From Halomarina litorea (lineage in GTDB: Archaea > Halobacteriota > Halobacteria > Halobacteriales > Haloarculaceae), in contig NZ_CP100448.1 of NCBI RefSeq assembly GCF_024227715.1, positions 186,001 through 250,000 of the forward strand: DNA of 64,000 nt, read 5' to 3'. Positions 1-64,000 of this stretch are shown here, piece by piece. The notes under the pieces were generated by a model. The model searched no databases and was not told the DNA's origin. It saw nothing but the letters and a program-made list of their open reading frames with translations. The position numbers were made by a program, and so were the translations under genes. How positions within the stretch are numbered: the first letter of the stretch is position 1; every line of letters starts with the position of its first letter.

Positions 1-172
1 CGTCGTCACCCTGCTCGTCCCCTTCCTGCTCGTCCCCTCCCTGCTGTTCCTCTTCCTCTTCTTCTTCCTCCTCCTCCTCTTCTTCCTCCTCCTCCTCTTC
101 TCCGCCGTCGGTGAGGAGGACCGCGTCATTCTCCGTCGAGTCCACGCGCTTGTCGTCGTTTGAGTCGTCCAT
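1..172 (-). CDS. Acidic low-complexity protein, N-terminal part only
   Basis: This is the first 57 codons of a gene that runs off the left edge. The ATG at 172 opens a hydrophilic start (MDDSNDDKRVDS), followed at about residue 27 by a run of 18 consecutive glutamates and then repeated Gly-Gly-Asp-Glu-Gln groups. There is no signal peptide or membrane segment in the visible part. Glu/Asp-rich tails and linkers are common in halophile proteins, so the visible part gives no function. The long CTC/TTC tract on the plus strand is this glutamate run read in reverse. The rest of the protein is needed to identify it. Confidence 0.6.
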   Translation of the reverse strand, partial: MDDSNDDKRVDSTENDAVLLTDGGEEEEEEEEEEEEEEEEEEQQGGDEQEGDEQGDD

Positions 173-238
173 GCTCTTTGCTGTGCAGACGAAACGGACA
201 TATTACCGTGGGTTGCTCAGGCAAGCCACGCGTGCGGG

Positions 239-1114
239 TCAGAGTCCGAGGAACGCCTCGGCGTTCTCCCAGAGGAGCTTCCGCTGGACGTCCTCCGGGA
301 AGTCGGTGTACGCCTCGAACTGCTCCAGCCACCGTCCCGGGCGAATCATCGGGTAGTCCGTGCCGAACATCACCTTGTCCTGCAGAACCGTCCCCGCGTA
401 GTGGAGCACCTGGTCGTCGATGTACTTCGGGAGCCACCCCGAGAGGTCCATGTGGACGTTGCCCTTCTGCTGGCAGATGGCGAGTTGCTCCTTCTCCCAC
501 GGGAAGGCGGGGTGCGCGAGGAGGATATCCATCTCGGGGTGGTCCGCGGCCACGTCGTCGACGAGCATTGGGTCCCCGTACTTCAGTTTCAGCCCCCGGC
601 CGCCGGGCGCGCCGGCCCCGAGCGTCGAGGACCCGCCGTGGAAGACGACGGGCACCCCGAGGTCCTCGATGGCGGTCCACAGGTCATCGTGGACGGGGTC
701 GCTCGGGTCGAAGCCCTGTGCGATCTGCTGGAACTTGAACCCCGAGAGGTCGAGGTCCTCGACGCACCGTCGGGCCTCCGCCACGCAGTCGTCCTTCAGG
801 GGGTCGACGCTCCCGAACCCGACGAGGAAGTCGGGGTAGTCGTCGCGCACCTCGGCGACGTAGTCGTTCGGCACCGGCGGGTTGCCGGTGTTCGTCTCGG
901 CGTCCCACCCGAGCATGACCGCCCGGCCGACGCCCGCGGCGTGGTACTCCTCGACCATCTCGTCGTAGTCCCACGTCTCCACCCCGGTCCCGAACTTGCG
1001 GGCGGCATCGGCCATCATCTCGCCGCCCGCCACCTCCAGGAACTCCGCCGTCGGCTGGTGGGCGTGGGTGTCGATGGCCCGCGGGCCGTCCTCGGCTTCG
1101 AGTACGTCGAGCAT
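239..1114 (-). CDS. Amidohydrolase-family TIM-barrel metal hydrolase
   Basis: A 291-residue cytosolic protein of the amidohydrolase-2 type (the superfamily of ACMSD and related decarboxylases/hydrolases). The metal-binding HxH is visible near the N terminus (IDTHAHQP, about residues 14-21). Further metal or catalytic positions are FHGG (about 160), LLAHPAFPW (about 200) and FGTDYPM (about 250, with the conserved Asp). Length is normal for the family. The substrate cannot be read from the sequence; decarboxylation or hydrolysis of a carboxylated organic acid is usual. It stands alone on the minus strand, 85 bases upstream of the SnoaL-like gene. Confidence 0.85.
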   Translation of the reverse strand: MLDVLEAEDGPRAIDTHAHQPTAEFLEVAGGEMMADAARKFGTGVETWDYDEMVEEYHAAGVGRAVMLGWDAETNTGNPPVPNDYVAEVRDDYPDFLVGFGSVDPLKDDCVAEARRCVEDLDLSGFKFQQIAQGFDPSDPVHDDLWTAIEDLGVPVVFHGGSSTLGAGAPGGRGLKLKYGDPMLVDDVAADHPEMDILLAHPAFPWEKEQLAICQQKGNVHMDLSGWLPKYIDDQVLHYAGTVLQDKVMFGTDYPMIRPGRWLEQFEAYTDFPEDVQRKLLWENAEAFLGL

Positions 1115-1199
1115 GTCAATCAGTACACACGCAGAGGCAAAAAGGCGGTCGGCGGACCCTGTGTCGTCGACCGGGCGTCAGCCGGGGACGGAGGGTGGC

Positions 1200-1652
1200 T
1201 CAGGCGGACGGCCCGCCGAGGAGATCCGGCGAGAACACGCCGACCTGTCGCATCAGGCCGAGCACGTCGGCGTTGACCCACGTCTCGACCGTCTTGCCGT
1301 CCTCGATGCGGGTGAAGACGGTGCCGGTGATGGTCACGGGCTTGTGGGTCGCCGGGATCCCTACGAACGCCCCGTCGTGGGTCCCGCGGTACGTGTAGCG
1401 CGTGGCGACGAGGTCGCCCTCCGCCACCTGGTCCTCGATGGTCGCCTCGAGGTCCGGGAACGCGGTGTGGAGCATCCGGAAGTACGCGCGCATCCCGCCG
1501 ATGCCGCGGACCTCCTCGCCGCCCGGCCCGCCGTGCTGGACGACGTCGTCGGCCACGAGGGCGTCGAGGGCGTCGTAGTCCCGCCCGTTGAACACCGCTT
1601 CGTTGAACTCGCGGACGTGCGCTTTTTGCTGGTCGATGGTAGAGACTGCCAT
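1200..1652 (-). CDS. SnoaL-like / ester cyclase family protein
   Basis: A 150-residue protein with the NTF2-like cone fold expected of SnoaL-type polyketide cyclases and ester cyclases. The N-terminal helix region carries the usual FNxxxxDxLDxLVADDVVxH pattern (about residues 17-37), followed by GxxxFPDL and a C-terminal TVETWVNADVLGLMRQVG segment. Such proteins act in small-molecule metabolism or have no known substrate; nothing here fixes the reaction. The ATG at 1652 is used because it gives the typical short MAVSTIDQQK start. It is divergent from the aminotransferase at 1749, with 96 bases between them that must hold both promoters. Confidence 0.8.
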   Translation of the reverse strand: MAVSTIDQQKAHVREFNEAVFNGRDYDALDALVADDVVQHGGPGGEEVRGIGGMRAYFRMLHTAFPDLEATIEDQVAEGDLVATRYTYRGTHDGAFVGIPATHKPVTITGTVFTRIEDGKTVETWVNADVLGLMRQVGVFSPDLLGGPSA

Positions 1653-1748
1653 TGGAGTCACCACCGTATTGGATGGTCGTTCGTGGACAAAAGCCTGTCT
1701 CGGGGACACATCGGTGTGTTTTCGGCGTTCAAGCGAGAGGAGTCGATA

Positions 1749-2885
1749 ATGACCGAGGCACCCGACGTCGACGAACTGGCACCACCCACCCGGACGCTGA
1801 TGGGTCCCGGCCCGAGCGAGGTCCATCCGCGCGTCCTCCGGGCGATGGCGACGCCCCTCGTGGGCCACCTCGACCCGTCGTTCGTGGACGTGATGAGCGA
1901 GGTCCAGGAGCTCCTGCGGTACGTCTTCCGGACCGACAATCAGTGGACCCTGCCCATCAGCGGGACCGGGTCGGCCGCCATGGAGGCGGCGGTCGCCAAC
2001 CTCGTTGAGCCCGGCGACACCGTCCTCGTCCCCGCGAACGGCTACTTCGGCGACCGGATGGCCTCGATGGTCGACCGCGCGGGAGGCGACGCCGTGCGCG
2101 TCGACGCGCCGTGGGGCGAACCCCTCGACACGGCGGACGTGGCCGACGCCTTCGACGAACACCAGCCGGACGTGTTCGGCTTCGTCCACGCCGAGACGTC
2201 GACCGGCGTGCTCCAGCCCGACGTGCCGGAACTGACGAGCATCGCCCACGAGCACGACGCCCTCGTGATCGCGGACACCGTCACCTCGCTCGGCGGCGTG
2301 GAGTTGCGGGTAGACGAGTGGGGCATCGACGCCGCCTACTCGGCGGGCCAGAAGTGCCTCTCCTGTCCCCCCGGCGCGAGCCCCCTCACGCTCAACGACC
2401 GGGCGATGGAGAAGGTGCTCGCGCGCGAGTCCGACGTGCGCTCGTGGTACCTCGACCTCTCGATGCTCGAGGGCTACTGGGGCGAGGACCGCTCGTACCA
2501 CCACACCGCGCCCATCACGAACGTCTACGCCCTCCGGGAGTCGCTCCGTCTCGTCGCCGAGGAAGGCATCGAGGAGCGCTGGGCGCGCCACCGCGACGTG
2601 GCCGGCACCCTCGTCGACGGCCTCGCCGACCTCGGCCTCGAACGCTACGCCGACGAGGACTACTGGCTCCCCAGTCTCAACACCGTCCGCGTCCCCGGCG
2701 GCGTCGACGACTCGGAGATAATCGACCACCTGCTGGAGGAGTTCGACCTCGAAGTCGCCGCCGGCCTCGGCGACCTCTCGGGCGAGGTACTCCGCATCGG
2801 CTGTATGGGCCACTCCGCGCGGCCGAAGAACGTCCACTACCTGCTGTCGGCGATGGAGGAGACGCTGGACCACCTCGGAGCGTAG
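1749..2885 (+). CDS. Class V aminotransferase (alanine-glyoxylate / serine-pyruvate type)
   Basis: A 378-residue PLP enzyme. It opens with the family signature LMGPGPSEVHPRVL (about residues 17-30). SGTGSAAMEA (71-80) forms the phosphate cup, D176 in ADTVTS binds the pyridine nitrogen, and K202 in SAGQKCLSCPPG is the Schiff-base lysine. The family includes alanine-glyoxylate, serine-glyoxylate and serine-pyruvate aminotransferases; which amino donor is used here cannot be decided. Length is normal. The start at 1749 follows GAGGAGTCGATA. The next gene begins 50 bases downstream in the same direction and could be co-transcribed. Confidence 0.9.
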   Translation: MTEAPDVDELAPPTRTLMGPGPSEVHPRVLRAMATPLVGHLDPSFVDVMSEVQELLRYVFRTDNQWTLPISGTGSAAMEAAVANLVEPGDTVLVPANGYFGDRMASMVDRAGGDAVRVDAPWGEPLDTADVADAFDEHQPDVFGFVHAETSTGVLQPDVPELTSIAHEHDALVIADTVTSLGGVELRVDEWGIDAAYSAGQKCLSCPPGASPLTLNDRAMEKVLARESDVRSWYLDLSMLEGYWGEDRSYHHTAPITNVYALRESLRLVAEEGIEERWARHRDVAGTLVDGLADLGLERYADEDYWLPSLNTVRVPGGVDDSEIIDHLLEEFDLEVAAGLGDLSGEVLRIGCMGHSARPKNVHYLLSAMEETLDHLGA

Positions 2886-2935
2886 CGACCCCGACCCACC
2901 GAAGACGTATCGTCCGCCTCGCCGTCACGTTCCCC

Positions 2936-3373
2936 ATGGGTGACCCGACCGTGACCCTCCGGCCGGCCGACGGCCTCGCGTACGTCGAGACCCTCCTCGA
3001 GCGAAACGACCTGCCGACGGCCGACGTGCGGACGGCACCCGCGCAGTTCTACGTCGGCCTCGTCGACGGCGACCCGGTGGGCGTCGGCGGCGTCGAGCGA
3101 TACGGGCCCGACGCCCTCCTGCGCTCCGTCGTCGTCGAGGAGCGAGTGCGGGGAGGTGGGGTCGGGGCGGCGCTGTGCGATGCGCTGGAGGCGACGGCCC
3201 GCGACGCGGGCGTGGAGACGCTGTACCTGCTCACCACCACCGCGGCCGAGTTCTTCGCCGCCCGGGGTTACGTCCGGACCGACAGGGACGACGTCCCCGA
3301 CACCGTCCGGGGGTCCCCCGAGTTCGAGGCGCTGTGCCCCGCGAGCGCCGTCCCCATGCGAAAGCCGCTCTGA
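2936..3373 (+). CDS. arsN2: GNAT acetyltransferase resembling arsenic-resistance ArsN2
   Basis: A 145-residue GNAT protein. The acetyl-CoA loop is VVVEERVRGGGVGAAL (about 67-82). The C-terminal half carries the pattern typical of ArsN2: YLLTTTAAEFFAARGY, then ...PEFEALCPASAVPMRK near the end, where the LCPASA segment is characteristic. ArsN-type enzymes are thought to acetylate toxic organoarsenicals, but no other ars gene is visible in this window, so the role in arsenic resistance is by family resemblance only. It lies 50 bases after the class V aminotransferase on the same strand. Confidence 0.75.
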   Translation: MGDPTVTLRPADGLAYVETLLERNDLPTADVRTAPAQFYVGLVDGDPVGVGGVERYGPDALLRSVVVEERVRGGGVGAALCDALEATARDAGVETLYLLTTTAAEFFAARGYVRTDRDDVPDTVRGSPEFEALCPASAVPMRKPL

Positions 3374-3394
3374 GAGGCTGCCCCCGCCGGTCGC

Positions 3395-3579
3395 CGCTTC
3401 GGAATCCCGGGGGCGCTCGCTTCACTCACCGCTCGCTTCCGGTGGTTCTCGTTCGCTACCGCGCCCTCCGAACCGGCCCACTGCTCGCGGGTCGCGCTGC
3501 TCCCCGTCGTCGCGCGGCTTCGCCGCGTGACTGTCCGCGGGACGGAGTCCCGCGCTACTCGGATTTTCGAGGCCTCGTT
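3395..3579. repeat. Hairpin-rich GC intergenic element
   Basis: Non-coding stretch between the ArsN2-like gene and the MaoC gene. It contains two perfect short hairpins: 3513-3527 (6-bp stem CGCGGC/GCCGCG, loop TTC) and 3536-3554 (8-bp stem CGCGGGAC/GTCCCGCG, loop GGA). The left part reads, on the minus strand, GAACCACCGGAAGCGAGCGG, similar to GGAACACCACCGAAGCCCTC in the 23212-23690 gap. This suggests two members of a dispersed haloarchaeal intergenic element. The converging hairpins could also help terminate transcription between the two convergent genes. Confidence 0.45.
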
Positions 3580-4065
3580 TCACTCGGCCTCGCTCTCCCC
3601 GTAGTGGCTCCGTTTCCGCCACATGAACTTCATGTCGCCCGCGAACACCTCCTCGTCGTCCTGGTTGTGGACGTGCGTGTCGATGACGACGACGCCCGCG
3701 TCGTCGCGCGAGGAGAGTTCCCGCTTCTCGGTGCACTCGTACTCCGCCTGCAGGGTGTCGCCGATGTAGACGGCCTGCTTGAGGTCCATGTAGTTCATCC
3801 CGAGGAAGGCGAAGACGGTGCGTTCGACGATGCCCGTCCGCTGGAGTAGACCCGTGGCGACGATGAACGTCATCGGACCCTGCGCGATGCGGGCGCCGTA
3901 CGGGCCGTCGTCGGAGTACTCCGTGTTCGTGTGAAGTTCCGTCCAGTCGCCGGTGAACATCGAGTGCATGACGAAGTCCGACTCCGTGATGGTGCGACCG
4001 GCGCTGAGGAACGTCTTCCCCTCCTCCATGTCCTCGAAGTAGTGAGGTTCGTAACTGTACGGCAT
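3580..4065 (-). CDS. MaoC-family (R)-enoyl-CoA hydratase-like protein
   Basis: A 161-residue single hot-dog protein. The MaoC signature is visible: ITESDFVMHSMFTGDWTELHTN (about 26-47), where the Asp (D41) and His (H46) are the expected catalytic pair, followed by GARIAQGPMTFIVATGL. The family hydrates trans-2-enoyl-CoA, as in fatty-acid, polyhydroxyalkanoate or phenylacetate breakdown. Its nearness to the phenylacetate-CoA ligase at 5058 makes an aromatic or acyl-CoA role possible, but they are not in one tight operon. I use the ATG at 4065; a GTG at 4074 would add three residues. Confidence 0.85.
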   Translation of the reverse strand: MPYSYEPHYFEDMEEGKTFLSAGRTITESDFVMHSMFTGDWTELHTNTEYSDDGPYGARIAQGPMTFIVATGLLQRTGIVERTVFAFLGMNYMDLKQAVYIGDTLQAEYECTEKRELSSRDDAGVVVIDTHVHNQDDEEVFAGDMKFMWRKRSHYGESEAE

Positions 4066-4125
4066 AGTCCTCACTCCGGAGGTGACGGCAAGTAACTATC
4101 GTGTCAACATTTGCCACACCCCCGA

Positions 4126-4755
4126 CTACTCGGGGAGGACCGGCGTGGCGAGGGTCGTCTCGGGGTCGTACTCGATGGCGCCGGCGTCCGCGAGGCGTGG
4201 GAGGTGGATGTGGTGGAGTCTGAGCGCGACGTCGTCGGCCGTCAGCTCGGGGTGGTCGACGGCGACGTGGGCCGCGACGTCGCGGACGTTGAGCGTCCCG
4301 TGGCGGTCGAGTGCGAGCAGGGTCCCGCGGCGAAGCGGGTCCGCGAGGAGGCCACAGATGACGTCGAGGGCGTCCTCGGAGACGCTTCCCGCCTCGCTCC
4401 GGTTCTCGACGGCTTCGCGGAGGGCGTCGAGTTCGCGGGGCGCGGCGTACTCCACCCACGGGTGGTCGTACGCGACGTAGCCGACCGCGTCGAGGTAGGG
4501 CAGGTGGACGTGTTCGAGGGCGACGGCGAGCGTCTCCCGGTCGGCCGGGAGGCGGGCGGCGACGCGGTCGACGAGTGCGTCGACGTCCTCCCACTCGACC
4601 GCGGCGAGGTGACCGAGGACGGCCCGCCGGGGGGCACTGGCGAGCGTCTCGAACGCCCGGTCGACGTCGAAGCCCTCGGCGTCGGCCCACGGGCCGTCCG
4701 GGAACGCTCGCCTCGTGTCGGTGCTGTCGTTGTCACTGTAGGTGTCTGCGGCCAT
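4126..4755 (-). CDS. Two-domain winged-helix regulator, DUF7344-like
   Basis: A 209-residue protein made of two copies of a haloarchaeal winged-helix module. Copy one (about 30-115) has FETLASAPRRAVLGHL, a middle helix, then LEHVHLPYLDAVGYVAYD. Copy two (about 128-205) has ICGLLADPLRRGTLLAL, then LHHIHLPRLADAGAIEYD. The shared LxHxHLPxLxxxGxIxYD ending marks the family. These are presumed DNA-binding transcription regulators; the target is unknown. It lies between MaoC and paaK, all on the minus strand, so regulation of that small acyl-CoA group is a fair guess. A 5-bp inverted repeat (4787-4803) sits about 32 bases upstream of the start. Confidence 0.75.
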   Translation of the reverse strand: MAADTYSDNDSTDTRRAFPDGPWADAEGFDVDRAFETLASAPRRAVLGHLAAVEWEDVDALVDRVAARLPADRETLAVALEHVHLPYLDAVGYVAYDHPWVEYAAPRELDALREAVENRSEAGSVSEDALDVICGLLADPLRRGTLLALDRHGTLNVRDVAAHVAVDHPELTADDVALRLHHIHLPRLADAGAIEYDPETTLATPVLPE

Positions 4756-5057
4756 TGTGTGCCTCGCGGAACGTCACACGGTGCAACCGCGTTTCTCACG
4801 CGGATACCGACTCGCGCCGATATTGTCCGTCTCGGGGGCCGAGGAAACGAACGCACGTACAAGCTCGCGTTCCAAGCACCCCTCCATTTTGCAGGTAATA
4901 AACATTGTGGAAGTTCGCACGGCGGCGACAACCCGCGAGAGCAGTCAATACCGCCACACATCCGCGTTCGTGAACGGCGCAGGTGGCTGCAGTCCGGTCG
5001 ATCGGTTCACCTGACGTTACCGGCCTCGGCGAACGGTCGGGATAGCTGTGTCGCCGG
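4756..5057. other. Intergenic region upstream of the winged-helix gene
   Basis: About 300 bases without a convincing gene, of lower GC than the flanking genes, especially around 4885-4915 (CATTTTGCAGGTAATAAACATTG). An inverted repeat CCGCG-7nt-CGCGG is at 4787-4803. The stretch must hold the promoter of the minus-strand gene starting at 4755 and the end of paaK. No tRNA or small protein with haloarchaeal codon use was seen. Confidence 0.5.
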
Positions 5058-6347
5058 TTACTGCCGGTGGTCGAAGACGCGCTTGACCTTCCCCGTCTCC
5101 TGTCGTTCGATGCCGCCCGGTTCGACCACCCGAACGTCGTCGGGGCTGAACGCGAGACGGGAGTCCAGTCGCTTTCGGACCCGGTCGCGCAGATCCTCGG
5201 GGTCGCCGTCGTAGTCGGCGGCCTGTTCGACGGTTATCTCGATTTCGTCGAGTTCGGCGGCCCGGTGGAGGTCGATTCGGTACTGCGGTTCGACGCCCTC
5301 GATGTCGAGAATCGTGGCTTCGATCTCGCTCGGGTAGAGGTTCACGCCCCGAACGACGAGGAGGTCGTCGGTCCGCCCGGTGACGTTGTCCATGCGGACG
5401 GTGGTGCGCCCGCACTCGCAGGAGTCGCGGTACAGCGTCGTCATGTCGCCCGTCCGGTAGCGCAGGACGGGCATCCCCTCCTTCGTGAGCGTCGTCAACA
5501 CGAGTTCGCCCTCCTCGCCGTCGGGGAGGACCTCCTCGGTCTCCGGGTCGATGATCTCCGGGTAGAACTGGTCCTCCCAGACGTGGAGGCCGTCCTGCGC
5601 CTCGGCGCACTCGATGGCGACACCCGGCCCGATGACCTCCGAGAGGCCGTAGATGTCGACGCCGGTGACGCCCAGTCGCTCCTCGATGGCCTCGCGCATG
5701 GGGTCCGTACAGGGTTCCGCGCCGAAGACGACGGTAGAGAGGGGGAGGTCCTTCAGGTCGATGCCGCGCTCCTCGGCCCGTTCCGCGAGATAGAGCGCGT
5801 AGGAGGGGGTGCAGGTGAGCGTCTCGCTGCCGAGGTCCTGCAGGAACTCCAGTTGGCGGTGGGTCTGCCCGCCGCCGATGGGGACGACCGTCGCCCTCAG
5901 TTCGTCACAGCCGTGGTGGACGCCGAGACCGCCGGTGAACAGGCCGTAGCCGTAGGCGTTCTGGACCGTCTGGTCCTCGGTGACGCCCGCGGCGACGAGT
6001 GACCGGGCCATCACCTCCCGCCAGGTGTCGAGGTCGCCCCGGGTGTAGCCAACCACCTTCGGCTTGCCCGTCGTCCCGGAGGAGGCGTGGATACACCGGA
6101 GCTGTTCGTCCGGGACGGCGAACAGGCCGTCCGGGTAGTGGTCCCTGAGGTCCTCCTTCGTCGTCGTCGGGATGGCGGGGAGGTCGGCAACCCCCGTCAC
6201 GTCGCCGGGGGTGATGCCCGCCTCCTTCAGGCGGTCGGCGTAGAAGGGGACGTTCTCGTAGACGCGGGTGACGACATCCTGCAGGCGCTTGTCCTGCAAC
6301 TGGCGCAGGTCGTCCCGGGAGGTCGTCTCGATGTCGTTCCAGACCAT
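5058..6347 (-). CDS. paaK: Phenylacetate-CoA ligase
   Basis: A 429-residue AMP-forming acyl-CoA ligase. The phosphate-binding loop SSGTTGKPKVVGYT is at 89-102, followed by the PaaK-specific GLFTGGLGVHHG, the adenine-binding YGLSEVIGPG and the hinge region RTDDLLVVRGVNLYPSEIE near 335. The C-terminal lysine segment ERQETGKVKRVFD is intact. The enzyme activates phenylacetate to its CoA thioester, the entry to aerobic phenylacetate breakdown. No paaABCDE epoxidase genes are present here, so the pathway partner genes must lie elsewhere, or the ligase serves another aryl acid. Length is that of the family. Confidence 0.93.
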   Translation of the reverse strand: MVWNDIETTSRDDLRQLQDKRLQDVVTRVYENVPFYADRLKEAGITPGDVTGVADLPAIPTTTKEDLRDHYPDGLFAVPDEQLRCIHASSGTTGKPKVVGYTRGDLDTWREVMARSLVAAGVTEDQTVQNAYGYGLFTGGLGVHHGCDELRATVVPIGGGQTHRQLEFLQDLGSETLTCTPSYALYLAERAEERGIDLKDLPLSTVVFGAEPCTDPMREAIEERLGVTGVDIYGLSEVIGPGVAIECAEAQDGLHVWEDQFYPEIIDPETEEVLPDGEEGELVLTTLTKEGMPVLRYRTGDMTTLYRDSCECGRTTVRMDNVTGRTDDLLVVRGVNLYPSEIEATILDIEGVEPQYRIDLHRAAELDEIEITVEQAADYDGDPEDLRDRVRKRLDSRLAFSPDDVRVVEPGGIERQETGKVKRVFDHRQ

Positions 6348-6447
6348 GCCGGTCGCTCGCGCCCCGCCGCGAAAAGTCTGCGGGCCTCGACGCTTCGGGC
6401 CCCGCGATACCGCCGCCTCGCCGTCTCCCGTCCGCTCGTCTCGCCGC

Positions 6448-6996
6448 CTACCCCGTGAACTCGTGGTAGTTCAGACCGCCCTCGTTCAACTCGGAGCGGC
6501 GGCGTTCGAGATAGGAGTACACCGCGCCGTGGGGCGCGCCGTCGAGAATCATCTCGGTGGCGCTCCGGACGGACTCGACCTGTTCGGGGCCGCCGATGAT
6601 GCCCAGCGTCGAGCCGTAGATGACCACCGAGGCGCCGGTGAGTTCCTCCATCAGCTGTCGGGTCCGGCCGTTCTCGCCGATGAGCCGACCCTTCTGTCTA
6701 CGGAGGTCGTTGCGGTTGCGCGTCGCCGCGTCGAGGTCCACGAGTTCGAACATCCGGAGGTCGTCGTCGAGAAGGGAGAGCGCCTCCTCGGGCTTGAACC
6801 CGCGACCGATGGCCCGGACGATGTCCGGCCCCTTCAGGCCCGTGAGGGGGTCACCGACCGTCTCGACCGCGACCGACCCCGTCTCCGAGTCGATGTCGAG
6901 GCGGACCTCGGCACGGGACTCGATCTCGCGCATCGTCGCCCCACCTTCGCCGATGAGGGCGCCGATGCGGTCCTGCGGAATCGTCACGTGCTGCAT
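6448..6996 (-). CDS. KH-domain RNA-binding protein of the Dim2/Pno1 (Krr1) family
   Basis: A 182-residue protein with two KH domains. The first carries IPQDRIGALIGEGGATMREIESRAEVRLDID (about 5-36), the second RLIGENGRTRQLMEELTGASVVIYG (about 103-128). The archaeal Dim2 protein binds the 3' end region of 16S rRNA and works with aIF1A and the Rio1 kinase in small-subunit maturation and initiation. In many archaea its gene follows rio1; here trpS and two acetyltransferase genes lie between (see findings). The start at 6996 gives the usual MQHVTIPQ opening. Confidence 0.92.
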   Translation of the reverse strand: MQHVTIPQDRIGALIGEGGATMREIESRAEVRLDIDSETGSVAVETVGDPLTGLKGPDIVRAIGRGFKPEEALSLLDDDLRMFELVDLDAATRNRNDLRRQKGRLIGENGRTRQLMEELTGASVVIYGSTLGIIGGPEQVESVRSATEMILDGAPHGAVYSYLERRRSELNEGGLNYHEFTG

Positions 6997-7023
6997 ATAA
7001 CTGCCGTAGCGGACCGCGCCGTT

Positions 7024-7584
7024 TCAAGGCTTCGCACTGGCGGACAGGTCGCTCGTGTAGACGTACTCGCGGTGGCTGGGCGACCCCTCCGGGAGGTCGG
7101 CCTCCCGTTCTCCCGCGCGCTCGAACCCACGGGACTCACAGAAATCGACGCCCACCTCGCTGTCCGCGAAGACGGTCGTCTCGACCCGGCTGACCCCCCG
7201 TCGGTGGAGCGTCGTGATGAGCCGTTCTATCAGCGCGGTCCCGATGCCCTCCCCCCAGTGGTCGGGGTCGACCGCGAGCGACGGGACCGCGCCCTCGGTG
7301 GCGGTCGTCTGGACGGCCGTCGCGTAGCCGACCAGTTCGCCGCCCTCGTCCGCACCGTCCGGAGTCTCGGGCGTGCAGGCGACGACGTAGGTCACGTCGG
7401 GACGTTCGATGGCGGCGTTGACCGCTGCGTCCGTGTACCACTCCTCGACGATGCGGTCGAGCAGCGACTGGCCGAGAAACGAACACGAGTCCGCGAGCGA
7501 CCGGCGGGCGACCCGCTGAATCGCGGGGACGTCCGCCGCCGACGCCTGCCTGATGTCGGCGGCCAGAGGAGTGGCGGATGTCAT
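7024..7584 (-). CDS. GNAT-family N-acetyltransferase
   Basis: A 186-residue GNAT protein with all four motifs in order: IRQASAADVPAIQRVARRSL at the N terminus, the acetyl-CoA loop SLAVDPDHWGEGIGTALIERL (about 114-134), and the C-terminal ETTVFADSEVGVDFCESRGFE. The substrate is unknown; similar archaeal proteins include ribosomal-protein and protein N-terminal acetylases. It lies 27 bases upstream of the dim2-like start on the same strand. The neighbour at 7653-7901 is a shortened paralogue of this gene. Confidence 0.85.
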   Translation of the reverse strand: MTSATPLAADIRQASAADVPAIQRVARRSLADSCSFLGQSLLDRIVEEWYTDAAVNAAIERPDVTYVVACTPETPDGADEGGELVGYATAVQTTATEGAVPSLAVDPDHWGEGIGTALIERLITTLHRRGVSRVETTVFADSEVGVDFCESRGFERAGEREADLPEGSPSHREYVYTSDLSASAKP

Positions 7585-7652
7585 GTGGGGAACGTCACCG
7601 TCGCGCCGGATACGCGTTCACCCTGCCAACGAGGGGACGGTCCGGGGGCCGC

Positions 7653-7901
7653 TCACACGGTCCATGCGTAGGTCAGCGCCCGCACCGTCTCGCCGAACAG
7701 GTCGTCGTCGTACGCCTCGCTCACGGCGAACCCGCGGGACTCGTAGAACGACCGGCCCACGTCGTTGCCCGCGAGGACGGTGGTCTCGACCCGCACGACG
7801 GCTCGCTCGCGGAGAACCGACGCGTACGCGACCCGCCACGCCCGGTCGGCCACCGCGCGGACGGCGGGCACGTCCTCGACTGTCGCCTCGCGCACGGTCA
7901 C
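7653..7901 (-). pseudogene. Internally deleted GNAT acetyltransferase remnant
   Basis: An 82-residue open frame that matches only the two ends of the neighbouring GNAT at 7024-7584. Its first 29 residues (TVREATVEDVPAVRAVADRA...) align with the neighbour's N terminus. Residues 30 onward (RAVVRVETTVLAGNDVGRS then FYESRGF) align with the neighbour's C-terminal third. The 90 or so residues between, including the acetyl-CoA binding loop, are missing, and the junction is in frame. It could not bind acetyl-CoA as a normal GNAT. Either it is a decaying duplicate or a small protein kept for another purpose. Confidence 0.7.
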
Positions 7902-7936
7902 CTCGGTTACGGACGGAGGGTGGCAGGGGTAGCTGT

Positions 7937-9157
7937 TCAGCCTTGCTCCTGCGTGGGGTTCACCCGCACGTCGGGGCCGAGGCCGACCGCCGCCAGCGCC
8001 CGGTCGCGTTCCTCGCGGGTGAGGCGGTACGGTTCGAGGGCGGCGTCCAGTTCGTCGTCGGTCGGACGACGCGACCGGTGGGCGTCGAGGAACCGGGCGA
8101 TGCGGTCGGCGGCGTGGTCCTTGAGTTCGCCCGTCAGCAGGTCGCCCGACCGGTACTCCCGGTCGAGTCGTGCCAGCACCTCGTCGTCGGGTTCGAACTG
8201 CGCACGGAGGTACTGGAAGGCGACGTCCACCTCGGGGTCGCCACCGTGTTCGCGGTGCGCGTCGAGGCTGTCGCGCCCGCCGGAGTAGGCGTGGCGGGCG
8301 ATGGTGTCTCGGACCGTCTCGCGGTCGGCGGTCAGGTCGATGCGGGGGACGTCGTCGGAGGAACTCATCTTGCCCGGTCCCGAGAGCGCCGGGAGGAACT
8401 TCGCCAGCAGTGCGCCCGGTTTCGAGACGGGGAAGCGCTCCTTGGCGGCGAGGTCACGGGCGAGGCGGACGTGCGGGTCCTGATCGACGGCGATGGGCAC
8501 CGTCGTCGGGTGGGGACCGTCGACGAACTCGGGGAGGAGGAGGTGGGCGGCCTGCATCGCCGGGTAGAACGACTCCCCGACGTTCCGCGCCTCGCCGTAC
8601 ACCGCCTCGTACGTCGCGGGGGTCACGTCCTTCGCGAGGGCCGTCGCGAGGGGGTAGAGGACGTCCGCGTCGGCGGTGTCCACGACGATGCGCGTCAGGT
8701 CGGGGTCGAAGCCGAACGCGAGGACGTCCCGCAGGTTGTCGCGGGTGTACGCTCGCGTCTCTGCCAGCGACTGCTCGCGGGTGCAGTACTTCTCGTCGTC
8801 CGAGAGCGGGACGTAGACGAACGCGCCGAAGGCCTCCTGCAGGTACTTCGCCAGCGAGAAGGCGACGGTGTGGCCGAGGTGCATCGGCCCGGAGGGGCCG
8901 ACGCCCGTGACCACGGAGACGCGCTCGCCCCGTTCTGCGGCCGCGAGGAAACGGTCGAGGTCACGCCCAGCGTAGGCGAGGCCCCGCCGGACGAGTGGCG
9001 GCGCGTCGGGGAACCGTCCCCGCTGGTCGTCGGTCAGCGGGTCGGCACCGAACTCGCGGACGAGTCGTTCGTACTCGTCGGGCGCGTCCGTGGAGGTTTC
9101 GGCGGAGGTGGTCGAATCGGTCGGTTCGTTCGTGGTCGTGTCGGTGTCGTCGTGCAT
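7937..9157 (-). CDS. trpS: Tryptophanyl-tRNA synthetase
   Basis: A 406-residue class I aminoacyl-tRNA synthetase that charges tRNA(Trp). The HIGH-type motif is PMHLGHTV (HLGH at 93-96), and the KMSKS-type motif is KMSSS at 263-267 in SGPGKMSSSDDVPR, the archaeal/eukaryal form. The first 27 residues are an acidic Thr/Ser/Asp tail typical of halophiles. I choose the ATG at 9157 (MHDDTD); the frame stays open upstream to 9253, but that part (Arg/Pro-rich) does not look like protein. A perfect 13-bp inverted repeat lies 105 bases upstream (9262-9301). Confidence 0.93.
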   Translation of the reverse strand: MHDDTDTTTNEPTDSTTSAETSTDAPDEYERLVREFGADPLTDDQRGRFPDAPPLVRRGLAYAGRDLDRFLAAAERGERVSVVTGVGPSGPMHLGHTVAFSLAKYLQEAFGAFVYVPLSDDEKYCTREQSLAETRAYTRDNLRDVLAFGFDPDLTRIVVDTADADVLYPLATALAKDVTPATYEAVYGEARNVGESFYPAMQAAHLLLPEFVDGPHPTTVPIAVDQDPHVRLARDLAAKERFPVSKPGALLAKFLPALSGPGKMSSSDDVPRIDLTADRETVRDTIARHAYSGGRDSLDAHREHGGDPEVDVAFQYLRAQFEPDDEVLARLDREYRSGDLLTGELKDHAADRIARFLDAHRSRRPTDDELDAALEPYRLTREERDRALAAVGLGPDVRVNPTQEQG

Positions 9158-9261
9158 CTGGTCGCGTGGGTACTGGTGGTCGGAGAGCGGGCGGCGAGAA
9201 CAGCGAGGGAGCGCCCGTCGCCCCCCGACCGGGTTAGGCCGCGACCGGAGCAACGACGGGA

Positions 9262-9301
9262 CTGTCCGCTGGCGAGGGGGCGTGCCAGCGCCAGCGGACA
9301 G
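9262..9301 (-). promoter_or_regulatory. Perfect 13-bp hairpin in the likely trpS leader
   Basis: CTGTCCGCTGGCG (9262-9274) and CGCCAGCGGACAG (9289-9301) are exact reverse complements separated by a 14-base loop. The hairpin lies 105 bases upstream of the trpS ATG. A weak TATA-like CGGAAAAGCG/CGCTTTTCCG stands at about 9330-9340, so a transcript starting near 9310 would begin with this hairpin. Folding of a leader or a dimeric repressor site are both possible. Confidence 0.5.
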
Positions 9302-9648
9302 CGTCCATACCCGAGGGGAGACGGCTGGCTCGGAAAAGCGTTGCTCTCACGTCGCGCGACTCGTCCGTGACGAACCGGACAGAACCCTACAATCCAACTT
9401 CGTGTATTTCGTGTGGAGGAGATAGCCGACCGCTGGCGGGCAGAGCGACGACGGAATGTGACCTCACGCCACTACGGGTGTGTGATAGTCACGAACGTGC
9501 AGTGGAAACGAAGGGGTCGGCGAGTCGACGGGTCGGGGGGTCCTGCTCGGCTCGGGGTCGGAGATTCTCGTGCCCTCCGAGCGTCACCGGCGACGAAATC
9601 GCCGGGGGTCCAGCGGGACGACCGAGCCGTCCCGCGCGGCGCCGAATC
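9302..9648. other. Intergenic region between trpS leader and rio1
   Basis: About 350 bases with no confident gene. The plus strand from a GTG at 9367 is open for about 50 codons that look protein-like: two close cysteines (SCISCGG), then ECD...RVCDSHERAVE. The frame does not stop; it runs on through the antisense of rio1. Third-position GC in those 50 codons is only about half, unlike real genes here. A frameshifted small zinc-binding protein is possible; I leave it unassigned. Confidence 0.35.
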
Positions 9649-10521
9649 TCACTCTCCCCCTTCCTCCTCGTCGGCCCGCGTGACGTACTCGAGGAGTTCG
9701 TCGCCGGTCACCTCGACGCCCTGCCGGGCGAAGAACTTCGCCACGTTCCGGCAGTCGCGTTCGAGGAAGTCGCGCGCGTTGGGGTGGTGGACGGTCACCG
9801 CCTGCCCGAGGTCGATGACGACGAGTTCGCCGTCGTGGACGACGATGTTGTACTCGCTCAGGTCGCCGTGGACGAGGCCGGCGTCGTACAGTCGGCGGGT
9901 GTACTCGCGGACCACCTCGAAGGCCGTCTGCGGGTTCTCGATGGTCACCTCCGCGAGGCGGCGGGCGCGCTGGTCCTCGACGCCGATGTACTCCATGAGG
10001 AGGACGTTTCGTTCGACGGCGATGGGGTCGGGGACCCGCACGCCGGCCGCCTGCGCGCGCTTGAGGTTGGCGTACTCCTTGCGGACCCACGCGAGGACGA
10101 CCTTCGCCTTGTCGCTCCCGATGCCCTCGAAGCGCGGGTCGCCGTCGAGGTAGTCGCGCATCTGCTTGAAGTCGCTCGCCGAGATGCGGTACACCTTGGC
10201 GGCGACGGTGCCCTCGGGACCGAGCGCCTCGTACACCGAGGCCTCCTTGCCCGTCGAGAGGGGGCCGCCGAACGCCTCGATGTAGCCGTCCTGAACGAGT
10301 TTGTAGATGGCCGCGAAGGTGGCGTCGTCGAACACCGACTCCTCGACTTTGAACTGCTCGTTGTCCTTCAGGCGTTTGCGGAACTCCAGGAACTTCCGGT
10401 CGCGCTTGCGGGCGATGCGGTCGGCCTCGGTGTCCGAGACGTCGACCTCCTCCCACTCGTCGCCGACGCCGTCGGTGTTCTCGAAGTCCAGCAGGCCGTA
10501 CTCCTCGCGGTTCCCGCTCAT
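9649..10521 (-). CDS. rio1: Rio1-family serine/threonine protein kinase
   Basis: A 290-residue atypical kinase. The nucleotide loop is LSTGKEASVYEAL (88-100), with K109 in AAKVYR as the ATP-anchoring lysine. The catalytic loop is LVHGDLSEYNIV (216-227), and the metal-binding segment is VVIDLGQAV (234-242). Rio1 takes part in late maturation of the small ribosomal subunit. An acidic N-terminal 30 residues and C-terminal tail are added. The gene overlaps the nucleotidyltransferase-like gene upstream by 4 bases and belongs to the aIF1A operon. Confidence 0.95.
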   Translation of the reverse strand: MSGNREEYGLLDFENTDGVGDEWEEVDVSDTEADRIARKRDRKFLEFRKRLKDNEQFKVEESVFDDATFAAIYKLVQDGYIEAFGGPLSTGKEASVYEALGPEGTVAAKVYRISASDFKQMRDYLDGDPRFEGIGSDKAKVVLAWVRKEYANLKRAQAAGVRVPDPIAVERNVLLMEYIGVEDQRARRLAEVTIENPQTAFEVVREYTRRLYDAGLVHGDLSEYNIVVHDGELVVIDLGQAVTVHHPNARDFLERDCRNVAKFFARQGVEVTGDELLEYVTRADEEEGGE

Positions 10522-11000
10522 CGTCGGGCCTCCGCGGCCGCACCCTCGGCGTGCTTCGCCACGAGTGCCGCCCGTTCGTTGTCACCCCGGGCGCGGTAGC
10601 CGAACGCCTCGAAGTCGAGTGGCATCACGGGTACGGCGTACTCGCCCATCGTGACGAACTCACGGACCGCCCCCACGTCGGGGGCGGGGACCCACTCGCC
10701 GTCGACGCGGTGTTCCACGTCGCCCATCAGTTCCACCTCGCACCCGTCGAGCGACAGCGCGCCGAAGTGCGAGCGGATGGTCGGGCTACCGGCCGCTTCG
10801 GGGGGCACGAGCGGTCTGACGACGGCGTCGGAGAAGCAGTCGGCGATACGGTGGACACCCTCGGCGTCCGTCACGACGTCCACGTCGCCCGGGTCGACCG
10901 GGAGGCCGCGGAGCGCGAGGTTCGCGCTGGCGGTAATCGCCCACGGGAGGTCCTCGGGGAGTCGGTCGCACAGCGTCCGCACCGCGGCAGGGTAGGTCAT
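10518..11000 (-). CDS. Nucleotidyltransferase-like protein
   Basis: A 160-residue protein placed between aIF1A and rio1. The N-terminal half resembles the minimal nucleotidyltransferase fold: WAITASANLALRGLPVDPGDVDVVTDAEG (about 20-48), with the Asp-x-Asp pair (DVDVV) expected for metal binding, and later GALSLDGCEVELMGDVEHR giving a possible third acid. The classic GS motif is replaced by SAN, so catalytic activity is uncertain. The conserved operon position suggests a link to translation or ribosome maturation. It is 7 bases after aIF1A and overlaps rio1. Confidence 0.7.
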   Translation of the reverse strand: MTYPAAVRTLCDRLPEDLPWAITASANLALRGLPVDPGDVDVVTDAEGVHRIADCFSDAVVRPLVPPEAAGSPTIRSHFGALSLDGCEVELMGDVEHRVDGEWVPAPDVGAVREFVTMGEYAVPVMPLDFEAFGYRARGDNERAALVAKHAEGAAAEARR

Positions 11001-11007
11001 ACGCGGG

Positions 11008-11292
11008 TCACTGGATGTGTCCCTCCCGGCGCAACTGGTCGGCCTCCTGTTTCTCGTAGCGCCACGTGACGTCAGCCTTCTCGTCCTGCCAGTCCCACGG
11101 GTCCACCAGCACCACGTCGTCCTCGCGGATCCAGATGCGCTTTTGCATGCGACCCGGGATGCGGGCCGTGCGCTCGGTCCCGTCCATGCACCGCACCTTG
11201 ATGCGGTTGGCCCCGAGCATGTCGGTCACGACGGCGAACACCTCGTCGTCGTCGGGCATACGCAGGTCGTTCCTGCTGTCGCTGTCGCTCAT
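11008..11292 (-). CDS. eif1a: Translation initiation factor aIF1A
   Basis: A 94-residue OB-fold protein that binds the A-site of the small ribosomal subunit and promotes start-codon selection. The core is [52 protein letters not shown] (about 23-73), as in other archaeal aIF1A proteins. The ATG at 11292 ([10 protein letters not shown]) is preceded by GAACATCTCCCT; a longer open frame upstream is non-coding in character. First gene of the aIF1A / nucleotidyltransferase / rio1 operon. Confidence 0.95.
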
Positions 11293-11425
11293 AGGGAGAT
11301 GTTCGAGCGGGGTACAATTAAAGCTTGCAACGGTCCGAGCGCCGGCGAGAGCGACCGACGGCCGGGATACGCCGTCTCGACCGACTTCGCGGCAGTTTAT
11401 GTGTCGGGGGGTCCGACGGACGGAC

Positions 11426-11620
11426 ATGCTCGGGAAACTCGGCACGACCGGCATCGCCGGTGTCCTGTTGCTCGTCGGCGGCCTCGCCGTCATCGCCTAC
11501 ACCGCACCCATCGTCGCCCTCGGGATGGCCCTCGTCCTCGTCGGCCTCCTGCTGGTCGCCAAGGGATTGATGAGCGGTCTCCTCGAATCGTTCGGGATGG
11601 GCGGGATGTTCGAGTTCTAA
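11426..11620 (+). CDS. Small two-helix membrane protein (DUF7470-like)
   Basis: A 64-residue hydrophobic protein with two predicted membrane helices (about 10-28 and 31-48), joined by a tight turn and followed by [13 protein letters not shown]. Small haloarchaeal membrane proteins with this glycine/leucine-rich pattern are common and have no known function. TTTATG at 11397-11402 lies about 25 bases before the ATG and is a plausible TATA box for a leaderless transcript. The stop codon directly abuts the end of the convergent DUF460 gene. Confidence 0.7.
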
Positions 11621-13669
11621 TCAGTCGCCCGTCCCCTCGCTCGACTCGTTCATCCCGGCGCGGTGTTCGCTGATGAGGCGGTCGACCATCTCGCCCTTCC
11701 GGTCTTTCCGGCGCTGTTCGGCGCGAGCCTCCCAGTCCTCGATGGCGGCCGCCACCTCGCTCTCGCGGGCGATGGCGAGTTCGTCTATCTCCTGGATGGT
11801 CACGTCCTCGGCGGGCGCGACGGGGACACCGTGGTCGAACAGCACCTCGTCGGCGACGTCCGAGAGGCCGCCCTGCCGGAGGACGACGCGGGGGTCGCGC
11901 TCCGCGAGGAGTTCCGCCGTCGAGCGCCCGGCACCCGAGGCGTCCCGGAGGAAGACCACGTCGCCCGACGCGAGGCCGAAGCGCTCGTGGGCGTCCTCGA
12001 TGGCCCCCTTCGTGAACTGCTCGACGACCTTCACCGGGACCAGCCCGGCGCGCTCCTCGGCGACGTCCGCGAAGTTCGAGTGGTCGAGCTTCCAGAGGGT
12101 CTTCAGGCGCTCGAGTTTCCCCTCCAACGACTCGACGCGGTCGCGCTCCTCGGCGAGTTCTCGCTTCAACCGTTCGGTCTCGCGTTCGAGGCGGGTTACC
12201 TCCCGGCGCTCTCTGGCCTCCCGGCGCTCCTCGCGGCGGGCCTCGCTCAGTTCGTCCTCGTACTCCGCGATGCGGTCGTCCTTCCGTCCGATGGTCTCCT
12301 TCAGGTCCTCGACGTGCGATTCGAGGCGGTCGTTGCGCGCCTCCAGTCGCTTGATGCGCTTCTCCTCGGCGGTGAGTTCGCGGGGCGTGTGTTCGGTCGA
12401 TTCCTCCTCGCGCTCTTCCGTCTCCGTCAGGTCGGCGATGACGGACTCGACGGACTCCTCGCCCGTGAGGACGCGCGCGGTCACCTCCCCCCGGTCGAGT
12501 TGCGCCGGAATCTTCCGGGCGATGCGGTCGAACTGGTCCTCGTGGGCGTCGAAGGCGAACAGCGCGGCGGCCATCGCGTCGCGTTCGTGGTCGTTGTCGT
12601 AGCCCACCTCCCGCGTGCGGTGCTGTTTCGAGTCCACCAGCAGGTCCCGGTCGGGCGTCCACGCGGCGGCGTCGAAGCTCCGGCGGATCTTCTCGACCGT
12701 CTCGGGCATCGGCGTCACGTCCGCCGCGACCATCAGCGGCCGGCCGCGTTCGATGATCCACTCGATGACGGCCGCGGTGTCGGCGGTGCGCGTCGAGAGG
12801 ACGTCCAGCACCTCCCCCCCGAGGCCGACGATGGCGACGGCGGTGGTCGTCCCCGGGTCGATGCCGACGATGACGTGGTCGCGGCGCTTGGCCAGCGGTT
12901 CGAACTCGATGCCGTCGCGCCGTTCGCGTTCGATTTCGACGCGCACGTCGCCCGACCGCGCCGCCTTCACCGGGATGTCCTCCGGGCGGGCTTTCACCGT
13001 GAAGACGGCCCGCGAGAGGCCGCCGTACTTCTCGACACGGTCGACCTCGTACTCCAAGCCCGCCTCGTCGAGGGTCCGTTCGACGTCGCGGGCCTTGTTC
13101 TGGACGTGGCCGTGGATGCGCCGCGTGTAGCGGTCCTCGCTCCACCCGCCCTTGCCGGTCGAGCGACCGCGGGAGACCTTCACGGTGGTCGTGTCGGTGA
13201 ACGCGGTCACCTCGTAGCCGACGTTCGCGGCCGCGAGGCGGGCGGCGGCCTCCGCCTCCTCCATCGGTTTCTTCCCGTACGGAACGCCGTGGCGGGAGGC
13301 GACCCGCGAGAGGGGTTCGGGCCGCTCCGCGCCCGTCACCTGCACCAGTTTCGTCTCGGCGGGCAGCGAGCGCAGGAGGTGGACGAGGGCGTCCTTGTCG
13401 GCCGCGAGTTCGTACATGTTGTCCGTCGCCACCATCGACGGCTTCTCGCGGTCGATGAGGCGCCGGAGTTTGCGAAGGGAGACGACGTCGCGGTCGAGGT
13501 GTTCCTCGTCACCGGACTGCGCCGCGTTCTGGTTGGCTCGTGGGGTCCCCCGGACCCCGCGAGCGTCGAAGGCGACGACGGCGTACTGGGGGGCGTCCCC
13601 GCGGACGTCACCGCTCTGCACGTCCACCCCGAACACGACCGCGTCGAGGGCACTCGTGCGAGTACTCAC
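11621..13669 (-). CDS. DUF460 RuvC/RNase H-fold protein with coiled coil
   Basis: A 682-residue protein of the archaeal DUF460 family. Residues 1-230 form the N-terminal domain. A RuvC/YqgF-like RNase H fold starts at about 263 (VIVGIDPGTTTAVAIVGL, with the catalytic-type Asp), continues with VAADVTPMP, and ends with DNDHERDAMAAALFAF near 370, where acidic residues are placed as in RuvC nucleases. A charged coiled coil spans about 425-545 (EEKRIKRLEARNDRL...), then a C-terminal globular domain. The family is predicted to act on nucleic acids, but no activity is established. Length is normal. Confidence 0.85.
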   Translation of the reverse strand: MSTRTSALDAVVFGVDVQSGDVRGDAPQYAVVAFDARGVRGTPRANQNAAQSGDEEHLDRDVVSLRKLRRLIDREKPSMVATDNMYELAADKDALVHLLRSLPAETKLVQVTGAERPEPLSRVASRHGVPYGKKPMEEAEAAARLAAANVGYEVTAFTDTTTVKVSRGRSTGKGGWSEDRYTRRIHGHVQNKARDVERTLDEAGLEYEVDRVEKYGGLSRAVFTVKARPEDIPVKAARSGDVRVEIERERRDGIEFEPLAKRRDHVIVGIDPGTTTAVAIVGLGGEVLDVLSTRTADTAAVIEWIIERGRPLMVAADVTPMPETVEKIRRSFDAAAWTPDRDLLVDSKQHRTREVGYDNDHERDAMAAALFAFDAHEDQFDRIARKIPAQLDRGEVTARVLTGEESVESVIADLTETEEREEESTEHTPRELTAEEKRIKRLEARNDRLESHVEDLKETIGRKDDRIAEYEDELSEARREERREARERREVTRLERETERLKRELAEERDRVESLEGKLERLKTLWKLDHSNFADVAEERAGLVPVKVVEQFTKGAIEDAHERFGLASGDVVFLRDASGAGRSTAELLAERDPRVVLRQGGLSDVADEVLFDHGVPVAPAEDVTIQEIDELAIARESEVAAAIEDWEARAEQRRKDRKGEMVDRLISEHRAGMNESSEGTGD

Positions 13670-13718
13670 ACCACGCGTAGGTGGAGCGCATTCTTAAACT
13701 CCGTGCCGTGAGTGGGTT

Positions 13719-13901
13719 TCACGCCTCCGGCGACCACGCACAGGACGTGCCGTACACCAGTTCTTCCGCCACGATGTGTTCGTGGAGGCAGGCGTAGTTA
13801 CAGAACCCGCCCACGGGCGTCCGGTCGTCGGCGTCGCCCTCGCTCACCCAGACCGGGTCGTAGTGCGAGAGGTCGCTGCCGCAGTAGGTGCAGTCGGTCA
13901 T
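13719..13901 (-). CDS. Small zinc-binding protein (DUF7576-like)
   Basis: A 60-residue protein with a treble-clef-like zinc site: CTYCGSDL at the N terminus, then FCNYACLHEHI (about 34-44). Two CxxC-type knuckles plus histidines supply the ligands. Such short zinc ribbons are frequent in haloarchaea and are often needed for normal growth or behaviour, but this one has no assigned role. It lies 49 bases upstream of the DUF460 start on the same strand and may share its transcript. Confidence 0.75.
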   Translation of the reverse strand: MTDCTYCGSDLSHYDPVWVSEGDADDRTPVGGFCNYACLHEHIVAEELVYGTSCAWSPEA

Positions 13902-13961
13902 AGCTCTAGGAAGTACCGCGAGGGGAAAAGCCGCCGTCCCGTCGTGGGCGGGGGCGGGCGT

Positions 13962-14882
13962 CTACTCCGAGTCGGGGAACGGTACGTCGAGTTCCTGCCC
14001 ATCGTCGGGGACGAAACACCGCCCGGAGAACACCTCGCGGGCTTCCTTCTGCAACGGCGAGGGGTTCGGGTAGCGCGAGGAGATGTGCGTGAGGGCGAGT
14101 CGCTTCACGCCGGCGTCGCGGGCGACGCGGGCCGCCTCGCGGGCGGTGGAGTGGCCCGTCGCGGGCGCGCGGTCGGCGTGGTCGCTGGCGAACGTCGCGT
14201 CGTGGACGAGCAGGTCCGCGTCCGCCGAGACGTCCTTCGTCGCCTGGACGGGGCGCGTATCGCCGGTGTAGATCACCCGGCGGCCGGGCCGGGGGGCGCC
14301 GACGACCTGTTCGGGGTCGATTACGGTGCCGTCGTCCAGTTCGACGGACTCCCCGCGGTGGAGTTGCGAGAACTTCGGGCCGACGGGCACCCCGAGTTCC
14401 TCGGCGCGTTCCCGGTCGAAGCGGCCCTTCCGGTCGTCCTCGACGATGGCGTAGCCCACCGAGGAGGTGCGGTGCTGGGTCTCGAACGCCCGGACCTCGA
14501 ACTCCTCGCCGCGCAGGGCGACGTCGCCGGGGCGGACCTCGTTGACCCGGACGGGGAAACCGGGGCGCGCGCCCGTCGCGCCGAGGAGTTCCTCGACGTC
14601 CCGCCGGGTCCCGGGGGGCGTGTGGATGGCGAGGGTGTCCTCGCGGTCGTTGAAGTCCCACGTCTGACAGAGGCCGGGGAGGCCGAGGACGTGGTCGCCG
14701 TGGAGGTGCGTGAGGAAGACGTGCGAGACGTCGAAGCCGGTCCCGAAGCGCATCATCTGGCGCTGGGTGCCCTCGCCGACGTCGAAGAGGAACCGGTCGC
14801 CCTCCCGGCGGACCATCAGCGCGGAGGTGTTGCGCTCGGTCGTCGGGACGGCCCCGCTGGTCCCGAGGAACGTCACGTGCAT
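13962..14882 (-). CDS. rnz: Ribonuclease Z (tRNA 3' endonuclease)
   Basis: A 306-residue metallo-beta-lactamase-fold enzyme that cleaves the 3' trailer from tRNA precursors. It has the short-form RNase Z layout: MHVTFLGTSGAVPTTERNTSA, the zinc motif LTHLHGDHVLGLPG (H59, H61, D63, H64), the exosite arm around 95-125, IYTGDTRP (metal-bridging Asp), HDATFAS and LTHISSRY near the C terminus. The ATG at 14882 gives the canonical start. It is upstream of the small zinc protein, on the same strand. Confidence 0.95.
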   Translation of the reverse strand: MHVTFLGTSGAVPTTERNTSALMVRREGDRFLFDVGEGTQRQMMRFGTGFDVSHVFLTHLHGDHVLGLPGLCQTWDFNDREDTLAIHTPPGTRRDVEELLGATGARPGFPVRVNEVRPGDVALRGEEFEVRAFETQHRTSSVGYAIVEDDRKGRFDRERAEELGVPVGPKFSQLHRGESVELDDGTVIDPEQVVGAPRPGRRVIYTGDTRPVQATKDVSADADLLVHDATFASDHADRAPATGHSTAREAARVARDAGVKRLALTHISSRYPNPSPLQKEAREVFSGRCFVPDDGQELDVPFPDSE

Positions 14883-14978
14883 ACCGGAACTGGCCGGTGC
14901 GGTCGGATAGCCGCTTCGACTCGCCTCGACTCCCCGCCCGGAGCGCGAAGTTATCCTCTCTCCCGACCAGTAGGGCTC

Positions 14979-15623
14979 ATGTCCTCTCCGTCTACTCGCC
15001 AGTCCGGGGAGTCAGGTCGACCCACGACCGTCGCCGATCGCGCTCGCGAGAACGAAGCGTCCACAGAGTCGCCGCATGCTCTCGCTCGCCGCGCTCGCGA
15101 GAACGAAGCGTCCACAGAGTCGCCGCATGCTCTCGCTCGCCGCGCTCGCGAGAACGCCGCCGGCATCGCCGCCATGCTCGTCCTCGGCCTCGGCTTCGTC
15201 GCCCTGTTCAGCGGGTTCGAGTACTTCTTCCTCGTCTGGATACTGGGGTTCACGGTCGTCGTCCCCATCGTCGCCATGCTGTTCGAGGACGAGGAGCGCG
15301 AGGCCGAGAAACGCGACGCGTTCTTCGAGGAGATCTACCGCGGAGCCGAGCGACTGGCCAGCGGCATCAGGGCACTGGAGACGGGGACGGCAGAACCGGT
15401 CCGGAGCGACCGACGCGACCGGCGGAGCGACCCCGACCCGGTCCCCCGTGCGGACGCGCTGGCGACCCTGCGCGACCGCTACGCGCGCGGCGAGTTGACC
15501 GACGAGCAGTTCGAGCGAAAGCTCGACCGGTTGCTAGAGACGGACACGCCGGAGAACGCCGCCGACTGGCGGCGCGAGGAACGGGAGCGCAGGCGGGAAC
15601 GAGAACACGAGTTCGAGCGCTGA
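14979..15623 (+). CDS. SHOCT-domain membrane protein with internal 51-bp repeats
   Basis: A 214-residue protein. Residues 20-55 are two exact 17-residue copies (RARENEASTESPHALAR) plus the first residues of a third. Two membrane helices follow (about 62-80 and 83-100). The C-terminal third contains a SHOCT motif, ALATLRDRYARGELTDEQFERKLDRLLE (about 166-193), a short helical module often found at the ends of membrane or oligomerising proteins. Without the repeat the protein would look like many haloarchaeal SHOCT proteins. The divergent rnz gene is 96 bases upstream. Confidence 0.8.
   Translation: MSSPSTRQSGESGRPTTVADRARENEASTESPHALARRARENEASTESPHALARRARENAAGIAAMLVLGLGFVALFSGFEYFFLVWILGFTVVVPIVAMLFEDEEREAEKRDAFFEEIYRGAERLASGIRALETGTAEPVRSDRRDRRSDPDPVPRADALATLRDRYARGELTDEQFERKLDRLLETDTPENAADWRREERERRREREHEFER
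15039..15155 (+). repeat. 51-bp direct repeat, two full copies and a partial third
   Basis: The unit beginning CGCGCTCGCGAGAACG is repeated exactly at 15039-15089 and 15090-15140, and its first 16 bases recur at 15141-15156. The period is a multiple of three, so the SHOCT gene frame is kept. Identical copies point to a recent duplication. Confidence 0.9.
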
Positions 15624-15700
15624 GCCGGACCGTTCGACCGTTCGTGACCGTTCAATCGCGCGACTGCGGCGGTGTCGAACCGTCCCGAACGGCCGACCGA

Positions 15701-15708
15701 TTTATATT
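15701..15708 (+). promoter_or_regulatory. TATA box of the DUF4382 lipoprotein gene
   Basis: TTTATATT stands about 30 bases before the ATG at 15735, in a short AT-richer interval, as expected for a leaderless or nearly leaderless haloarchaeal transcript. Confidence 0.65.
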
Positions 15709-15734
15709 CGAAGTGGAGAACGTTCTGTGTACAG

Positions 15735-16658
15735 ATGAGAACAGGAGTGGCCGTACTGGTAGCGGTGCTGGTCGTGCTGGCAGGGTGTGCTGGCCAGCCG
15801 ACCGGTTCGATGGACGGGTCACCGGACGGGACGATGACCGAAGCGGGGGACGGCACGACGGGCGACGGCACCGTCCGGATGTACGTGAGCGACGAGCGCA
15901 ACGCCATCGGACAGTTCGAACACCTCAACGTGACCATCACGGAGGTGCGTCTCCGACCGGCGGGGGAGGCGACTGCCGACGGGAACGTCTCCGGAGAGGC
16001 GAACGTCACCGGTGAACTCGACGCGAACGCATCGGCGACGAACGCGACGGTGACGAACGCGACAGCGGCGAACGCGACGGCGAATGCAACGGTGAACGCG
16101 AGCGCTGACGCCGACGGCGAGTGGCGGACCTACGCCGTCGAGGAGCGCACGGTGGACCTCACCGAACTCCAGGGCGAGAACGCGACGCGACTGGGGAACC
16201 TGACGGTGCCGACCGGGCAGTACGAAGGCGTCGCCGTCCGGATCAGCGACATCGAGGCGACGCTGAAGACGGGCGAGCGGGTGACGGTGAAACTCCCGAG
16301 CGACCGACTCCGCGTCAGACACGAATTCACCGTCGGCGCGACGGCGACGGACTTCGTCTTCGACATCACGGTGTTCGAGGCGGGCAAGAGCGGCAAGTAC
16401 GTCCTGAAGCCCGTGGCGGGCGAGTCGGGCACCGACCAGCCCATCCGCCTCGTCAACGACGGGACGACCCGCGGTGGGAACGCATCGGTCGGAGCCGGAG
16501 CGAACGCGTCCGTCGGGACGAACGCGAACGCCACCGTGGGGACCAACGCGTCCACGGGAGTCTCGGTGAACGCAACGGGTGAGACTGCCTCGACTGTCGG
16601 GAACACGACCGCAGGCGGCGGGGTGAACGCGACCGTTGGGGCGAGAGCGAACGGCTGA
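15735..16658 (+). CDS. DUF4382-domain lipoprotein
   Basis: A 307-residue secreted lipoprotein. The signal peptide VAVLVAVLVVLAGCAG carries a lipobox (LAGC, Cys about 20) and is of the Sec type. The DUF4382 domain follows (VRMYVSDERNAIGQFEHLNVTITEVRL...TVDLTELQGENATRLGNLTVPTGQYEGVAVRISDIEATL), ending near 245. A linker at about 95-125 and a tail at about 250-307 are dense in NAS/NAT/NVT sequons, so heavy N-glycosylation at the cell surface is likely. Function of the domain is unknown; it is usually found in cell-surface proteins. Confidence 0.85.
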   Translation: MRTGVAVLVAVLVVLAGCAGQPTGSMDGSPDGTMTEAGDGTTGDGTVRMYVSDERNAIGQFEHLNVTITEVRLRPAGEATADGNVSGEANVTGELDANASATNATVTNATAANATANATVNASADADGEWRTYAVEERTVDLTELQGENATRLGNLTVPTGQYEGVAVRISDIEATLKTGERVTVKLPSDRLRVRHEFTVGATATDFVFDITVFEAGKSGKYVLKPVAGESGTDQPIRLVNDGTTRGGNASVGAGANASVGTNANATVGTNASTGVSVNATGETASTVGNTTAGGGVNATVGARANG

Positions 16659-16697
16659 GACCGACCGATTCATGGCCGTCCGGCGGCACCTTCGGGT

Positions 16698-17693
16698 ATG
16701 GAGGGCCCGCTGTGGACCGAGACCCACGCGCCGTCGCTGAGTGAGTTGCCACAGCCGTCGGTGCGCGACGCCCTGACGCGCGCCGTCGACCAGCCCATGA
16801 ACCTCGTGCTGTACGGGCCACAGGGGGTCGGCAAGACCGCCGCGGTGCGGGCGCTGGCCCGCGAGGCACACGACGACGAGACCGACCTCGTCGAACTCAA
16901 CGTGGACGACTTCTTCTCGCGGACGAAGACGGAGATAAAGAACGACCCGCGCTTCGAGTCGTTTCTCGTCGGCCGTTCCCGGATGTCCAAGCGGGACATG
17001 ATCAACCGCGTCCTGAAGGAGTCCGCGAGCTACGCCCCCGTCTCCGGGGAGTACAAGACCGTCCTGCTGGACAACGCGGAGGCCATCCGCGAGGACTTCC
17101 AGCAGGCGCTCCGGCGGGTGATGGAGCGCCACCACCGGACGACGCAGTTCGTCATCGCCACCCGCCAGCCCTCGAAACTCATCCCGCCCATCCGCTCGCG
17201 GTGTTTCAACGTCCCCGTCCGGGAACCGACACACGGCGAGACCGTCGCGGTCCTCGAACGCGTCGTGGAGGCCGAGGGCGTCGAGTACGACGCCGACGGA
17301 CTGGAGTACGTGGCGGGGTACGCCGACGGCGACCTCCGGCGGGCGATTCTGGGGGCACAGACCACCGCCGAGGACGCCGACGAGGTGACGATGCAGGCGG
17401 CCTACGAGGCCCTCGGCGAGGTCGGCCTCACCGAACGCGTCGAGGAGATGCTGACCGCTGCGGAGGCCGGCGAGTTCTCCGACGCCCGGAACACGCTGGA
17501 CGACCTGCTGGTCGACGAGGGCTACAGCGGACAGGAAATACTCGCGGACATCCTCGCGGTCTCCCGATCGCGTCGCTCGGGGCGCGAACTCACGGCGCTC
17601 CACCGACTCGCTGGGGAGGTGGACCTCGACCTCGCGGAGGGGACGAGCGACCGCATCCATCTGGGGCGGTTGCTCGCGGAACTCGGGCGCTGA
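16698..17693 (+). CDS. rfcC: Clamp-loader-like AAA ATPase (replication factor C small subunit, RfcC type)
   Basis: A 331-residue AAA+ protein. Walker A is GPQGVGKT (40-47). The Walker B region reads TVLLDN (121-126), so the usual glutamate after the Asp is Asn (N126), which would be expected to impair ATP hydrolysis. The sensor-1 segment FVIATRQP and the SRC motif with the arginine finger (PIRSRCF, S167-C169) are present, followed by the helical collar domain. Haloarchaea have three RFC-type subunits; this matches the divergent third one. It would help load PCNA (34218-34961). 39 bases separate it from the lipoprotein gene. Confidence 0.85.
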   Translation: MEGPLWTETHAPSLSELPQPSVRDALTRAVDQPMNLVLYGPQGVGKTAAVRALAREAHDDETDLVELNVDDFFSRTKTEIKNDPRFESFLVGRSRMSKRDMINRVLKESASYAPVSGEYKTVLLDNAEAIREDFQQALRRVMERHHRTTQFVIATRQPSKLIPPIRSRCFNVPVREPTHGETVAVLERVVEAEGVEYDADGLEYVAGYADGDLRRAILGAQTTAEDADEVTMQAAYEALGEVGLTERVEEMLTAAEAGEFSDARNTLDDLLVDEGYSGQEILADILAVSRSRRSGRELTALHRLAGEVDLDLAEGTSDRIHLGRLLAELGR

Positions 17694-17710
17694 GCGCGTC
17701 GTCTACGGGA

Positions 17711-17857
17711 CTACTGGTGTCGCGGGACGCTGATGTCCATCAGATAGCCGCCGCACTTCGAACAGAGGCGACTCCCCTCGAGGGATTCGACGCGCCGACC
17801 GCAGTCGAGACACTCGTACAGACCTCTCTGAGACGTTTCTGCCTTCATGCCCCTCAT
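17711..17857 (-). CDS. Rubrerythrin-like zinc-ribbon miniprotein (DUF7129-like)
   Basis: A 48-residue protein with a rubredoxin-like zinc ribbon: YECLDCGRRVESLEGSRLCSKCGGYLMDISVPR, with four cysteines in two CxxC pairs. These haloarchaeal miniproteins resemble the C-terminal knuckle of rubrerythrin and are presumed metal-binding, with no known role. I place the start at the ATG at 17857, since TTATCA lies about 20 bases upstream and suggests a leaderless message; the ATG at 17848, right after GAGGGG, is an alternative. Confidence 0.75.
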   Translation of the reverse strand: MRGMKAETSQRGLYECLDCGRRVESLEGSRLCSKCGGYLMDISVPRHQ

Positions 17858-17996
17858 AGCGCGGTACGAGTTGATAAGAGTTACCACACACCACACAGAG
17901 TGTCGAGGGAGCGAGAACGACGTTGAGGGCTCGCGAGTCGTGCGCTTGCGGACAGTGCGTCACCAGTGGGTGCGTTCCCGACAGGTGTCCGTCGGG

Positions 17997-19073
17997 TCAC
18001 CGCAGCACGAGAACGTGTCTGTCGAGCGACCGGTGGACGCGCCGTTCGAAGGTCGCCTCGACGGTCCACCCGGCGCGCTCCGCGGCCTCGCGCCAGGAGC
18101 GGTCGGCCACGACGACACAGGACGGGGCGACCCGTCGGGCTTCCCGGAGGGCGTCTTCGACCAGTTCGGCGAGGTCGCCGACGACCTTCGACTGGCGGCC
18201 GTAGGGCGCGTCGAAGACGACGGCGTCGACGCTCGCGTCCCGGAAGGGGAGGTGGGTAGCGTCGCCCCGGCAGACGTCGAAGTCCTCGAGGAAGTGCGCG
18301 AGGTTCTCGCGTGCGCCCCGGACCATCTTCGCCTGCGCGTCGGCACCCACCACGTCCCCCCCGACGAGACCCGCCTCGACGAGGACGCCCCCGGTGCCGC
18401 ACATCGGGTCGAGGACGCGCGCGCCGGGGCGCGCCCCGGCGACGTTGACCAGCGCACGGGCGAACAGCGGCCCCATGCTCCCCGGTTGGAAGAACGGGCG
18501 GTCGGTGGGTCGGCGGTCGCCGTAGTCGCGGACGCTCTCGACTTCGAGCCACCCGAGCGCACAGACCCCCTCGCCGTCCGGGGCGGGCGCGAGCGGGTCG
18601 GCGGAATTCGACCCCTCGTCGGGGGTCCCGTCGCCGCCGCGCCAGACGGGTTCAGCGTCCCGGGCGTCGTCCTCCGCTTCGTTCCCGGGGACGCTGAACA
18701 GCGCCCGGAGTTCGTGGTCCGGGTCGTCGAGGTCGACGGAGAACCCGCGGTCGACGAGGACGCTCCCGAGTTCGCGTTCGGCACGCTGGGTGTCGACGCC
18801 CGTGGTGCGCTTGACGTCGCGGGCGCGGACGGCGACGGACCCCTCGCGGTCGAAGGAGGCGGCGTCGAGGAGGGCGCGGGCGCTCTCGACGCTGGCGTCG
18901 GTGTGTCCGAGGAGGGCGCTCGCTCGGTGGGTGTAGGCGAGGCCGTGCACCCGGTCGGAGACGCCGCGGGCGGTCGCGAGGCCGGCCGCGAGGGGGCGCA
19001 CGTCCGTACAGGCGCTCGCGGCCTCACAGCGCGCGAAGGCGTCGTCCTCGCCGCCCAGTTCCAGCACGTACAC
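17997..19073 (-). CDS. trmG10: tRNA (guanine(10)-N2)-dimethyltransferase
   Basis: A 358-residue enzyme with an N-terminal THUMP domain (to about residue 165; AVRARDVKRTTGVDTQRAERELG is visible) and a C-terminal Rossmann methyltransferase domain. The SAM loop is VLDPMCGTGGVLVEAG (about 220-235), and the catalytic motif IV is FDAPYGRQ (about 283), the N2-guanine type with Ala in place of the first Pro of DPPYG. It modifies G10 of tRNA. The GTG/ATG choice is clear: start at 19073 gives MYVLELGGEDD. Divergent from tbp. Confidence 0.9.
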   Translation of the reverse strand: MYVLELGGEDDAFARCEAASACTDVRPLAAGLATARGVSDRVHGLAYTHRASALLGHTDASVESARALLDAASFDREGSVAVRARDVKRTTGVDTQRAERELGSVLVDRGFSVDLDDPDHELRALFSVPGNEAEDDARDAEPVWRGGDGTPDEGSNSADPLAPAPDGEGVCALGWLEVESVRDYGDRRPTDRPFFQPGSMGPLFARALVNVAGARPGARVLDPMCGTGGVLVEAGLVGGDVVGADAQAKMVRGARENLAHFLEDFDVCRGDATHLPFRDASVDAVVFDAPYGRQSKVVGDLAELVEDALREARRVAPSCVVVADRSWREAAERAGWTVEATFERRVHRSLDRHVLVLR

Positions 19074-19150
19074 GCCCCCGACTCACCCGCGAACCGGCAA
19101 GAGGATGCCGATACCCCCGGCGGAGGACCTGTCAGGTATTCCCCCCTACC

Positions 19151-19158
19151 TTTATAAA
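19151..19158 (+). promoter_or_regulatory. TATA box of the tbp gene
   Basis: TTTATAAA, preceded by the C-rich CCCCCCTACC as BRE, stands 29 bases before the tbp ATG at 19187. It is the best match to a haloarchaeal promoter in the window and fits a transcript with almost no leader. Because TBP itself binds such a box, autoregulation is possible. Confidence 0.8.
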
Positions 19159-19186
19159 GGTTAAATACGTGTTTTAAGTCGTGTCA

Positions 19187-19750
19187 ATGACCGACCCCAA
19201 GGAAACCATCAACATCGAGAACGTTGTTGCGTCGACGGGCATCGGCCAGGAGCTGGACCTCCAGAGTGTCGCGATGGACCTGGAGGGGGCCGACTACGAC
19301 CCCGAGCAGTTCCCCGGCCTCGTCTACCGGACCCAGAACCCGAAGTCCGCCGCGCTCATCTTCCGCTCCGGGAAGATCGTCTGTACCGGTGCGAAGTCCA
19401 CCGACGACGTCCACGAGAGCCTCCGCATCGTCTTCGACAAGCTCCGCGACCTCGAGATTCAGGTCGACGAGGACCCCGAGATCGTTGTCCAGAACATCGT
19501 CACCTCCGCGGACCTCGGGCGGACGCTCAACCTGAACGCCATCGCCATCGGCCTCGGGCTGGAGAACATCGAGTACGAACCCGAGCAGTTCCCCGGTCTC
19601 GTCTACCGTCTCGACGACCCTGACGTGGTCGCGCTGCTGTTCGGCTCCGGGAAACTCGTCATCACGGGCGGCAAGCAGCCCGTCGACGCCGAACACGCCG
19701 TCGACAAGATCGTCTCCCGCCTCGAGGAACTCGGCCTCCTCGAGTCGTAG
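19187..19750 (+). CDS. tbp: TATA-box-binding protein
   Basis: A 187-residue archaeal TBP, the core promoter-recognition factor. It consists of two direct repeats of the saddle fold: residues about 5-90 (INIENVVASTGIGQELDLQSVAMDL...QFPGLVYRTQNPKSAALIFRSGKIVCTGAKS) and about 95-187 (VQNIVTSADLGRTLNLNAIAIGLG...QFPGLVYRLDDPDVVALLFGSGKLVITGGKQ). All the DNA-contacting positions appear intact. A GTG at 19181 would add two residues; the ATG is the usual haloarchaeal start (MTDPKETINIEN). Haloarchaea often have several TBPs; this looks like the standard one. Confidence 0.96.
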   Translation: MTDPKETINIENVVASTGIGQELDLQSVAMDLEGADYDPEQFPGLVYRTQNPKSAALIFRSGKIVCTGAKSTDDVHESLRIVFDKLRDLEIQVDEDPEIVVQNIVTSADLGRTLNLNAIAIGLGLENIEYEPEQFPGLVYRLDDPDVVALLFGSGKLVITGGKQPVDAEHAVDKIVSRLEELGLLES

Positions 19751-19798
19751 ACTCCTCGAATCGGACAGCTACAAACCGGGGGCCGTCGTAGGAGACGT

Positions 19799-20164
19799 AT
19801 GATTCCGGCACAGGCGGACGTCACGGGCGGTGGCCTGCTCGCCATCGTCGTCACGTTCCTCGTGGCGTGGCTGTTCTACGCCGTCACGCTCCACCTCGCC
19901 GCGACGTTCTTCATCGGCGACGTGCCGTCACAGCGCGCGGCGACGGCGGCGCTCGCCCCCGCCGTCGTCTCCATGCTGTTCCAGCTCGGCTCGCTGAACG
20001 ACGCCATCGCCCTGTTCGCCCTCTTCACGCTCGCCAGCGTCGTCGCCGCCATCCACGTCGTCTACCGCGTCCGGTGGGTGACGGCGGGACTGCTCGGCCT
20101 CCTGCACTTCGCGTTCGCGCTGGCGCTCGGACTCGCGCTGTACAACATCATCACCTTCCTCTGA
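19799..20164 (+). CDS. Four-helix membrane protein (DUF7473-like)
   Basis: A 121-residue integral membrane protein with four predicted helices (about 10-32, 44-63, 65-86, 93-118). It has few charged residues outside short loops and no recognised motif. Haloarchaea-specific families of this kind have no known function. It starts 48 bases after tbp in the same direction, so it may be read through from the tbp promoter. Confidence 0.7.
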   Translation: MIPAQADVTGGGLLAIVVTFLVAWLFYAVTLHLAATFFIGDVPSQRAATAALAPAVVSMLFQLGSLNDAIALFALFTLASVVAAIHVVYRVRWVTAGLLGLLHFAFALALGLALYNIITFL

Positions 20165-20195
20165 AAAAGACCACAACGCGGTCCGCTCGACCGAT

Positions 20196-21131
20196 TCAGG
20201 CCTCCGCAGTCGAGCAGGACTGGCTGTACTCGACCTGGCCGACCTCGGTTCCGTTCTGGCTGACGACGGTACCGTTCTCGTAGATACGGACGTTCTGGAA
20301 CCCGTCGTCGCTGGCGCCCTGCGAGTCGTCGACGATCCGGAGGTCGACGAACGTGTCGTCCTGGTTGTCGAAGAAGACGTCACCGCTCGCACCGCTTACG
20401 TTCACGTAGTTCCCCTCGAAGAGCAGACCGTCGTCGGTGGCGGTCGGACAGACCTCGCCGATCTCGACCTCACCGACGGTGCTTCCGTTGCGGTCGACGA
20501 CGGTGCCGTTCTCGTAGATGTTCACGTCGAAGAATCCATCGCCGCCCGCCTGGTTGTCGTCGACGATGGAGACGTTCCCGACGACGGCATCGTCCTCGTC
20601 GAACACCGTCCCGTTGGCGCTCACGTTCACGTACGCACCGCTCTCGGCGCTCGTTACGTTGTTCGCGACGAACACGAAGTCGCCGCTGGCCTCGGTGCCG
20701 GGCGTACCGGTCGTATCGTTGACCTCCACGCGACCGACGACGTCACCGCTCTCGTTGATGACGGTGCCGTTCTCGTAGATTCGGACGTTCTCGAAGCCGG
20801 GGCCGTCACCTTGGGTGTCCTCGATGATGGTGACGTTGGCTATCGAATCGTCCTGATTGTCGAAGAAGACGTCACCGCTCGCGCCGCTTACGTTGACGGC
20901 GGTCCCGTTGAACAGGAACGCGTCGTCGTCGTTGGCGGCGGTACCGTTGGTCACGGTGCCGTTCTCCGCGGTCTCGTTGGCCATTTCGGTCGTTTCGGTT
21001 CCCCCGTCGGTCTCGGTGGTATCGTTGGTCCCGTCGCCGGCATCCGGTCCCGAGCAACCGGCGATACCGACCAGTACGACGAGGAGACAGACGAGTATCG
21101 TCCGTTTCGATGGAGTTGGTAGCGTCGACAC
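20196..21131 (-). CDS. Secreted lipoprotein with three repeated beta modules
   Basis: A 311-residue lipoprotein. The GTG at 21131 gives a Sec signal (KRTILVCLLVVLVGIAGC) with lipobox at Cys 25. After a Thr/Glu/Asn-rich linker come three related modules of 65-75 residues. Each has a strand block (FLFNGTAVNVSGASGDVFFDNQ in module 1, LLFEGNYVNVSGASGDVFFDNQ in module 3), then an acidic turn, then (V/N)(R/I)YENGTV, closed by G..VG.VE. Two cysteines bracket module 3. Many N-x-S/T sequons suggest glycosylation. It is a surface protein of unknown ligand. Confidence 0.8.
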   Translation of the reverse strand: MSTLPTPSKRTILVCLLVVLVGIAGCSGPDAGDGTNDTTETDGGTETTEMANETAENGTVTNGTAANDDDAFLFNGTAVNVSGASGDVFFDNQDDSIANVTIIEDTQGDGPGFENVRIYENGTVINESGDVVGRVEVNDTTGTPGTEASGDFVFVANNVTSAESGAYVNVSANGTVFDEDDAVVGNVSIVDDNQAGGDGFFDVNIYENGTVVDRNGSTVGEVEIGEVCPTATDDGLLFEGNYVNVSGASGDVFFDNQDDTFVDLRIVDDSQGASDDGFQNVRIYENGTVVSQNGTEVGQVEYSQSCSTAEA

Positions 21132-21423
21132 ACGTTCGGAGACGAAGATAAATCCATTATGGCTGGGGCTTGCATCGACTGGACGAGCGTTGAAGGCGGA
21201 ATCCAAGCGTGCTCGGCCACCAGATTCAAGACTGTTGAGAGACCGGCTGGTTCGCGGGGACTGGGCGCCACCGCCTCCTGAACGCGGTGGCGACACTCGA
21301 GACGCCTACGTCTTCTGCTTGTAGGTATCGCCCGACCGACGAACCGGTCGCTATTTCGGGACGGGAACCGTGCGTGAACCAGTGAGGCGTATCGCATGAC
21401 CCGGAATCGCGAGGCGAGGCCAC

Positions 21424-22365
21424 ATGAGCGTTCGTGACCTCGGCTGGAACCGGGTCGAGCGCCGGCCGCGCGCCCCACTCAGGCTGCTCGGAACGCTCGT
21501 GTTCCTCGCCGTCGCCACCGTCGGGACCGGGGCGCTGGTGTACGCGCTGGCGCTCCCGTTCGCGTTCGAGTCGGTCGGGACGGCCGGGACCGCCGTCGTC
21601 ACCGCCGTGGGGGCCGTGTTCGCCGTGTTCGCCAGCGCCGTCCTCCTCGACCGGCGGCCCCTCGCGGACTACGGCTTCCACCTCGGCAGGCGGTGGGGCG
21701 CCGACCTCGCGGTCGGACTGGCCCTCGGCGGGGTGCTCCTCACGCTCGTCTTCCTCGTCGCCCTCGCCGCCGGGTGGGTCGCCGTCGTGGGGACGTTCCG
21801 CGCGCCGGGAGCGTTCCTGCCCGCGCTGGCGGGCAACGTCCTCGTGTTCTGTCTCGTGGGCCTCTACGAGGAACTGCTCGTCCGGGGGTACCTCCTGCGC
21901 AACCTCGCGGAGGGGCTGGCGGGCTACGTCAGCGAGCAGTGGGCCGTCGGCGCGAGCGTGCTGTTCAGTTCGGCTGTGTTCGGTGCGCTCCACCTCGGCA
22001 ACCCCAACGCGACGCTCGTGAGTGCCCTCGGCATCACGCTCGCCGGGGTGATGCTCGCCGCCGGGTTCGTCTTCACGGGGGAACTCGCCCTCCCCATCGG
22101 CCTCCACGTGACGTGGAACGTCTTTCAGGGCCTCGTCTTCGGCTTCCCGGTGAGCGGCCTGACCGTCGGGACCACCCTGCTCGCCACCCGCGAACAGGGG
22201 CCGGACCTCCTGACGGGCGGGTCGTTCGGCCCCGAGGCGGGCCTCCTCGGGGTGCTCGCCACGCTGGTCGGTCTCGTGAGTACGCTCTGGTACGTCCGGC
22301 GGGCGGAGGGTGCGGTGCGAATCCACGACCGGGTGACGACGCCCCGCCTCCGCTGGTGGGACTGA
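21424..22365 (+). CDS. CPBP-family intramembrane metalloprotease
   Basis: A 313-residue membrane protein with about eight helices. The three CPBP/CAAX-protease motifs are present: GLYEELLVRGYLLRNL (catalytic EExxxR, about residue 149), FGALHLGNPN (FxxxH, about 195) and GLHVTWNVFQGLVFG (HxxxN, about 227). Such enzymes cleave within or near membranes; substrates in archaea are mostly unknown. Length is normal for the family, with a short charged C terminus. It converges with hisG, the two stop codons being adjacent. Confidence 0.9.
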   Translation: MSVRDLGWNRVERRPRAPLRLLGTLVFLAVATVGTGALVYALALPFAFESVGTAGTAVVTAVGAVFAVFASAVLLDRRPLADYGFHLGRRWGADLAVGLALGGVLLTLVFLVALAAGWVAVVGTFRAPGAFLPALAGNVLVFCLVGLYEELLVRGYLLRNLAEGLAGYVSEQWAVGASVLFSSAVFGALHLGNPNATLVSALGITLAGVMLAAGFVFTGELALPIGLHVTWNVFQGLVFGFPVSGLTVGTTLLATREQGPDLLTGGSFGPEAGLLGVLATLVGLVSTLWYVRRAEGAVRIHDRVTTPRLRWWD

Positions 22366-23211
22366 CTACTCGACGAGCCGCTCGATTTCGGTGACGAGGA
22401 TGCCGCTCGCGCCCTCCTCGCGCAGGCTGGCGATGGTCTCGAAGACCCGTTCCTCGTCGACGACGGCGTGGACGGCGACCATCCCCTCGCCCGCGATGTC
22501 CATGACGGTCGGACCGCCGAGACCGGGGATGACGTCTCGCACCGCGTCCAGTCGCTCCTCGGGGACGTTCATCATCAGGTAGCGCTTGCCCGAGGCGGCG
22601 AGGACGGATTCGAGCGCGGTGCGAATCTGGCTCACCTTCTCGTCGTCCACCCGGTCGGGGTGGGCGAACAGGCGCACCGAGGAGGCCATCACCTCCTCGA
22701 CGATGGCGAGGCGGTTCATCCGGAGCGTGGTCCCCGTGGAGGTGATGTCCACGATGGCGTCCGCGATGTCCACGTGCGGGGTGAGTTCCGTCGCGCCCGA
22801 CACCTCCGCGACGTCCACCTCGACGCCCCGTTCCTCGAAGAACTCGCGGGTGATACGCGGGAACTCGGTGGCGACGGTACCCCCCCTGAGGTCCTCGACG
22901 GCCTCGATTTCCCCCTCTTCGGGGGCCGCGAGGACGAGGCGACAGCGTCCGAACTCCAGGTCGAGGAGGTCGACGAGGTCCGTCCCGGACTCGCGTTGCT
23001 GGTCGAGGCCGGTGATGCCGATGGCGGCCGCGCCGTCGGCGACGTACTCGGGGATGTCGGCGGCGCGGGCGAACAGGACGGTGACGTCCGGGTCGACGGT
23101 GTCGGCGTACAGTTTCCGGTCGGCCCCGTCGATGAGGTGCAGGCCGGCCCGTTCGAGGAGTTCGATGGTCGGCTCGTGGAGACGTCCCTTGTTGGGCACG
23201 GCGATGCGCAT
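22366..23211 (-). CDS. hisG: ATP phosphoribosyltransferase, long form
   Basis: A 281-residue enzyme for the first step of histidine biosynthesis (ATP + PRPP to phosphoribosyl-ATP). The start [15 protein letters not shown] is canonical. The PRPP-binding loop is [15 protein letters not shown] (about 160-174). A C-terminal ACT-like regulatory domain ([14 protein letters not shown]...[24 protein letters not shown]) is present, so histidine feedback inhibition is expected without a HisZ partner. Other his genes are not nearby. Confidence 0.95.
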
Positions 23212-23690
23212 TGGTGGGGAGACTCGTCGGGAGGGGTTGTGCCTTTCGGCGCTAGTATTCGTTGGTGGTGGGTCGGGGGACAGTTGCGGAGCAAGTAGGA
23301 ACACCACCGAAGCCCTCGGCACAACGACTCGCGCGACCACACCTGCGCTCCTCGCTTCGCTGCGGTGCTTGGCGGGTCGGGCGTCGTCCTTGTGCCTCGC
23401 CCTTCGAGTCCGCCAGGCTCTGCCCCGCCCTGCCCTTCCCCGGGTCGCGCGGCCCTCACTCCGTTCGGGCACGCGCTCCCGGCCACGGGGGTCAGGACCG
23501 CCACAAGCGCGTTCCGTCGCGCGAGTCGCGGGGAGGTGAGGGGCCGCGCGTGTCGGAGCGAAGCGTGGACCGCCCGAGTCGAGCGCGTGAGGGCTTTCGA
23601 GGTCACTCCGTTCTTCACTACGTAGAGTCATCGGACCACTACCGCAGATGCTAGCGATGGATTGACGCCCCACCCACGAAAACCGCCCCC
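23212..23690. repeat. Non-coding GC-rich intergenic element
   Basis: About 480 bases with no credible gene. The centre carries motifs such as GGAACACCACCGAAGCCCTCGGC (about 23298-23320) and GCGCTCCTCGCTTCGCTGCGG, and its right end CGAGTCGAGCGCGTGAGGGCTTTCGAGG (about 23576-23603) is an imperfect inverted copy of the left. Runs of this style occur between genes in many haloarchaea. The 3395-3579 gap holds a similar sequence in the other orientation. Open frames here have no protein character and lie on both strands. Confidence 0.45.
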
Positions 23691-24986
23691 ATGAACACGC
23701 TCGGAATCACCGGCGGGCGCGTCCTCCTGCCCAGCATGGACGTCGTCGAGGCGGACGTCCTCGTGGACACCGACGCAGGCGAAATCCTCGACGTCGAACC
23801 CGAGGCGGGTGCGGCAGCGGACGAGACTCTCGACGCGACGGACTCGCTGGTCACGCCGGGGTTCGTCAACGCCCACACGCACGCCGCGATGACCCTTTTG
23901 CGGGGGTACGCCGACGACAAGCCCCTCGAATCGTGGCTCCGCGAGGACGTCTGGCCCGCCGAGGCCGAACTGACCCCGGAGGACATCGTCGCCGGGACGC
24001 GCCTCGGGATGCTGGAGATGATACGCTCGGGGACGACCGGGTTCGTGGATATGTACTTCGAGGTGCCCCGCATCGTGGACGCGGTGGCCGACGCGGGGAT
24101 GCGCGCCCGACTGGGCCACGGCGTCGTGACGGTGGCGAAAGACGACGAGGCGGCACACGACGACGCCCGCGAGTCCATCGCGGTGGCCCGCGAGTACGAC
24201 GGCGCGGCCGACGGACGCGTCAGGACGGCGTTCATGCCCCACTCGCTGACGACGGTGGGGACGGAGTTCTTCGAGGAGTACGTTCCGCAGGCCCGCGCGT
24301 CCGATATCCCGGTCCACATCCACGCCAACGAGACGCGCGGCGAGGTCGACCCCATCGTGGAGGAACGGGGGGTGCGACCACTGGAGTACGCCCGTGAGGT
24401 GGGCCTGCTCGAACCCGAGGACTTCGTCGCGCACGGCGTCCACACGGACGAGACGGAGATCGACCTGCTGGCGGAGACGGGCGCGGGCGTCGTCCACTGC
24501 CCGGCCTCGAACATGAAACTCGCCAGCGGGATGGCCCCCGTCCAGTCGATGCTCGACGCGGGCGTCGAGGTGGGCATCGGGACGGACGGCGCGGCGTCGA
24601 ACAACGACCTCGACATGTTCGACGAGGCGCGCGACGCGGCGATGCTGGGCAAACTCGCCGCCGGGGACGCGAGCGCCGTCGCCGCACCCGACGCCGTGCG
24701 GATGGCGACTGCGGGGAGCGCAAGCGTGGCGGGCCTGCCGGGCGGGCGACTCGAACCCGGCGCGGCGGCGGACCTCGCGGTGGTCTCGCTCGACGCGCCG
24801 CACCTCACGCCGGTCCACGACGCCGTGAGCCACGTCGCGTACGCCGCGCGGGGGGCCGACGTTCGTCACACGGTCTGTGACGGGCGAGTGTTGATGCGCG
24901 ACCGGGAGGTGCTGACGATGGACGCCGGTGCGGTACAGGCCGAGGCGACGGAGCGCGCGTCGGCGCTGGTCGAACGGGCGAACTGA
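23691..24986 (+). CDS. mtaD: 5'-methylthioadenosine / S-adenosylhomocysteine deaminase
   Basis: A 431-residue amidohydrolase of the MtaD/DadD type. The metal site is [14 protein letters not shown] (H-x-H, about 62-64), followed by the substrate-side segment [13 protein letters not shown] (about 204) and [30 protein letters not shown] (about 267) and [14 protein letters not shown] (about 298) complete the active site. It deaminates the adenine of SAH, MTA or related 5'-nucleosides to hypoxanthine forms. Together with S-adenosylhomocysteinase at 26045 it covers disposal of the methylation by-product SAH. Confidence 0.92.
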
Positions 24987-25111
24987 ACGACCAGCAGTCT
25001 CGATAAACGTTCTAAGCCGTTCTCGGCCGATATCAGGAACCGTCTACGATCCCGAACTCACTCGAACAAACAGACTATCTTAACTTAGATACTGTCTTGT
25101 TAGAATATGTG

Positions 25112-25975
25112 ATGAAGACCAGACACGCACTGTTCGCACTCGCATCGGTCGTCCTGCTGGGCCTGTCGCCCTTCGCGACGACTGCGCTCGCCGCCGGGGC
25201 GGGCGTGGCCGGAAACGACGACGTCGCCGGGGCCGGAAACACCGGCCTCTCGCTCGGCGTCACACAGGACGACGGCGTCAGCGTCGTCGTCACGGACAAC
25301 GGGACCGGCGTGGCGAACGCCTCGGTTGCGGTCGTCGCACAGAACAACTCGACGTACGCGGGTGATGGTGACTACCTGACGGACGACAACGGCACCGTCG
25401 CGCTCCCCACGCCGGAGGAGAACGTCACCGTGAGCATCGAAGTCACCGACGGTGACGAGCAGGTGAGCGAAGTCGTCGCGCTCTACGCCGACGAGGGCGA
25501 GGCCGCGGACGACACGTTCGGACAGGAGGTGTCCCGGTTCGTCCACTCGCTGCTGGCCGCCGAGGGCGTCGGTGAGGACACGTCGCTGGGACAGCTCATC
25601 TCGGAGTTCGTCGTCGCCAACAACCCCGGCGCGGAGAACCGCCCCGACGACGTGGGGCCGCCCGAGAACCACGGACCGGAGGATGAGGACGACGAGGGTG
25701 AGGACGACGAGCGCCGCGGACCGCCCGAGGACCGTGGACCACAGGACGAAGAAGACGCGGGCGAGGAAAGCGAGCGTGAAGCGGACGAGGAGGACGAATC
25801 CGACCGCCGCGGTCCGCCCGAGCACGCGGGGCCGCCGGAGGACCCCGGACAGGAGGATGAAGACGACGAAGAGAGCGAGGATGCGGAAGAGAGTGAAGAC
25901 GACGAGGAGAGCGAAGACGACGAGGAGAGCGAAGACGACGAGGACGACGCCAGCGGGTCGGCGACGCCCGAGTAA
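25112..25975 (+). CDS. Secreted acidic protein with Gly-Pro-Pro-Glu repeats
   Basis: A 287-residue protein with a Sec signal peptide (about 1-26, ending in TTALAAGAG, no lipobox). Residues about 45-125 look like a small beta domain (VSVVVTDNGTGVANASVAVVAQ...ENVTVSIEVTDGD). From about 175 the protein is a disordered acidic tail with recurring GPPE(N/D/H) units: GPPENHGPED, GPPEDRGPQD, GPPEHAGPPED, ending in (E/D)ESEDDEESEDD repeats. No membrane anchor at the C terminus. It lies between the two SAH-cycle genes but has no visible link to them. I do not recognise a family. Confidence 0.75.
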   Translation: MKTRHALFALASVVLLGLSPFATTALAAGAGVAGNDDVAGAGNTGLSLGVTQDDGVSVVVTDNGTGVANASVAVVAQNNSTYAGDGDYLTDDNGTVALPTPEENVTVSIEVTDGDEQVSEVVALYADEGEAADDTFGQEVSRFVHSLLAAEGVGEDTSLGQLISEFVVANNPGAENRPDDVGPPENHGPEDEDDEGEDDERRGPPEDRGPQDEEDAGEESEREADEEDESDRRGPPEHAGPPEDPGQEDEDDEESEDAEESEDDEESEDDEESEDDEDDASGSATPE

Positions 25976-26044
25976 CGACGGACTCCTTCTGCTCGCCGGG
26001 AGCGACCCGGTAGGGTTTTGCCCCGCCTGGGCTTCGGTCCGACC

Positions 26045-27406
26045 ATGACGTACCCCCCAATCAGCGAGCAACTCGACGACGTCGAGACCGCTCGCGAGGA
26101 GGGCCGCCGCAAGATGGACTGGGCGCGCCAGCACATGCCCATCCTGACGGCCCTGCGCGAGGAGTTCGAGGAGCACAAACCGTTCGAGGGCCAGCGCGTG
26201 GCCATGGCGATGCACGTCGAGGCGAAGACCGCGAACCTCGCCGAGACCATCGCCGACGGCGGTGCCGAAGTCGCCATCACCGGCTGCAACCCCCTCTCGA
26301 CGCACGACGACGTGAGCGCCGCCCTCGACGCCCACGAGAACGTCACCTCCTACGCCAAGCGCGGCGTCGACGACGAGGAGTACTACGAGGCCATCGAGGC
26401 CGTCATCGCCCACGAACCCACCGTCACGGTCGACGACGGCGGCGACCTCGTCCTGCGCATCCACGAGCGCCACGAGGACCTCATCGACGGCATCATCGGC
26501 GGGTGTGAGGAGACGACCACCGGCGTGCACCGCCTGCGCGCGATGGACGCCGACGGCGCACTCGACTACCCCGTCTTCGCGGTCAACGACACGCCGATGA
26601 AGCGCCTGTTCGACAACGTCCACGGCACCGGCGAGTCCTCGCTCGCCAACATCGCCATGACGACGAACCTCTCCTTCGCCGGGAAGACGGTCGTCGTCGC
26701 GGGCTACGGCGACTGTGGCCGCGGCGTCGCGAAGAAGGCCAGCGGGCAGAACGCCCACGTCGTCGTCACCGAGGTGGACTCCCGACGTGCCCTCGAAGCC
26801 CACATGGAGGGCTACGAGGTCCTGCCGATGAACGAGGCGGCGAAGAAAGGCGACGTGTTCATCACCACCACCGGAAACCGCGACGTCATCACCGCGGAGG
26901 ACTTCGAGGAGATGCAGGACGGCGTCCTCCTCGCCAACGCGGGCCACTTCGACATCGAGGTCAACCTCGACGACCTGTCGGACCTCGCCACGGAGGTCCG
27001 CGAGGTGCGCGACGGCGTCCGCGAGTACGAGATGGAAGACGGCCGCCGCCTGAACGTCCTCGCCGAGGGCCGCCTCGTCAACCTCGCCGGGCCCCTCGCG
27101 CTGGGACACCCGGTGGAGGTCATGGACCAGAGCTTCGGCGTGCAGGCAGTCTGCGTGCGCGAACTCGTCGCCGCCGATACTGGTGGATTAGGCGACCGCA
27201 TCGCCGAACGCATCCGCGAGCGTCTCGGCCGGTCGAACACCCTCGCACCCGCCGGAAGCCGGAACTACGAGGCGGGCGTCCACGAGGTGCCCGACGCGCT
27301 GGACCGCGAGGTGGCGCGCATCAAACTGGAGGCGGAGGGCATCGCCATCGACGACCTGACCGACGTCCAGCGCGAGTACATGGACGACTGGCAGCACGGG
27401 ACGTAA
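26045..27406 (+). CDS. ahcY: S-adenosylhomocysteinase
   Basis: A 453-residue NAD-dependent enzyme that splits S-adenosylhomocysteine into adenosine and homocysteine. Visible features are IT(G)CNPLSTHDDV near 80, the substrate segment VFAVNDTPMKRLFDNVHGTGESS (about 178-200), the NAD loop VVAGYGDCGRGVAKKASG (about 217-234), and GHFDIEV (about 301). It lacks the C-terminal NAD-clamp tail of eukaryotic forms, as is common in archaea. The ATG at 26045 is chosen; the open frame extends 9 codons further without a better start. Confidence 0.95.
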   Translation: MTYPPISEQLDDVETAREEGRRKMDWARQHMPILTALREEFEEHKPFEGQRVAMAMHVEAKTANLAETIADGGAEVAITGCNPLSTHDDVSAALDAHENVTSYAKRGVDDEEYYEAIEAVIAHEPTVTVDDGGDLVLRIHERHEDLIDGIIGGCEETTTGVHRLRAMDADGALDYPVFAVNDTPMKRLFDNVHGTGESSLANIAMTTNLSFAGKTVVVAGYGDCGRGVAKKASGQNAHVVVTEVDSRRALEAHMEGYEVLPMNEAAKKGDVFITTTGNRDVITAEDFEEMQDGVLLANAGHFDIEVNLDDLSDLATEVREVRDGVREYEMEDGRRLNVLAEGRLVNLAGPLALGHPVEVMDQSFGVQAVCVRELVAADTGGLGDRIAERIRERLGRSNTLAPAGSRNYEAGVHEVPDALDREVARIKLEAEGIAIDDLTDVQREYMDDWQHGT

Positions 27407-27460
27407 GCGAGCGTTCCAACCGACCCTTCTTTCCACGCCAACCGACCAGCGGCGCTCCGT

Positions 27461-28057
27461 CTACTTCGGCGGGTCCTCGATGCCGCCGAACCCCGGCAGG
27501 ACGAAGTCGACGGCGGCCAGCACGAGGATGGCCGAGAGGATGATGCCCGCCTCGACCAGCGTTGTGAGGAGGCCGAGCGAGACGATGAGCGTCGTCGCGC
27601 ACGCCGGGGCGTGGCGGAGGTCCGTCGTGAGCATCGAGACGCTGGTCAGGCCGAGGGCGACGAGGGCGCTCGCGGCCAGTCGGAGGCTGTCTATCGACAT
27701 CGCGGGCGGGAGTTGCGTGACCGACAGGCCGGGCGCGAGCAAGTGGTAGGCGACGAGCCCCCCGAGGACGCCGAAGAGGTGGCCGCCGAACACCCGCTGG
27801 GACTGGCTGGTCGCCGCGGACGGACTCACCGCCATCGCGTACGCCGAGGGCCCGAGGCTCGGGAAGAGGTAGGGCTGACCGGTCACCAGCGCCACGACCG
27901 CGAGACTCGACAGGAGGGCGCAGACCCGCGCAGTCGTGCGAAGCGCGTCGGCCGTCGTCGGGCGCTCCTCGACGGGTTCGAGCAGTTCGAGGGCGGCCCG
28001 CTCCAGTCGGGTGAACCGATCGGGGATGACGTTCTCGACGTCGTCCAGCAGTGACAC
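27461..28057 (-). CDS. HPP-family transmembrane protein
   Basis: A 198-residue protein with about four to five helices. The HPP pattern is visible: PYLFPSLGPSAYAM (about 66-79), GHLFGVLGGLVAYH (about 92), and the pattern TTDLRHAPACATTLIVSLG (about 143), in which HPP is replaced by HAP. The bacterial relatives include nitrite transport proteins, but a transport role here is only inferred. A GTG at 28057 is the start. It is divergent from the DUF389 gene, with 90 bases between, including CTTTACG at about 28121-28127. Confidence 0.85.
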   Translation of the reverse strand: MSLLDDVENVIPDRFTRLERAALELLEPVEERPTTADALRTTARVCALLSSLAVVALVTGQPYLFPSLGPSAYAMAVSPSAATSQSQRVFGGHLFGVLGGLVAYHLLAPGLSVTQLPPAMSIDSLRLAASALVALGLTSVSMLTTDLRHAPACATTLIVSLGLLTTLVEAGIILSAILVLAAVDFVLPGFGGIEDPPK

Positions 28058-28147
28058 ACCGTGCTGTTACAGACCCGGCGCAAAAGTGTGTCCACCTTGC
28101 ATAGTAGGGGGGAGTCTTCTTTACGCCCATCCGCAACTGTTCGAGCA

Positions 28148-29521
28148 GTGCGGCTCATCCAGACGCGCGTCCCGGCGGACGCCCGCGAGAACGTCCTCGC
28201 GACGCTCGACGAGGAGAACATCGAGCACATCGTCGCCGACGAGGGCGGCGACAGCGACGCGATGGTGCTCTACTTCCCCGTCCCGGACGGCGCCGTCGAG
28301 AAGGTCCTCGACCGACTGCACGAGGAGGGCCTGGAGGAGGACGCCTACACCGTCATCACGGACATCGAGTCGGCCACCACGCCGACGCTGAAGGACCTGG
28401 AAAGCAAGTACACGCAGGGACCGGACGACGAGGTGGGCCTCTCGCACGCCGCCCTGCGCTCGAACGCGCGGGAGGTGACGCCCGGACGCCCCATGTTCGT
28501 CATGTTCGCCGCGCTCAGCGCGGTGCTCGCCGCGGCCGGCCTGTTGCTCAACTCCGCCATCGTCATCGTCGGGGCGATGGTCATCTCACCGTTCGCCGGG
28601 TCCTCGCTGTCGGCCAGCGTCGGGGCGGTCATCGGCGACTACCGGTCGATGCTGGACAGCTTCAAGTCCCAACTGCTGGGGCTGGTCGTCGCCGTCGGGA
28701 GTGCGACTGCCGCCGCGGCACTCATCAAGTGGAGCTACCTCGTGCCCCCCTCGCTGGCCATCGAGAACATCGCGCAGGTGAGCGCCTTCTCCATCCCCAT
28801 CGTCCTCACGTTCTTCATCGCCATCTTCGCGGGGGCGGCGGGCGCGCTGGCGCTGGCGACGGACCTCTCGGTGTCGCTCGCGGGCGTCGCCGTCGCCGCG
28901 GCCATCGTCCCCGCGGCGGCCGCCGTCGGCCTCGGCGTTGTCTGGGTGAAGCCGTTGCTCGCACTCGGGGCCATCGTCCTCCTCCTGATGAACCTCCTGC
29001 TCATCAACGTCTCGGCGTTCGTCGCGCTGACCCTCTTCGGCTACCGCGGGTCGGCGAACGTCGCCCTGCGGGAGTACGTCACGTTCGACCTCCGGTCGGT
29101 GGGGTACGCCGTCGTCGGCGTCGTCGTCCTCGTCGCCCTCGTCGTCTCGGTAGTCAGCACTTACCAGTATCTCGTGTTCGTCGAGACGACCAACCACAAC
29201 GTCGAGGCGGTCCTCGGCGAGGGCCAGTACGAGGACCTCGAACTCGTCGACGTGCAGACCGACTACGGCGCGGAGTTCCTCTACCCGTCGAGCGAGAGCG
29301 AGACCGTTCGCGTCGTCGTCAGTCGGAGCGCGGGCGAGGAGTACCCGGACCTCTCGCGGGCGCTCCAGCGTGAAATCGCCGCTGACACGCCGAGAGGCGT
29401 CACCGTACAGGTGCAGTTCGTCGACTACCAGCAGACGACGCCGCAGGGCAGCGATGTCCGGGACCCGGACCTGTCACTGGGCGCCGGGGCGACGTCACGG
29501 GGAGGAGTAGGCGTCGCCTGA
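28148..29521 (+). CDS. DUF389 / TIGR00341-family membrane protein
   Basis: A 457-residue protein. Residues 1-115 form a cytosolic ferredoxin-like domain (MRLIQTRVPADARENVLATLDEENIEHI...DAYTVITDIESATTP). The DUF389 membrane core follows, with the signature LLNSAIVIVGAMVISPFAGSSLSASVGAVIGD (about 140-170) and six to seven further helices to about 340. The C-terminal 100 residues are soluble. The GTG at 28148 is preferred, since it gives the family's MRLIQ start and leaves room for the CTTTACG promoter element. Its function is unknown. Confidence 0.85.
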   Translation: MRLIQTRVPADARENVLATLDEENIEHIVADEGGDSDAMVLYFPVPDGAVEKVLDRLHEEGLEEDAYTVITDIESATTPTLKDLESKYTQGPDDEVGLSHAALRSNAREVTPGRPMFVMFAALSAVLAAAGLLLNSAIVIVGAMVISPFAGSSLSASVGAVIGDYRSMLDSFKSQLLGLVVAVGSATAAAALIKWSYLVPPSLAIENIAQVSAFSIPIVLTFFIAIFAGAAGALALATDLSVSLAGVAVAAAIVPAAAAVGLGVVWVKPLLALGAIVLLLMNLLLINVSAFVALTLFGYRGSANVALREYVTFDLRSVGYAVVGVVVLVALVVSVVSTYQYLVFVETTNHNVEAVLGEGQYEDLELVDVQTDYGAEFLYPSSESETVRVVVSRSAGEEYPDLSRALQREIAADTPRGVTVQVQFVDYQQTTPQGSDVRDPDLSLGAGATSRGGVGVA

Positions 29522-29599
29522 GGGGACGGTCGCCGCGCCGTCGTTCAGTTTCACCCGGCTCTCCAATCGCTTAAGCGTCTCCGGGCGAGAGCGCACACC

Positions 29600-30028
29600 A
29601 TGCCGGGCAACAGGAAGGGCGACCGGATGGAGCGGGAACTCGTCAACGAACTCGACGCGCGCGGGTTCGCCGTGATGCGTGCCCCCGCAAGCGGGTCGTC
29701 GACGGACCGCGAACTCCCGGACGTGTTGGCCGGGAACGGCGAGGTGTTCTACGCCATCGAGGCGAAGGCCTCCAGCGGCCGGCCCATCTACCTCACCGGC
29801 GAGGAGGTGGAGGCGCTCGTCTACTTCTCGCAGAACTTCGGCGCGAAACCCCGCATCGGCGTCCGCTTCGACCGCGAGGAGTGGTACTTCTTCCACCCGG
29901 CGGACCTCTACGTGACGGACGGCGGCAACTACCGCGTCAAGAAGGAGACGGCGCTGGCGGAGGGGACGGACATCGAGGAACTGACCGGCGGGCCGAAGCA
30001 GGCACGCCTCACCGACCCGACGGAGTAG
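29600..30028 (+). CDS. hjc: Holliday junction resolvase Hjc
   Basis: A 142-residue PD-(D/E)xK nuclease that resolves four-way DNA junctions during recombination. The conserved start [30 protein letters not shown] contains the first catalytic Glu. D41 (ELPDVLAG) and the E54-x-K56 pair in YAIEAKASS complete the metal site. A C-terminal extension of about 25 residues after the fold is typical of haloarchaea. TTAAG just before the ATG region marks a weak promoter. Confidence 0.94.
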
Positions 30029-30037
30029 TGCCGGCCC

Positions 30038-30772
30038 CTACTCGGCGGGGAGTGCCGGCGGGTCGGTGCCCCGGACCCGACCCGGACTGCCCTCCCGGTC
30101 ACCGTCGCGCCGCGGGACGAGTTGCTCCAGACGGGAGAGGGGGAACGAGTACTGCCTGAGTTCGTCGAACGGCGTCTCCGGGTCGCCCGAGAAGGGGTAG
30201 ACCGCCCGGACGACGGGGTCCGAACTCGGGTAGTGTTCGTTCTTCGGGTAGTCCGCGACGGTCACCGCCTCGCCCTCGGCGCCCGCGCCGAACTCCTCGA
30301 GGGGGCGGTTGGCGGCGATGGTGACCTCGTCGGCCCGGTCGCCCGTCGTCTCGACGACGACGACGACCGCGCCCGTCTCCCGGTCGCGGACCGTCGTGCC
30401 CGGCGGCAGGTAACAGCGCTCGCAGACGGCGGGCGCGGACTCGGGGACGAACGCCCCGCGGCCGCAGTGCAGACACTCGACCGCACGCTGGCCGGGGGCG
30501 GGGAGTCGACCCCCCGTGATTTCGAGTGCAACGCGGCGGATGTGCTTACAGCGTTCGCCGCGCATCTGGTGGTCGGGACAGGAGCACCGCGACTCGAGCA
30601 GGTCGACCGAGTAGGTGTTGCCACTGTCGCTGTCGACCTCGTAGATGCCGCCTCCGAGCGCCGAGACGGCCATTCGCTCGGTCCACGCGCGGGCGGCGCG
30701 CGGGTCGAGAAGCCGGGTGTCGGGCGCAAGTGCGACTCGCGGTGACGCTGGTGTGTGTTCGGTTTGCGTCAT
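30038..30772 (-). CDS. SWIM zinc-finger protein
   Basis: A 244-residue protein. The SWIM motif lies at about 61-81: YSVDLLESRCSCPDHQMRGERCKHIRR, with the CxCx(n)CxH zinc ligands. A second zinc site follows (ECLHCGRGAF...CERCYLPPGT, about 98-121). The C-terminal half is acidic and unrecognised (VTVADYPKNEHYPSSDPVVRAVYPF). SWIM domains bind DNA or proteins and in other archaea occur near recombination genes; Hjc converges with it from 30028. The ATG at 30772 is used. Confidence 0.8.
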   Translation of the reverse strand: MTQTEHTPASPRVALAPDTRLLDPRAARAWTERMAVSALGGGIYEVDSDSGNTYSVDLLESRCSCPDHQMRGERCKHIRRVALEITGGRLPAPGQRAVECLHCGRGAFVPESAPAVCERCYLPPGTTVRDRETGAVVVVVETTGDRADEVTIAANRPLEEFGAGAEGEAVTVADYPKNEHYPSSDPVVRAVYPFSGDPETPFDELRQYSFPLSRLEQLVPRRDGDREGSPGRVRGTDPPALPAE

Positions 30773-30949
30773 GGCTGACTGGGTGGAGCGGACGGGACCG
30801 TCTCCAGTCGAAACGTAGGTCGCGCAGGCCCATGAACCACTCGCTGGCAGACGCAACCCCCAGAAACCGGGCCGTCAGCCCCGGTGGGACGGGTTCGCGG
30901 TCGATCGGTGCTTCGAAGCGTTTTTGCCCCGACCGCCGGAACGCCGGAC

Positions 30950-31150
30950 ATGGCCAGCGAACGCGAGACGGTGCTCGAAATCGCCGTCTCCACCGTCACT
31001 GTCGGGTTGTTCATCGCCGTCATCATCGGCATCGGTTCGACGTTCAACGACGGTGGCCTGAGCCAGCAGGGGGCGCTCGCGCTCATCGGCTCCATCGCCG
31101 GGTTCGTCCTGCTGATGGTCGTCGTCGCCCTCGTCCTCTCCCGCAAGTAG
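30950..31150 (+). CDS. Small two-helix membrane protein (DUF7472-like)
   Basis: A 66-residue protein with two membrane helices (about 12-32 and 43-62) joined by a polar loop STFNDGGLSQQG. Haloarchaea-specific, function unknown. A T-rich CGTTTTTGCC about 30 bases before the ATG is the probable TATA region. It converges with priL. Confidence 0.7.
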   Translation: MASERETVLEIAVSTVTVGLFIAVIIGIGSTFNDGGLSQQGALALIGSIAGFVLLMVVVALVLSRK

Positions 31151-31186
31151 AACCCCGTCCCCTCGCGCACGTCGACCCGTGAGCGG

Positions 31187-32245
31187 TCAGTCCGCCGTCT
31201 CGCCGGTGTCGCCCTCGCCGCCCGGCTCCGCCCCCTCCAGCCGCGCCGCGTAGTACGACAGCGGGTGGTCGATGGTCGCACAGAGGTCGTCCCTGTTCAC
31301 GCAGTCGCCCCACGCCTGCGTGGTGGCACAGCTCGGCGAGGGGTACGTGCCCGCGCCCGACTCGTCGCTCGCCAGTCGCTCCGCCGTGTAGGTGAACTGC
31401 TCGTCGGAGCGGCCACAGAGCGCCGTGATGGCGGCGGCGTCCATCCCGACCGTGGCGAGAAAGGAGACGAGCGCGAACCGCGAGCGGTGGGGCAGTTCCT
31501 CGCCCGCCTGCGCCCGGTCGAGAAGCGCCGCGATACACGGCGGGAACGAGTCGGGGTCGACCCGGTCGAACGACCGGGGGTAGTCCGCGCTCGACAGGGT
31601 CGCGGAGACGGACTCCGCGACGGGGGCGAGGGGGTCCGCTATCTCGTCGGGCACCGCCAGCGGCAGGCCGTCGGCGACCCGGTTCTCGACGGCCTGTCGA
31701 AGCAGGTCGTACAGTTCGCTCCGGGTGACCGTCACCGCCCCGTCGCCGAGTTCGCGCCGGACGAGTCGCCACGACTCCCCCTCCGGGGCCAGTTCGAGGT
31801 ACTCGCCCACGTCGACGCGGTAGTCCCCGTCGACCGACCGGACCGACCCCGCGAGGCCGAACTCCCGGAGGAAGGCGTCGAGCGAGACGTCGGGGTCGCC
31901 CCCGCCGAGGCGCGACTGACCGCCGCGCTCGAGGTCCTCGACGAACCGTTCGTGGGCGGTGGCCGCCTCGCTCGCGGCGTACTTCTCGACCGCTCCCGGC
32001 GCGTCCAACAGGGAGACGACGACGCGGGCGATGGGGTAGGAGAGGACCTCCGTGCGGGCGTCGACGCGCGGGTCCTCGCTGGCGACGGTCCCGGCGACGA
32101 GTGCACGTTCGACCCGCTCGCGGCCGCGAGTCACCGCCGGGTGGTCGCGCTCGCGGTTCACCAGGTCGACGAGTGCGACGTCCGCCCGCTGGACGGCCTC
32201 TCGGGCACCGTCGAGGAACGGGTAGCGGGCGTGACGGGCGTCCAT
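31187..32245 (-). CDS. priL: DNA primase large subunit
   Basis: A 352-residue partner of the catalytic primase subunit, needed to start RNA/DNA primers at the fork. The C-terminal iron-sulphur domain has cysteines at 237 (FPPCIAALL), 277, 306, 315 and 322 (PSPSCATTQAWGDCVNRDDLCA). Four of these should bind a [4Fe-4S] cluster; C237, C306, C315 and C322 are the likely set. The N terminus is MDARHARYPFLDGAREAV. PCNA lies 2 kb away, an arrangement kept in haloarchaea, but interrupted here by a foreign gene. The ATG at 32245 is used; the frame continues upstream without protein character. Confidence 0.92.
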   Translation of the reverse strand: MDARHARYPFLDGAREAVQRADVALVDLVNRERDHPAVTRGRERVERALVAGTVASEDPRVDARTEVLSYPIARVVVSLLDAPGAVEKYAASEAATAHERFVEDLERGGQSRLGGGDPDVSLDAFLREFGLAGSVRSVDGDYRVDVGEYLELAPEGESWRLVRRELGDGAVTVTRSELYDLLRQAVENRVADGLPLAVPDEIADPLAPVAESVSATLSSADYPRSFDRVDPDSFPPCIAALLDRAQAGEELPHRSRFALVSFLATVGMDAAAITALCGRSDEQFTYTAERLASDESGAGTYPSPSCATTQAWGDCVNRDDLCATIDHPLSYYAARLEGAEPGGEGDTGETAD

Positions 32246-32306
32246 GCCCCATCGGTCGGGACGGCGGGCGAATAAACGGCGCGGTCTGTGGGGCCGGGAC
32301 GGACGG

Positions 32307-32459
32307 TCAGCCCACGCCCCGACCGCGGAGGACGGCCCACGCGCCGCCCGGGGCGACGAGGAAGGCGGCGAGGACGACGGGGACGCCCGCGATTCCGAAC
32401 CACGACGAGTCCGAGGACGGCCAGCAGGAGGGTCGGGAGGGTCAACCACTCGTGGTCGT
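32307..32459 (-). pseudogene. Decayed small membrane protein
   Basis: Two reading frames on the minus strand together spell a short two-helix membrane protein. One frame encodes HEWLTLPTLLLAVLGLVVV. The next encodes SSWFGIAGVPVVLAAFLVA and ends at a stop at 32307 after GAWAVLRGRGVG. The switch lies near 32400. There is no ATG, GTG or TTG in a suitable place before the first part. It appears to be an inactivated gene between priL and the plus-strand gene at 32506, whose promoter now occupies its 5' end. Confidence 0.4.
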
Positions 32460-32476
32460 CTCCCGGAGCGAACGAC

Positions 32477-32483
32477 CTATACC
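32477..32483 (+). promoter_or_regulatory. TATA box of the gene at 32506
   Basis: CTATACC lies 23-29 bases before the GTG start at 32506, in an otherwise GC-rich stretch. Spacing fits a leaderless transcript. Confidence 0.55.
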
Positions 32484-32505
32484 GGACGACGGCAACACAC
32501 GTCCA

Positions 32506-33093
32506 GTGCGGTTCCGTTACCCCTGTCCCGACTGTCGGAGCGCCAACAGTCTCCACGGCCCGGAGTGCCGGTTCGACGGGACGCCGTGGCACGAAATCGA
32601 GCGGGCCTACGCCGACATCGTGGCCGTCCTCTCGGGCGGCGCGACGACGGAGGGACGACTCCGTGAAGCGGTGGAGGGGCCGTGGGACAGCCTCCGCTCC
32701 GCGGCGCTCTCGCGTCTCCGCCACGAGCAACGTCTCCGGGAGACGCCTGGCGGGGCGCTCGAACTGCTCTCGCCCGCCGAGTTCAAAGAGCAGGTGTCCG
32801 AACCGACGATGGAACCCATCCGCACCGTCTACGAGAAGGGGTCGGTGCCGGGCACCCACGACAACGCCGTCTTCGCGCTCGTCGCCTACTACGAGATGGT
32901 GGGCCTCTCGTGGCCCGAGACGAAGGAGAACGTCGTCGCGTGGCTCCACGAGTCGGGGACGTGGGCGCGCGGCGGGTTCGAGGAGGCCACGCCCGAGGAA
33001 CTCGTCGAGTCGAAACGCCACGTCTACACGGCGGGCTACGGCTGGAAGGAGAAGGCGCGGGCGGCGAAGGCGGTCATCGACCGCTCGCTCTGA
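32506..33093 (+). CDS. Haloarchaeal zinc-ribbon protein beside priL and PCNA (DUF7474-like)
   Basis: A 195-residue protein. The N terminus is a zinc ribbon, RYPCPDCRSANSLHGPECRFDG (about 4-25, with at least three Cys plus His). A winged-helix-like part follows (ADIVAVLSGGATTEGRLREAV, then SAALSRLRHEQRL), and the C-terminal half is a helical domain with YEMVGLSWPETKENVVAWLHESGTWARGG. The combination suggests nucleic-acid binding. The place between priL and pcn is a reason to suspect a replication role; that is inference. Start is the GTG at 32506. Confidence 0.75.
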   Translation: MRFRYPCPDCRSANSLHGPECRFDGTPWHEIERAYADIVAVLSGGATTEGRLREAVEGPWDSLRSAALSRLRHEQRLRETPGGALELLSPAEFKEQVSEPTMEPIRTVYEKGSVPGTHDNAVFALVAYYEMVGLSWPETKENVVAWLHESGTWARGGFEEATPEELVESKRHVYTAGYGWKEKARAAKAVIDRSL

Positions 33094-33148
33094 TCCATGG
33101 ACAGGAGCACTATGATAATCAGGAACATCAGGGTTCGAAGGTAGAGTT

Positions 33149-34028
33149 GTGTCTGGTGTTCGAGATATCCAGCTAGTAGAAGCTGGGTCGGGGACTCGCT
33201 ACCGAGCACAGTACACCATCGGGGTAGATGAGTCCGGGAGTCCAAGAGGGGACGGGCCGTACGTGTTTGCAGCAGTACAATGTTCGAGGGAAAAAAGTGA
33301 GTGGCTAGCAGAGCAGTTAGTTAGTACTGGTCTCGAACCCTGGCGGAGTAAGTCCCGTTCGAGAACTGCTGTCCTTAGTGGCGATGAACTGAACGCTCGA
33401 ATCGTTCCTCGAATCAGTGTACTCGACAGGAATAACGGTGGCCGTAGTCGGTGGCTGGGACGACTACACAGTCCGACAACGGGCCGCGACAGCGAATATT
33501 GTGACAACGAAGGCACTAACTATGGACTCGTCACCAGAGTACTCAGGAGATAGTGCAGTCATGCTGCACGACGGGAGCGAGGACACATATGGACGGACCC
33601 AGAAGTACCTCCGCCAACACGCTGCATCGCAGTTCGGCAACGGCTTCGATTCTCGTGTCTGTCCCGTTTACACAGCTGCGCTGCCGAAAGCCGACCTCTC
33701 ATATCCTGAAGTGACTGCAGCGGACTACATCGCTGGTTACGTGCGCAACCGGATGATATCGGGAATCGGTTTGGAGTCGTTAGCCCTGAATGTAGCAAGA
33801 ATCGATTCGTCTTGGAAAGCATCGAACGATGGCGTTCCAAGTGCGTTCTACCGACTACGAACGTCTGGTAGCGTCCAGCAGAGTACAGAACGGTCGCGCG
33901 TAGTAGCGTGGATGCAGGGTCGACGGCTTCCAAGGGACAGTACGGTAAGTGGCCGCAGACAGTACGAAAATATGATTGACCGGATCCAGTCTGAGACACT
34001 GCGAGAGTATCTACTGAGACTGGAGTAA
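33149..34028 (+). pseudogene. Frameshifted, low-GC RNase H-fold (DUF3800/RNase HII-like) gene
   Basis: Two overlapping frames form one protein of about 292 residues. Frame one, from a GTG at 33149, has RYRAQYTIGVDESGSPRG then DGPYVFAAVQC, resembling the start of DUF3800 or RNase HII proteins, where the Asp-Glu pair would be catalytic. At about 33389-33393 the frame must shift by +1: ...LSGDEL then TLESFLESVYSTGITVAVVGGWDDYTV. It continues to the stop at 34028 with MLHDGSEDTYGRTQKYLRQHAASQF and EVTAADYIAGYVRNRM. Codons AGG, AGA, ATA and TTA are frequent and GC is far below the neighbours, so horizontal transfer is likely. Confidence 0.65.
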
Positions 34029-34217
34029 GTTGAAATCGGAAGTCAACAGGACGGGAGCTTTGACCTCGCGTCCCTAACCGGAACGCACCCCGCGGATTGC
34101 AAGGGTACGTACCGCTTCCTCAACTATAGGTTGAGTCCGATTGCTGATAAGGCTTGCCCACAGATAGCTACATCGGAGCGTCCAAAAAAAAGAGTAGAGA
34201 GCGTCGTTTGATACGTT

Positions 34218-34961
34218 TCAGTCGCTCTGGATGCGGGGGGCGAGCATGTAGGTGACGTTGCCCTGCCCCTCCGCGATGTCGAAGTGGAGTTTGACGGGGA
34301 ACTCCTCGCCGAGTTCGATGGTGACCTCGGCGTCCTTCGGGATGGCCTTGTTCATCTCCTTGAGGTAGTCGAGGCTGAACAGCGAGTGGGCGTCGCCCGG
34401 CGAGAGGTCGATGAGGTCCTCCCGGGTGAGTTCGAGGTGGACGTCGTCGGTGTCGCCCTGCGCGTCGACGTAGAACGTCTCGGCCTCGGTGTCGACGCCG
34501 AGTGCGATGTGGTCGGAGACCATGTCGGCGGCCTTCACCGCGCGGTCGATGTCGCGGCCCTCGACGACGATCTCGGCGGCGAGGTCCAGGTCGGGCAGGT
34601 CGGGTTCCTGCCGGATGGAGTCGGGGTCGATGAGCGCGAGGGTGTACTCCAGCCCGTCGAACTCGATGTGGAGCTTGCGGGTCTCCTCGTCGAGTTCGAG
34701 GTGGACCAGCTGGTCGGCGTCGGCCATCTTCGCGATCTCCTCCAGACGCGAGAGGTTGACGCCGATGACGCCGCCGTCGGTCTCGTAGGACTCGAAGGCC
34801 GCGGTGTCGAGCGAGAGGTCGACCATGCCGACGTTCGCGGGGTCGACGGCGCGAATCGTGAGCTCGTCCTCGTCCAGTCGGATCTTGCACTCCTCTACCA
34901 GCACGCTCACCGAGTCGAGCGCCGCCCGGAGCGTCCCCGAGCTCACGATAGCCTTGAACAT
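34218..34961 (-). CDS. pcn: PCNA sliding clamp
   Basis: A 247-residue homotrimeric DNA clamp that tethers polymerase and other replication proteins. It has the two-domain PCNA fold: [47 protein letters not shown] at the start, the interdomain loop about 115-130, and the C-terminal [11 protein letters not shown], which forms part of the PIP-peptide groove. Strong net negative charge is typical of halophile PCNA. It is loaded by RFC, of which one small subunit is at 16698. Confidence 0.96.
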
Positions 34962-34991
34962 GTCTTCGTGTATCCGCGAGGGGGTAAAAAC

Positions 34992-34998
34992 ATAAACG
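34992..34998 (-). promoter_or_regulatory. TATA box of pcn
   Basis: Read on the minus strand, GTTTATG precedes a T-run and lies about 33 bases before the pcn ATG at 34961. It is the only AT-rich block in the divergent interval facing pcn. Confidence 0.55.
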
Positions 34999-35087
34999 AT
35001 TCACGCGCACGCGGGCGACTCGACCGACCGGCGGGGGCCTCGCGGTGGGGGCAAGCGCCAAATAGGTTCGACGAGTCACCGGATACT

Positions 35088-35741
35088 GTGAACGATCCCG
35101 ACATCGATGCGACGCTCTCGCGGCGCCGTCTCCTCACGACGACGGGCGCCGGCCTCGCCGGGCTGGCGGCCGCACCGGGGCTCGCGAGCGCACAGGAGCA
35201 AAACGGGAGCAACGACAGCGAGAACGGCTCGGACGACGGGAGTCTGCGCATCCAGACGCGCGGCGTCATGCCCGAGACGGGTCGTGTGACCGCGGACAAG
35301 GACTACACGGGCTTTTTGGTCCACCTGACCGCCCGACTCGACAGCCTCGATGTGGGCGACATCAGCGAGTGCTCGTTCGTGAACTGGAATCCCGACGATA
35401 CGGACATCTTCGAGACGCAGCTCGTCGACCGGGTCGGCCAGGAACAGGAGACGATCGCCTCGACGGTGTACGTCCCGAACGGCACGGACCTGCGTCCGGG
35501 CGACCTGCTGGTCATCAACAGCCAGCGCGAGTGTTCGAACGCGTACATCGGCGTCCAGATGGAGAACATCCGAGCGCCGAACCGCAAGCGAGGGTACGTC
35601 GCAGCCGACTCCGGGCAGACGGGCGCGGAAGGGGACGGCGGGTCCTCGGGCGCGTTCGGCCCCGGGTTCGGTCCGCTGGCCGCGGTCGGGGGCCTCGCGG
35701 GTGGCGCGTACGCGCTTGCCCGGCGCGGCGACGGGGAGTGA
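35088..35741 (+). CDS. Tat-exported surface protein with PGF-CTERM-like tail
   Basis: A 217-residue protein. The N-terminal SRRRLLTTTGAGLAGLAAAPGLASA is a twin-arginine signal (cleavage after about residue 35). A mature domain of about 130 residues follows, with three cysteines (ISECSFVNW, QRECSNAY) and no recognised fold. The C terminus has FGPGFGPLAAVGGLAGGAYALARRGDGE, a PGF-type sorting tail: Pro-Gly-Phe, hydrophobic helix, basic end. In haloarchaea such tails are removed by archaeosortase and replaced by lipid. Start is the GTG at 35088; CAAATAGG about 25 bases upstream is a possible TATA box. Confidence 0.8.
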   Translation: MNDPDIDATLSRRRLLTTTGAGLAGLAAAPGLASAQEQNGSNDSENGSDDGSLRIQTRGVMPETGRVTADKDYTGFLVHLTARLDSLDVGDISECSFVNWNPDDTDIFETQLVDRVGQEQETIASTVYVPNGTDLRPGDLLVINSQRECSNAYIGVQMENIRAPNRKRGYVAADSGQTGAEGDGGSSGAFGPGFGPLAAVGGLAGGAYALARRGDGE

Positions 35742-35787
35742 GGGGAGAGCGAAGGGCGTATCCGGCCCTCTCGCCTACCGTCGGCAA

Positions 35788-36549
35788 ATGAGCCGCAAGG
35801 ACGATTTCTACAACCGCGCGAAGCAGCAGGGCTACCGCTCGCGCGCGGCCTACAAGCTGAAGCAGTTGGACGAGACGGCCCACCTGTTCTCGGAGGGGGA
35901 CACCGTCGTCGACCTCGGGGCCGCCCCCGGCGGGTGGCTGCAGGTGGCACGGGAACTCACCGGCGAGGACGGCAGCGTCGTCGGCGTCGACCTCCAGCGC
36001 ATCAAGCCAATCGACGGCGTCGAGACGATTCGCGGTGACATGACGGAAGCCGAGACCCGACAGGAGGTCCTCGACAGCGTCGGCACCGCAGACGTGGTGC
36101 TCTCGGACATGGCCCCGAACATGACCGGGGAGTACTCGCTGGACCACGCCCGGTCGGTGTACCTCGCGCGACAGGCCTTCGAGACGAGCCTCGAACTGCT
36201 CGAATCGGGCGGCGACCTCGTGATGAAGGTGTTCGACGGCCCCGACCTGCAGGACCTCAAGGCGGACGTAGAAGAGGAGTTCGAGTACGTCCGGGAGGTC
36301 CGCCCGGAGGCCTCGCGCAAGGAGTCCTCGGAACTGTACCTCGTCGCGAAGGGTCGCCTCACCGCGCCTGTCAGGGAGGGCGACGAACTCGAAGTGGAAA
36401 TCACGGACGTGGGGAGCGAGGGCGACGGCATCGCCAAGGTGGAGGGCTACACGCTGTTCGTCCCCGACACCGAGGCGGGCGACGTGGTCACCGTGCGCGT
36501 CGGCGACGTGAAGCCGAACTTCGGGTTCGCGGAGAAAGTGGGAGCGTAG
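35788..36549 (+). CDS. rlmE: 23S rRNA (uridine-2'-O) methyltransferase RlmE with TRAM domain
   Basis: A 253-residue enzyme. The FtsJ/RrmJ-type methyltransferase occupies residues 1-190: DDFYNRAKQQGYRSRAAYKLKQLDE, SAM loop VVDLGAAPGGWLQVARE (about 41-57), and the catalytic K-D-K-E set including VLSDMAPNMTGE and LVMKVF. The C-terminal 60 residues form a TRAM domain (LEVEITDVGSEGDGIAKVEGYTLFVPDTEAGD), an RNA-binding add-on typical of archaeal versions. It methylates the 2'-O of a U in the ribosome A-loop. Confidence 0.93.
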   Translation: MSRKDDFYNRAKQQGYRSRAAYKLKQLDETAHLFSEGDTVVDLGAAPGGWLQVARELTGEDGSVVGVDLQRIKPIDGVETIRGDMTEAETRQEVLDSVGTADVVLSDMAPNMTGEYSLDHARSVYLARQAFETSLELLESGGDLVMKVFDGPDLQDLKADVEEEFEYVREVRPEASRKESSELYLVAKGRLTAPVREGDELEVEITDVGSEGDGIAKVEGYTLFVPDTEAGDVVTVRVGDVKPNFGFAEKVGA

Positions 36550-36567
36550 ACGGGAAGTCGTCGGGAA

Positions 36568-37284
36568 TCAGCCGCTCGGCGTCGCCCGCGTGTCGGTCTC
36601 GCCGTCGCGCACCGCCCGGACGACGGCGTAGACGAACGGCGTGTCGACGAGGGCGATGAGCAACTTGAGGAGGTACTGCCCGACGACGAGCGACGCCACC
36701 ACCGAGAGGGGCAGTGCCTCGCCGACGCCGAGGACGACGGGCGCGAGGAAGAACGCCACCCCGACGAAGATGACGGTATCGAGGAGTTGGCTGCTCGCCG
36801 TCGAACCGACGTTGCGGAGCCAGAGGTGGTCGCCGTCGGTGTACTCGCGCAGGCCGTGGAAGACGACGACGTCCCAGTTCTGGCTGACGACGTAGGCGAG
36901 GAGACTGCCGACGACGATGTTCGTCGAGGCGCCGAGGACGGCGCGGAACTGCCCGGCGAACTCGGGGTTCGCGGCGGGCGCGAGGATGGTGCTCCAGACG
37001 AGCGCCAGCACGACGAAGTTCATGACGAAGCCGACGTTGACCATCGCCTGTGCCGCCCGCTTGCCGTACAGTTCGGAGTAGCAGTCGCTGGCGAAGAACG
37101 TCAGCGCGTAGGCCAGCGCCGCCCCCGGCAGGGCGAGCGTCGACCCCGCCAGCGGGAGCGAGAGCGGCGACTGGAACAGGAGCACCTTCGCGGCGGTCAA
37201 CTGTGCGGTGACGAGTGCCGTCACGAACAGCGCGGCCAGCGCCAGCGCGGGGACGGGGACGCCCCGGTCGGGCGTGCTACTCAT
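36568..37284 (-). CDS. Queuosine/archaeosine precursor transporter (YhhQ/VUT family)
   Basis: A 238-residue membrane protein with six to seven helices. Family motifs include TAQLTAAKVLLF (about 26), ALAYALTFFASDCYSELYGKRAAQAMVNVGF (about 57-88), LGASTNIVVGSLLAYVVSQNWDVVVFH (about 118-144) and the STASSQLLDTVIFVGVAFF segment. Members import preQ0/preQ1-type 7-deazaguanines, in archaea for archaeosine in tRNA. Its ATG overlaps the stop of the upstream ribbon-helix-helix gene (ATGAGTAG), so the two are translationally coupled. Confidence 0.88.
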   Translation of the reverse strand: MSSTPDRGVPVPALALAALFVTALVTAQLTAAKVLLFQSPLSLPLAGSTLALPGAALAYALTFFASDCYSELYGKRAAQAMVNVGFVMNFVVLALVWSTILAPAANPEFAGQFRAVLGASTNIVVGSLLAYVVSQNWDVVVFHGLREYTDGDHLWLRNVGSTASSQLLDTVIFVGVAFFLAPVVLGVGEALPLSVVASLVVGQYLLKLLIALVDTPFVYAVVRAVRDGETDTRATPSG

Positions 37285-37453
37285 CGTCCGCCAGTCGCCC
37301 GTGGCGGGCGTCTATCTCGTCTAAGATGTCGAGGTTCTTCCTGATGGACGCACGGATGGCGTCGCTCCGGTTGACGTACTTCCCGTCGTCGCCGACGTGG
37401 GCGTCGAGATCGTCGAGGAGCTCCTGTGGGACCTCGACGCTTATCTTGGGCAT
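37277..37453 (-). CDS. Small ribbon-helix-helix DNA-binding protein
   Basis: A 58-residue protein with the ribbon-helix-helix fold: beta ribbon MPKISVEVPQEL, then LLDDLDAHVGDDGKYVNRSDAIRASIRKNLDILDEID. The YVNRSDAIR segment is the typical CopG/Arc dimer motif. It should bind DNA as a dimer and repress. Its last codons overlap the ATG of the queuosine-precursor transporter, so it is a good candidate regulator of that import gene. It is shorter than most gene-finding limits and easily missed. Confidence 0.85.
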   Translation of the reverse strand: MPKISVEVPQELLDDLDAHVGDDGKYVNRSDAIRASIRKNLDILDEIDARHGRLADDE

Positions 37454-37502
37454 ACTCCAGGATTACCCCACGAATAGGAGAGAGTGTCGGTTCCGCGGCG
37501 AA

Positions 37503-37901
37503 TCAGTGCGCCTGAAAGAGACGGAGGAGTTCGCGGCCCGCGTAGCCCGCGACGAACCCGACGAGCGCGCCGCCGAGGCAGATGGCTGCGACGGTACCCG
37601 TCGTGCCGACGACGAGGGCCTCGCTGCGACCGAAGAGGGCGAACGCCGCCGTCGGCACCACGCCGATGGCGAGGCTCTCGGCGAGGCCGCCGCCGCGGCC
37701 CGCGCTGATGGCCGAGACGACCGGCGGCGTCCCCAGGAGAGCCCATGGGAACACCTCGCGGTAGAGCGTGTCGCCGACCGCACCGCCGGGGAGGACCACA
37801 ACCGCGACGATACAGAGGACGCCCACGGCGTACAGTCCGGAGACGAACCACTGACGGGTATCCTCGTCCCCTCGGAGGAGAGCCACCGCGGACTCACTCA
37901 T
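37503..37901 (-). CDS. Haloarchaeal membrane protein, four helices
   Basis: A 132-residue protein with four predicted helices (about 18-42, 50-68, 73-95, 98-122). It has few loops, and the N terminus is MSESAVALLRGDEDTRQWF. No recognised motif; the glycine-rich helices suggest close packing. The start codon overlaps the stop of the tiny frame at 37894-37989. Function unknown; it lies between the transporter and tatCt, same strand. Confidence 0.65.
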   Translation of the reverse strand: MSESAVALLRGDEDTRQWFVSGLYAVGVLCIVAVVVLPGGAVGDTLYREVFPWALLGTPPVVSAISAGRGGGLAESLAIGVVPTAAFALFGRSEALVVGTTGTVAAICLGGALVGFVAGYAGRELLRLFQAH

Positions 37902-37989
37902 CCGTGTCCTCGTCGGCGGGCGAGCGGCGCGAACCGGTCGTGGGTCGACGGGCGGTACGGGCCGCCATCCGGGGGTCGTCGGGGGACAT
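37894..37989 (-). CDS. Possible 31-residue ORF coupled to the membrane protein
   Basis: ATG at 37989 opens 31 codons (MSPDDPRMAARTARRPTTGS then RRSPADEDTDE). Its stop overlaps the next gene's start as GATGAGTGA. The first ten codons use the high-GC third bases of real genes here. Its basic middle and acidic tail have no known relatives. An AT-containing GAATACATC lies about 15-20 bases upstream, so translation would start near the transcript end. It could serve only to deliver ribosomes to the downstream start. Confidence 0.4.
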   Translation of the reverse strand: MSPDDPRMAARTARRPTTGSRRSPADEDTDE

Positions 37990-38084
37990 GCCTTGAGATG
38001 TATTCGTTCTGACTGATAGTCTCTCGGTCGCGAACGTCGTACACCGGTGCGTGAGCTATCGGCAAAAAGCTCCCGATTCTTCAC

Positions 38085-40415
38085 TCAGTCGGCGCGCTGA
38101 CCCGCCGAGCGGGGCGTCCGGCGGCCCCCGAGGGTGTACACCCACAGCAGGCCGAGGCCGAGGCCGTACGCGAAGACCACCGGGAGGCCGAACAGGAACA
38201 TGGTGAACACCCCCCGGGGCGAGAGGACGGCGGCGGCGAGCATCACCGCGACGGTGAACTCCCGCCAGCGGGCGCGCATCGTCGCGTAGGGGACGAGGCC
38301 GCCGCGGTGGAACAGCAGCATCGTCGAGGGGATAGTGGCGAGGAGGCCGACGCCGACGGTGGTGAAGAACACCAGCCAGCCGAAGCCGTTGATCTGGTAC
38401 TTGATGAGCATCGCGTTGTTCACCACGTCGGCGGCCAGCCACGAGATGACCGTCGGGGCGACGACGGCGTAGCCGACGGCGCTCCCGAGGGCGAGTGCGA
38501 CGAACGTCGTCGCGGCCCAGAAGAACAGCACGTTCCGGTCGCCGCCGACCAGTCCGCGCTGTTTGAGCGCCGGCCACGCGTAGTAGAGCAGGAGCGGGAT
38601 GACCGCGACGGCGGCGACGATGGTCGACACCTTCACCTCGAAGACCAGCGCCTCAACGGGGTGGAGCGTGACGATGTCGACGCTCTGGGGCGTGACGGTC
38701 TGTTCGAGGCGGTAGACGAACCCGGGGTCGAGCGGACCGAGACCGCCCGCGAGCGGGTTCGTGGGGACGAGCGGTCCGGAGGAGGCCGTCACCGCCGTCG
38801 GGAGGCGACCCAGGAAGTCGCGTTTGATGTCGCCGATACCGCCCGCGTAGAGCCACCCGAAGGTGACCGCGAGGACGGTCATGAACACCGCGATGAGGCG
38901 GAACGACTTGGACGTGAGGCTCCCGAGGATGAACTGGAGGTCGTAGAGGTAGCCGCCGATGTCCTCCTCGGTGGTCTCGTCCTCGGTGAACGAGTCGACC
39001 ATTCCCGCCGTCGTGCGGGTGAACAGGCCGCTCTCGTCCTCGTCCGTCTCGTCACCCTCCTCGAAGGCGGTCTCGGCCGTCGCCTCCTCCACGTCGGCGT
39101 CGGCGTCCTCGGCGTCCGCCGCGGTCTGCGCCGTGTCGAAGCGGTCGAGGATGGCCTGTGCCTTCTCGTGGTCGCCCGCGGCCATGGCGGTCCGCGCGTG
39201 GGCGAGCGAGTCGTCCTCGCTCATGGCGGCGAACACCTCGTCGGGGGCGGCACGCACGCCCGCGGCGTCGAGTTCGTCCACGTCGATGGCCGTCGGGTCG
39301 CCGAAGCGGGCGCGTTCGGCCCGGTCGGCCGCCGCCACCATCCGACTGGCCGCCTGCAAGCAGAGGTAGACGTAGTACACCATCACGACCAGCACCATCC
39401 CCAGACCGGCGACGACGGCGGTGGCGAAAATCGCTTCGAGGCGCGGGAGGCCCCAGAGGTCCTCTATCCGCGGAAGGACGGGAGGCTGGTAGCCGGCGGG
39501 GAACAGCGGGCGGACCTGTTCGTTGAAGTAGGTCCCGCCGCCGTAGGCGATGGCGGCGTAGACGACGCCGAAGGTGGCGGTGAACGTCCCCGCGAAGACG
39601 TACCAGTTCTCGCGCATCTGGGCGCGGAAGTCCACCTCCGCGCTCCCCCGCTTGGTGGTGACGACGAACTTCGCCAGCCCGAGGCTGAGCCAGTAGAGGA
39701 CGAGCAGTGGGACGGCCCACATGATCTGCGTGAATGGGTCCGGCGGGGAGAACAGCGCCCCGAAGACGAAGATGGCGACGACGGCGTAGCGCCAGTTGTC
39801 GCGGAACGTCTCGTAGGGGACGATGTCAGCGAACGCGAGCGCGGACATGACGAGGGGCAACTGCGCCGCGAGGCCGAACGAGAGGGTGAGAAAGAGGACG
39901 AACTCGGCCCACTTCACGATGGAGTACGTGGGCGTGAACCCGGAGGTGGTGGCGTTCGAGGCGAGGAACTCGAACATCACCGGGAAGAAGACGTAGTAGC
40001 CGTAGGCGATGCCGAGGAGGAACAGTACGAGCGCCATCCCCCCGAGGAAGACCAGTTGCCACGTGGGGACTTTCTCGGCGGGCCACCATCCGCGCTGGCG
40101 GAGCGCGTCGCGCGAGAAGTAGATGAGGACCGGGAGGGAGAGGATCGCACCCACGATCATCCCGATCTTCGCCTGCAGGAGGATGACGTCGAAGGGCGTG
40201 ACGGCGATGATACCGGCTTCGGTGTGGGAGATGAGGTCCGCCCGGAGGCGCGCCCACCCGAAGTAGTAGAGGTAGAAGATGGTACCGAGCAGACCGAACA
40301 GGAAGACGAGCGCCACCTTCTGGAGATGGCTCTGGGCCGCGCGGAGGACCTCTCCGACGGCGGCCCTGCCGTCTGCTATGGCACGTTTCGTACCGTCGTC
40401 GATAGCGCCCGACAC
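38085..40415 (-). CDS. tatC2: Double TatC (TatCt) twin-arginine translocase subunit
   Basis: A 776-residue fusion of two TatC domains, a form found in haloarchaea. Domain one is about residues 20-370, with an N-terminal helix LQKVALVFLFGLLGTIFYLYYF and FTPTYSIVKWAEFVLFLTLSFGLAAQLP typical of TatC. An acidic linker spans about 395-505 (AADAEDADADVEEATAETAFEEGDETDEDESG). Domain two is about 510-770 with FRLIAVFMTVLAVTFGWLYAGG and INGFGWLVFFTTVGVGLLATIPS. It acts as a Tat receptor in the membrane for folded proteins. Tat clients occur in this window (35088, 50800). Confidence 0.93.
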   Translation of the reverse strand: MSGAIDDGTKRAIADGRAAVGEVLRAAQSHLQKVALVFLFGLLGTIFYLYYFGWARLRADLISHTEAGIIAVTPFDVILLQAKIGMIVGAILSLPVLIYFSRDALRQRGWWPAEKVPTWQLVFLGGMALVLFLLGIAYGYYVFFPVMFEFLASNATTSGFTPTYSIVKWAEFVLFLTLSFGLAAQLPLVMSALAFADIVPYETFRDNWRYAVVAIFVFGALFSPPDPFTQIMWAVPLLVLYWLSLGLAKFVVTTKRGSAEVDFRAQMRENWYVFAGTFTATFGVVYAAIAYGGGTYFNEQVRPLFPAGYQPPVLPRIEDLWGLPRLEAIFATAVVAGLGMVLVVMVYYVYLCLQAASRMVAAADRAERARFGDPTAIDVDELDAAGVRAAPDEVFAAMSEDDSLAHARTAMAAGDHEKAQAILDRFDTAQTAADAEDADADVEEATAETAFEEGDETDEDESGLFTRTTAGMVDSFTEDETTEEDIGGYLYDLQFILGSLTSKSFRLIAVFMTVLAVTFGWLYAGGIGDIKRDFLGRLPTAVTASSGPLVPTNPLAGGLGPLDPGFVYRLEQTVTPQSVDIVTLHPVEALVFEVKVSTIVAAVAVIPLLLYYAWPALKQRGLVGGDRNVLFFWAATTFVALALGSAVGYAVVAPTVISWLAADVVNNAMLIKYQINGFGWLVFFTTVGVGLLATIPSTMLLFHRGGLVPYATMRARWREFTVAVMLAAAVLSPRGVFTMFLFGLPVVFAYGLGLGLLWVYTLGGRRTPRSAGQRAD

Positions 40416-40504
40416 ACCCGACCTAGCCTACTCGTCGCTATCAATCTTTTCCGTCGCCGTCGGGTGAGAAGGCTTACAACGGCGCGGTGACCTACAACGG
40501 GGTG

Positions 40505-41767
40505 ATGAGCGACGACACGCGTCGTGAGCCCGACGAGGACGAGGCGGGCAGCGACGCGGACCGCGAGTCCCCCGAGACCCCCGACGCGGGGGAGGGGGAC
40601 GAGACCTCCACCTCGCCCGAGGCGACCGACCCGGACCACGGTGACGGCGCCGACGAGTCGGGGGAGGCCGCCGACATTGACGCGGATGTGGATGCAGACA
40701 CAGACACAGACACGGACGCAGATGCGGATGCGGACGCAGACGCGGACGACGACGAGTCCGGCCTCCCGACCGAGGGGTCGCTCCCGGCGTGGGTTCAGGA
40801 GGACGACGTCCCGGGCGGTGACGCCGACGACGACGAGCGGGATGGCGAGACGCCCGAACGCGAGGAGCAGCGGGACCCGACCGAACTCGACCCGGACCTC
40901 GCCGACCAGGGCATCGACTGGGACGCGATGGAGGAGGTGGACGACGACGAGGACGCGGCCGTCGCCCAGTCCGACGGCGGCGCGACGGTCTCTGGCGGCG
41001 GGTTCTCGGACGACTTCGACGATGACTTCGACGGGTTCGAGGGTCCCGAGGGCGACCAGGAGATGCCGCTGGCCGACCACATCGAGGAGATGGTGCGGCG
41101 CCTCGGCATCGTCATCATCGCGATGTCGGTGGTGAGCGTCCTCGTCCTCCCCTTTTCGGTGGACCTGATCAACTTCATCTGGTACTCCATCCTCGGCAAC
41201 GTCCAGGACGTGCCCAACGCGCCCCACGTCTACCGGCCGCTGGCGCTCGTCCTCGCGCGCCTGAAGGTCGCGACACTCGCCGGGTTCGTCGTCGCCCTCC
41301 CCGTGTTCGTCTTCCAGACGTACCTGTTCATGCGCCCCGGTCTCTACCAGCACGAACGTCGTTACTACCTCGCGGCGGTGCCGACGAGCCTCGTCCTCGC
41401 GTTCATCGGGGTCGGGTTCGCGTTCTACCTCGTCCTCCCCGCGCTGTTCTCCTACTTCGTCAGCTACACGACCGGCGCGGCGGACATCGCCTTCGGGCTG
41501 ACCGACACGTTCGGCCTGATGTTGCTCATGATGGGCTTCTTCGCCGCAGTCTTCCAGATACCCCTGCTCATCATGCTCGCCGTGATGATGGGGCTGACCA
41601 CCCGCCGCTGGCTGGTCCAGCGTCGCCTCTACTTCTGGGGTGGCTTCCTCGGCGTGGCGCTCCTGTTCAGCCCCGACCCGACCGGGATGGCGCCCATCAT
41701 CGTCGCGCTGACGATGGTGGTGCTGTTCGAGGGGACCCTGCTCCTCCTGCGCTGGGCGGGACGCTGA
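40505..41767 (+). CDS. tatC1: TatC twin-arginine translocase subunit with long acidic N terminus
   Basis: A 420-residue protein. Residues 1-180 are soluble and extremely acidic, including a run of alternating Asp/Ala/Thr (about 58-82) from hexameric DNA repeats. The six-helix TatC domain begins at about 195 (MPLADHIEEMVRRLGIVIIAMSVVSVLVLPF), with the typical YRPLALVLARLKVATLAGFVVALPVFVFQTYLFMRPGLYQHERRY and FGLTDTFGLMLLMMGFFAAVFQIPL. It is the core Tat component. Divergent from tatC2, with 89 bases between. The start ATG at 40505 follows a GTG alternative at 40487. Confidence 0.94.
   Translation: MSDDTRREPDEDEAGSDADRESPETPDAGEGDETSTSPEATDPDHGDGADESGEAADIDADVDADTDTDTDADADADADADDDESGLPTEGSLPAWVQEDDVPGGDADDDERDGETPEREEQRDPTELDPDLADQGIDWDAMEEVDDDEDAAVAQSDGGATVSGGGFSDDFDDDFDGFEGPEGDQEMPLADHIEEMVRRLGIVIIAMSVVSVLVLPFSVDLINFIWYSILGNVQDVPNAPHVYRPLALVLARLKVATLAGFVVALPVFVFQTYLFMRPGLYQHERRYYLAAVPTSLVLAFIGVGFAFYLVLPALFSYFVSYTTGAADIAFGLTDTFGLMLLMMGFFAAVFQIPLLIMLAVMMGLTTRRWLVQRRLYFWGGFLGVALLFSPDPTGMAPIIVALTMVVLFEGTLLLLRWAGR
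40680..40755 (+). repeat. Hexameric GA(C/T)GCG/GACACA-type microsatellite in tatC1
   Basis: Six-base repeats such as GACGCAGATGCGGATGCGGACGCA and ACAGACACAGACACGGAC encode alternating Asp-Ala and Asp-Thr in the acidic N terminus. Such tracts change length easily by slippage without breaking the frame. Confidence 0.8.
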
Positions 41768-41816
41768 GGCCGTCGCTGTCCGATTTTCGGGTGCAGTAGA
41801 ACAGTCGGAGAGCCGG

Positions 41817-42689
41817 CTAGCTGGTCGGATAGTCCGTATCGAAGACGTTCGTGACCTCGCCGTCACTCGACTCCTCGACGGACTCGTTCGCGGGGCTGAC
41901 GCTCCCGGTGGCGTAGCCGCCCAGGTCGAGGGTGACGTGGTCGAAGCCGATGTCCGAGAGGTGCTCCTCGGCGGCGTCGGCGAACGCGGGGTCCAGCGCC
42001 CGTTCGAGTTCCTCGCGTCCCACCTCGATGCGCGCGAGGCCGTCGTGGTCGCGGACGCGGAACTGCTCGAAGCCCCACGTCCGCAGGAGGCGTTCGGCGC
42101 GTTCGACCCGCGAGAGCCGTTCTTCCGTGACTTCCAGTCCCGTCGGGATGCGCGAGGAGAGACAGGCCATCGCGGGCTTGTCGGCGACCGAGAGACCGTA
42201 TTCCCGGGCGATTTCGCGCACCTCCTCCTTCGTGACGTCGTGGGCGAGGAGGGGCGAGAACACCTCCAGTTCCGCCACCGCACGGAGGCCGGGCCGGTGG
42301 CCCTCGCCGGGGTCCGAGGCGTTCGTCCCGTCGCAGACGGTGGGAATATCGAGCGCCTGTGCGCGTTCGTACATCTTCGAGAGACGCATCGTCCGGCAGT
42401 GGTAACAGCGGTCGCCGTCGTTCTTCACGAAGTCGGGGTTCTCCAGTTCGGAGAACTGGACCACCTCGTGTCGGATGCCGATTTCGTCGGCGACCCGCCG
42501 GGCGTCGTCGAGTTCCGCCTCGGGGAGCGTCTCGCTTCTGGCGGTGCAGGCGACGGCGTTCTCCCCCAACACGTCGTGGGCGAGGGCGGCGACGACGCTG
42601 GAGTCGACCCCGCCGGAGAACGCGACGAGGACGCCCTCCCGTTCTTCGAGGGCGGCGCGCGCGGCGGCCACCTTGTCGTCGAGGGTCAT
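41817..42689 (-). CDS. larE: ATP-dependent sacrificial sulfur transferase LarE
   Basis: A 290-residue PP-loop ATPase. The PP-loop is SGGVDSS (25-31). NDGDRCYHCR has C95 and C98, and MACLSSRIPTG has C176, the position of the sacrificial cysteine in the Lactobacillus enzyme. The C terminus is about 30 residues longer and acidic. LarE adds sulfur to the pyridinium dinucleotide during synthesis of the nickel-pincer cofactor of lactate racemase. LarA, LarB and LarC are not in this window. Alternatively it serves another sulfur-transfer reaction. Confidence 0.9.
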   Translation of the reverse strand: MTLDDKVAAARAALEEREGVLVAFSGGVDSSVVAALAHDVLGENAVACTARSETLPEAELDDARRVADEIGIRHEVVQFSELENPDFVKNDGDRCYHCRTMRLSKMYERAQALDIPTVCDGTNASDPGEGHRPGLRAVAELEVFSPLLAHDVTKEEVREIAREYGLSVADKPAMACLSSRIPTGLEVTEERLSRVERAERLLRTWGFEQFRVRDHDGLARIEVGREELERALDPAFADAAEEHLSDIGFDHVTLDLGGYATGSVSPANESVEESSDGEVTNVFDTDYPTS

Positions 42690-42828
42690 ACTCGGGCCTC
42701 GCCCGCGGCGGGCAAAAGCCCACGCATCACGCCGCGAGGACGGACCCGGAGATGGCGCGGGGATTCCGGAGGACGGCAGGAACCTGCGGGCACAACAGTC
42801 ACCTTATGGGCGCGAGTCACCCCCGGCC

Positions 42829-43134
42829 ATGTCGGGACGCGACAGCACCACGGAACACGACGGGACGCCGAAGTACCCCGAGGACCACCGCGGGTCGCAC
42901 CTGCTGGGCGTCGACGAGAGCGGCGCGCCGCTGTACTTCGACGCCGAGTCGAACACGGTGCTGACGGGGAAGGTCGACAGCGGCCAACTGCTCGACGAGT
43001 GGACGGACCGGACCGCCCTCGGCGACCGGGAGGTCGGGTCGTACGTCGAGGAGGAGTCGAGCACGTGGCAGTCCGTCACCGAGTTCGCGAAGTCACACCT
43101 GCCGGGGATGCGTTCGGAGGGGGACGACCACTGA
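42829..43134 (+). CDS. Small paralogous protein A of a tandem pair
   Basis: A 101-residue soluble acidic protein of no known family. Key parts are RGSHLLGVDESGAPLYFDAES (about 20-42), then ALGDREVGSYVEEESSTWQSVTEFAKSHLP near the C terminus. The next gene encodes a related protein with the same landmarks, starting 2 bases after this stop. TTATGG lies about 25 bases upstream as a weak promoter. LarE is divergent, 139 bases away. Confidence 0.7.
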   Translation: MSGRDSTTEHDGTPKYPEDHRGSHLLGVDESGAPLYFDAESNTVLTGKVDSGQLLDEWTDRTALGDREVGSYVEEESSTWQSVTEFAKSHLPGMRSEGDDH

Positions 43135-43136
43135 CG

Positions 43137-43409
43137 ATGGCGGACGACCGGTTCCCCGAGGAGTACGACGGCGGGCAGTTGCTCGGCGTGAACGGGCGGG
43201 GGGCCCCGGTCTACTACGACGAGGCGGGCCGGGCGACGTTCGAGGGGATGGCGACGGTTGACGGCGTCGTCGGGCGGGAGAACGAACGACCCGTCGCCGA
43301 CGGGTCGACCGTCGAGGACCTCGTCGACGACACCCGCGAGCGGGCCGGGTGGACGTGGCTGAGCGACTTCGCGAAGTCACACCTGCCCGTCGGGGACGAC
43401 TCGGAGTGA
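43137..43409 (+). CDS. Small paralogous protein B of a tandem pair
   Basis: A 90-residue protein related to the preceding one. Matches are GQLLGVNGRGAPVYYDEAG (versus SHLLGVDESGAPLYFDAES) and RAGWTWLSDFAKSHLPVG (versus SSTWQSVTEFAKSHLPGM). The pair arose by tandem duplication and has diverged between the blocks, so both blocks are probably the functional surfaces. The fold is likely alpha/beta, without zinc ligands or membrane segments. Function unknown; co-translated with protein A. Confidence 0.7.
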   Translation: MADDRFPEEYDGGQLLGVNGRGAPVYYDEAGRATFEGMATVDGVVGRENERPVADGSTVEDLVDDTRERAGWTWLSDFAKSHLPVGDDSE

Positions 43410-43502
43410 CCGGCCGCGGCGGAAGGAGGCGGGGCACGACGGAAGCCAACACACCACTCGTGGAGCGACGGACCTTTCTCGGCGGCCGGTAACGGGCCGG
43501 GT

Positions 43503-45488
43503 ATGGACCTCGAGGCCATCCCGGGCGTCGGTGCCAAGACCGCCGAACGCCTCGCGCGACTCGAGGACCCCGAGCGGGCGCTCCGCGAGGGGGACGTCGC
43601 GGCGCTGGCGCGCGCCCCCGGTATCACCGAGGGCCGTGCGGCGCGCATCGCCCGGGGAGCCATCCGCCGGCGACACGGCGACACGACGGAGTTCCTCCGC
43701 ACCGACCGCGCCCGCGAACTGTACGAGGCCGCCCTCTCGCTCCTCCAGGAGCGCGCGGTGACCGACTACGCCCGGAAGCGACTGGAGACGGTCTACCCGA
43801 GCGCCAGCGCCTCCCGCATCGACGAAGTACGGGAGTTCGCGACGGCGGCCGCCGAGCGCGACCCGGACCCGGAGGCGCTCGACGCGCTGGGGGGTGTCGC
43901 GCCGCTCTCGACGCCGACCGGCCTGCGCGTCAGGGACCGCTGTCTCGCGACGAACGACGCCGAGACGTACGCCAGCGCGAAGGAGGCGTTCCCGGAACTG
44001 AGCGTCGAACTCGTCGAGGACAGCCGCGACCTCGCGGAACTCGCCCGCGGGTACGCGACGGTCGTCGCGCTGGACGAGACGTTCGCGGGGTTGGACCTCG
44101 ACGGCGACGTGCGCGTCGTCCCGGACGCCGAGGACCGACTGGAGGAGGTGGTCCCCGAACGCCTGCTGCGCTTCTTCGCCGACAACCGCGCGCGCCTCGA
44201 AGCGGCCGCCGCGGTCCACGACGCCGCGGGTCTCGACGCGCCGTTCGACCTCGACGCCCTCCGGAGCGGCCTCGACAGGTTGAGCGAGGACGGGACGGTG
44301 AAAGGCGACGAGGAACTCGACCGCCTGACGAACGCCGTCGACGACGTCGACGCGGCCGTCTCCACGGCCGAGAGCGTCGCCAACGACCGCCTCCGTGAGG
44401 CGATTCAGGAACGCGACGTGACCATCGAGGGTGCGGACCTGCTGTCGCTCGTCGAACAGGGCGCGCGCGTCGACACCCTGCTGGACCGCGAACTCGCCGA
44501 CGAGTTCGAGGAGGCCATCGAGGCGGCGCGCGCCCACCTCGTGGACGCCCTCTCGCTTCGCGACCACGTGGACCTCGCCGAGCAGGCGTTCTCCGAGGAC
44601 CCCACGTTCCCCGTCGAGCACCAGGAGAGCGCGGTGAGTCGCCTGCGGACGGAACTCACCGCCGAGCGGGACCGCCGGGCTTCGCGGCTGAAAGCCGACC
44701 TCGCGGCGGACCTCGCCGCACTCAGAGGGCCGGTCGAGGACCTCGTCCACGCCGCCCTCGAACTGGACGTGGAACTGGCCGTCTCGCGGTTCGCCCGCGA
44801 TTTCGAGTGCGTCCTTCCCGAGTTCGAGGATGGCGCGGGAATCGACATCGAGGGTGGGCGTTCCCCCTTGCTGGACGTCGACTTCGACCTCGTGGACCCG
44901 GTGGACTACCGCGTCGGGGGCGTGGCGCTCCTCTCGGGGGTGAACTCCGGCGGGAAGACGTCGACCATCGACCTTGTGGGCCTGACCGTCGTCCTCGCAC
45001 AGATGGGTCTCCCGGTGCCCGCCGAGGGCGTCACGCTGGAACGCTTCGACGCCCTGCACTATCAGGCGAAGAGTCAGGGCACCCTCGATGCGGGGGCGTT
45101 CGAGGCCACCCTCCGGGAGTTCGGCGGCCTCGTGACCGGCCCCGGCAACAGGTTGGTGCTCGTGGACGAACTGGAGAGCATCACGGAACCGGGGGCGAGC
45201 GCCCGCATCATCGCGGGCATCCTCGAAGCCCTCCACGAACAGGGGGCGACGGCGGTGTTCGTCTCGCACCTCGCGGGCGAGATTCGGGACGCGACGGGCT
45301 TCGACGTGCAGGTCGACGGCATCGAGGCGGTCGGACTGGTCGACGGCGAGTTGCGCGTCGAGCGGTCGCCCGTGAAGGGGCGACTCGCCCGGTCGACGCC
45401 CGAACTCATCGTCGAGAAACTCGCCGAGAGCGACGCGGACAACGACTTCTACCGGCGGCTCCTGACGAAGTTCGAAGCGGACGCCTGA
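43503..45488 (+). CDS. mutS5: MutS5-type DNA-binding ATPase with N-terminal HhH motifs
   Basis: A 661-residue archaeal MutS-family protein. Residues 1-60 are two helix-hairpin-helix motifs (LEAIPGVGAKTAERLARL and LARAPGITEGRAARIARG). A middle helical/clamp region follows, and then the MutS ATPase: Walker A LLSGVNSGGKTSTIDLV (about 476-492), Walker B RLVLVDELESITEPG (about 549-563), and VFVSHLAGEI. The mismatch-recognition domain I of MutS1 is missing, so it is not a classical mismatch repair protein. Its job may be junction or recombination control. Orc is 92 bases downstream, same strand. Confidence 0.88.
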   Translation: MDLEAIPGVGAKTAERLARLEDPERALREGDVAALARAPGITEGRAARIARGAIRRRHGDTTEFLRTDRARELYEAALSLLQERAVTDYARKRLETVYPSASASRIDEVREFATAAAERDPDPEALDALGGVAPLSTPTGLRVRDRCLATNDAETYASAKEAFPELSVELVEDSRDLAELARGYATVVALDETFAGLDLDGDVRVVPDAEDRLEEVVPERLLRFFADNRARLEAAAAVHDAAGLDAPFDLDALRSGLDRLSEDGTVKGDEELDRLTNAVDDVDAAVSTAESVANDRLREAIQERDVTIEGADLLSLVEQGARVDTLLDRELADEFEEAIEAARAHLVDALSLRDHVDLAEQAFSEDPTFPVEHQESAVSRLRTELTAERDRRASRLKADLAADLAALRGPVEDLVHAALELDVELAVSRFARDFECVLPEFEDGAGIDIEGGRSPLLDVDFDLVDPVDYRVGGVALLSGVNSGGKTSTIDLVGLTVVLAQMGLPVPAEGVTLERFDALHYQAKSQGTLDAGAFEATLREFGGLVTGPGNRLVLVDELESITEPGASARIIAGILEALHEQGATAVFVSHLAGEIRDATGFDVQVDGIEAVGLVDGELRVERSPVKGRLARSTPELIVEKLAESDADNDFYRRLLTKFEADA

Positions 45489-45549
45489 GCGACTCACGAG
45501 GGTACAATCGGCCGATTCGCCGACGCGTCAGACGGGCGTACGCCGAACG

Positions 45550-45557
45550 CTTATGTG
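45550..45557 (+). promoter_or_regulatory. TATA-like element of orc
   Basis: CTTATGTG lies 24-31 bases before the orc ATG at 45581. The interval between mutS5 and orc has no origin-recognition-box-like repeats. Confidence 0.45.
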
Positions 45558-45580
45558 CTCTGCGTAGCGAGGTGAAAGTG

Positions 45581-46702
45581 ATGGCCGACGACGAGATGCT
45601 GTCGTGGGACGAGTCCGTCTTCCGCGACGAGCACGTCTTCGAGATCGACTACCTCCCCGAGACGTTCCGCCACCGGGACGAGCAGATGCAGAGCCTGAAG
45701 TACGCGCTGCGTCCCGCGGTCCGGGGCTCTCGGCCCCTGAACGTGATGGCCCGCGGCCCGCCGGGGACGGGAAAGACCACGGCGGTCCAGAAGCTCTTCG
45801 GCGAGTTGCGGACCGTCTCGGACGTGAACGTCGCGCAGGTGAACTGCCAGGTCGACTCCACCCGGTACGCCGTGTTCTCACGGCTGTTCGAGGAGATGTT
45901 CGAGTACGAACCGCCCACGAGCGGTATCTCGTTCAAGAAGCTCTTCGGGCAGATCACCGACCGACTGGTCGAGGACGACGAGGTGCTCGTGGTGGCGCTC
46001 GACGACGTGAACTACCTGTTCTACGAAGGGGAGGCGTCCGACACCCTCTACTCGCTTCTCCGGGCGCACGAGGCGCACTCGGGCGCGAAGATCGGCGTCA
46101 TCCTCATCTCCTCGGACCTGAACCTCGACATCGTCGACGAACTGGACACGCGCGTCCAGTCCGTCTTCCGCCCCGAGGAGGTGTACTTCCCCCGGTACGA
46201 CGAACCCGAAATCGCGGACATCCTCCGCGAACGCGTCGAGCGCGGCTTCCGCGAGAACGTCGCCGCGCCGGACGTGGTCGAACGGGTCGCCGAACTGACC
46301 GCCGAGACGGGCGGCGACCTCCGGGTGGGCATCGACCTCCTCCGGCGGGCGGGGCTGACAGCCGAGATGCGCGCCTCACGGACCGTCGAACTGGAGGACG
46401 TCGAGACGGCCTACGACAAGTCGAAGTACGTCCACCTCTCGCGACACCTGCAGGGCCTCTCGGACTCCGAAATCGCGCTGGTGCGCGTCATCGCCGCCCA
46501 CGACGGCGAGCGCGCAGGCGACGTCTACGAGGCGTTCGAGGCCGAGACGGGGCTGGGCTACACGCGCTACTCCGAACTCATCAACAAGCTGGACCAGCTG
46601 GGCCTCATCGAGGCCACCTACACCAGCGTCGAGGGGCGCGGGCGCTCGCGGGAACTCTCGCTGGCGTACGACGCCTCGGCGGTGCTCGAACGGCTGGAGT
46701 GA
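45581..46702 (+). CDS. orc: Orc1/Cdc6-type replication initiator
   Basis: A 373-residue AAA+ protein. Walker A is GPPGTGKT (59-66). Walker B is VVALDDVNYL (137-146, with DD in place of DE, followed by VNYL). Sensor-1 ISSDLNL and arginine-finger region DTRVQSVFRPEEVYFPRY follow. The C-terminal winged helix (from about 290, ALVRVIAAHDGERAGDVYEAFEAE...YSELINKLDQLGLIEA) binds DNA. Haloarchaea carry many Orc paralogues; those at origins flank repeated boxes, but none is visible here. This one may act at a distant origin or in regulation. Confidence 0.92.
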   Translation: MADDEMLSWDESVFRDEHVFEIDYLPETFRHRDEQMQSLKYALRPAVRGSRPLNVMARGPPGTGKTTAVQKLFGELRTVSDVNVAQVNCQVDSTRYAVFSRLFEEMFEYEPPTSGISFKKLFGQITDRLVEDDEVLVVALDDVNYLFYEGEASDTLYSLLRAHEAHSGAKIGVILISSDLNLDIVDELDTRVQSVFRPEEVYFPRYDEPEIADILRERVERGFRENVAAPDVVERVAELTAETGGDLRVGIDLLRRAGLTAEMRASRTVELEDVETAYDKSKYVHLSRHLQGLSDSEIALVRVIAAHDGERAGDVYEAFEAETGLGYTRYSELINKLDQLGLIEATYTSVEGRGRSRELSLAYDASAVLERLE

Positions 46703-46783
46703 GGCGCGGCGGATCGAGCGCGCTCGCCTCGGTGGCGGGTCACGTTGAGGAGGGCTCGTCGACGTGGTTCGTGTCAGTCGATA

Positions 46784-46793
46784 GTATAAAAAT
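46784..46793 (+). promoter_or_regulatory. TATA box of the CNNM transporter gene
   Basis: GTATAAAAAT is a strong AT block. The ATG follows 60 bases later, implying a leader of about 35-40 bases. Confidence 0.7.
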
Positions 46794-46853
46794 TTCGATA
46801 GGTAGCCCTGCGGTTTCTAATGTGCTGGGTGAGGCGGTTACGTACAGACACAG

Positions 46854-47963
46854 ATGAACGCAGCAGAAATCGGTCTTCGCCTGTTCGTCGGCGTCTTGCT
46901 CATCCTCGCGAACGGCTTCTTCGTCGCCATCGAGTTCGCGTTGACGCGCGCTCGTCAGTTCACCGAGGAGGAGTTCGTCGACGGCAACCCGCGCCTCGAA
47001 CGGGCCTGGGAAATGACGAACGACCTCGAACTGTACCTGACGACCTGTCAGGTCGGAATCACGGCGTCGAGCATCGCGGTCGGTATCGTCGCGGAGCCGG
47101 CGCTGGCGGCCATCTTCGAGCCGCTGTTCGGCGGAACCGCGCTCGCGAGCGTCGGTGCGGGCGCGCTCATCGCCTACTTCATCATCAACCTGGTCCACCT
47201 GACCCACGGCGAGCAGGCACCGACGTACCTCGGCGTCGAGCGCTCGCGGATGGTCTGCCGGTACGGCGCGACGCCGCTGTACTGGTTCTACGTGCTCATC
47301 TCGCCGCTCATCACGTTCGGCGACTGGGTCGCGAAGGGCACCCTGCGCCTGTTCGGCATCGAGATGACGGGTGCGTGGCTGGAAGCGGAGGCGGACGTCA
47401 TCGAGTCGCGGGCTGACCTCCGGCGGAACCTAGACGAGATGTTAGAGGAGGGGGGCGTCCCCGAAGACCGACAGGAGGAGATTCAGGCCGCCCTCGACAT
47501 CGACCGCCTCACCGTCCACGACGTGATGGTCGACCGCGAGGACATCGCGGCGCTGTCGACGCGCGCGGACGTCCAGACGAACCTCGACGTCGTTCAGGAC
47601 ACGCCCCACACCCGCTTCCCGCTGGTCGGCGACTCCGTCGACGACTTCGAGGGCGTCGTCTACGTCCCGACCATCGTCAACCACATGGAGGAGCTGAACA
47701 GCGGCGAGGCGACGTTCGGGGACCTCGCCGCACCACCCCTGACGCTGTCGGACGAGACCACCGTCAGCGACGCCATCGACCTGTTCCAGGCCGAGCAGCA
47801 GGAACTCGCGCTTGTGCTCTCGGACGGCGAGGTCGTCGGCCTCCTCACCGCCACCGACGCCATGGAGGCCGTCATGGGCGAACTGGAGGACCCCCTCGAC
47901 AGCGAGGGCGACACCAGCGGGACCGGGACCGGGACGGGGGGCGGCACGCCCTCCACCGACTGA
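46854..47963 (+). CDS. CNNM/CorC-family transporter (DUF21 + CBS pair)
   Basis: A 369-residue membrane protein. The DUF21 membrane domain takes residues 1-165: GLRLFVGVLLILANGFFVAIEFALTRARQF, then GITASSIAVGIVAEPAL and IAYFIINLVHLTHGEQAPTYLGVERS, typical of CNNM. A cytosolic CBS pair follows: LTVHDVMVDREDIAALSTRADVQ (about 212) and APPLTLSDETTVSDAIDLF (about 301). The C-terminal tail is Gly/Thr-rich and the CorC accessory domain is missing, so the protein is short. The family is linked to Mg2+ or other cation export; direction here is unproven. Confidence 0.88.
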   Translation: MNAAEIGLRLFVGVLLILANGFFVAIEFALTRARQFTEEEFVDGNPRLERAWEMTNDLELYLTTCQVGITASSIAVGIVAEPALAAIFEPLFGGTALASVGAGALIAYFIINLVHLTHGEQAPTYLGVERSRMVCRYGATPLYWFYVLISPLITFGDWVAKGTLRLFGIEMTGAWLEAEADVIESRADLRRNLDEMLEEGGVPEDRQEEIQAALDIDRLTVHDVMVDREDIAALSTRADVQTNLDVVQDTPHTRFPLVGDSVDDFEGVVYVPTIVNHMEELNSGEATFGDLAAPPLTLSDETTVSDAIDLFQAEQQELALVLSDGEVVGLLTATDAMEAVMGELEDPLDSEGDTSGTGTGTGGGTPSTD

Positions 47964-48035
47964 ATCGGGGTTCGGCGAGGAGGCCGCACTACTCGGTCGT
48001 GTCGCACGCGAACGCCCGCTCGTGGGTCGGGCGGG

Positions 48036-48575
48036 TCACCAGGGTTCGTCCTTCAGGCCGACGAGGTAGGCGACGACGTTGGTGCCGACGTGGAGCGCGG
48101 GGGTCATGACGAGGACGGCGGCGACGGTCCGGCGGGTGAACGTCCGGGCGAACCAGCGCGGCGCCGCGGTCGAGGCGACCCAGAGCGCCCCGGCGACGAA
48201 GTCCAACTGGTCGAGGCCGGGAACCATCGCGCCGCGCTGGCGGCCCGTGCGGCGCTTGAGGAAGGAGGCGGCGATGTCGCCGAGCATGGCCCCCGCGGGG
48301 AGCGCGAGGGCCGCACGCGGGGAGAATCGGGGGAGCGTGCAGCCCAGCCGACCTTCGATGCGGGGGGCGAGGCGGTTGAGGACGAGGGCGAGGAGCGTCC
48401 CGGAGAGGATGCCGGCGGCGGTGCCGCGCCAGGTCTTGCCGTCCCCGAGGAGGCGACGGCCGCCGAGGGTCCGCCCGCCGTCGATGGTCGGGCCGCCGCC
48501 GAAGAGGACCGCGGCGTTGTTCGGGACGTACGCCGGAAGCATCGCCCAGAACGCGGCGACGACGGTACGGAGCAT
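48036..48575 (-). CDS. carS: CDP-archaeol synthase
   Basis: A 179-residue membrane enzyme that activates unsaturated archaetidic acid with CTP, giving CDP-archaeol for membrane lipid head groups. The family pattern is clear: AMLPAYVPNNAAVLFGGG, RRLLGDGKTWRGTAAGILSGTLLALVL (about 41-66), and the catalytic GAMLGDIAASFLKRRTGRQRG then GLDQLDFVAGAL (about 94-132, with metal-binding Asp). Four to five helices are predicted. Length is normal. Divergent from the P450 fragment. Confidence 0.93.
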   Translation of the reverse strand: MLRTVVAAFWAMLPAYVPNNAAVLFGGGPTIDGGRTLGGRRLLGDGKTWRGTAAGILSGTLLALVLNRLAPRIEGRLGCTLPRFSPRAALALPAGAMLGDIAASFLKRRTGRQRGAMVPGLDQLDFVAGALWVASTAAPRWFARTFTRRTVAAVLVMTPALHVGTNVVAYLVGLKDEPW

Positions 48576-48631
48576 ACCTGCGTGCTCATCGGGGTGACAG
48601 TAAACCCTGCCGATGGAACCGGGGGACGGCC

Positions 48632-48772
48632 ATGCTCGAAGCGCGCCTCGTGCTGGCGACGGTGCTGCGGACGGTCCACCTCGAACTCGTCACCGAACCG
48701 CCCCTCGACCTGTCGGCCAGCCTCACGACGCGACCGACCGAACCTGTCGAGATGCGGGTCCACACGCGGTGA
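48632..48772 (+). pseudogene. C-terminal remnant of a cytochrome P450
   Basis: A 46-codon open frame matches the part just after the haem-binding loop of P450 proteins. It begins MLEARLVLATVLRTVHLELV, corresponding to the helix after the haem cysteine, and ends LDLSASLTTRPTEPVEMRVHTR, the typical last beta strands. The haem-Cys loop and the 400 residues before it are absent. The codon use is still that of a real gene, so the loss may be recent. No haem binding is possible. Confidence 0.6.
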
Positions 48773-48823
48773 AACGGGCCGGAAAAGGGAGCAATCAAGT
48801 GCCATCCGGCAGTATTCGCGAGC

Positions 48824-49657
48824 ATGATTCCGCCGGTAGCAAGCAAGTTCGTCGCGGGGGAGAGTCCCGCGGAGGTGCTCGAACACGCCCGGCAGCTCCG
48901 TCAGCGGGGCGTCAAGAGCATCATCAACCTGCTCGGCGAACACTACCGCGAGCGCGACCCCGCGGACGACGACGCGGCGGTCTACCAGCAACTCGTCCGC
49001 GACGTCAGCGGTACCGACCTGGGGGCCTGCGTCTCGGTCAAGCCCTCGCAGGTCGGCCTCGGGGTGAGCGAGGACGTCCTGCGCGAGAACATGGCCGACA
49101 TCGTCGACGCGGCCCGGGAGGAGGACGTCCGCGTGTGGATGGACATGGAGGACCCGGACACCGTCGACACGACCCTCGACGTCTACGAGGACCTGAACCG
49201 CGAGTACCCCACGATGGGGCTGTGCGTGCAGGCGAACCTGGAGCGCACCCGCGAGGACCTCGAACGCCTCACCGACCTGCCGGGGAAACTCCGACTCGTG
49301 AAGGGGGCCTACCAGCCGCCGAAGGGCGCGGGCTACCGGGACCGCACGCGGGTCAACGAGGCCTACCGGGAGTACCTGGAGTACCTCTTCCGAGAGCACG
49401 ACGGCGGCGTAGCCGTGGGGAGCCACGACCCGGCGATGATCGACCACGCCATCGACCTGCACCGGGACCACGGGACCGACTTCGAGATACAGATGCTCAT
49501 GGGCGTCCGCGAGGACGCGCAGGTCGAACTGGCGCGGGACTACGAGGTGTACCAGTACGTCCCCTACGGCGGCAAGTGGATGTCGTACTTCTCGCGGCGC
49601 GTCATGGAGCGAAAGGAGAACCTGACGTTCGCGCTGCGTGCGGTCGCGGGCGTCTGA
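48824..49657 (+). CDS. Proline dehydrogenase
   Basis: A 277-residue FAD-dependent TIM-barrel protein of the single-domain PRODH type. Motifs include SIINLLGEHY (about 31), CVSVKPSQVGLGVS (about 67-80), RVWMDMEDPDTVDTTLDVYEDL (about 103), CVQANLERTREDL (about 131), LRLVKGAYQPPKG (about 155-168, FAD/substrate lysine), VAVGSHDPAMI (about 197), QMLMGVRED, and VYQYVPYGGKWMSYFSRRVME. It oxidises proline to pyrroline-5-carboxylate and passes electrons to quinone. No P5C dehydrogenase is adjacent. Confidence 0.92.
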   Translation: MIPPVASKFVAGESPAEVLEHARQLRQRGVKSIINLLGEHYRERDPADDDAAVYQQLVRDVSGTDLGACVSVKPSQVGLGVSEDVLRENMADIVDAAREEDVRVWMDMEDPDTVDTTLDVYEDLNREYPTMGLCVQANLERTREDLERLTDLPGKLRLVKGAYQPPKGAGYRDRTRVNEAYREYLEYLFREHDGGVAVGSHDPAMIDHAIDLHRDHGTDFEIQMLMGVREDAQVELARDYEVYQYVPYGGKWMSYFSRRVMERKENLTFALRAVAGV

Positions 49658-49673
49658 GCGCCCGCGCGAACCC

Positions 49674-50345
49674 TCAGCGGCCGTCCTTCGAGGTCCCGCC
49701 GGCGCGCACCGGGTCGCCCGCGCCCGACTCCTCGGTCACGTTGATGGGGATGCCGCTCCCCTTGTTGTCGCCGAACCCGGCCGAGAGGATGCGCGTGAGG
49801 GCGTCCTCGACCGTCTCGTCGGTCACCGTGTAGTCCTCCGGTTCCACCTCGATGACGAACCCGGTGGTGATGTTGGGTGCGGTGGGGAGAAAGAGGACGT
49901 CGCGGCCGTCGTCGGTCACCTTGCCGGTCTTGAACGCCGTCATCCGGAGGCCGTTCCACGTCATGAGTTTCACGGGAGTCTGGAGTTCCTCGGGGCCGGC
50001 GACGGCCGTCTCGACGGCCATCTTCGAGGCGTTGTAGACGACGCGCAGGCCCGGTAGTCGGTTCATCGTCCCGTCGATGCCGCTCTCGACGACGTCCCCG
50101 AAGGCCGTCCGCATGAGGTAGCCGATGGAGAGGATGAGCAAGAGGAGGATGGCGAGGAGGAGGCCCACCTCGACGATGGGGGCGTACACGGGGACGTTAC
50201 CCGCGTCCCGGTCCCAGAGTTCGATGATGCCGAAGCTGCTGAGTTTGTCGAACAGCCACCAGAGGATGTAGAGCGTGACGAGGATGGGGCCGAGGACGAT
50301 GAGCCCACTGGCGAAGTCACGCTTCCAGGTGCCGGACGGGGCCAT
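49674..50345 (-). CDS. DUF502 membrane protein
   Basis: A 223-residue protein with two membrane helices (about 12-34 and 55-78). The DUF502 core follows: GDVVESGIDGTMNRLPGLRVVYNASKMAVETAV (about 82-115), VKLMTWNGLRMTAFKTGKV and VLFLPTAPNITTGFVIEV. The last 35 residues are acidic/Gly-rich. The family is widespread and membrane-bound, of unknown function; it is a haloarchaeal housekeeping gene. It converges with proline dehydrogenase. The ATG at 50345 is preceded by CCTCCC in the minus-strand leader. Confidence 0.85.
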   Translation of the reverse strand: MAPSGTWKRDFASGLIVLGPILVTLYILWWLFDKLSSFGIIELWDRDAGNVPVYAPIVEVGLLLAILLLLILSIGYLMRTAFGDVVESGIDGTMNRLPGLRVVYNASKMAVETAVAGPEELQTPVKLMTWNGLRMTAFKTGKVTDDGRDVLFLPTAPNITTGFVIEVEPEDYTVTDETVEDALTRILSAGFGDNKGSGIPINVTEESGAGDPVRAGGTSKDGR

Positions 50346-50399
50346 TGGGAGGGTGAAAACGCTAGCCGGTAATCAGCTTTCGCACTCGGGGGTCGCGGG

Positions 50400-50561
50400 C
50401 TAGCGGTGGGATTCGAGCGTGACCGCGTCGGCCAGCGGCGTCGTGAGCCACGCGTCGTCGCGACAGACGTCGGCGATGACGAGTCGCTCGTCCCGTTCGA
50501 CCGCGGCCATCACCTCACACTCCGAGTCGGCGCTCGTCGTCGTGGCCGAGTCTGGGGCCAT
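50400..50561 (-). CDS. Small acidic protein (DUF7556-like)
   Basis: A 53-residue protein. The C-terminal half, CEVMAAVERDERLVIADVCRDDAWLT, matches a small haloarchaea-only family with the VMAAVERDERLVIADV...DDAW signature. No zinc ligands beyond two lone cysteines; no membrane segment. Function unknown. It lies immediately upstream of DUF502 on the same strand, and ACTATAAACG at 50585-50594 (read on the minus strand) is a likely promoter. Confidence 0.7.
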   Translation of the reverse strand: MAPDSATTTSADSECEVMAAVERDERLVIADVCRDDAWLTTPLADAVTLESHR

Positions 50562-50765
50562 ACTGTGACACTTACTAACACCCCACTATAAACGTGTCGG
50601 AACGGAAGAACCGTTCCGGCCGGTCGGTGAAATCGCTGTTTCACCTTTGCGTGACCTTTAGTCCAAGTAGGACGATGAGTGATGTGTGTGGACGTATGTC
50701 ACGCAATAGTGGGAGAGAAATCGAGAAACGGGAGTATCGTGGCTCATTCAGCGGCACAACGGCAG

Positions 50766-50794
50766 TTTTATCAACAACCATCAAAAATGGAGGG
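50766..50794 (+). promoter_or_regulatory. TATA box and Shine-Dalgarno of the Dpp operon
   Basis: TTTTATCAA (50766-50774) lies about 30 bases before the ATG at 50800, and GGAGGG (50789-50794) stands 5 bases before it. Both cannot serve the same transcript, because the Shine-Dalgarno would fall at or before the start site. An upstream promoter in the AT-rich 50640-50740 stretch may exist as well. Confidence 0.6.
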
Positions 50795-50799
50795 TTGGA

Positions 50800-52692
50800 A
50801 TGACAGACAGTAGCGGACATTCGCGGCGTCGGTTCCTGCAGGCGACCGGTGGTGCGGCGGGGGCCGCAGCGCTGGCCGGCTGCCTCGGGTTCGGCGGCGA
50901 CGGCGACGGCAGCGGTGGTGGCAACGGTTCGGGCAACGGGAGCGGCGAGCCCCAGAAGGGTGGTACCTACCGGAAGCTCAACTCGACGATCACCACGTTC
51001 GACCCCGTCGCGGCCGGCGACACGGCGTCGGGTCAGATCGTCCAGCAGCTCTTCGACGGCCTGATGAACTACCCCAACGGGGAGACGAACGTCACCGAAC
51101 TGCTCGCGAAGGGCTACGAGCGCAGCGAGGACTTCAAGCAGTACACGTTCACGCTCAAGGACGCGACGTTCCACAACGGCGACAAGGTCACCGCGTCGGA
51201 CTTCAAGTACTCCTTCGAGCGGCTGGCACGCTCGCCACACTCGGTACGGTCGTACTTCATCCTCGACTCGCTGGGCGTCGTCCACGAGACGGACGACCAG
51301 GGCAACTACAAGCCCGACACGCTCGGCGTCGAGGCCCAAAACGAGACGACACTCGTCATCAACCTCAACGAGGCGTTCGCCTCGACGCTCCAGATGCTCG
51401 CGTACTCGTCGTTCGCGGCGCACCCCGTCGACTCTGTAGCCGGCGGCATCGGGAACGAGACGACGGAGAGCGGCGACCCGAGCAGCGCCTACACCGAGTT
51501 CGCACAGAAGGCACCCATCGGTGCCGGTCCGTTCCAGTTCGTCAACTGGAACAAAGGTATCTCGGCGGACGCCGAGCGCTACGACGACTACCACGGCCAG
51601 ACGGCCTACGTCGACAAGGTCCACTGGCAGGTCATCGAGGACGACGAGGCAGCCTTCCAGTACGCGATGGAGAAGAACGTCGACACGTTCGGCATCCCGA
51701 CCGCGAAGTACTCCCCGAGTAAGGTCACGAACACCTCGAAGGACGAGAAGGGCCGCACCATCGGCGAGTACGGTCCCCTGCAGGCCAACGGCGAGACCGT
51801 CGAGTACCTGAAGGTACCCGAGGTCTCGACGTTCTACTTCGCGTTCAACACCGCGAAGGTCCCCAAGGCCGTCCGGCAGGCCGTCGCGTACGTGACCAAC
51901 CAACAGCAGCTCTCCTCGCAGGTCTTCAAGGACCGCCAGCAGCCCGCCTACCACCTCACGCCGCCGCTCATCTACCCCGGCGCGAACCCTGGCCAGGAGT
52001 ACGACTCGCACGTCAGCGACGCCTACCCCTACGGGAAGGAGTCGCAGATCGACGAGGCGACCCGCGTGATGGAGGAGGCCGGCTACGGCCCCGACAACAC
52101 GTTCAGCCTGAACTTCACGCACTACGAGTCGCAGGTCTGGAGCGAGATCGCCCAGATCCTCAGCCAGCAGCTCGGGCAGGCCCACGTCGACATGAGCATC
52201 GAGCAGGCGAAGTTCGCAACGTTGCTCGAGCGCGGTCAGAAGGGTGACCTCGAGGCGTACACCCTCGGCTGGATCGCCGACTGGCCGGCGCCGGACAACT
52301 TCCTGCAGCTCATCTACCCCCCGAACACCCACACCGGCAAGACGGGTGTGCTGACGTACACCAACTGGGGTCGCGACGAGCCGACGGCGGCGTCCCAGAA
52401 GGCGACGGAAGCCTGGAAGACCATCCAGAACAACCCACAGCCGACCGACGAGGCCCAGCAGGCCCGCAACGAGGCGTACATCAAGATGGAGGAGGCGAAC
52501 TGGGAGGACGTCGTCCTCGTCAACGCCTTCCACGGTGCGACCGAGCGCTTCATGTACTCCTACATGCACGCACCCAAGTTCGGTGCGATGGGCCCGTCCC
52601 GTCAGAAGTACAACACCTTCTGGAAGGAACAGAGCGCTCGCGGCACGGTCAGCGGTACGCCGCCGAACCCCAACGGCTCGAACAGCAGCTAA
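50800..52692 (+). CDS. dppA: Peptide/nickel-type ABC transporter substrate-binding lipoprotein
   Basis: A 630-residue SBP_bac_5 (family 5) binding protein. A Tat signal SRRRFLQATGG (8-18) ends in a lipobox LAGC (C28), followed by a Gly/Ser/Asn linker. The mature domain has TITTFDPVAAGDTASGQIVQQLFDGLMNY, VTASDFKYSFERLAR and PIGAGPFQFVNWN, as in DppA/OppA. It captures di/oligopeptides or similar ligands outside the membrane. First gene of dppABCDF; a T-run (52720-52725) after its stop may thin out downstream transcription, giving more binding protein than membrane parts. Confidence 0.92.
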   Translation: MTDSSGHSRRRFLQATGGAAGAAALAGCLGFGGDGDGSGGGNGSGNGSGEPQKGGTYRKLNSTITTFDPVAAGDTASGQIVQQLFDGLMNYPNGETNVTELLAKGYERSEDFKQYTFTLKDATFHNGDKVTASDFKYSFERLARSPHSVRSYFILDSLGVVHETDDQGNYKPDTLGVEAQNETTLVINLNEAFASTLQMLAYSSFAAHPVDSVAGGIGNETTESGDPSSAYTEFAQKAPIGAGPFQFVNWNKGISADAERYDDYHGQTAYVDKVHWQVIEDDEAAFQYAMEKNVDTFGIPTAKYSPSKVTNTSKDEKGRTIGEYGPLQANGETVEYLKVPEVSTFYFAFNTAKVPKAVRQAVAYVTNQQQLSSQVFKDRQQPAYHLTPPLIYPGANPGQEYDSHVSDAYPYGKESQIDEATRVMEEAGYGPDNTFSLNFTHYESQVWSEIAQILSQQLGQAHVDMSIEQAKFATLLERGQKGDLEAYTLGWIADWPAPDNFLQLIYPPNTHTGKTGVLTYTNWGRDEPTAASQKATEAWKTIQNNPQPTDEAQQARNEAYIKMEEANWEDVVLVNAFHGATERFMYSYMHAPKFGAMGPSRQKYNTFWKEQSARGTVSGTPPNPNGSNSS

Positions 52693-52760
52693 GTCGACAG
52701 CGCGTCGACACAGCGACCGTTTTTGCACGCGCCGTGTGCACGTTCCGCAGGGCGGATACG
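52693..52760 (+). terminator. Inverted repeats and T-run after dppA
   Basis: GTCGACagcgcGTCGAC (52693-52709) directly follows the stop, then GACCGTTTTTGC with a five-T run, then TGCACgcgccgtGTGCA. Archaeal termination often uses T-runs, so partial termination between dppA and dppB is likely. Confidence 0.45.
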
Positions 52761-52804
52761 AAAGTGATAATTGCCGCAACGAAAAACAGAGCGACAAGCC
52801 TACC

Positions 52805-52882
52805 ATGACAACCACTTACAGCGACGACGGGCCTTCGCACGCCGCGGGGAGCCGTCGGCAGCCGGACGGTGGGGAGCCATGA
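52805..52882 (+). CDS. Possible 25-residue ORF coupled to dppB
   Basis: ATG at 52805 opens 25 codons (MTTTYSDDGPSHAAGSRRQPDGGEP), and its TGA overlaps the dppB ATG as ATGA. Length and position match the stop/start coupling of true genes in this operon (dppC/dppD). It has no relatives I recognise. It may be a ribosome-delivery leader between the T-run and dppB rather than a working peptide. Confidence 0.4.
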   Translation: MTTTYSDDGPSHAAGSRRQPDGGEP

Positions 52883-53910
52883 GCCGCTGGAGTTACTTCC
52901 TCCGACGGCTGGTGCTCGCCATCCCCGTCCTGCTGTTCTCGATGTCCATCGCGTTCCTCATCATCCGCGTCGGCCCGACGGACCCGGTGTCGGCCATCGT
53001 GGGGACACAGAACGACCCGCAGTACCGCCTCGCCGTCGCCAAGAGCATCGGCATCAGAGACGCCCAGGGGAACCTCATCCCTCTCTGGCAGCAGTACATC
53101 GACTTCATGACGAACCTGCTGACGTTCGACCTCGGCCAGTCGTGGGTCATCAGCCGGGGGACCTCGGTTCAGGAACTCATCGCCAGTCGTGCCCCTGCGA
53201 CCGTCTGGCTCGGCTTCTGGTCGGTGCTCGTGGCCATCCTCGTCGGCATCCCGCTGGGGTTCTACGCGGGGCTAAACCCCAACACGCTCTCGGACTACAC
53301 CGCCTCCTTCGGCGGTATCGTCTGGCGAGCGATGCCGAACTTCTGGATCGGCATCATCCTCATCGCCGTCCTCGTCCAGTCCAACCAGTTGACCAACGGG
53401 CTCTTCGACTGGACGACGTGGCTCGGCATCGAGGTCAACGTCATCACCGCACCGCCGCTGAACGACCTCTCCAACCCCGAGAACCTGCTGGTCGCCATCA
53501 AGCAGATTCTCCCGGCCGCCCTCGTCCTCGGGTCGGCCTCGATGGGCAACGAGATGCGCATCGGGCGGACGGCCATCTTGGAGACCATCAACTCGAACTA
53601 CGTGGAGACGGCCCGCGCGAAGGGCCTCCCCGAGCGTATCATCGTCTGGAAGCACGTCTTCCGGAACGCGCTCATCCCGCTGGTCCCCATCATCACCGCC
53701 GAGGCGTTCATCCTCCTCGGCGGGGCGGTCATCGTCGAGTCCGTCTTCGGCATCAACGGGATGGGGAAGCTGTTCTTCGACGCGGCGCTGCAGGGTGACC
53801 TCCCGCTCGCAGGGTCGCTCATCTTCATCTTCGTCCTCTTTACGCTGGCCGTGAACATTCTGCAGGACTTCCTGTACACCATCATCGACCCCCGAATCGG
53901 GTACGAGTGA
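52879..53910 (+). CDS. dppB: ABC transporter permease, DppB type
   Basis: A 343-residue inner-membrane permease with six helices. N-terminal RLVLAIPVLLFSMSIAFLIIRVGPTDP is typical of DppB/OppB. The EAA-type loop is VETARAKGLPERIIVWKHVFRNALIPLVPII (about 236-266), which contacts the ATPases. GAVIVESVFGINGMGKLFFDAALQGDLP closes the domain. The start ATG at 52879 follows GGGGAGCC and overlaps the 25-codon frame. It pairs with DppC at 53914. Confidence 0.93.
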   Translation: MSRWSYFLRRLVLAIPVLLFSMSIAFLIIRVGPTDPVSAIVGTQNDPQYRLAVAKSIGIRDAQGNLIPLWQQYIDFMTNLLTFDLGQSWVISRGTSVQELIASRAPATVWLGFWSVLVAILVGIPLGFYAGLNPNTLSDYTASFGGIVWRAMPNFWIGIILIAVLVQSNQLTNGLFDWTTWLGIEVNVITAPPLNDLSNPENLLVAIKQILPAALVLGSASMGNEMRIGRTAILETINSNYVETARAKGLPERIIVWKHVFRNALIPLVPIITAEAFILLGGAVIVESVFGINGMGKLFFDAALQGDLPLAGSLIFIFVLFTLAVNILQDFLYTIIDPRIGYE

Positions 53911-53913
53911 CCA

Positions 53914-55422
53914 ATGAGCGAACGACATCACCCCGACGAAGTACCGCTTCGCCAGCGCGTTCAGGCGAACCCCCGACCCGCCATCGTGTGGACCGCCGGG
54001 TTCGCGCTGTTGTTGCTGGCCGAGTTCGGCGCGCTGGCGACTGTCCTCGTCGACCTCGTGACGCTCGCGGCGAGCGTCGTCGTCAACGTCGCCCACCTGG
54101 CCACCAGCCCGGTCCTCCCGGGGGTCGGTGCCGAGGTCAGCGCGTTCCTCGCGAGCGCACGGGACGTCGCACAGGCGCTGCCGACGCTGCTCTCACGGGA
54201 ACTCATCCCAAATCAGGGCTACCAGACGAGTGCGAACGGCCCGTGGGAGGGGACCTTCCTCGGGCTGCCCCCCGCGTTCGCGTGGGGTCTCCGCGTGTTC
54301 CTCGTCTACGCGTACATCTTCGTGTTCCTCTACTGGCTCTGGTACGGCTACCGCGTGTTCGTCGACCACTACCGACACGCCGACTGGACGCCCCGCGACG
54401 ACGTGGTGCGCCGGATGCGCAACCACCGCTGGGGGCAGTTCGGTCTCGTCGTCGTCGTCCTGTTCGTCGGCCTCGCGCTGTTCGCGCCGACGGTGTCGCC
54501 GACGACCTACGAGGAGGACGTCCTCAGCCCGTACGGCAACCAGGTACAGTACTTCGACGAAGAGGCGGGTGAGCTGAAGGAGACGACCGTCGGCGACGCG
54601 AACCTCCAGTCGGCCTCCCGAGGCGGGACCAACCCCGAACTCAACACGGGGCCGATGGAGTACGACGAGTTCGGCCGGTTCCACCCGTTCGGCACGATGC
54701 CGAACCCGGGCGGTGACCTGTTCACCTTCATGGCCTACGGCGCGCGCGTCTCGCTGTTCATCGGCCTCACGGCCATCGCCATCAGTGGCTTCCTCGCCGC
54801 GTCGTTCGGCCTCATCACGGCCTACTACAAGGGGCTGGCCGACCTCGCGGTGGTGGTCGTGAGCGACTCCATCCAGGCCATCCCGGCCATCCTGTTGCTC
54901 ATCCTGATGTCCGTGGTGTTCAACGACCACTGGATCGCGGACTTCTACAACGGGGGGTTGCTCATCGCACTCGTCTTCGGGGCCATCGGCTGGCCGGCGC
55001 TGTGGCGCGCCGTCCGTGGTCCCGCCTTCCAGGTCTCCGAACAGGAGTGGGTCGACGCCGCCCGGTCGTACGGCCAGCGGGCCGACCGGACGATGCGCAA
55101 GCACATGCTGCCGTACATCCTCGGCTACCTGCTCGTCTACGGGTCGCTGACCATCGGCGGCATCATCATCACGACGTCCGCGCTGACGTTCCTCGGCATC
55201 GGCATCAACCCGCCGACCCCCGAGTGGGGCCGGGCAGTCGCAGACGGCCGGAGCTACGTCGTCACGCAGTCGTGGCACATCGCATTCATCCCGGGCGTCC
55301 TCGTGGTCCTCGTCGTGACCGCGTTCAACGCCATGGGTGACGGCATCCGCGACGCCATCGACCCACAGAGCGAGGGCGGCGAGGCGGCTACCGAGGCCGC
55401 CGCCGCAGGGGGTGGCGGATGA
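53914..55422 (+). CDS. dppC: ABC transporter permease, DppC type, with long N-terminal extension
   Basis: A 502-residue permease, about 200 longer than usual DppC. Residues 1-165 add extra helices (about 23-60, 108-145) before the normal start RRMRNHRWGQFGLVVVVLFVGLALFAP (about 165). An extracellular loop of about 75 residues follows (EEDVLSPYGNQVQYFDEEAG...). The EAA loop DAARSYGQRADRTMRKHMLPYILGYLL (about 375-402) and FLGIGINPPTPEWGRAVADGR are normal. Its ATGA stop overlaps the dppD start. Confidence 0.92.
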   Translation: MSERHHPDEVPLRQRVQANPRPAIVWTAGFALLLLAEFGALATVLVDLVTLAASVVVNVAHLATSPVLPGVGAEVSAFLASARDVAQALPTLLSRELIPNQGYQTSANGPWEGTFLGLPPAFAWGLRVFLVYAYIFVFLYWLWYGYRVFVDHYRHADWTPRDDVVRRMRNHRWGQFGLVVVVLFVGLALFAPTVSPTTYEEDVLSPYGNQVQYFDEEAGELKETTVGDANLQSASRGGTNPELNTGPMEYDEFGRFHPFGTMPNPGGDLFTFMAYGARVSLFIGLTAIAISGFLAASFGLITAYYKGLADLAVVVVSDSIQAIPAILLLILMSVVFNDHWIADFYNGGLLIALVFGAIGWPALWRAVRGPAFQVSEQEWVDAARSYGQRADRTMRKHMLPYILGYLLVYGSLTIGGIIITTSALTFLGIGINPPTPEWGRAVADGRSYVVTQSWHIAFIPGVLVVLVVTAFNAMGDGIRDAIDPQSEGGEAATEAAAAGGGG

Positions 55423-56811
55423 GCTTCCAGATGAACCGGACCGAGGAACCGGTCCTCGCCGTGGAGAACCTCCGGACGACGTTCTTCACGGACAAGGAGA
55501 CCATCCGCGCGGTCGACGACATCAGCTACGACATCCACGAGGGCGAGACCGTCGGCATCGTCGGCGAGTCCGGGTCGGGCAAGTCCGTCACCGCCCGGTC
55601 CATCATGGGCCTCATCGAGTCGCCGGGTCGCGTCATGGGCGGGTCTATCCGCTTCCGGCACGCCGAGACCGTCGACCGCCTCGCCGCGCAGTACCCCAAG
55701 CGAACCGTGGACGTGGCGGACCTCCGCGAGCGACACGACACCGTCGACCTCGTCCAGCGCCTGTTCGACGAGGGCGTCACCGCCGGCGAACTGACCGACG
55801 GCCGCCACGAGGACGCCACCGCCGAAGGGCTGGTTCGCGAGGGACACGTCGACATGCGCGACCTCGTGGAGGGTGGCTACACCACCCGACTCGGCATCAC
55901 CAGCGAGAAGGCGTTCGTCGTCCGCGACGGCGACGACAGCTACGTCGAGGTGACGAACATGCCGAAGGAGGGCCTCCGACGGATGCGCGGCAGCGGCATC
56001 GCGATGATCTTCCAGGACCCGCTGACCTCGCTGAACCCGGTGTACACCGTCGGGAACCAGATCAAGGAGGCCATCCGCCTCCACCAGGGGCTGACGGGCA
56101 AGGCGGCCACCGACGAGGCCATCCGCCTGCTGGAGGCCGTCTCCATCCCGGACGCCCGCCGCCGCATCGACGAGTACCCCCACCAGTTCTCCGGCGGGAT
56201 GCGCCAGCGGGCGGTCATCGCGATGGCGCTGGCCTGCCAGCCGGAACTGCTCATCTGCGACGAGCCGACCACCGCACTGGACGTGACGATTCAGGCCCAG
56301 ATTCTGGAGCTTCTGGAGGAGATTCAGGAGGAACGCGGCCTGTCCATCATGTTCATCACCCACGATATGGGCGTCATCGCCGAGATCGCAGACCGGGTGA
56401 ACGTGATGTACGCCGGCGAACTCGTCGAGAGCGCGCCGGTCGACGTCCTGTTCGAGAACCCGAAGCACCCCTACACGCAGGGGCTGTTGGAGTCCATCCC
56501 GAGTCGGAACGTCGGGAAGGAGCGCCTGCGGACCATCACGGGCGACGTGCCGACGCCGAACGAGAAACCGACGTACTGTCGGTTCGCCCCGCGCTGTCCG
56601 GAGGCGTTCGACGCCTGCGAAGCCGTCCACCCGGTCAACGTGGACGTGAGCGAGACGGAGGCCGACCACACCGCGGCCTGCCTCCTCTACCCGGAGGACA
56701 TGACCCGCGAGGACGCCGTCGCCTTCCACCGACAGAAGGGTGGGGAGACGGCGACCGTGGGGACGGGCACCGTCGGTGGCAACGGTCGGGGCAGCAGCGA
56801 GGTGAACGACG

Positions 56812-56819
<8 letters not shown>
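55419..56819 (+). CDS. dppD: ABC transporter ATPase, DppD type, with large insertion
   Basis: A 466-residue ATPase. Walker A is GESGSGKS (49-56), Q-loop MIFQDP (196-201), signature FSGGMRQR (257-264), Walker B LLICDEP (277-283) and H-loop ITHD (313-316). Between Walker A and Q-loop it has about 95 extra residues (about 82-180), rich in Asp/Glu/Arg, absent from standard DppD. The C-terminal oligopeptide domain has Cys 387, 393, 400 and 421, matching the four-Cys site known to bind an iron-sulphur cluster in bacterial DppD. The start overlaps dppC, the end overlaps dppF. Confidence 0.92.
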
Positions 56820-58358
<1,539 letters not shown>

Positions 58359-58359
<1 letters not shown>

Positions 58360-58817
58360 TGGACGACGACGAGCGCGGCCAGTACGCACGCGAGTTCGGG
58401 GCGGTCGAGCGGCCCTCCCGGCGCGGGCGACAGGCGGTGGACGCGCTCGGATACGCCGTCGCGGTGACGCTGACCGTCGCCGCCGTCGTCGGCGTCCTCA
58501 GCCTCGCGCTCGGCGCGGGGCTCAACGGCGTCAAGTACGGCCTGTTCGTCGTGGGCATCCTGCTGTTCGGCGTGGCGACGCTGAAGCTCCGGCCGACCGC
58601 GCCGTACAGCGACGCGCGGAACCTCCTGCCGACCGACAGCGGCGAGGAGTCGGGGTTCCAGGCGGCCGTGCAGGGGGCGATTCCCGCGCGATACCGCCTC
58701 TCGCCGGACGAGCGGGTGTCCGACGCACTGAAGCTGTTTCTGGCGAGCGTGCTCGTCCTCGCCGTCTCGTTCGTCATGGAGCGGGTGTTCGGCGTCGCGG
58801 TGCCCGGCGCGAGCTAG
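58359..58817 (+). CDS. Haloarchaeal membrane protein at the end of the Dpp operon (DUF7555-like)
   Basis: A 152-residue protein with three helices (about 30-55, 62-80, 126-146). The middle part (APYSDARNLLPTDSGEESGF then PARYRLSPDERVSDALKLF) is soluble. Its ATG overlaps the dppF stop by one base, so it is translated with the transporter. No transporter motif; it could be an accessory factor or simply a passenger. The gene after it starts 46 bases downstream. Confidence 0.75.
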
Positions 58818-58862
58818 GGGCCGAGCAACAGATTTTACCGGGTCTATCGCCCACGTCCGGCC

Positions 58863-59471
58863 ATGCCCGAGACAGGTGGCGACCGCGACTACGCCGACGA
58901 GATCGCCAGTAACGCCGACGTGCTGAAGGGCGCGTGGCAGGCGACCATCGGCGAGATGCGGGCGATGGGCGAGGAACTGGAAGCGGACGGCTGGTCGGTG
59001 ACGACGGTTGGTGCCGACCACACCGCCCCCGAACCGCCAGACGTGGGCCGCTCGGGGCGCTTCGGCCTCGTGTACGTCGTCCCCGACAACTACGCCCGCG
59101 AGGTGCGCCGGGCCATCGCCGCGGCGGCGGACGTTGACGTGGACGACCTCGACACCGACGAGCCGCGCGAACTCGACGCGTTCGGCCGGTACGAGGTGTT
59201 CCGTAACGAGTCGAGCGGCAACGCCTTTCAGGTGACGGCGCTGTACGACGACGACTCGAAGACGGCGCTGCTGGTCGCCGGGTCGTACGAACTGCGTCAC
59301 GCCCCGCCGCTGATGAAGGCCGCACTGGAGCGTGGCGAGATGTACACCCACATCCAGACGCTCGACGAGACGCCCGTCGGAAGCTTCTACCACGACGACT
59401 GGGAGCTGTTCTTCCCCAACGCACGCCAGCGCCTCGGCCTCGTCGAGGGCGAGACGCCGGACGAGGACTGA
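58863..59471 (+). CDS. Haloarchaeal soluble protein (DUF7529-like)
   Basis: A 202-residue acidic protein. The N terminus is helical (YADEIASNADVLKGAWQATIGEMRAMGEELEADGW), followed by a mixed alpha/beta domain with FGLVYVVPDNYAREVRRAIA, FGRYEVFRNESSGNAFQVTALYDDDSKTALLVAGSY and a closing THIQTLDETPVGSFYHDDWELFFP. No catalytic motif, signal or membrane segment. It is a haloarchaea-restricted family of unknown function. ATTTTAC at 58832-58838 is a possible TATA box. Confidence 0.7.
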   Translation: MPETGGDRDYADEIASNADVLKGAWQATIGEMRAMGEELEADGWSVTTVGADHTAPEPPDVGRSGRFGLVYVVPDNYAREVRRAIAAAADVDVDDLDTDEPRELDAFGRYEVFRNESSGNAFQVTALYDDDSKTALLVAGSYELRHAPPLMKAALERGEMYTHIQTLDETPVGSFYHDDWELFFPNARQRLGLVEGETPDED

Positions 59472-59601
59472 CTCGCCAGGCGGGGCGTCGGACGAGACGT
59501 CCGCGGCGCGGTCGGCGTCCCCCGGAGGTTCGCGCCGGTTCGGGCGACCGTGCGGGGGATGAACGCAGATGTGTAAGGCCTTTGTAGGCGCGCGGAGTCG
59601 A

Positions 59602-60456
59602 ATGGGTATGAACGTCGCAGACGCCATGACGCCGCGCGAGGAGGTCGTGACGGTGTCGTTGCCCGGTACGCGCGACGACGCCCTGGAGTACCTCCGTGCG
59701 GGCGAGTTCTCCTCGGTCGCCGTCGTGAAAGAGGAAGACGGCGAGGAGGTCTTCCGGGGCCTCGTCTCGCGGGAAGCGCTCATCGACAACCCCGACGAGG
59801 ACCAGTTGGCACTGCTCGTCGACGAGGGCCCGACGACGGCCGCGGACGCGTCGCTCGACGACCTCGCGGCCCTGATGCGCGAGCACGACGCCCGGCGCGT
59901 TCCGGTCGTCGACGGCGACGCCCTCGCTGGCATCGTCACCATCACCGACGTGGTCCGGGCCATCGCCTCGGGCGACGCCGACGGTGAGACGTCCGTGGGC
60001 GACCTCGCGACGCGCAGCATCAACACGCTGTACACAGGCACGCCACTGGGCGTCGCCGAACGCCAGCTCTCGCTGGCGAACGTCCCCTACGGCATCGTCA
60101 TCGACGACGAGCGGGAGGTGGCGGGCATCCTCACCGACGCCGACCTCATCGAGGTGGCGGAGGTCGTCGAGGGCGAGGACGACACGGGCGAGTCCATCGC
60201 CAACGAGGACGACGAGTGGATGTGGGAGGGCATCAAGGCCGTCGGCAACCGCCACGTCCCGACGCGCAACGTCATCTTTCCCGAAGGGACCGTCAGGGAG
60301 TTCATGAGCGACGACCTCGTGACCGTCTCGCGGACGAAGACGGCCTACGACGTGGCCCGCCTCCTGCTGTCGAACGACATCGAACAGGTCCCCCTGATGA
60401 ACGGCGGCGACCTCGTCGGCGTCGTCCGCGACATGGACCTCCTGAAGGCGCTATGA
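59602..60456 (+). CDS. Four-CBS-domain protein coupled to glyS
   Basis: A 284-residue protein made of four CBS motifs. They are seen at MNVADAMTPREEVVTV, PTTAADASLDDLAALMREHDARRVPVVDGDALAGIVTITDVVRAI, SINTLYTGTPLGVAERQLSLANVPYGIVI, and VREFMSDDLVTVSRTKTAYDVARLLLSNDIEQVPLMNGGDLVGVV. Each ends with the usual G(I/V)VTxxD. CBS pairs sense adenosyl ligands (AMP, ATP, SAM). Its stop overlaps glyS (ATGA), so it is made with glycyl-tRNA synthetase. Start could be 59602 or the ATG at 59608. Confidence 0.88.
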   Translation: MGMNVADAMTPREEVVTVSLPGTRDDALEYLRAGEFSSVAVVKEEDGEEVFRGLVSREALIDNPDEDQLALLVDEGPTTAADASLDDLAALMREHDARRVPVVDGDALAGIVTITDVVRAIASGDADGETSVGDLATRSINTLYTGTPLGVAERQLSLANVPYGIVIDDEREVAGILTDADLIEVAEVVEGEDDTGESIANEDDEWMWEGIKAVGNRHVPTRNVIFPEGTVREFMSDDLVTVSRTKTAYDVARLLLSNDIEQVPLMNGGDLVGVVRDMDLLKAL

Positions 60457-62258
60457 CCGGCAGCGAGAGCGACGGCGAACGCCTCGCGGAGCTCGCCAAG
60501 CGCCGGGGCTTCTTCTTCCAGGCCAGCGAGTCCTACGGCGGCGTCGCCGGCTTCTACGTCTACGGCCCGCAGGGCGCCTCGCTCAAGCGCAACCTCGAGG
60601 ACGCGTGGCGCGACCGCTACGTCACCCGTGAGGGCCACATGGAGATCGACGCGCCGACGGTCATGCCCGAAGCCGTCTTCGAGGCGTCGGGCCACCTCGA
60701 CGGCTTCGACGACATGATCATCGAGTGCCCGGAGTGCGGCGAGAGCCACCGCGCGGACCACCTCGTCGAGGACGAGACGGGCATCGAGGAGGCAGAGAGT
60801 CTCCCCATCGCCGAGGTCGAGGCCATCATCGCCGAGAACGACCTCGTCTGTCCCTCCTGCGGCGCGGAACTCGCGGACGTGCCCGTCTCGGAGTTCAACC
60901 TCATGTTCGGCACGAACATCGGCCCCGGTTCCTCCGCGCCGGGCTACCTCCGCCCGGAGACGGCACAGGGCATCTTCGTGGAGTTCCCGCGCCTGAAGGA
61001 ATACGCCCGCGGCAAGCTCCCGTTCGGCGTGGCGCAGATCGGCGAGGCCTACCGCAACGAGATTTCGCCCCGAAGGGCGCTCATCCGCGTCCGGGAGTTC
61101 ACGCAAGCGGAGTTAGAGCACTTCGTGGACCCCGAGACGGACGAACCGCCCCTGCACCGCGTCGAGGACGTGGAACTCCCGCTGTACTCGGCCGCCGACC
61201 AGGAGGCGAGCGCGGAACGGAGTTCCGCGGAACAGTCGAGCGGCGACGAGCCGCGAGACGAGGAGGGCGGCATCGAGTACCTGACCGTCCGCGAGGCCGT
61301 CGACGAGAACGTCATCACGAGCGACTGGGTGGCGTTCTATCTCGGTCTCTCGCTCGGCTGGTACGAGCGCATCGGCGTGGACATGGACCGCTTCCGGTTC
61401 CGCCAGCACCTCCCGGGCGAACTCGCTCACTACGCGAGCGACTGCTGGGACGCCGAGGCCGAACTCGGCGGCAACTGGGTCGAGGTGACCGGTTTCGCCT
61501 ACCGGAGCGACTACGACCTCTCGAAGCACGCCGCCCACGCCGACGACGACTTCACCGTCTTCCGGCAGTACGACGAGCCGATTTCCGTCGAGCGCGCCAC
61601 CGTCGACCCGGACATGAGCTACCTCGGTCCCGAGTTCGGCGGCGCGGCCGCCGACATCGCCGAGGAACTGGCGAGTCTCGCCGCCGAGGACCGCTCGGCG
61701 TTCGACGGCGAGGAGGTCGTCGTGGAGGTCGACGGCGAGGCGTACTCGATACCCGTCGAGAAGACCGGCTTCGCGGTCCGCGAGGTCACCGAGTCGGGCG
61801 AGCACATCACGCCGCACGTCGTCGAACCCTCCTTCGGCGTCGGCCGCCTCCTCTATACGGTCCTCGACCACGCCTACCGCGAGGACGAGGTCGACGGCGA
61901 ACCGCGCACCTACCTCGAACTCCCGGCGGAACTCGCCCCGACCACCGTCGGCGTCTTCCCCCTGATGTCGAAAGACGGCCTCGACGACGCGGCCCGCGAC
62001 ATCGCGGAGACCCTGCGGGCGGCGGGCCTCACGGTCGCCTACGACGACTCGGGTGCCATCGGTCGGCGCTACCGCCGGCAGGACGAGATCGGGACGCCGT
62101 ACTGCGTCACCGTCGACTACGAGTCGCTGGAGGAGGACACCGTGACGCTGCGGGACCGCGACTCGACCGAGCAGGTGCGCGTCCCGGTCGCCGACCTCCC
62201 CGAGCGAATCGCCGCCCTCCGCGCCGGCGCACCGTTCGACGAGGTCACAGAGGGGTAA
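60453..62258 (+). CDS. glyS: Glycyl-tRNA synthetase
   Basis: A 601-residue class II enzyme, homodimer type. N-terminal LAKRRGFFFQASESYGGVAGFYVYGPQGASLKRNL starts the catalytic domain. Two zinc pairs (IECPECGESHRADH and VCPSCGAELAD) are in the insertion. Motif 2 is IGEAYRNEISPRRALIRVREFTQAELEHF, motif 3 HVVEPSFGVGRLLYTVLDH. The C-terminal anticodon-binding domain has TTVGVFPLMSKDGLDDAARDIAETLR and IGRRYRRQDEIGTPYCVTVD. It charges tRNA(Gly). Translation is coupled to the CBS gene upstream. Confidence 0.95.
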   Translation: MTGSESDGERLAELAKRRGFFFQASESYGGVAGFYVYGPQGASLKRNLEDAWRDRYVTREGHMEIDAPTVMPEAVFEASGHLDGFDDMIIECPECGESHRADHLVEDETGIEEAESLPIAEVEAIIAENDLVCPSCGAELADVPVSEFNLMFGTNIGPGSSAPGYLRPETAQGIFVEFPRLKEYARGKLPFGVAQIGEAYRNEISPRRALIRVREFTQAELEHFVDPETDEPPLHRVEDVELPLYSAADQEASAERSSAEQSSGDEPRDEEGGIEYLTVREAVDENVITSDWVAFYLGLSLGWYERIGVDMDRFRFRQHLPGELAHYASDCWDAEAELGGNWVEVTGFAYRSDYDLSKHAAHADDDFTVFRQYDEPISVERATVDPDMSYLGPEFGGAAADIAEELASLAAEDRSAFDGEEVVVEVDGEAYSIPVEKTGFAVREVTESGEHITPHVVEPSFGVGRLLYTVLDHAYREDEVDGEPRTYLELPAELAPTTVGVFPLMSKDGLDDAARDIAETLRAAGLTVAYDDSGAIGRRYRRQDEIGTPYCVTVDYESLEEDTVTLRDRDSTEQVRVPVADLPERIAALRAGAPFDEVTEG

Positions 62259-62259
62259 C

Positions 62260-62823
62260 GTGCACCCGGAGGTCGAACGGCGACTCGTCCACGTGACGGG
62301 GGCAGTGGTCCCGCTCGCGTGGTTCGTCGACCTCGTCCCGTGGTGGGGCGTCCAGGTCGTGTGGACCGGCGGCGCGGCCGTCGCCCTCGTCCTCGAAGCC
62401 CTCCGCCTCTCGGGGCGGCTGAACTGGCGAATCTTCGCGAAGTTGACCCGCGAGTACGAACAGGAGAACCTCGCGGGCTACGCGCTGTACATGCTCTCGA
62501 TGGCCGCCGTCTCGTGGCTGTTCGTCCCGACGGTGGCCGCGCCGGGCATGTTGATGCTCGCCGTCGGCGACCCGATAAGCGGTCTGCTCGGGTCGGGGGA
62601 ACTGCGCTCGATGAAGCAGGCGACGTCGCTGCTGGCGATGTTCGGCGTCTGCCTGCTCATCGCGTTGGCGTTCGTCTCGACGATACCCGCGATACTGGGG
62701 GCGGCGGCGGCGACTTTGGCCGACGGCGTGAAACCCGTCGTCCGCGGGTACGTCGTCGACGACAATCTCACCATCCCGCCGGCCGCCGCCGTCGGCATCA
62801 CCGTCGGTATCCTGCTGGTCTGA
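62260..62823 (+). CDS. Dolichol-kinase / CTP-transferase-like membrane protein
   Basis: A 187-residue protein with five to six helices. It resembles the CTP-dependent polyprenol kinase/cytidylyltransferase family: HPEVERRLVHVTGAVVPLAWF at the N terminus, LMLAVGDPISGLLGS (about 105-119, the conserved GDP for CTP/metal), and AATLADGVKPVVRGYVVDDNLTIPPAAAV (about 148-176). It is likely to act on isoprenoid alcohols or lipid-linked carriers. GTG start at 62260, one base after the glyS stop, so it belongs to the same transcript. Confidence 0.75.
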   Translation: MHPEVERRLVHVTGAVVPLAWFVDLVPWWGVQVVWTGGAAVALVLEALRLSGRLNWRIFAKLTREYEQENLAGYALYMLSMAAVSWLFVPTVAAPGMLMLAVGDPISGLLGSGELRSMKQATSLLAMFGVCLLIALAFVSTIPAILGAAAATLADGVKPVVRGYVVDDNLTIPPAAAVGITVGILLV

Positions 62824-62877
62824 CCCTCGCTCGGGCGGGGCGACAGTCCGTCCCACCCGGTGACTCACGCACAGGTG

Positions 62878-62888
62878 ACGTTTTTACC
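62878..62888 (+). promoter_or_regulatory. T-rich promoter element of the antiporter regulator
   Basis: GACGTTTTTACCC lies about 22-32 bases before the ATG at 62910. It has the T-rich form often seen as the haloarchaeal TATA region. Confidence 0.45.
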
Positions 62889-62909
62889 CGTTCGCCCCGG
62901 TCCATCGGT

Positions 62910-63392
62910 ATGGGCGTCTACGAGAGCGACCTGCCGGGGGTCGGCAAGAAGTTCGAGGTCGAACTCGACGGGGATACGCGACTCGTCATCGTCATCCACA
63001 ACACGGGCAGGCGGGAGGTGTACCTCCGGGAGGGCGAGGGGGACGCGGACCGCCTGTTCGAGCTCTCGGACCGTCTCGCCCGGCAGATCGGGACCATCCT
63101 CGAGGGGGCGTACTTCCAGCCCATCCGCACCGAGAGCATCGACACGATGCTGAGCGACGACGCCCTCATCGAGTGGACGAAGGTCCCGGACGACTCGCCG
63201 CTGGTGGGACAGACGCTCGCGGGGGCCGACCTCCGCCAGCGGACGGGCGCGTCCGTCATCGCCATCCAGCGCGGGGAGGAGACCATCACGAACCCCAGCG
63301 CAGACACGGAGATTCGAACCGGCGACACCCTCGTCGTCATCGGGTCCCAGGAGGCCTGCCGGGCGCTCGGCGACATCGCGGACGGGGAGTAG
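62910..63392 (+). CDS. Cation/proton antiporter regulatory subunit with TrkA-C domain
   Basis: A 160-residue soluble protein. N-terminal MGVYESDLPGVGKKFEVELDGDTRLVIVIHNTGRREVYLR is the domain seen in KhtT-type and similar regulators. The C-terminal TrkA-C (RCK-C) domain reads VPDDSPLVGQTLAGADLRQRTGASVIAIQRGEETITNPSADTEIRTGDTLVVIGS. It probably controls the antiporter whose ATG directly follows its stop codon, by binding a nucleotide or ion in the RCK-C site. Transcribed as one unit with it. Confidence 0.9.
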   Translation: MGVYESDLPGVGKKFEVELDGDTRLVIVIHNTGRREVYLREGEGDADRLFELSDRLARQIGTILEGAYFQPIRTESIDTMLSDDALIEWTKVPDDSPLVGQTLAGADLRQRTGASVIAIQRGEETITNPSADTEIRTGDTLVVIGSQEACRALGDIADGE

Positions 63393-64000
63393 ATGGCGGA
63401 GACGTCCCTGTTGACCGTCGGGGCGATGTTCGCCGCCGTCGCCCTGGCGGGGGCGAGCGCACGTCGCCTCGGCCAGTCGGTCATCCCCTTCTACATCGTC
63501 GCCGGCGTCCTCGTCAACCCGTACGTCGCGGGCGAACTCGACCTGCCGGCGATTCCCGACAGCGAGTTCGTCACCGTCCTCGCCGAACTGGGAATCGTCT
63601 TCCTGCTGTTCTTCCTCGGCCTCGAGTTCAGCATCGACCGCCTGCTGGAGAGCGGCCCCAGACTGCTGAAAGCGGGTGCGCTCGACCTCGTGGTGAACTT
63701 CTCTGCGGGGTTCCTGCTGGGGCTGGCGGTCGGGTGGTCGGTCGTCGAGGCGTTCGTCCTCGGCGGGGTCATCTACATCTCCTCCAGCGCCATCATCACG
63801 AAGAGCCTCATCGATCTCGGCTGGATCGCCAACCCCGAGAGCGAACCGATGCTCGGGACGCTCGTCTTCGAGGACCTCGCCATCGCCGTCTATCTGGCGG
63901 TCCTCTCGGCCATCGTCCTCGGTGGCGGGGAGCTGTCGGTCGCCCTCCGGGGCATCGGCATCGCGGCCGCCTTCCTGCTCATCTTGCTGATGGGGGTGTA
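63393..64000 (+). CDS. CPA2-family cation:proton antiporter (3' truncated by window)
   Basis: The first 202 residues of a membrane antiporter. N-terminal helices are VGAMFAAVALAGASARRLGQSVIPFYIVAGVLVNPYV, then VTVLAELGIVFLLFFLGLEFSIDRL (the LGLEF pattern of KefB/NapA types), and ISSSAIITKSLIDLGW and GTLVFEDLAIAVYLAVL (with the conserved ED). The gene starts directly after the regulator's stop (TAG ATG). It exchanges K+ or Na+ for H+; the rest lies beyond the window. Confidence 0.9.
   Translation, partial: MAETSLLTVGAMFAAVALAGASARRLGQSVIPFYIVAGVLVNPYVAGELDLPAIPDSEFVTVLAELGIVFLLFFLGLEFSIDRLLESGPRLLKAGALDLVVNFSAGFLLGLAVGWSVVEAFVLGGVIYISSSAIITKSLIDLGWIANPESEPMLGTLVFEDLAIAVYLAVLSAIVLGGGELSVALRGIGIAAAFLLILLMGV

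Follow-up and report, generated by a model that had tools for sequence, protein, structure and literature searches.

The insert beside pcn

What kind of gene interrupts the GC-rich surroundings of pcn in a 3.9-Mb haloarchaeal genome, and what accompanies it, is the question raised by the 64,000-nucleotide stretch analyzed here (G000:C1:186001-250000, hereafter the window). An earlier note had described positions 33094-34200 as a low-GC foreign gene. The GC content of this interval is 53.7% compared to 68.3% for the window, the lowest-GC 1.1-kb stretch in all 64 kb falls within it, the GC3 of the inserted gene is 0.54 versus 0.92 for six neighbor genes, and the codons AGA, AGG, ATA, TTA, and CTA amount to 5.5% in the gene versus 0.5% in the same neighbors (about 10-fold). 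These values, together with the absence of the gene from all seven same-genus genomes, bear out a foreign origin. The note had also placed the gene between priL and pcn, which holds on the right, where pcn (PCNA; 34218-34961, minus strand; PF00705/PF02747) follows directly; on the left, however, the immediate neighbor is a DUF7474 gene (32506-33093, plus strand; PF24286, E = 2e-99), with priL (primase large subunit; 31187-32245, minus strand; PF04104, E = 1.7e-19) one gene further. When the interval was compared among relatives, as the note had proposed, the gap between the DUF7474 gene and pcn measured 1124 bp in the window and 48 bp in the same-genus genome G055, and it was occupied by other sequence in G053 and G057 of this genus. 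The congener gaps at loci L033, L034, and L038, set against window positions 33094-34217, measure 48, 1128, and 648 bp and are unrelated in what they contain. To judge from these sequences, the gap looks like a small insertion-prone site, and because it varies within the genus the splitting of a replication neighborhood remarked on in the note is judged incidental. The inserted unit, which has approximate edges at 33097-34170 and no single strand, comprises the gene with its upstream region and a convergent structured RNA with its promoter.

A gene broken by a single frameshift

The gene lies in two pieces on the plus strand. The N-terminal part (33149-33391), defined by its open reading frame and by alignment with intact homologues, has a GTG start and a GVDESG motif; the C-terminal part (33393-34028, with the stop codon at 34026-34028) is in another frame, carries LHDG and KADLSYPEVTAADYIAGY motifs, and matches the family profile at E = 2.0e-68. 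Frame 2 is open over 33149-33553 and contains the VDESG sequence that had been reported, and frame 0 is open from after the TGA at 33390 to 34028 and contains AADYIAGY. Alignment to nine intact homologues brings the pieces together at a single point near 33391, in agreement with the join at about 33389-33393 that had been proposed, and shows no other notable gap. A weak candidate AT-rich promoter box for the gene (33109-33119, plus strand) was read from the sequence alone.

Most family members elsewhere are single open reading frames and the join has no obvious slippery site, and on these grounds a programmed frameshift was rejected. A sequencing error, with the module being intact in this genome, would suit a single lesion that leaves the motifs and the RNA all intact, but we consider it unlikely because the break falls within a non-homopolymer stretch, other family members are often broken as well (L011, L025, L086, and L136), and the aligned relatives have two extra residues at the join, which suggests a deletion. 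The window copy is probably a relic in which the protein is dead and an intact RNA has been left behind.

A protein family with a predicted RNase HII-like fold

Intact homologues of ∼290-300 residues (∼295) occur as single open reading frames in Halobaculum, Haloarcula, Natrinema, Halorussus, Halospeciosus, and others. The family is present in 35 of 391 sampled haloarchaeal genomes, a count that takes in fragments and a few weak matches, and ∼26 of the copies are full-length (∼7%). Homologues were also located on seven plasmids, and a protein search of phage records returned no match. The dN/dS values of the intact copies (0.05-0.24) indicate purifying selection.

No Pfam or NCBIfam model scored above its cut-off for the family, with RNase HII as the sole recurrent weak match (∼14 bits versus a Pfam cut-off of 25.8, and ∼15 bits versus NCBIfam cut-offs of 123-285). 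The DUF3800 model (PF12686) was unmatched in 10 of 10 family members and in the host genome. Structure prediction, which the note had also suggested, was carried out by AlphaFold on nine sequences (pLDDT 82, pTM 0.87), and the best 28 PDB matches in Foldseek were all RNase HII, H2, or HIII (probability 1.00), headed by 1eke (E = 2.8e-8, TM 0.45/0.56). A profile search of the PDB likewise matched 1eke, at E = 0.0074; PPR matches in that search were set aside as repeat artifacts. The best viral structure match was a DUF3800 protein (E = 2.4e-4). The DUF3800/RNase HII-like identity first assigned to the gene is thus upheld by the predicted fold and the viral match, with the curated models below cut-off.

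Residues D24-E25 (GxDESG), D137-G138, D178, and D188 (AD..YP...AADYIAGY) are invariant in the family, and, going by motif order, D24, E25, D137, and D178 are candidates for the four catalytic acids D-E-D-D of RNase HII. The family reads DESG followed by N, S, R, Q, or D, and the host's own rnhB reads DEAGKG. L142, a true DUF3800 protein, reads ADSKQYPGIQFAD where the family reads ADLTYPEVTAAD. The module protein resembles RNase HII (rnhB; 1eke) in its fold and in the order of its acidic motifs (GxDE..., DG, AD..YP), but it has no G-[RK]-G substrate signature after DE(A/S), possesses a C-terminal extension, and, unlike the universal RNase HII, is scattered and RNA-partnered. According to these models, the protein is predicted to have an RNase HII/DUF3800 fold and would be expected to act as a nuclease.

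A structured RNA convergent to the gene

Overlooked in the earlier note is an 86-nt structured RNA with a three-way junction (34037-34122, minus strand, 5′ end at 34122) that begins 9 nt past the gene stop and is convergent to the gene. It scores 83 bits (E = 5.3e-21) with model R1, which was built from 27 sequences including the window RNA, is the sole copy that the model search found in its genome, and folds with −38.9 kcal/mol (z = −2.9). Members of this RNA family (class 1) are 84-90 nt long, form a three-way junction on the strand opposite the gene, and follow directly after the stops of intact genes. The sequence past the stop is better conserved than the gene, as illustrated by L008 and L009, which are 88% identical over 92 bp there and ∼69% identical in the gene.

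In a plain MAFFT alignment of the 27 sequences the covariation was 0.33, versus 0.14 ± 0.01 when shuffled and at most 0.22 when slid. In the model-fitted alignment, which leans toward structure, the covariation was 0.50, against 0.17 shuffled and no more than 0.14 slid; 92% of the cells were paired versus at most 43% when slid, and double-sided changes were observed in 20 of 28 pairs. The P3 loop and the junction are the best conserved parts of the RNA, and even where the proteins have little sequence in common their RNAs retain the P3 hairpin, which points to recognition. These observations bear on whether the RNA works only as an antisense regulator, overlapping the nuclease mRNA at its 3′ end and shutting it off through base pairing. 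Such a role would suit the convergent layout at the stop and the overlap of the RNA with coding sequence in L019, L025, and the L022 group, but plain pairing needs no conserved secondary structure, yet both the double-sided changes and the P3 hairpin have been maintained, and we regard this role as distinctly unlikely.

Read on the strand opposite the gene, G-U exceeded A-C by 22 to 3 in P1 and P3, where some sequences share one pair so that events are fewer than counts. Minimum free energy favored the same strand in 27 of 28 sequences, a criterion that is partly composition-driven and for which shuffle z-scores were mixed between the strands. The archaeal promoter layout consists of BRE, TATA, and −10 elements, and the pattern upstream of the RNA fits its haloarchaeal form. 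In the window, the RNA promoter (34123-34158, minus strand, spaced as in 27 relatives) includes a BRE-like GGCAAG (34153-34158), a TATA-like CTTATC (34146-34151), and AA at −10/−9 (34131-34132), all on the minus strand. Counting from the first base of the RNA in 28 sequences, A is found at −33 in 93% and at −32 in 82%, the box at −28 to −25 is 93-100% AT with T/W at −29 to −25, and TA occupies −10/−9 in 75/89%. An RNA on the gene strand was rejected in view of the G-U and A-C counts and this promoter. Because the promoter lies on the strand opposite the gene, gene and RNA are convergent, and the RNA is predicted to be made from its own promoter toward the gene.

The predicted 5′ end of the RNA is at, or a few nucleotides from, stem P1, and its 3′ side enters the gene. 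We asked how these ends compare with those of an RNA-guided nuclease, in which an RNA scaffold and guide would direct the RNase H-fold protein to nucleic acid, as in TnpB and IscB. An RNase H-fold protein and an adjoining noncoding RNA in a compact mobile unit would be in keeping with this possibility, and DUF3800 has been reported beside noncoding RNAs and Cas12a2 (PMC10910872). In contrast to TnpB and IscB, however, neither end reads variable flank that could supply a guide, the 5′ end being fixed at P1; no long variable unpaired segment is present among 37 sequences, and the Pfam search matched neither RuvC nor HNH families. An RNA-guided activity is, in our estimation, highly improbable.

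Rfam 15 contained no family related to the class 1 RNA at E ≤ 2, and the RNA was not found beyond haloarchaea in a phylum sample. IMG/VR, when searched with three patterns, yielded no virus-borne copies (putative escape antitoxins); 12 matches to one pattern were dismissed as chance (12-17 bits).

Gene and RNA occur together

The RNA was found beside all 25 intact gene loci of the 391 genomes. It also accompanies the divergent homologues L022, L023, L024, and L085, which did not go into the RNA model (44-49 bits), and seven of seven plasmid genes (44-90 bits), a set that is only partly independent because two of the seven seem to be the G063 and G309 copies and three of the RNAs are identical or near-identical to model members. 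Of the 40 RNA loci that reach E ≤ 0.001 in the 391 genomes, 25 have an intact gene, 8, including that of the window, have one that is broken or truncated, and 7 have no gene remnant. The single gene lacking the RNA, in G424, has lost its C-terminus as well; both are replaced at this locus (L139, ∼2700-2880) by a MITE-like sequence with long inverted repeats (TCATAGGGTCGTGCGTAGA...). In L130 (G067; reverse complement 2418-2924), an in-frame deletion has removed approximately residues 137-272 and the RNA is retained.

The 15 of 40 RNA loci that are without an intact gene fit an antitoxin, yet the gene is a 10-fold larger mutational target and some orphans are decaying: several keep 89-96% of their pairs and others are down to 59-82%. 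For these reasons the orphan RNAs were not accepted as proof of an antitoxin, and the asymmetry in retention of gene and RNA is weak evidence for one. One orphan class 1 RNA (L128, 3004-3088, plus strand) lies 25 bp past the stop of a convergent open reading frame that appears integrase-like by eye, and it might be an attachment site.

The gene and RNA form a mobile unit

Halobaculum locus L004 and Haloarcula locus L006 have 1133 bp in common at 88% identity between unrelated flanks, and the shared unit is 1.03-1.13 kb in other groups. Relative to the 5′ end of the RNA, related units share the region from about −1030 to −1063 through +35 to +69, again with unrelated flanks. The common stretch of the L002 group stops just outside both promoters, and the L150/L151 group has sharp shared edges. 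Neighbors of the unit include plasmid replication and partition genes, resolvases, integrases, IS elements, and assorted chromosomal genes. Plasmid NZ_CP122313.1 of Halospeciosus flavus (L005 and L007) contains two copies, 99.8% identical over at least 8.5 kb with the module included, and in G048 (L020 and L028) a stretch of at least 3.9 kb that includes the module occurs twice in identical form, ∼100 kb apart on one chromosome.

These comparisons support the view that gene and RNA form a compact, scattered, mobile module that is often on plasmids. The suggestion that the gene is mobile cargo was thus well founded, given a conserved ∼1.1-kb unit with unrelated flanks in different genera and on plasmids; the defense role mentioned with it is no more than a possibility, with no meaningful match for the family in PADLOC. 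Unrelated flanks around ∼1.1 kb in different genera, and the sharp common edges of the L150/L151 group, would also be expected of a transposable or recombining element in which the gene encodes a recombinase that uses the structured sequence as its DNA end or attachment site. Against this, inverted terminal repeats are absent from the unit ends of four members and target duplications are not evident in L150/L151, the single sharp-edged group, findings on which an insertion sequence was rejected. In one group the edges held in common fall at the two promoters, the excess of G-U over A-C exchanges and the promoter point to RNA rather than DNA, and the fold is RNase HII-like rather than that of a known transposase. 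We assign such an element a very low likelihood.

Proposed role and comparison to known systems

Considering the gene and its break, the predicted fold, the structure, strand, and promoter of the RNA, the linkage, and the mobility, each established by sequence and computation, the most economical reading and best explanation would be a nuclease restrained by its RNA. We give it close to an even chance, and more weight than antisense control, RNA-guided action, or transposition. The RNA would fold into its three-way junction, bind the protein by way of its conserved parts, the P3 hairpin loop and the junction, and control the nuclease, most likely by blocking its activity for as long as the RNA has not been lost or titrated. 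Release of the restrained nuclease could then act as addiction or defense, comparable to type III or AbiF-like RNA antitoxins. We infer the RNA-protein binding, the nuclease activity, and the toxin/antitoxin direction from these features. That the window holds a copy of a two-component module of haloarchaea, acquired horizontally and since broken by a frameshift, and that this module is an RNA-controlled nuclease is, as a joint statement, about evenly balanced.

The toxins of type III toxin-antitoxin systems have a fold different from that of the module protein. Like ToxIN, CptIN, and TenpIN, the module is a compact pair of protein and structured RNA found on plasmids and chromosomes. The type III RNA is a tandem repeat located upstream in one operon with a terminator, and in ToxIN it restrains the toxin (PMC5086642), whereas the module RNA is single, downstream, on the opposite strand, and served by its own promoter. 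In AbiF/RCd22 (Abi_2 family) a structured noncoding RNA similarly adjoins the protein gene and, acting in cis as well as in trans, binds the toxic protein directly and so neutralizes it (PMC12373285), but this system is bacterial and its protein family and RNA are unrelated to those of the module.

Other RNAs beside true DUF3800 genes

True DUF3800 genes were detected in 21 of the 391 haloarchaeal genomes, and two further classes of RNA-like elements lie next to them. Class 2 is a conserved hairpin of ∼60 nt, present once or as a tandem pair past the DUF3800 stop at 11 loci (L142, L143, L166, L167, L169-L172, L174, L175, and L182); it is located ∼20-100 bp past the stop, with AT-rich antisense boxes downstream. 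Class 3 is a conserved ∼165-nt RNA-like element past the stop of a second DUF3800 subgroup at seven loci (L144, L173, and L176-L180), where most of the proteins begin MQGFGDVSGH. Both classes were judged briefly, by folding and base-pair counting only. Each of their sequences gives the more stable fold on the strand opposite the gene (7 of 7 for class 3), and G-U exceeds A-C by 43 to 10 (class 2) and 51 to 8 (class 3), each counted on the structure predicted for that strand. They are unrelated to the class 1 RNA, share its convergent layout, and were unmatched in Rfam 15 at E ≤ 1. No such element was seen at the DUF3800 loci L165 and L181.

The closest known kind of system is the bacterial DUF3800-associated RNA motifs, DUF3800-I to -XI, which were reportedly described by Weinberg et al. 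in 2017 (RF02968 and RF02969 in Rfam). As in those motifs, a structured RNA adjoins a DUF3800-like gene of the RNase H fold; unlike them, the module is haloarchaeal, its protein falls outside the DUF3800 model, and its RNA has no Rfam relative at the threshold given above. The RNase H fold of DUF3800 proteins and an earlier association with noncoding RNA have been noted (PMC10910872), and RF02968 and RF02969 are listed (PMC11701678). As far as the literature and Rfam were searched, the haloarchaeal members, the family outside the DUF3800 model, the three RNA classes, and the convergent promoter layout are new. Somewhat short of an even chance is the broader joint proposal that the RNase H fold of a family of RNA-controlled haloarchaeal nucleases has repeatedly acquired small RNA partners unrelated to one another (at least three classes), in every case convergent and with a dedicated promoter; that these represent archaeal RNA-antitoxin or ribonucleoprotein defense distinct from type III toxin-antitoxin systems and RNA-guided nucleases; and that they offer a functional key to the bacterial DUF3800 motifs. 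For the DUF3800-associated RNAs, themselves candidate structured RNAs, the archaeal pairing makes the question of function approachable, since hosts such as Haloarcula vallismortis, Haloarcula japonica, Haloplanus, and Haloferax gibbonsii are cultivable and related to genetically tractable haloarchaea. The convergent layout of gene and RNA provides a search rule for further systems of this type, and the module suggests recruitment of the RNase HII fold into the role of a mobile effector with an RNA partner. At one locus (L135), an orphan class 1 RNA (3017-3103, plus strand) lies ∼660 bp from a true DUF3800 gene bearing a class 2 hairpin, with a restriction-endonuclease-like fragment between the two.
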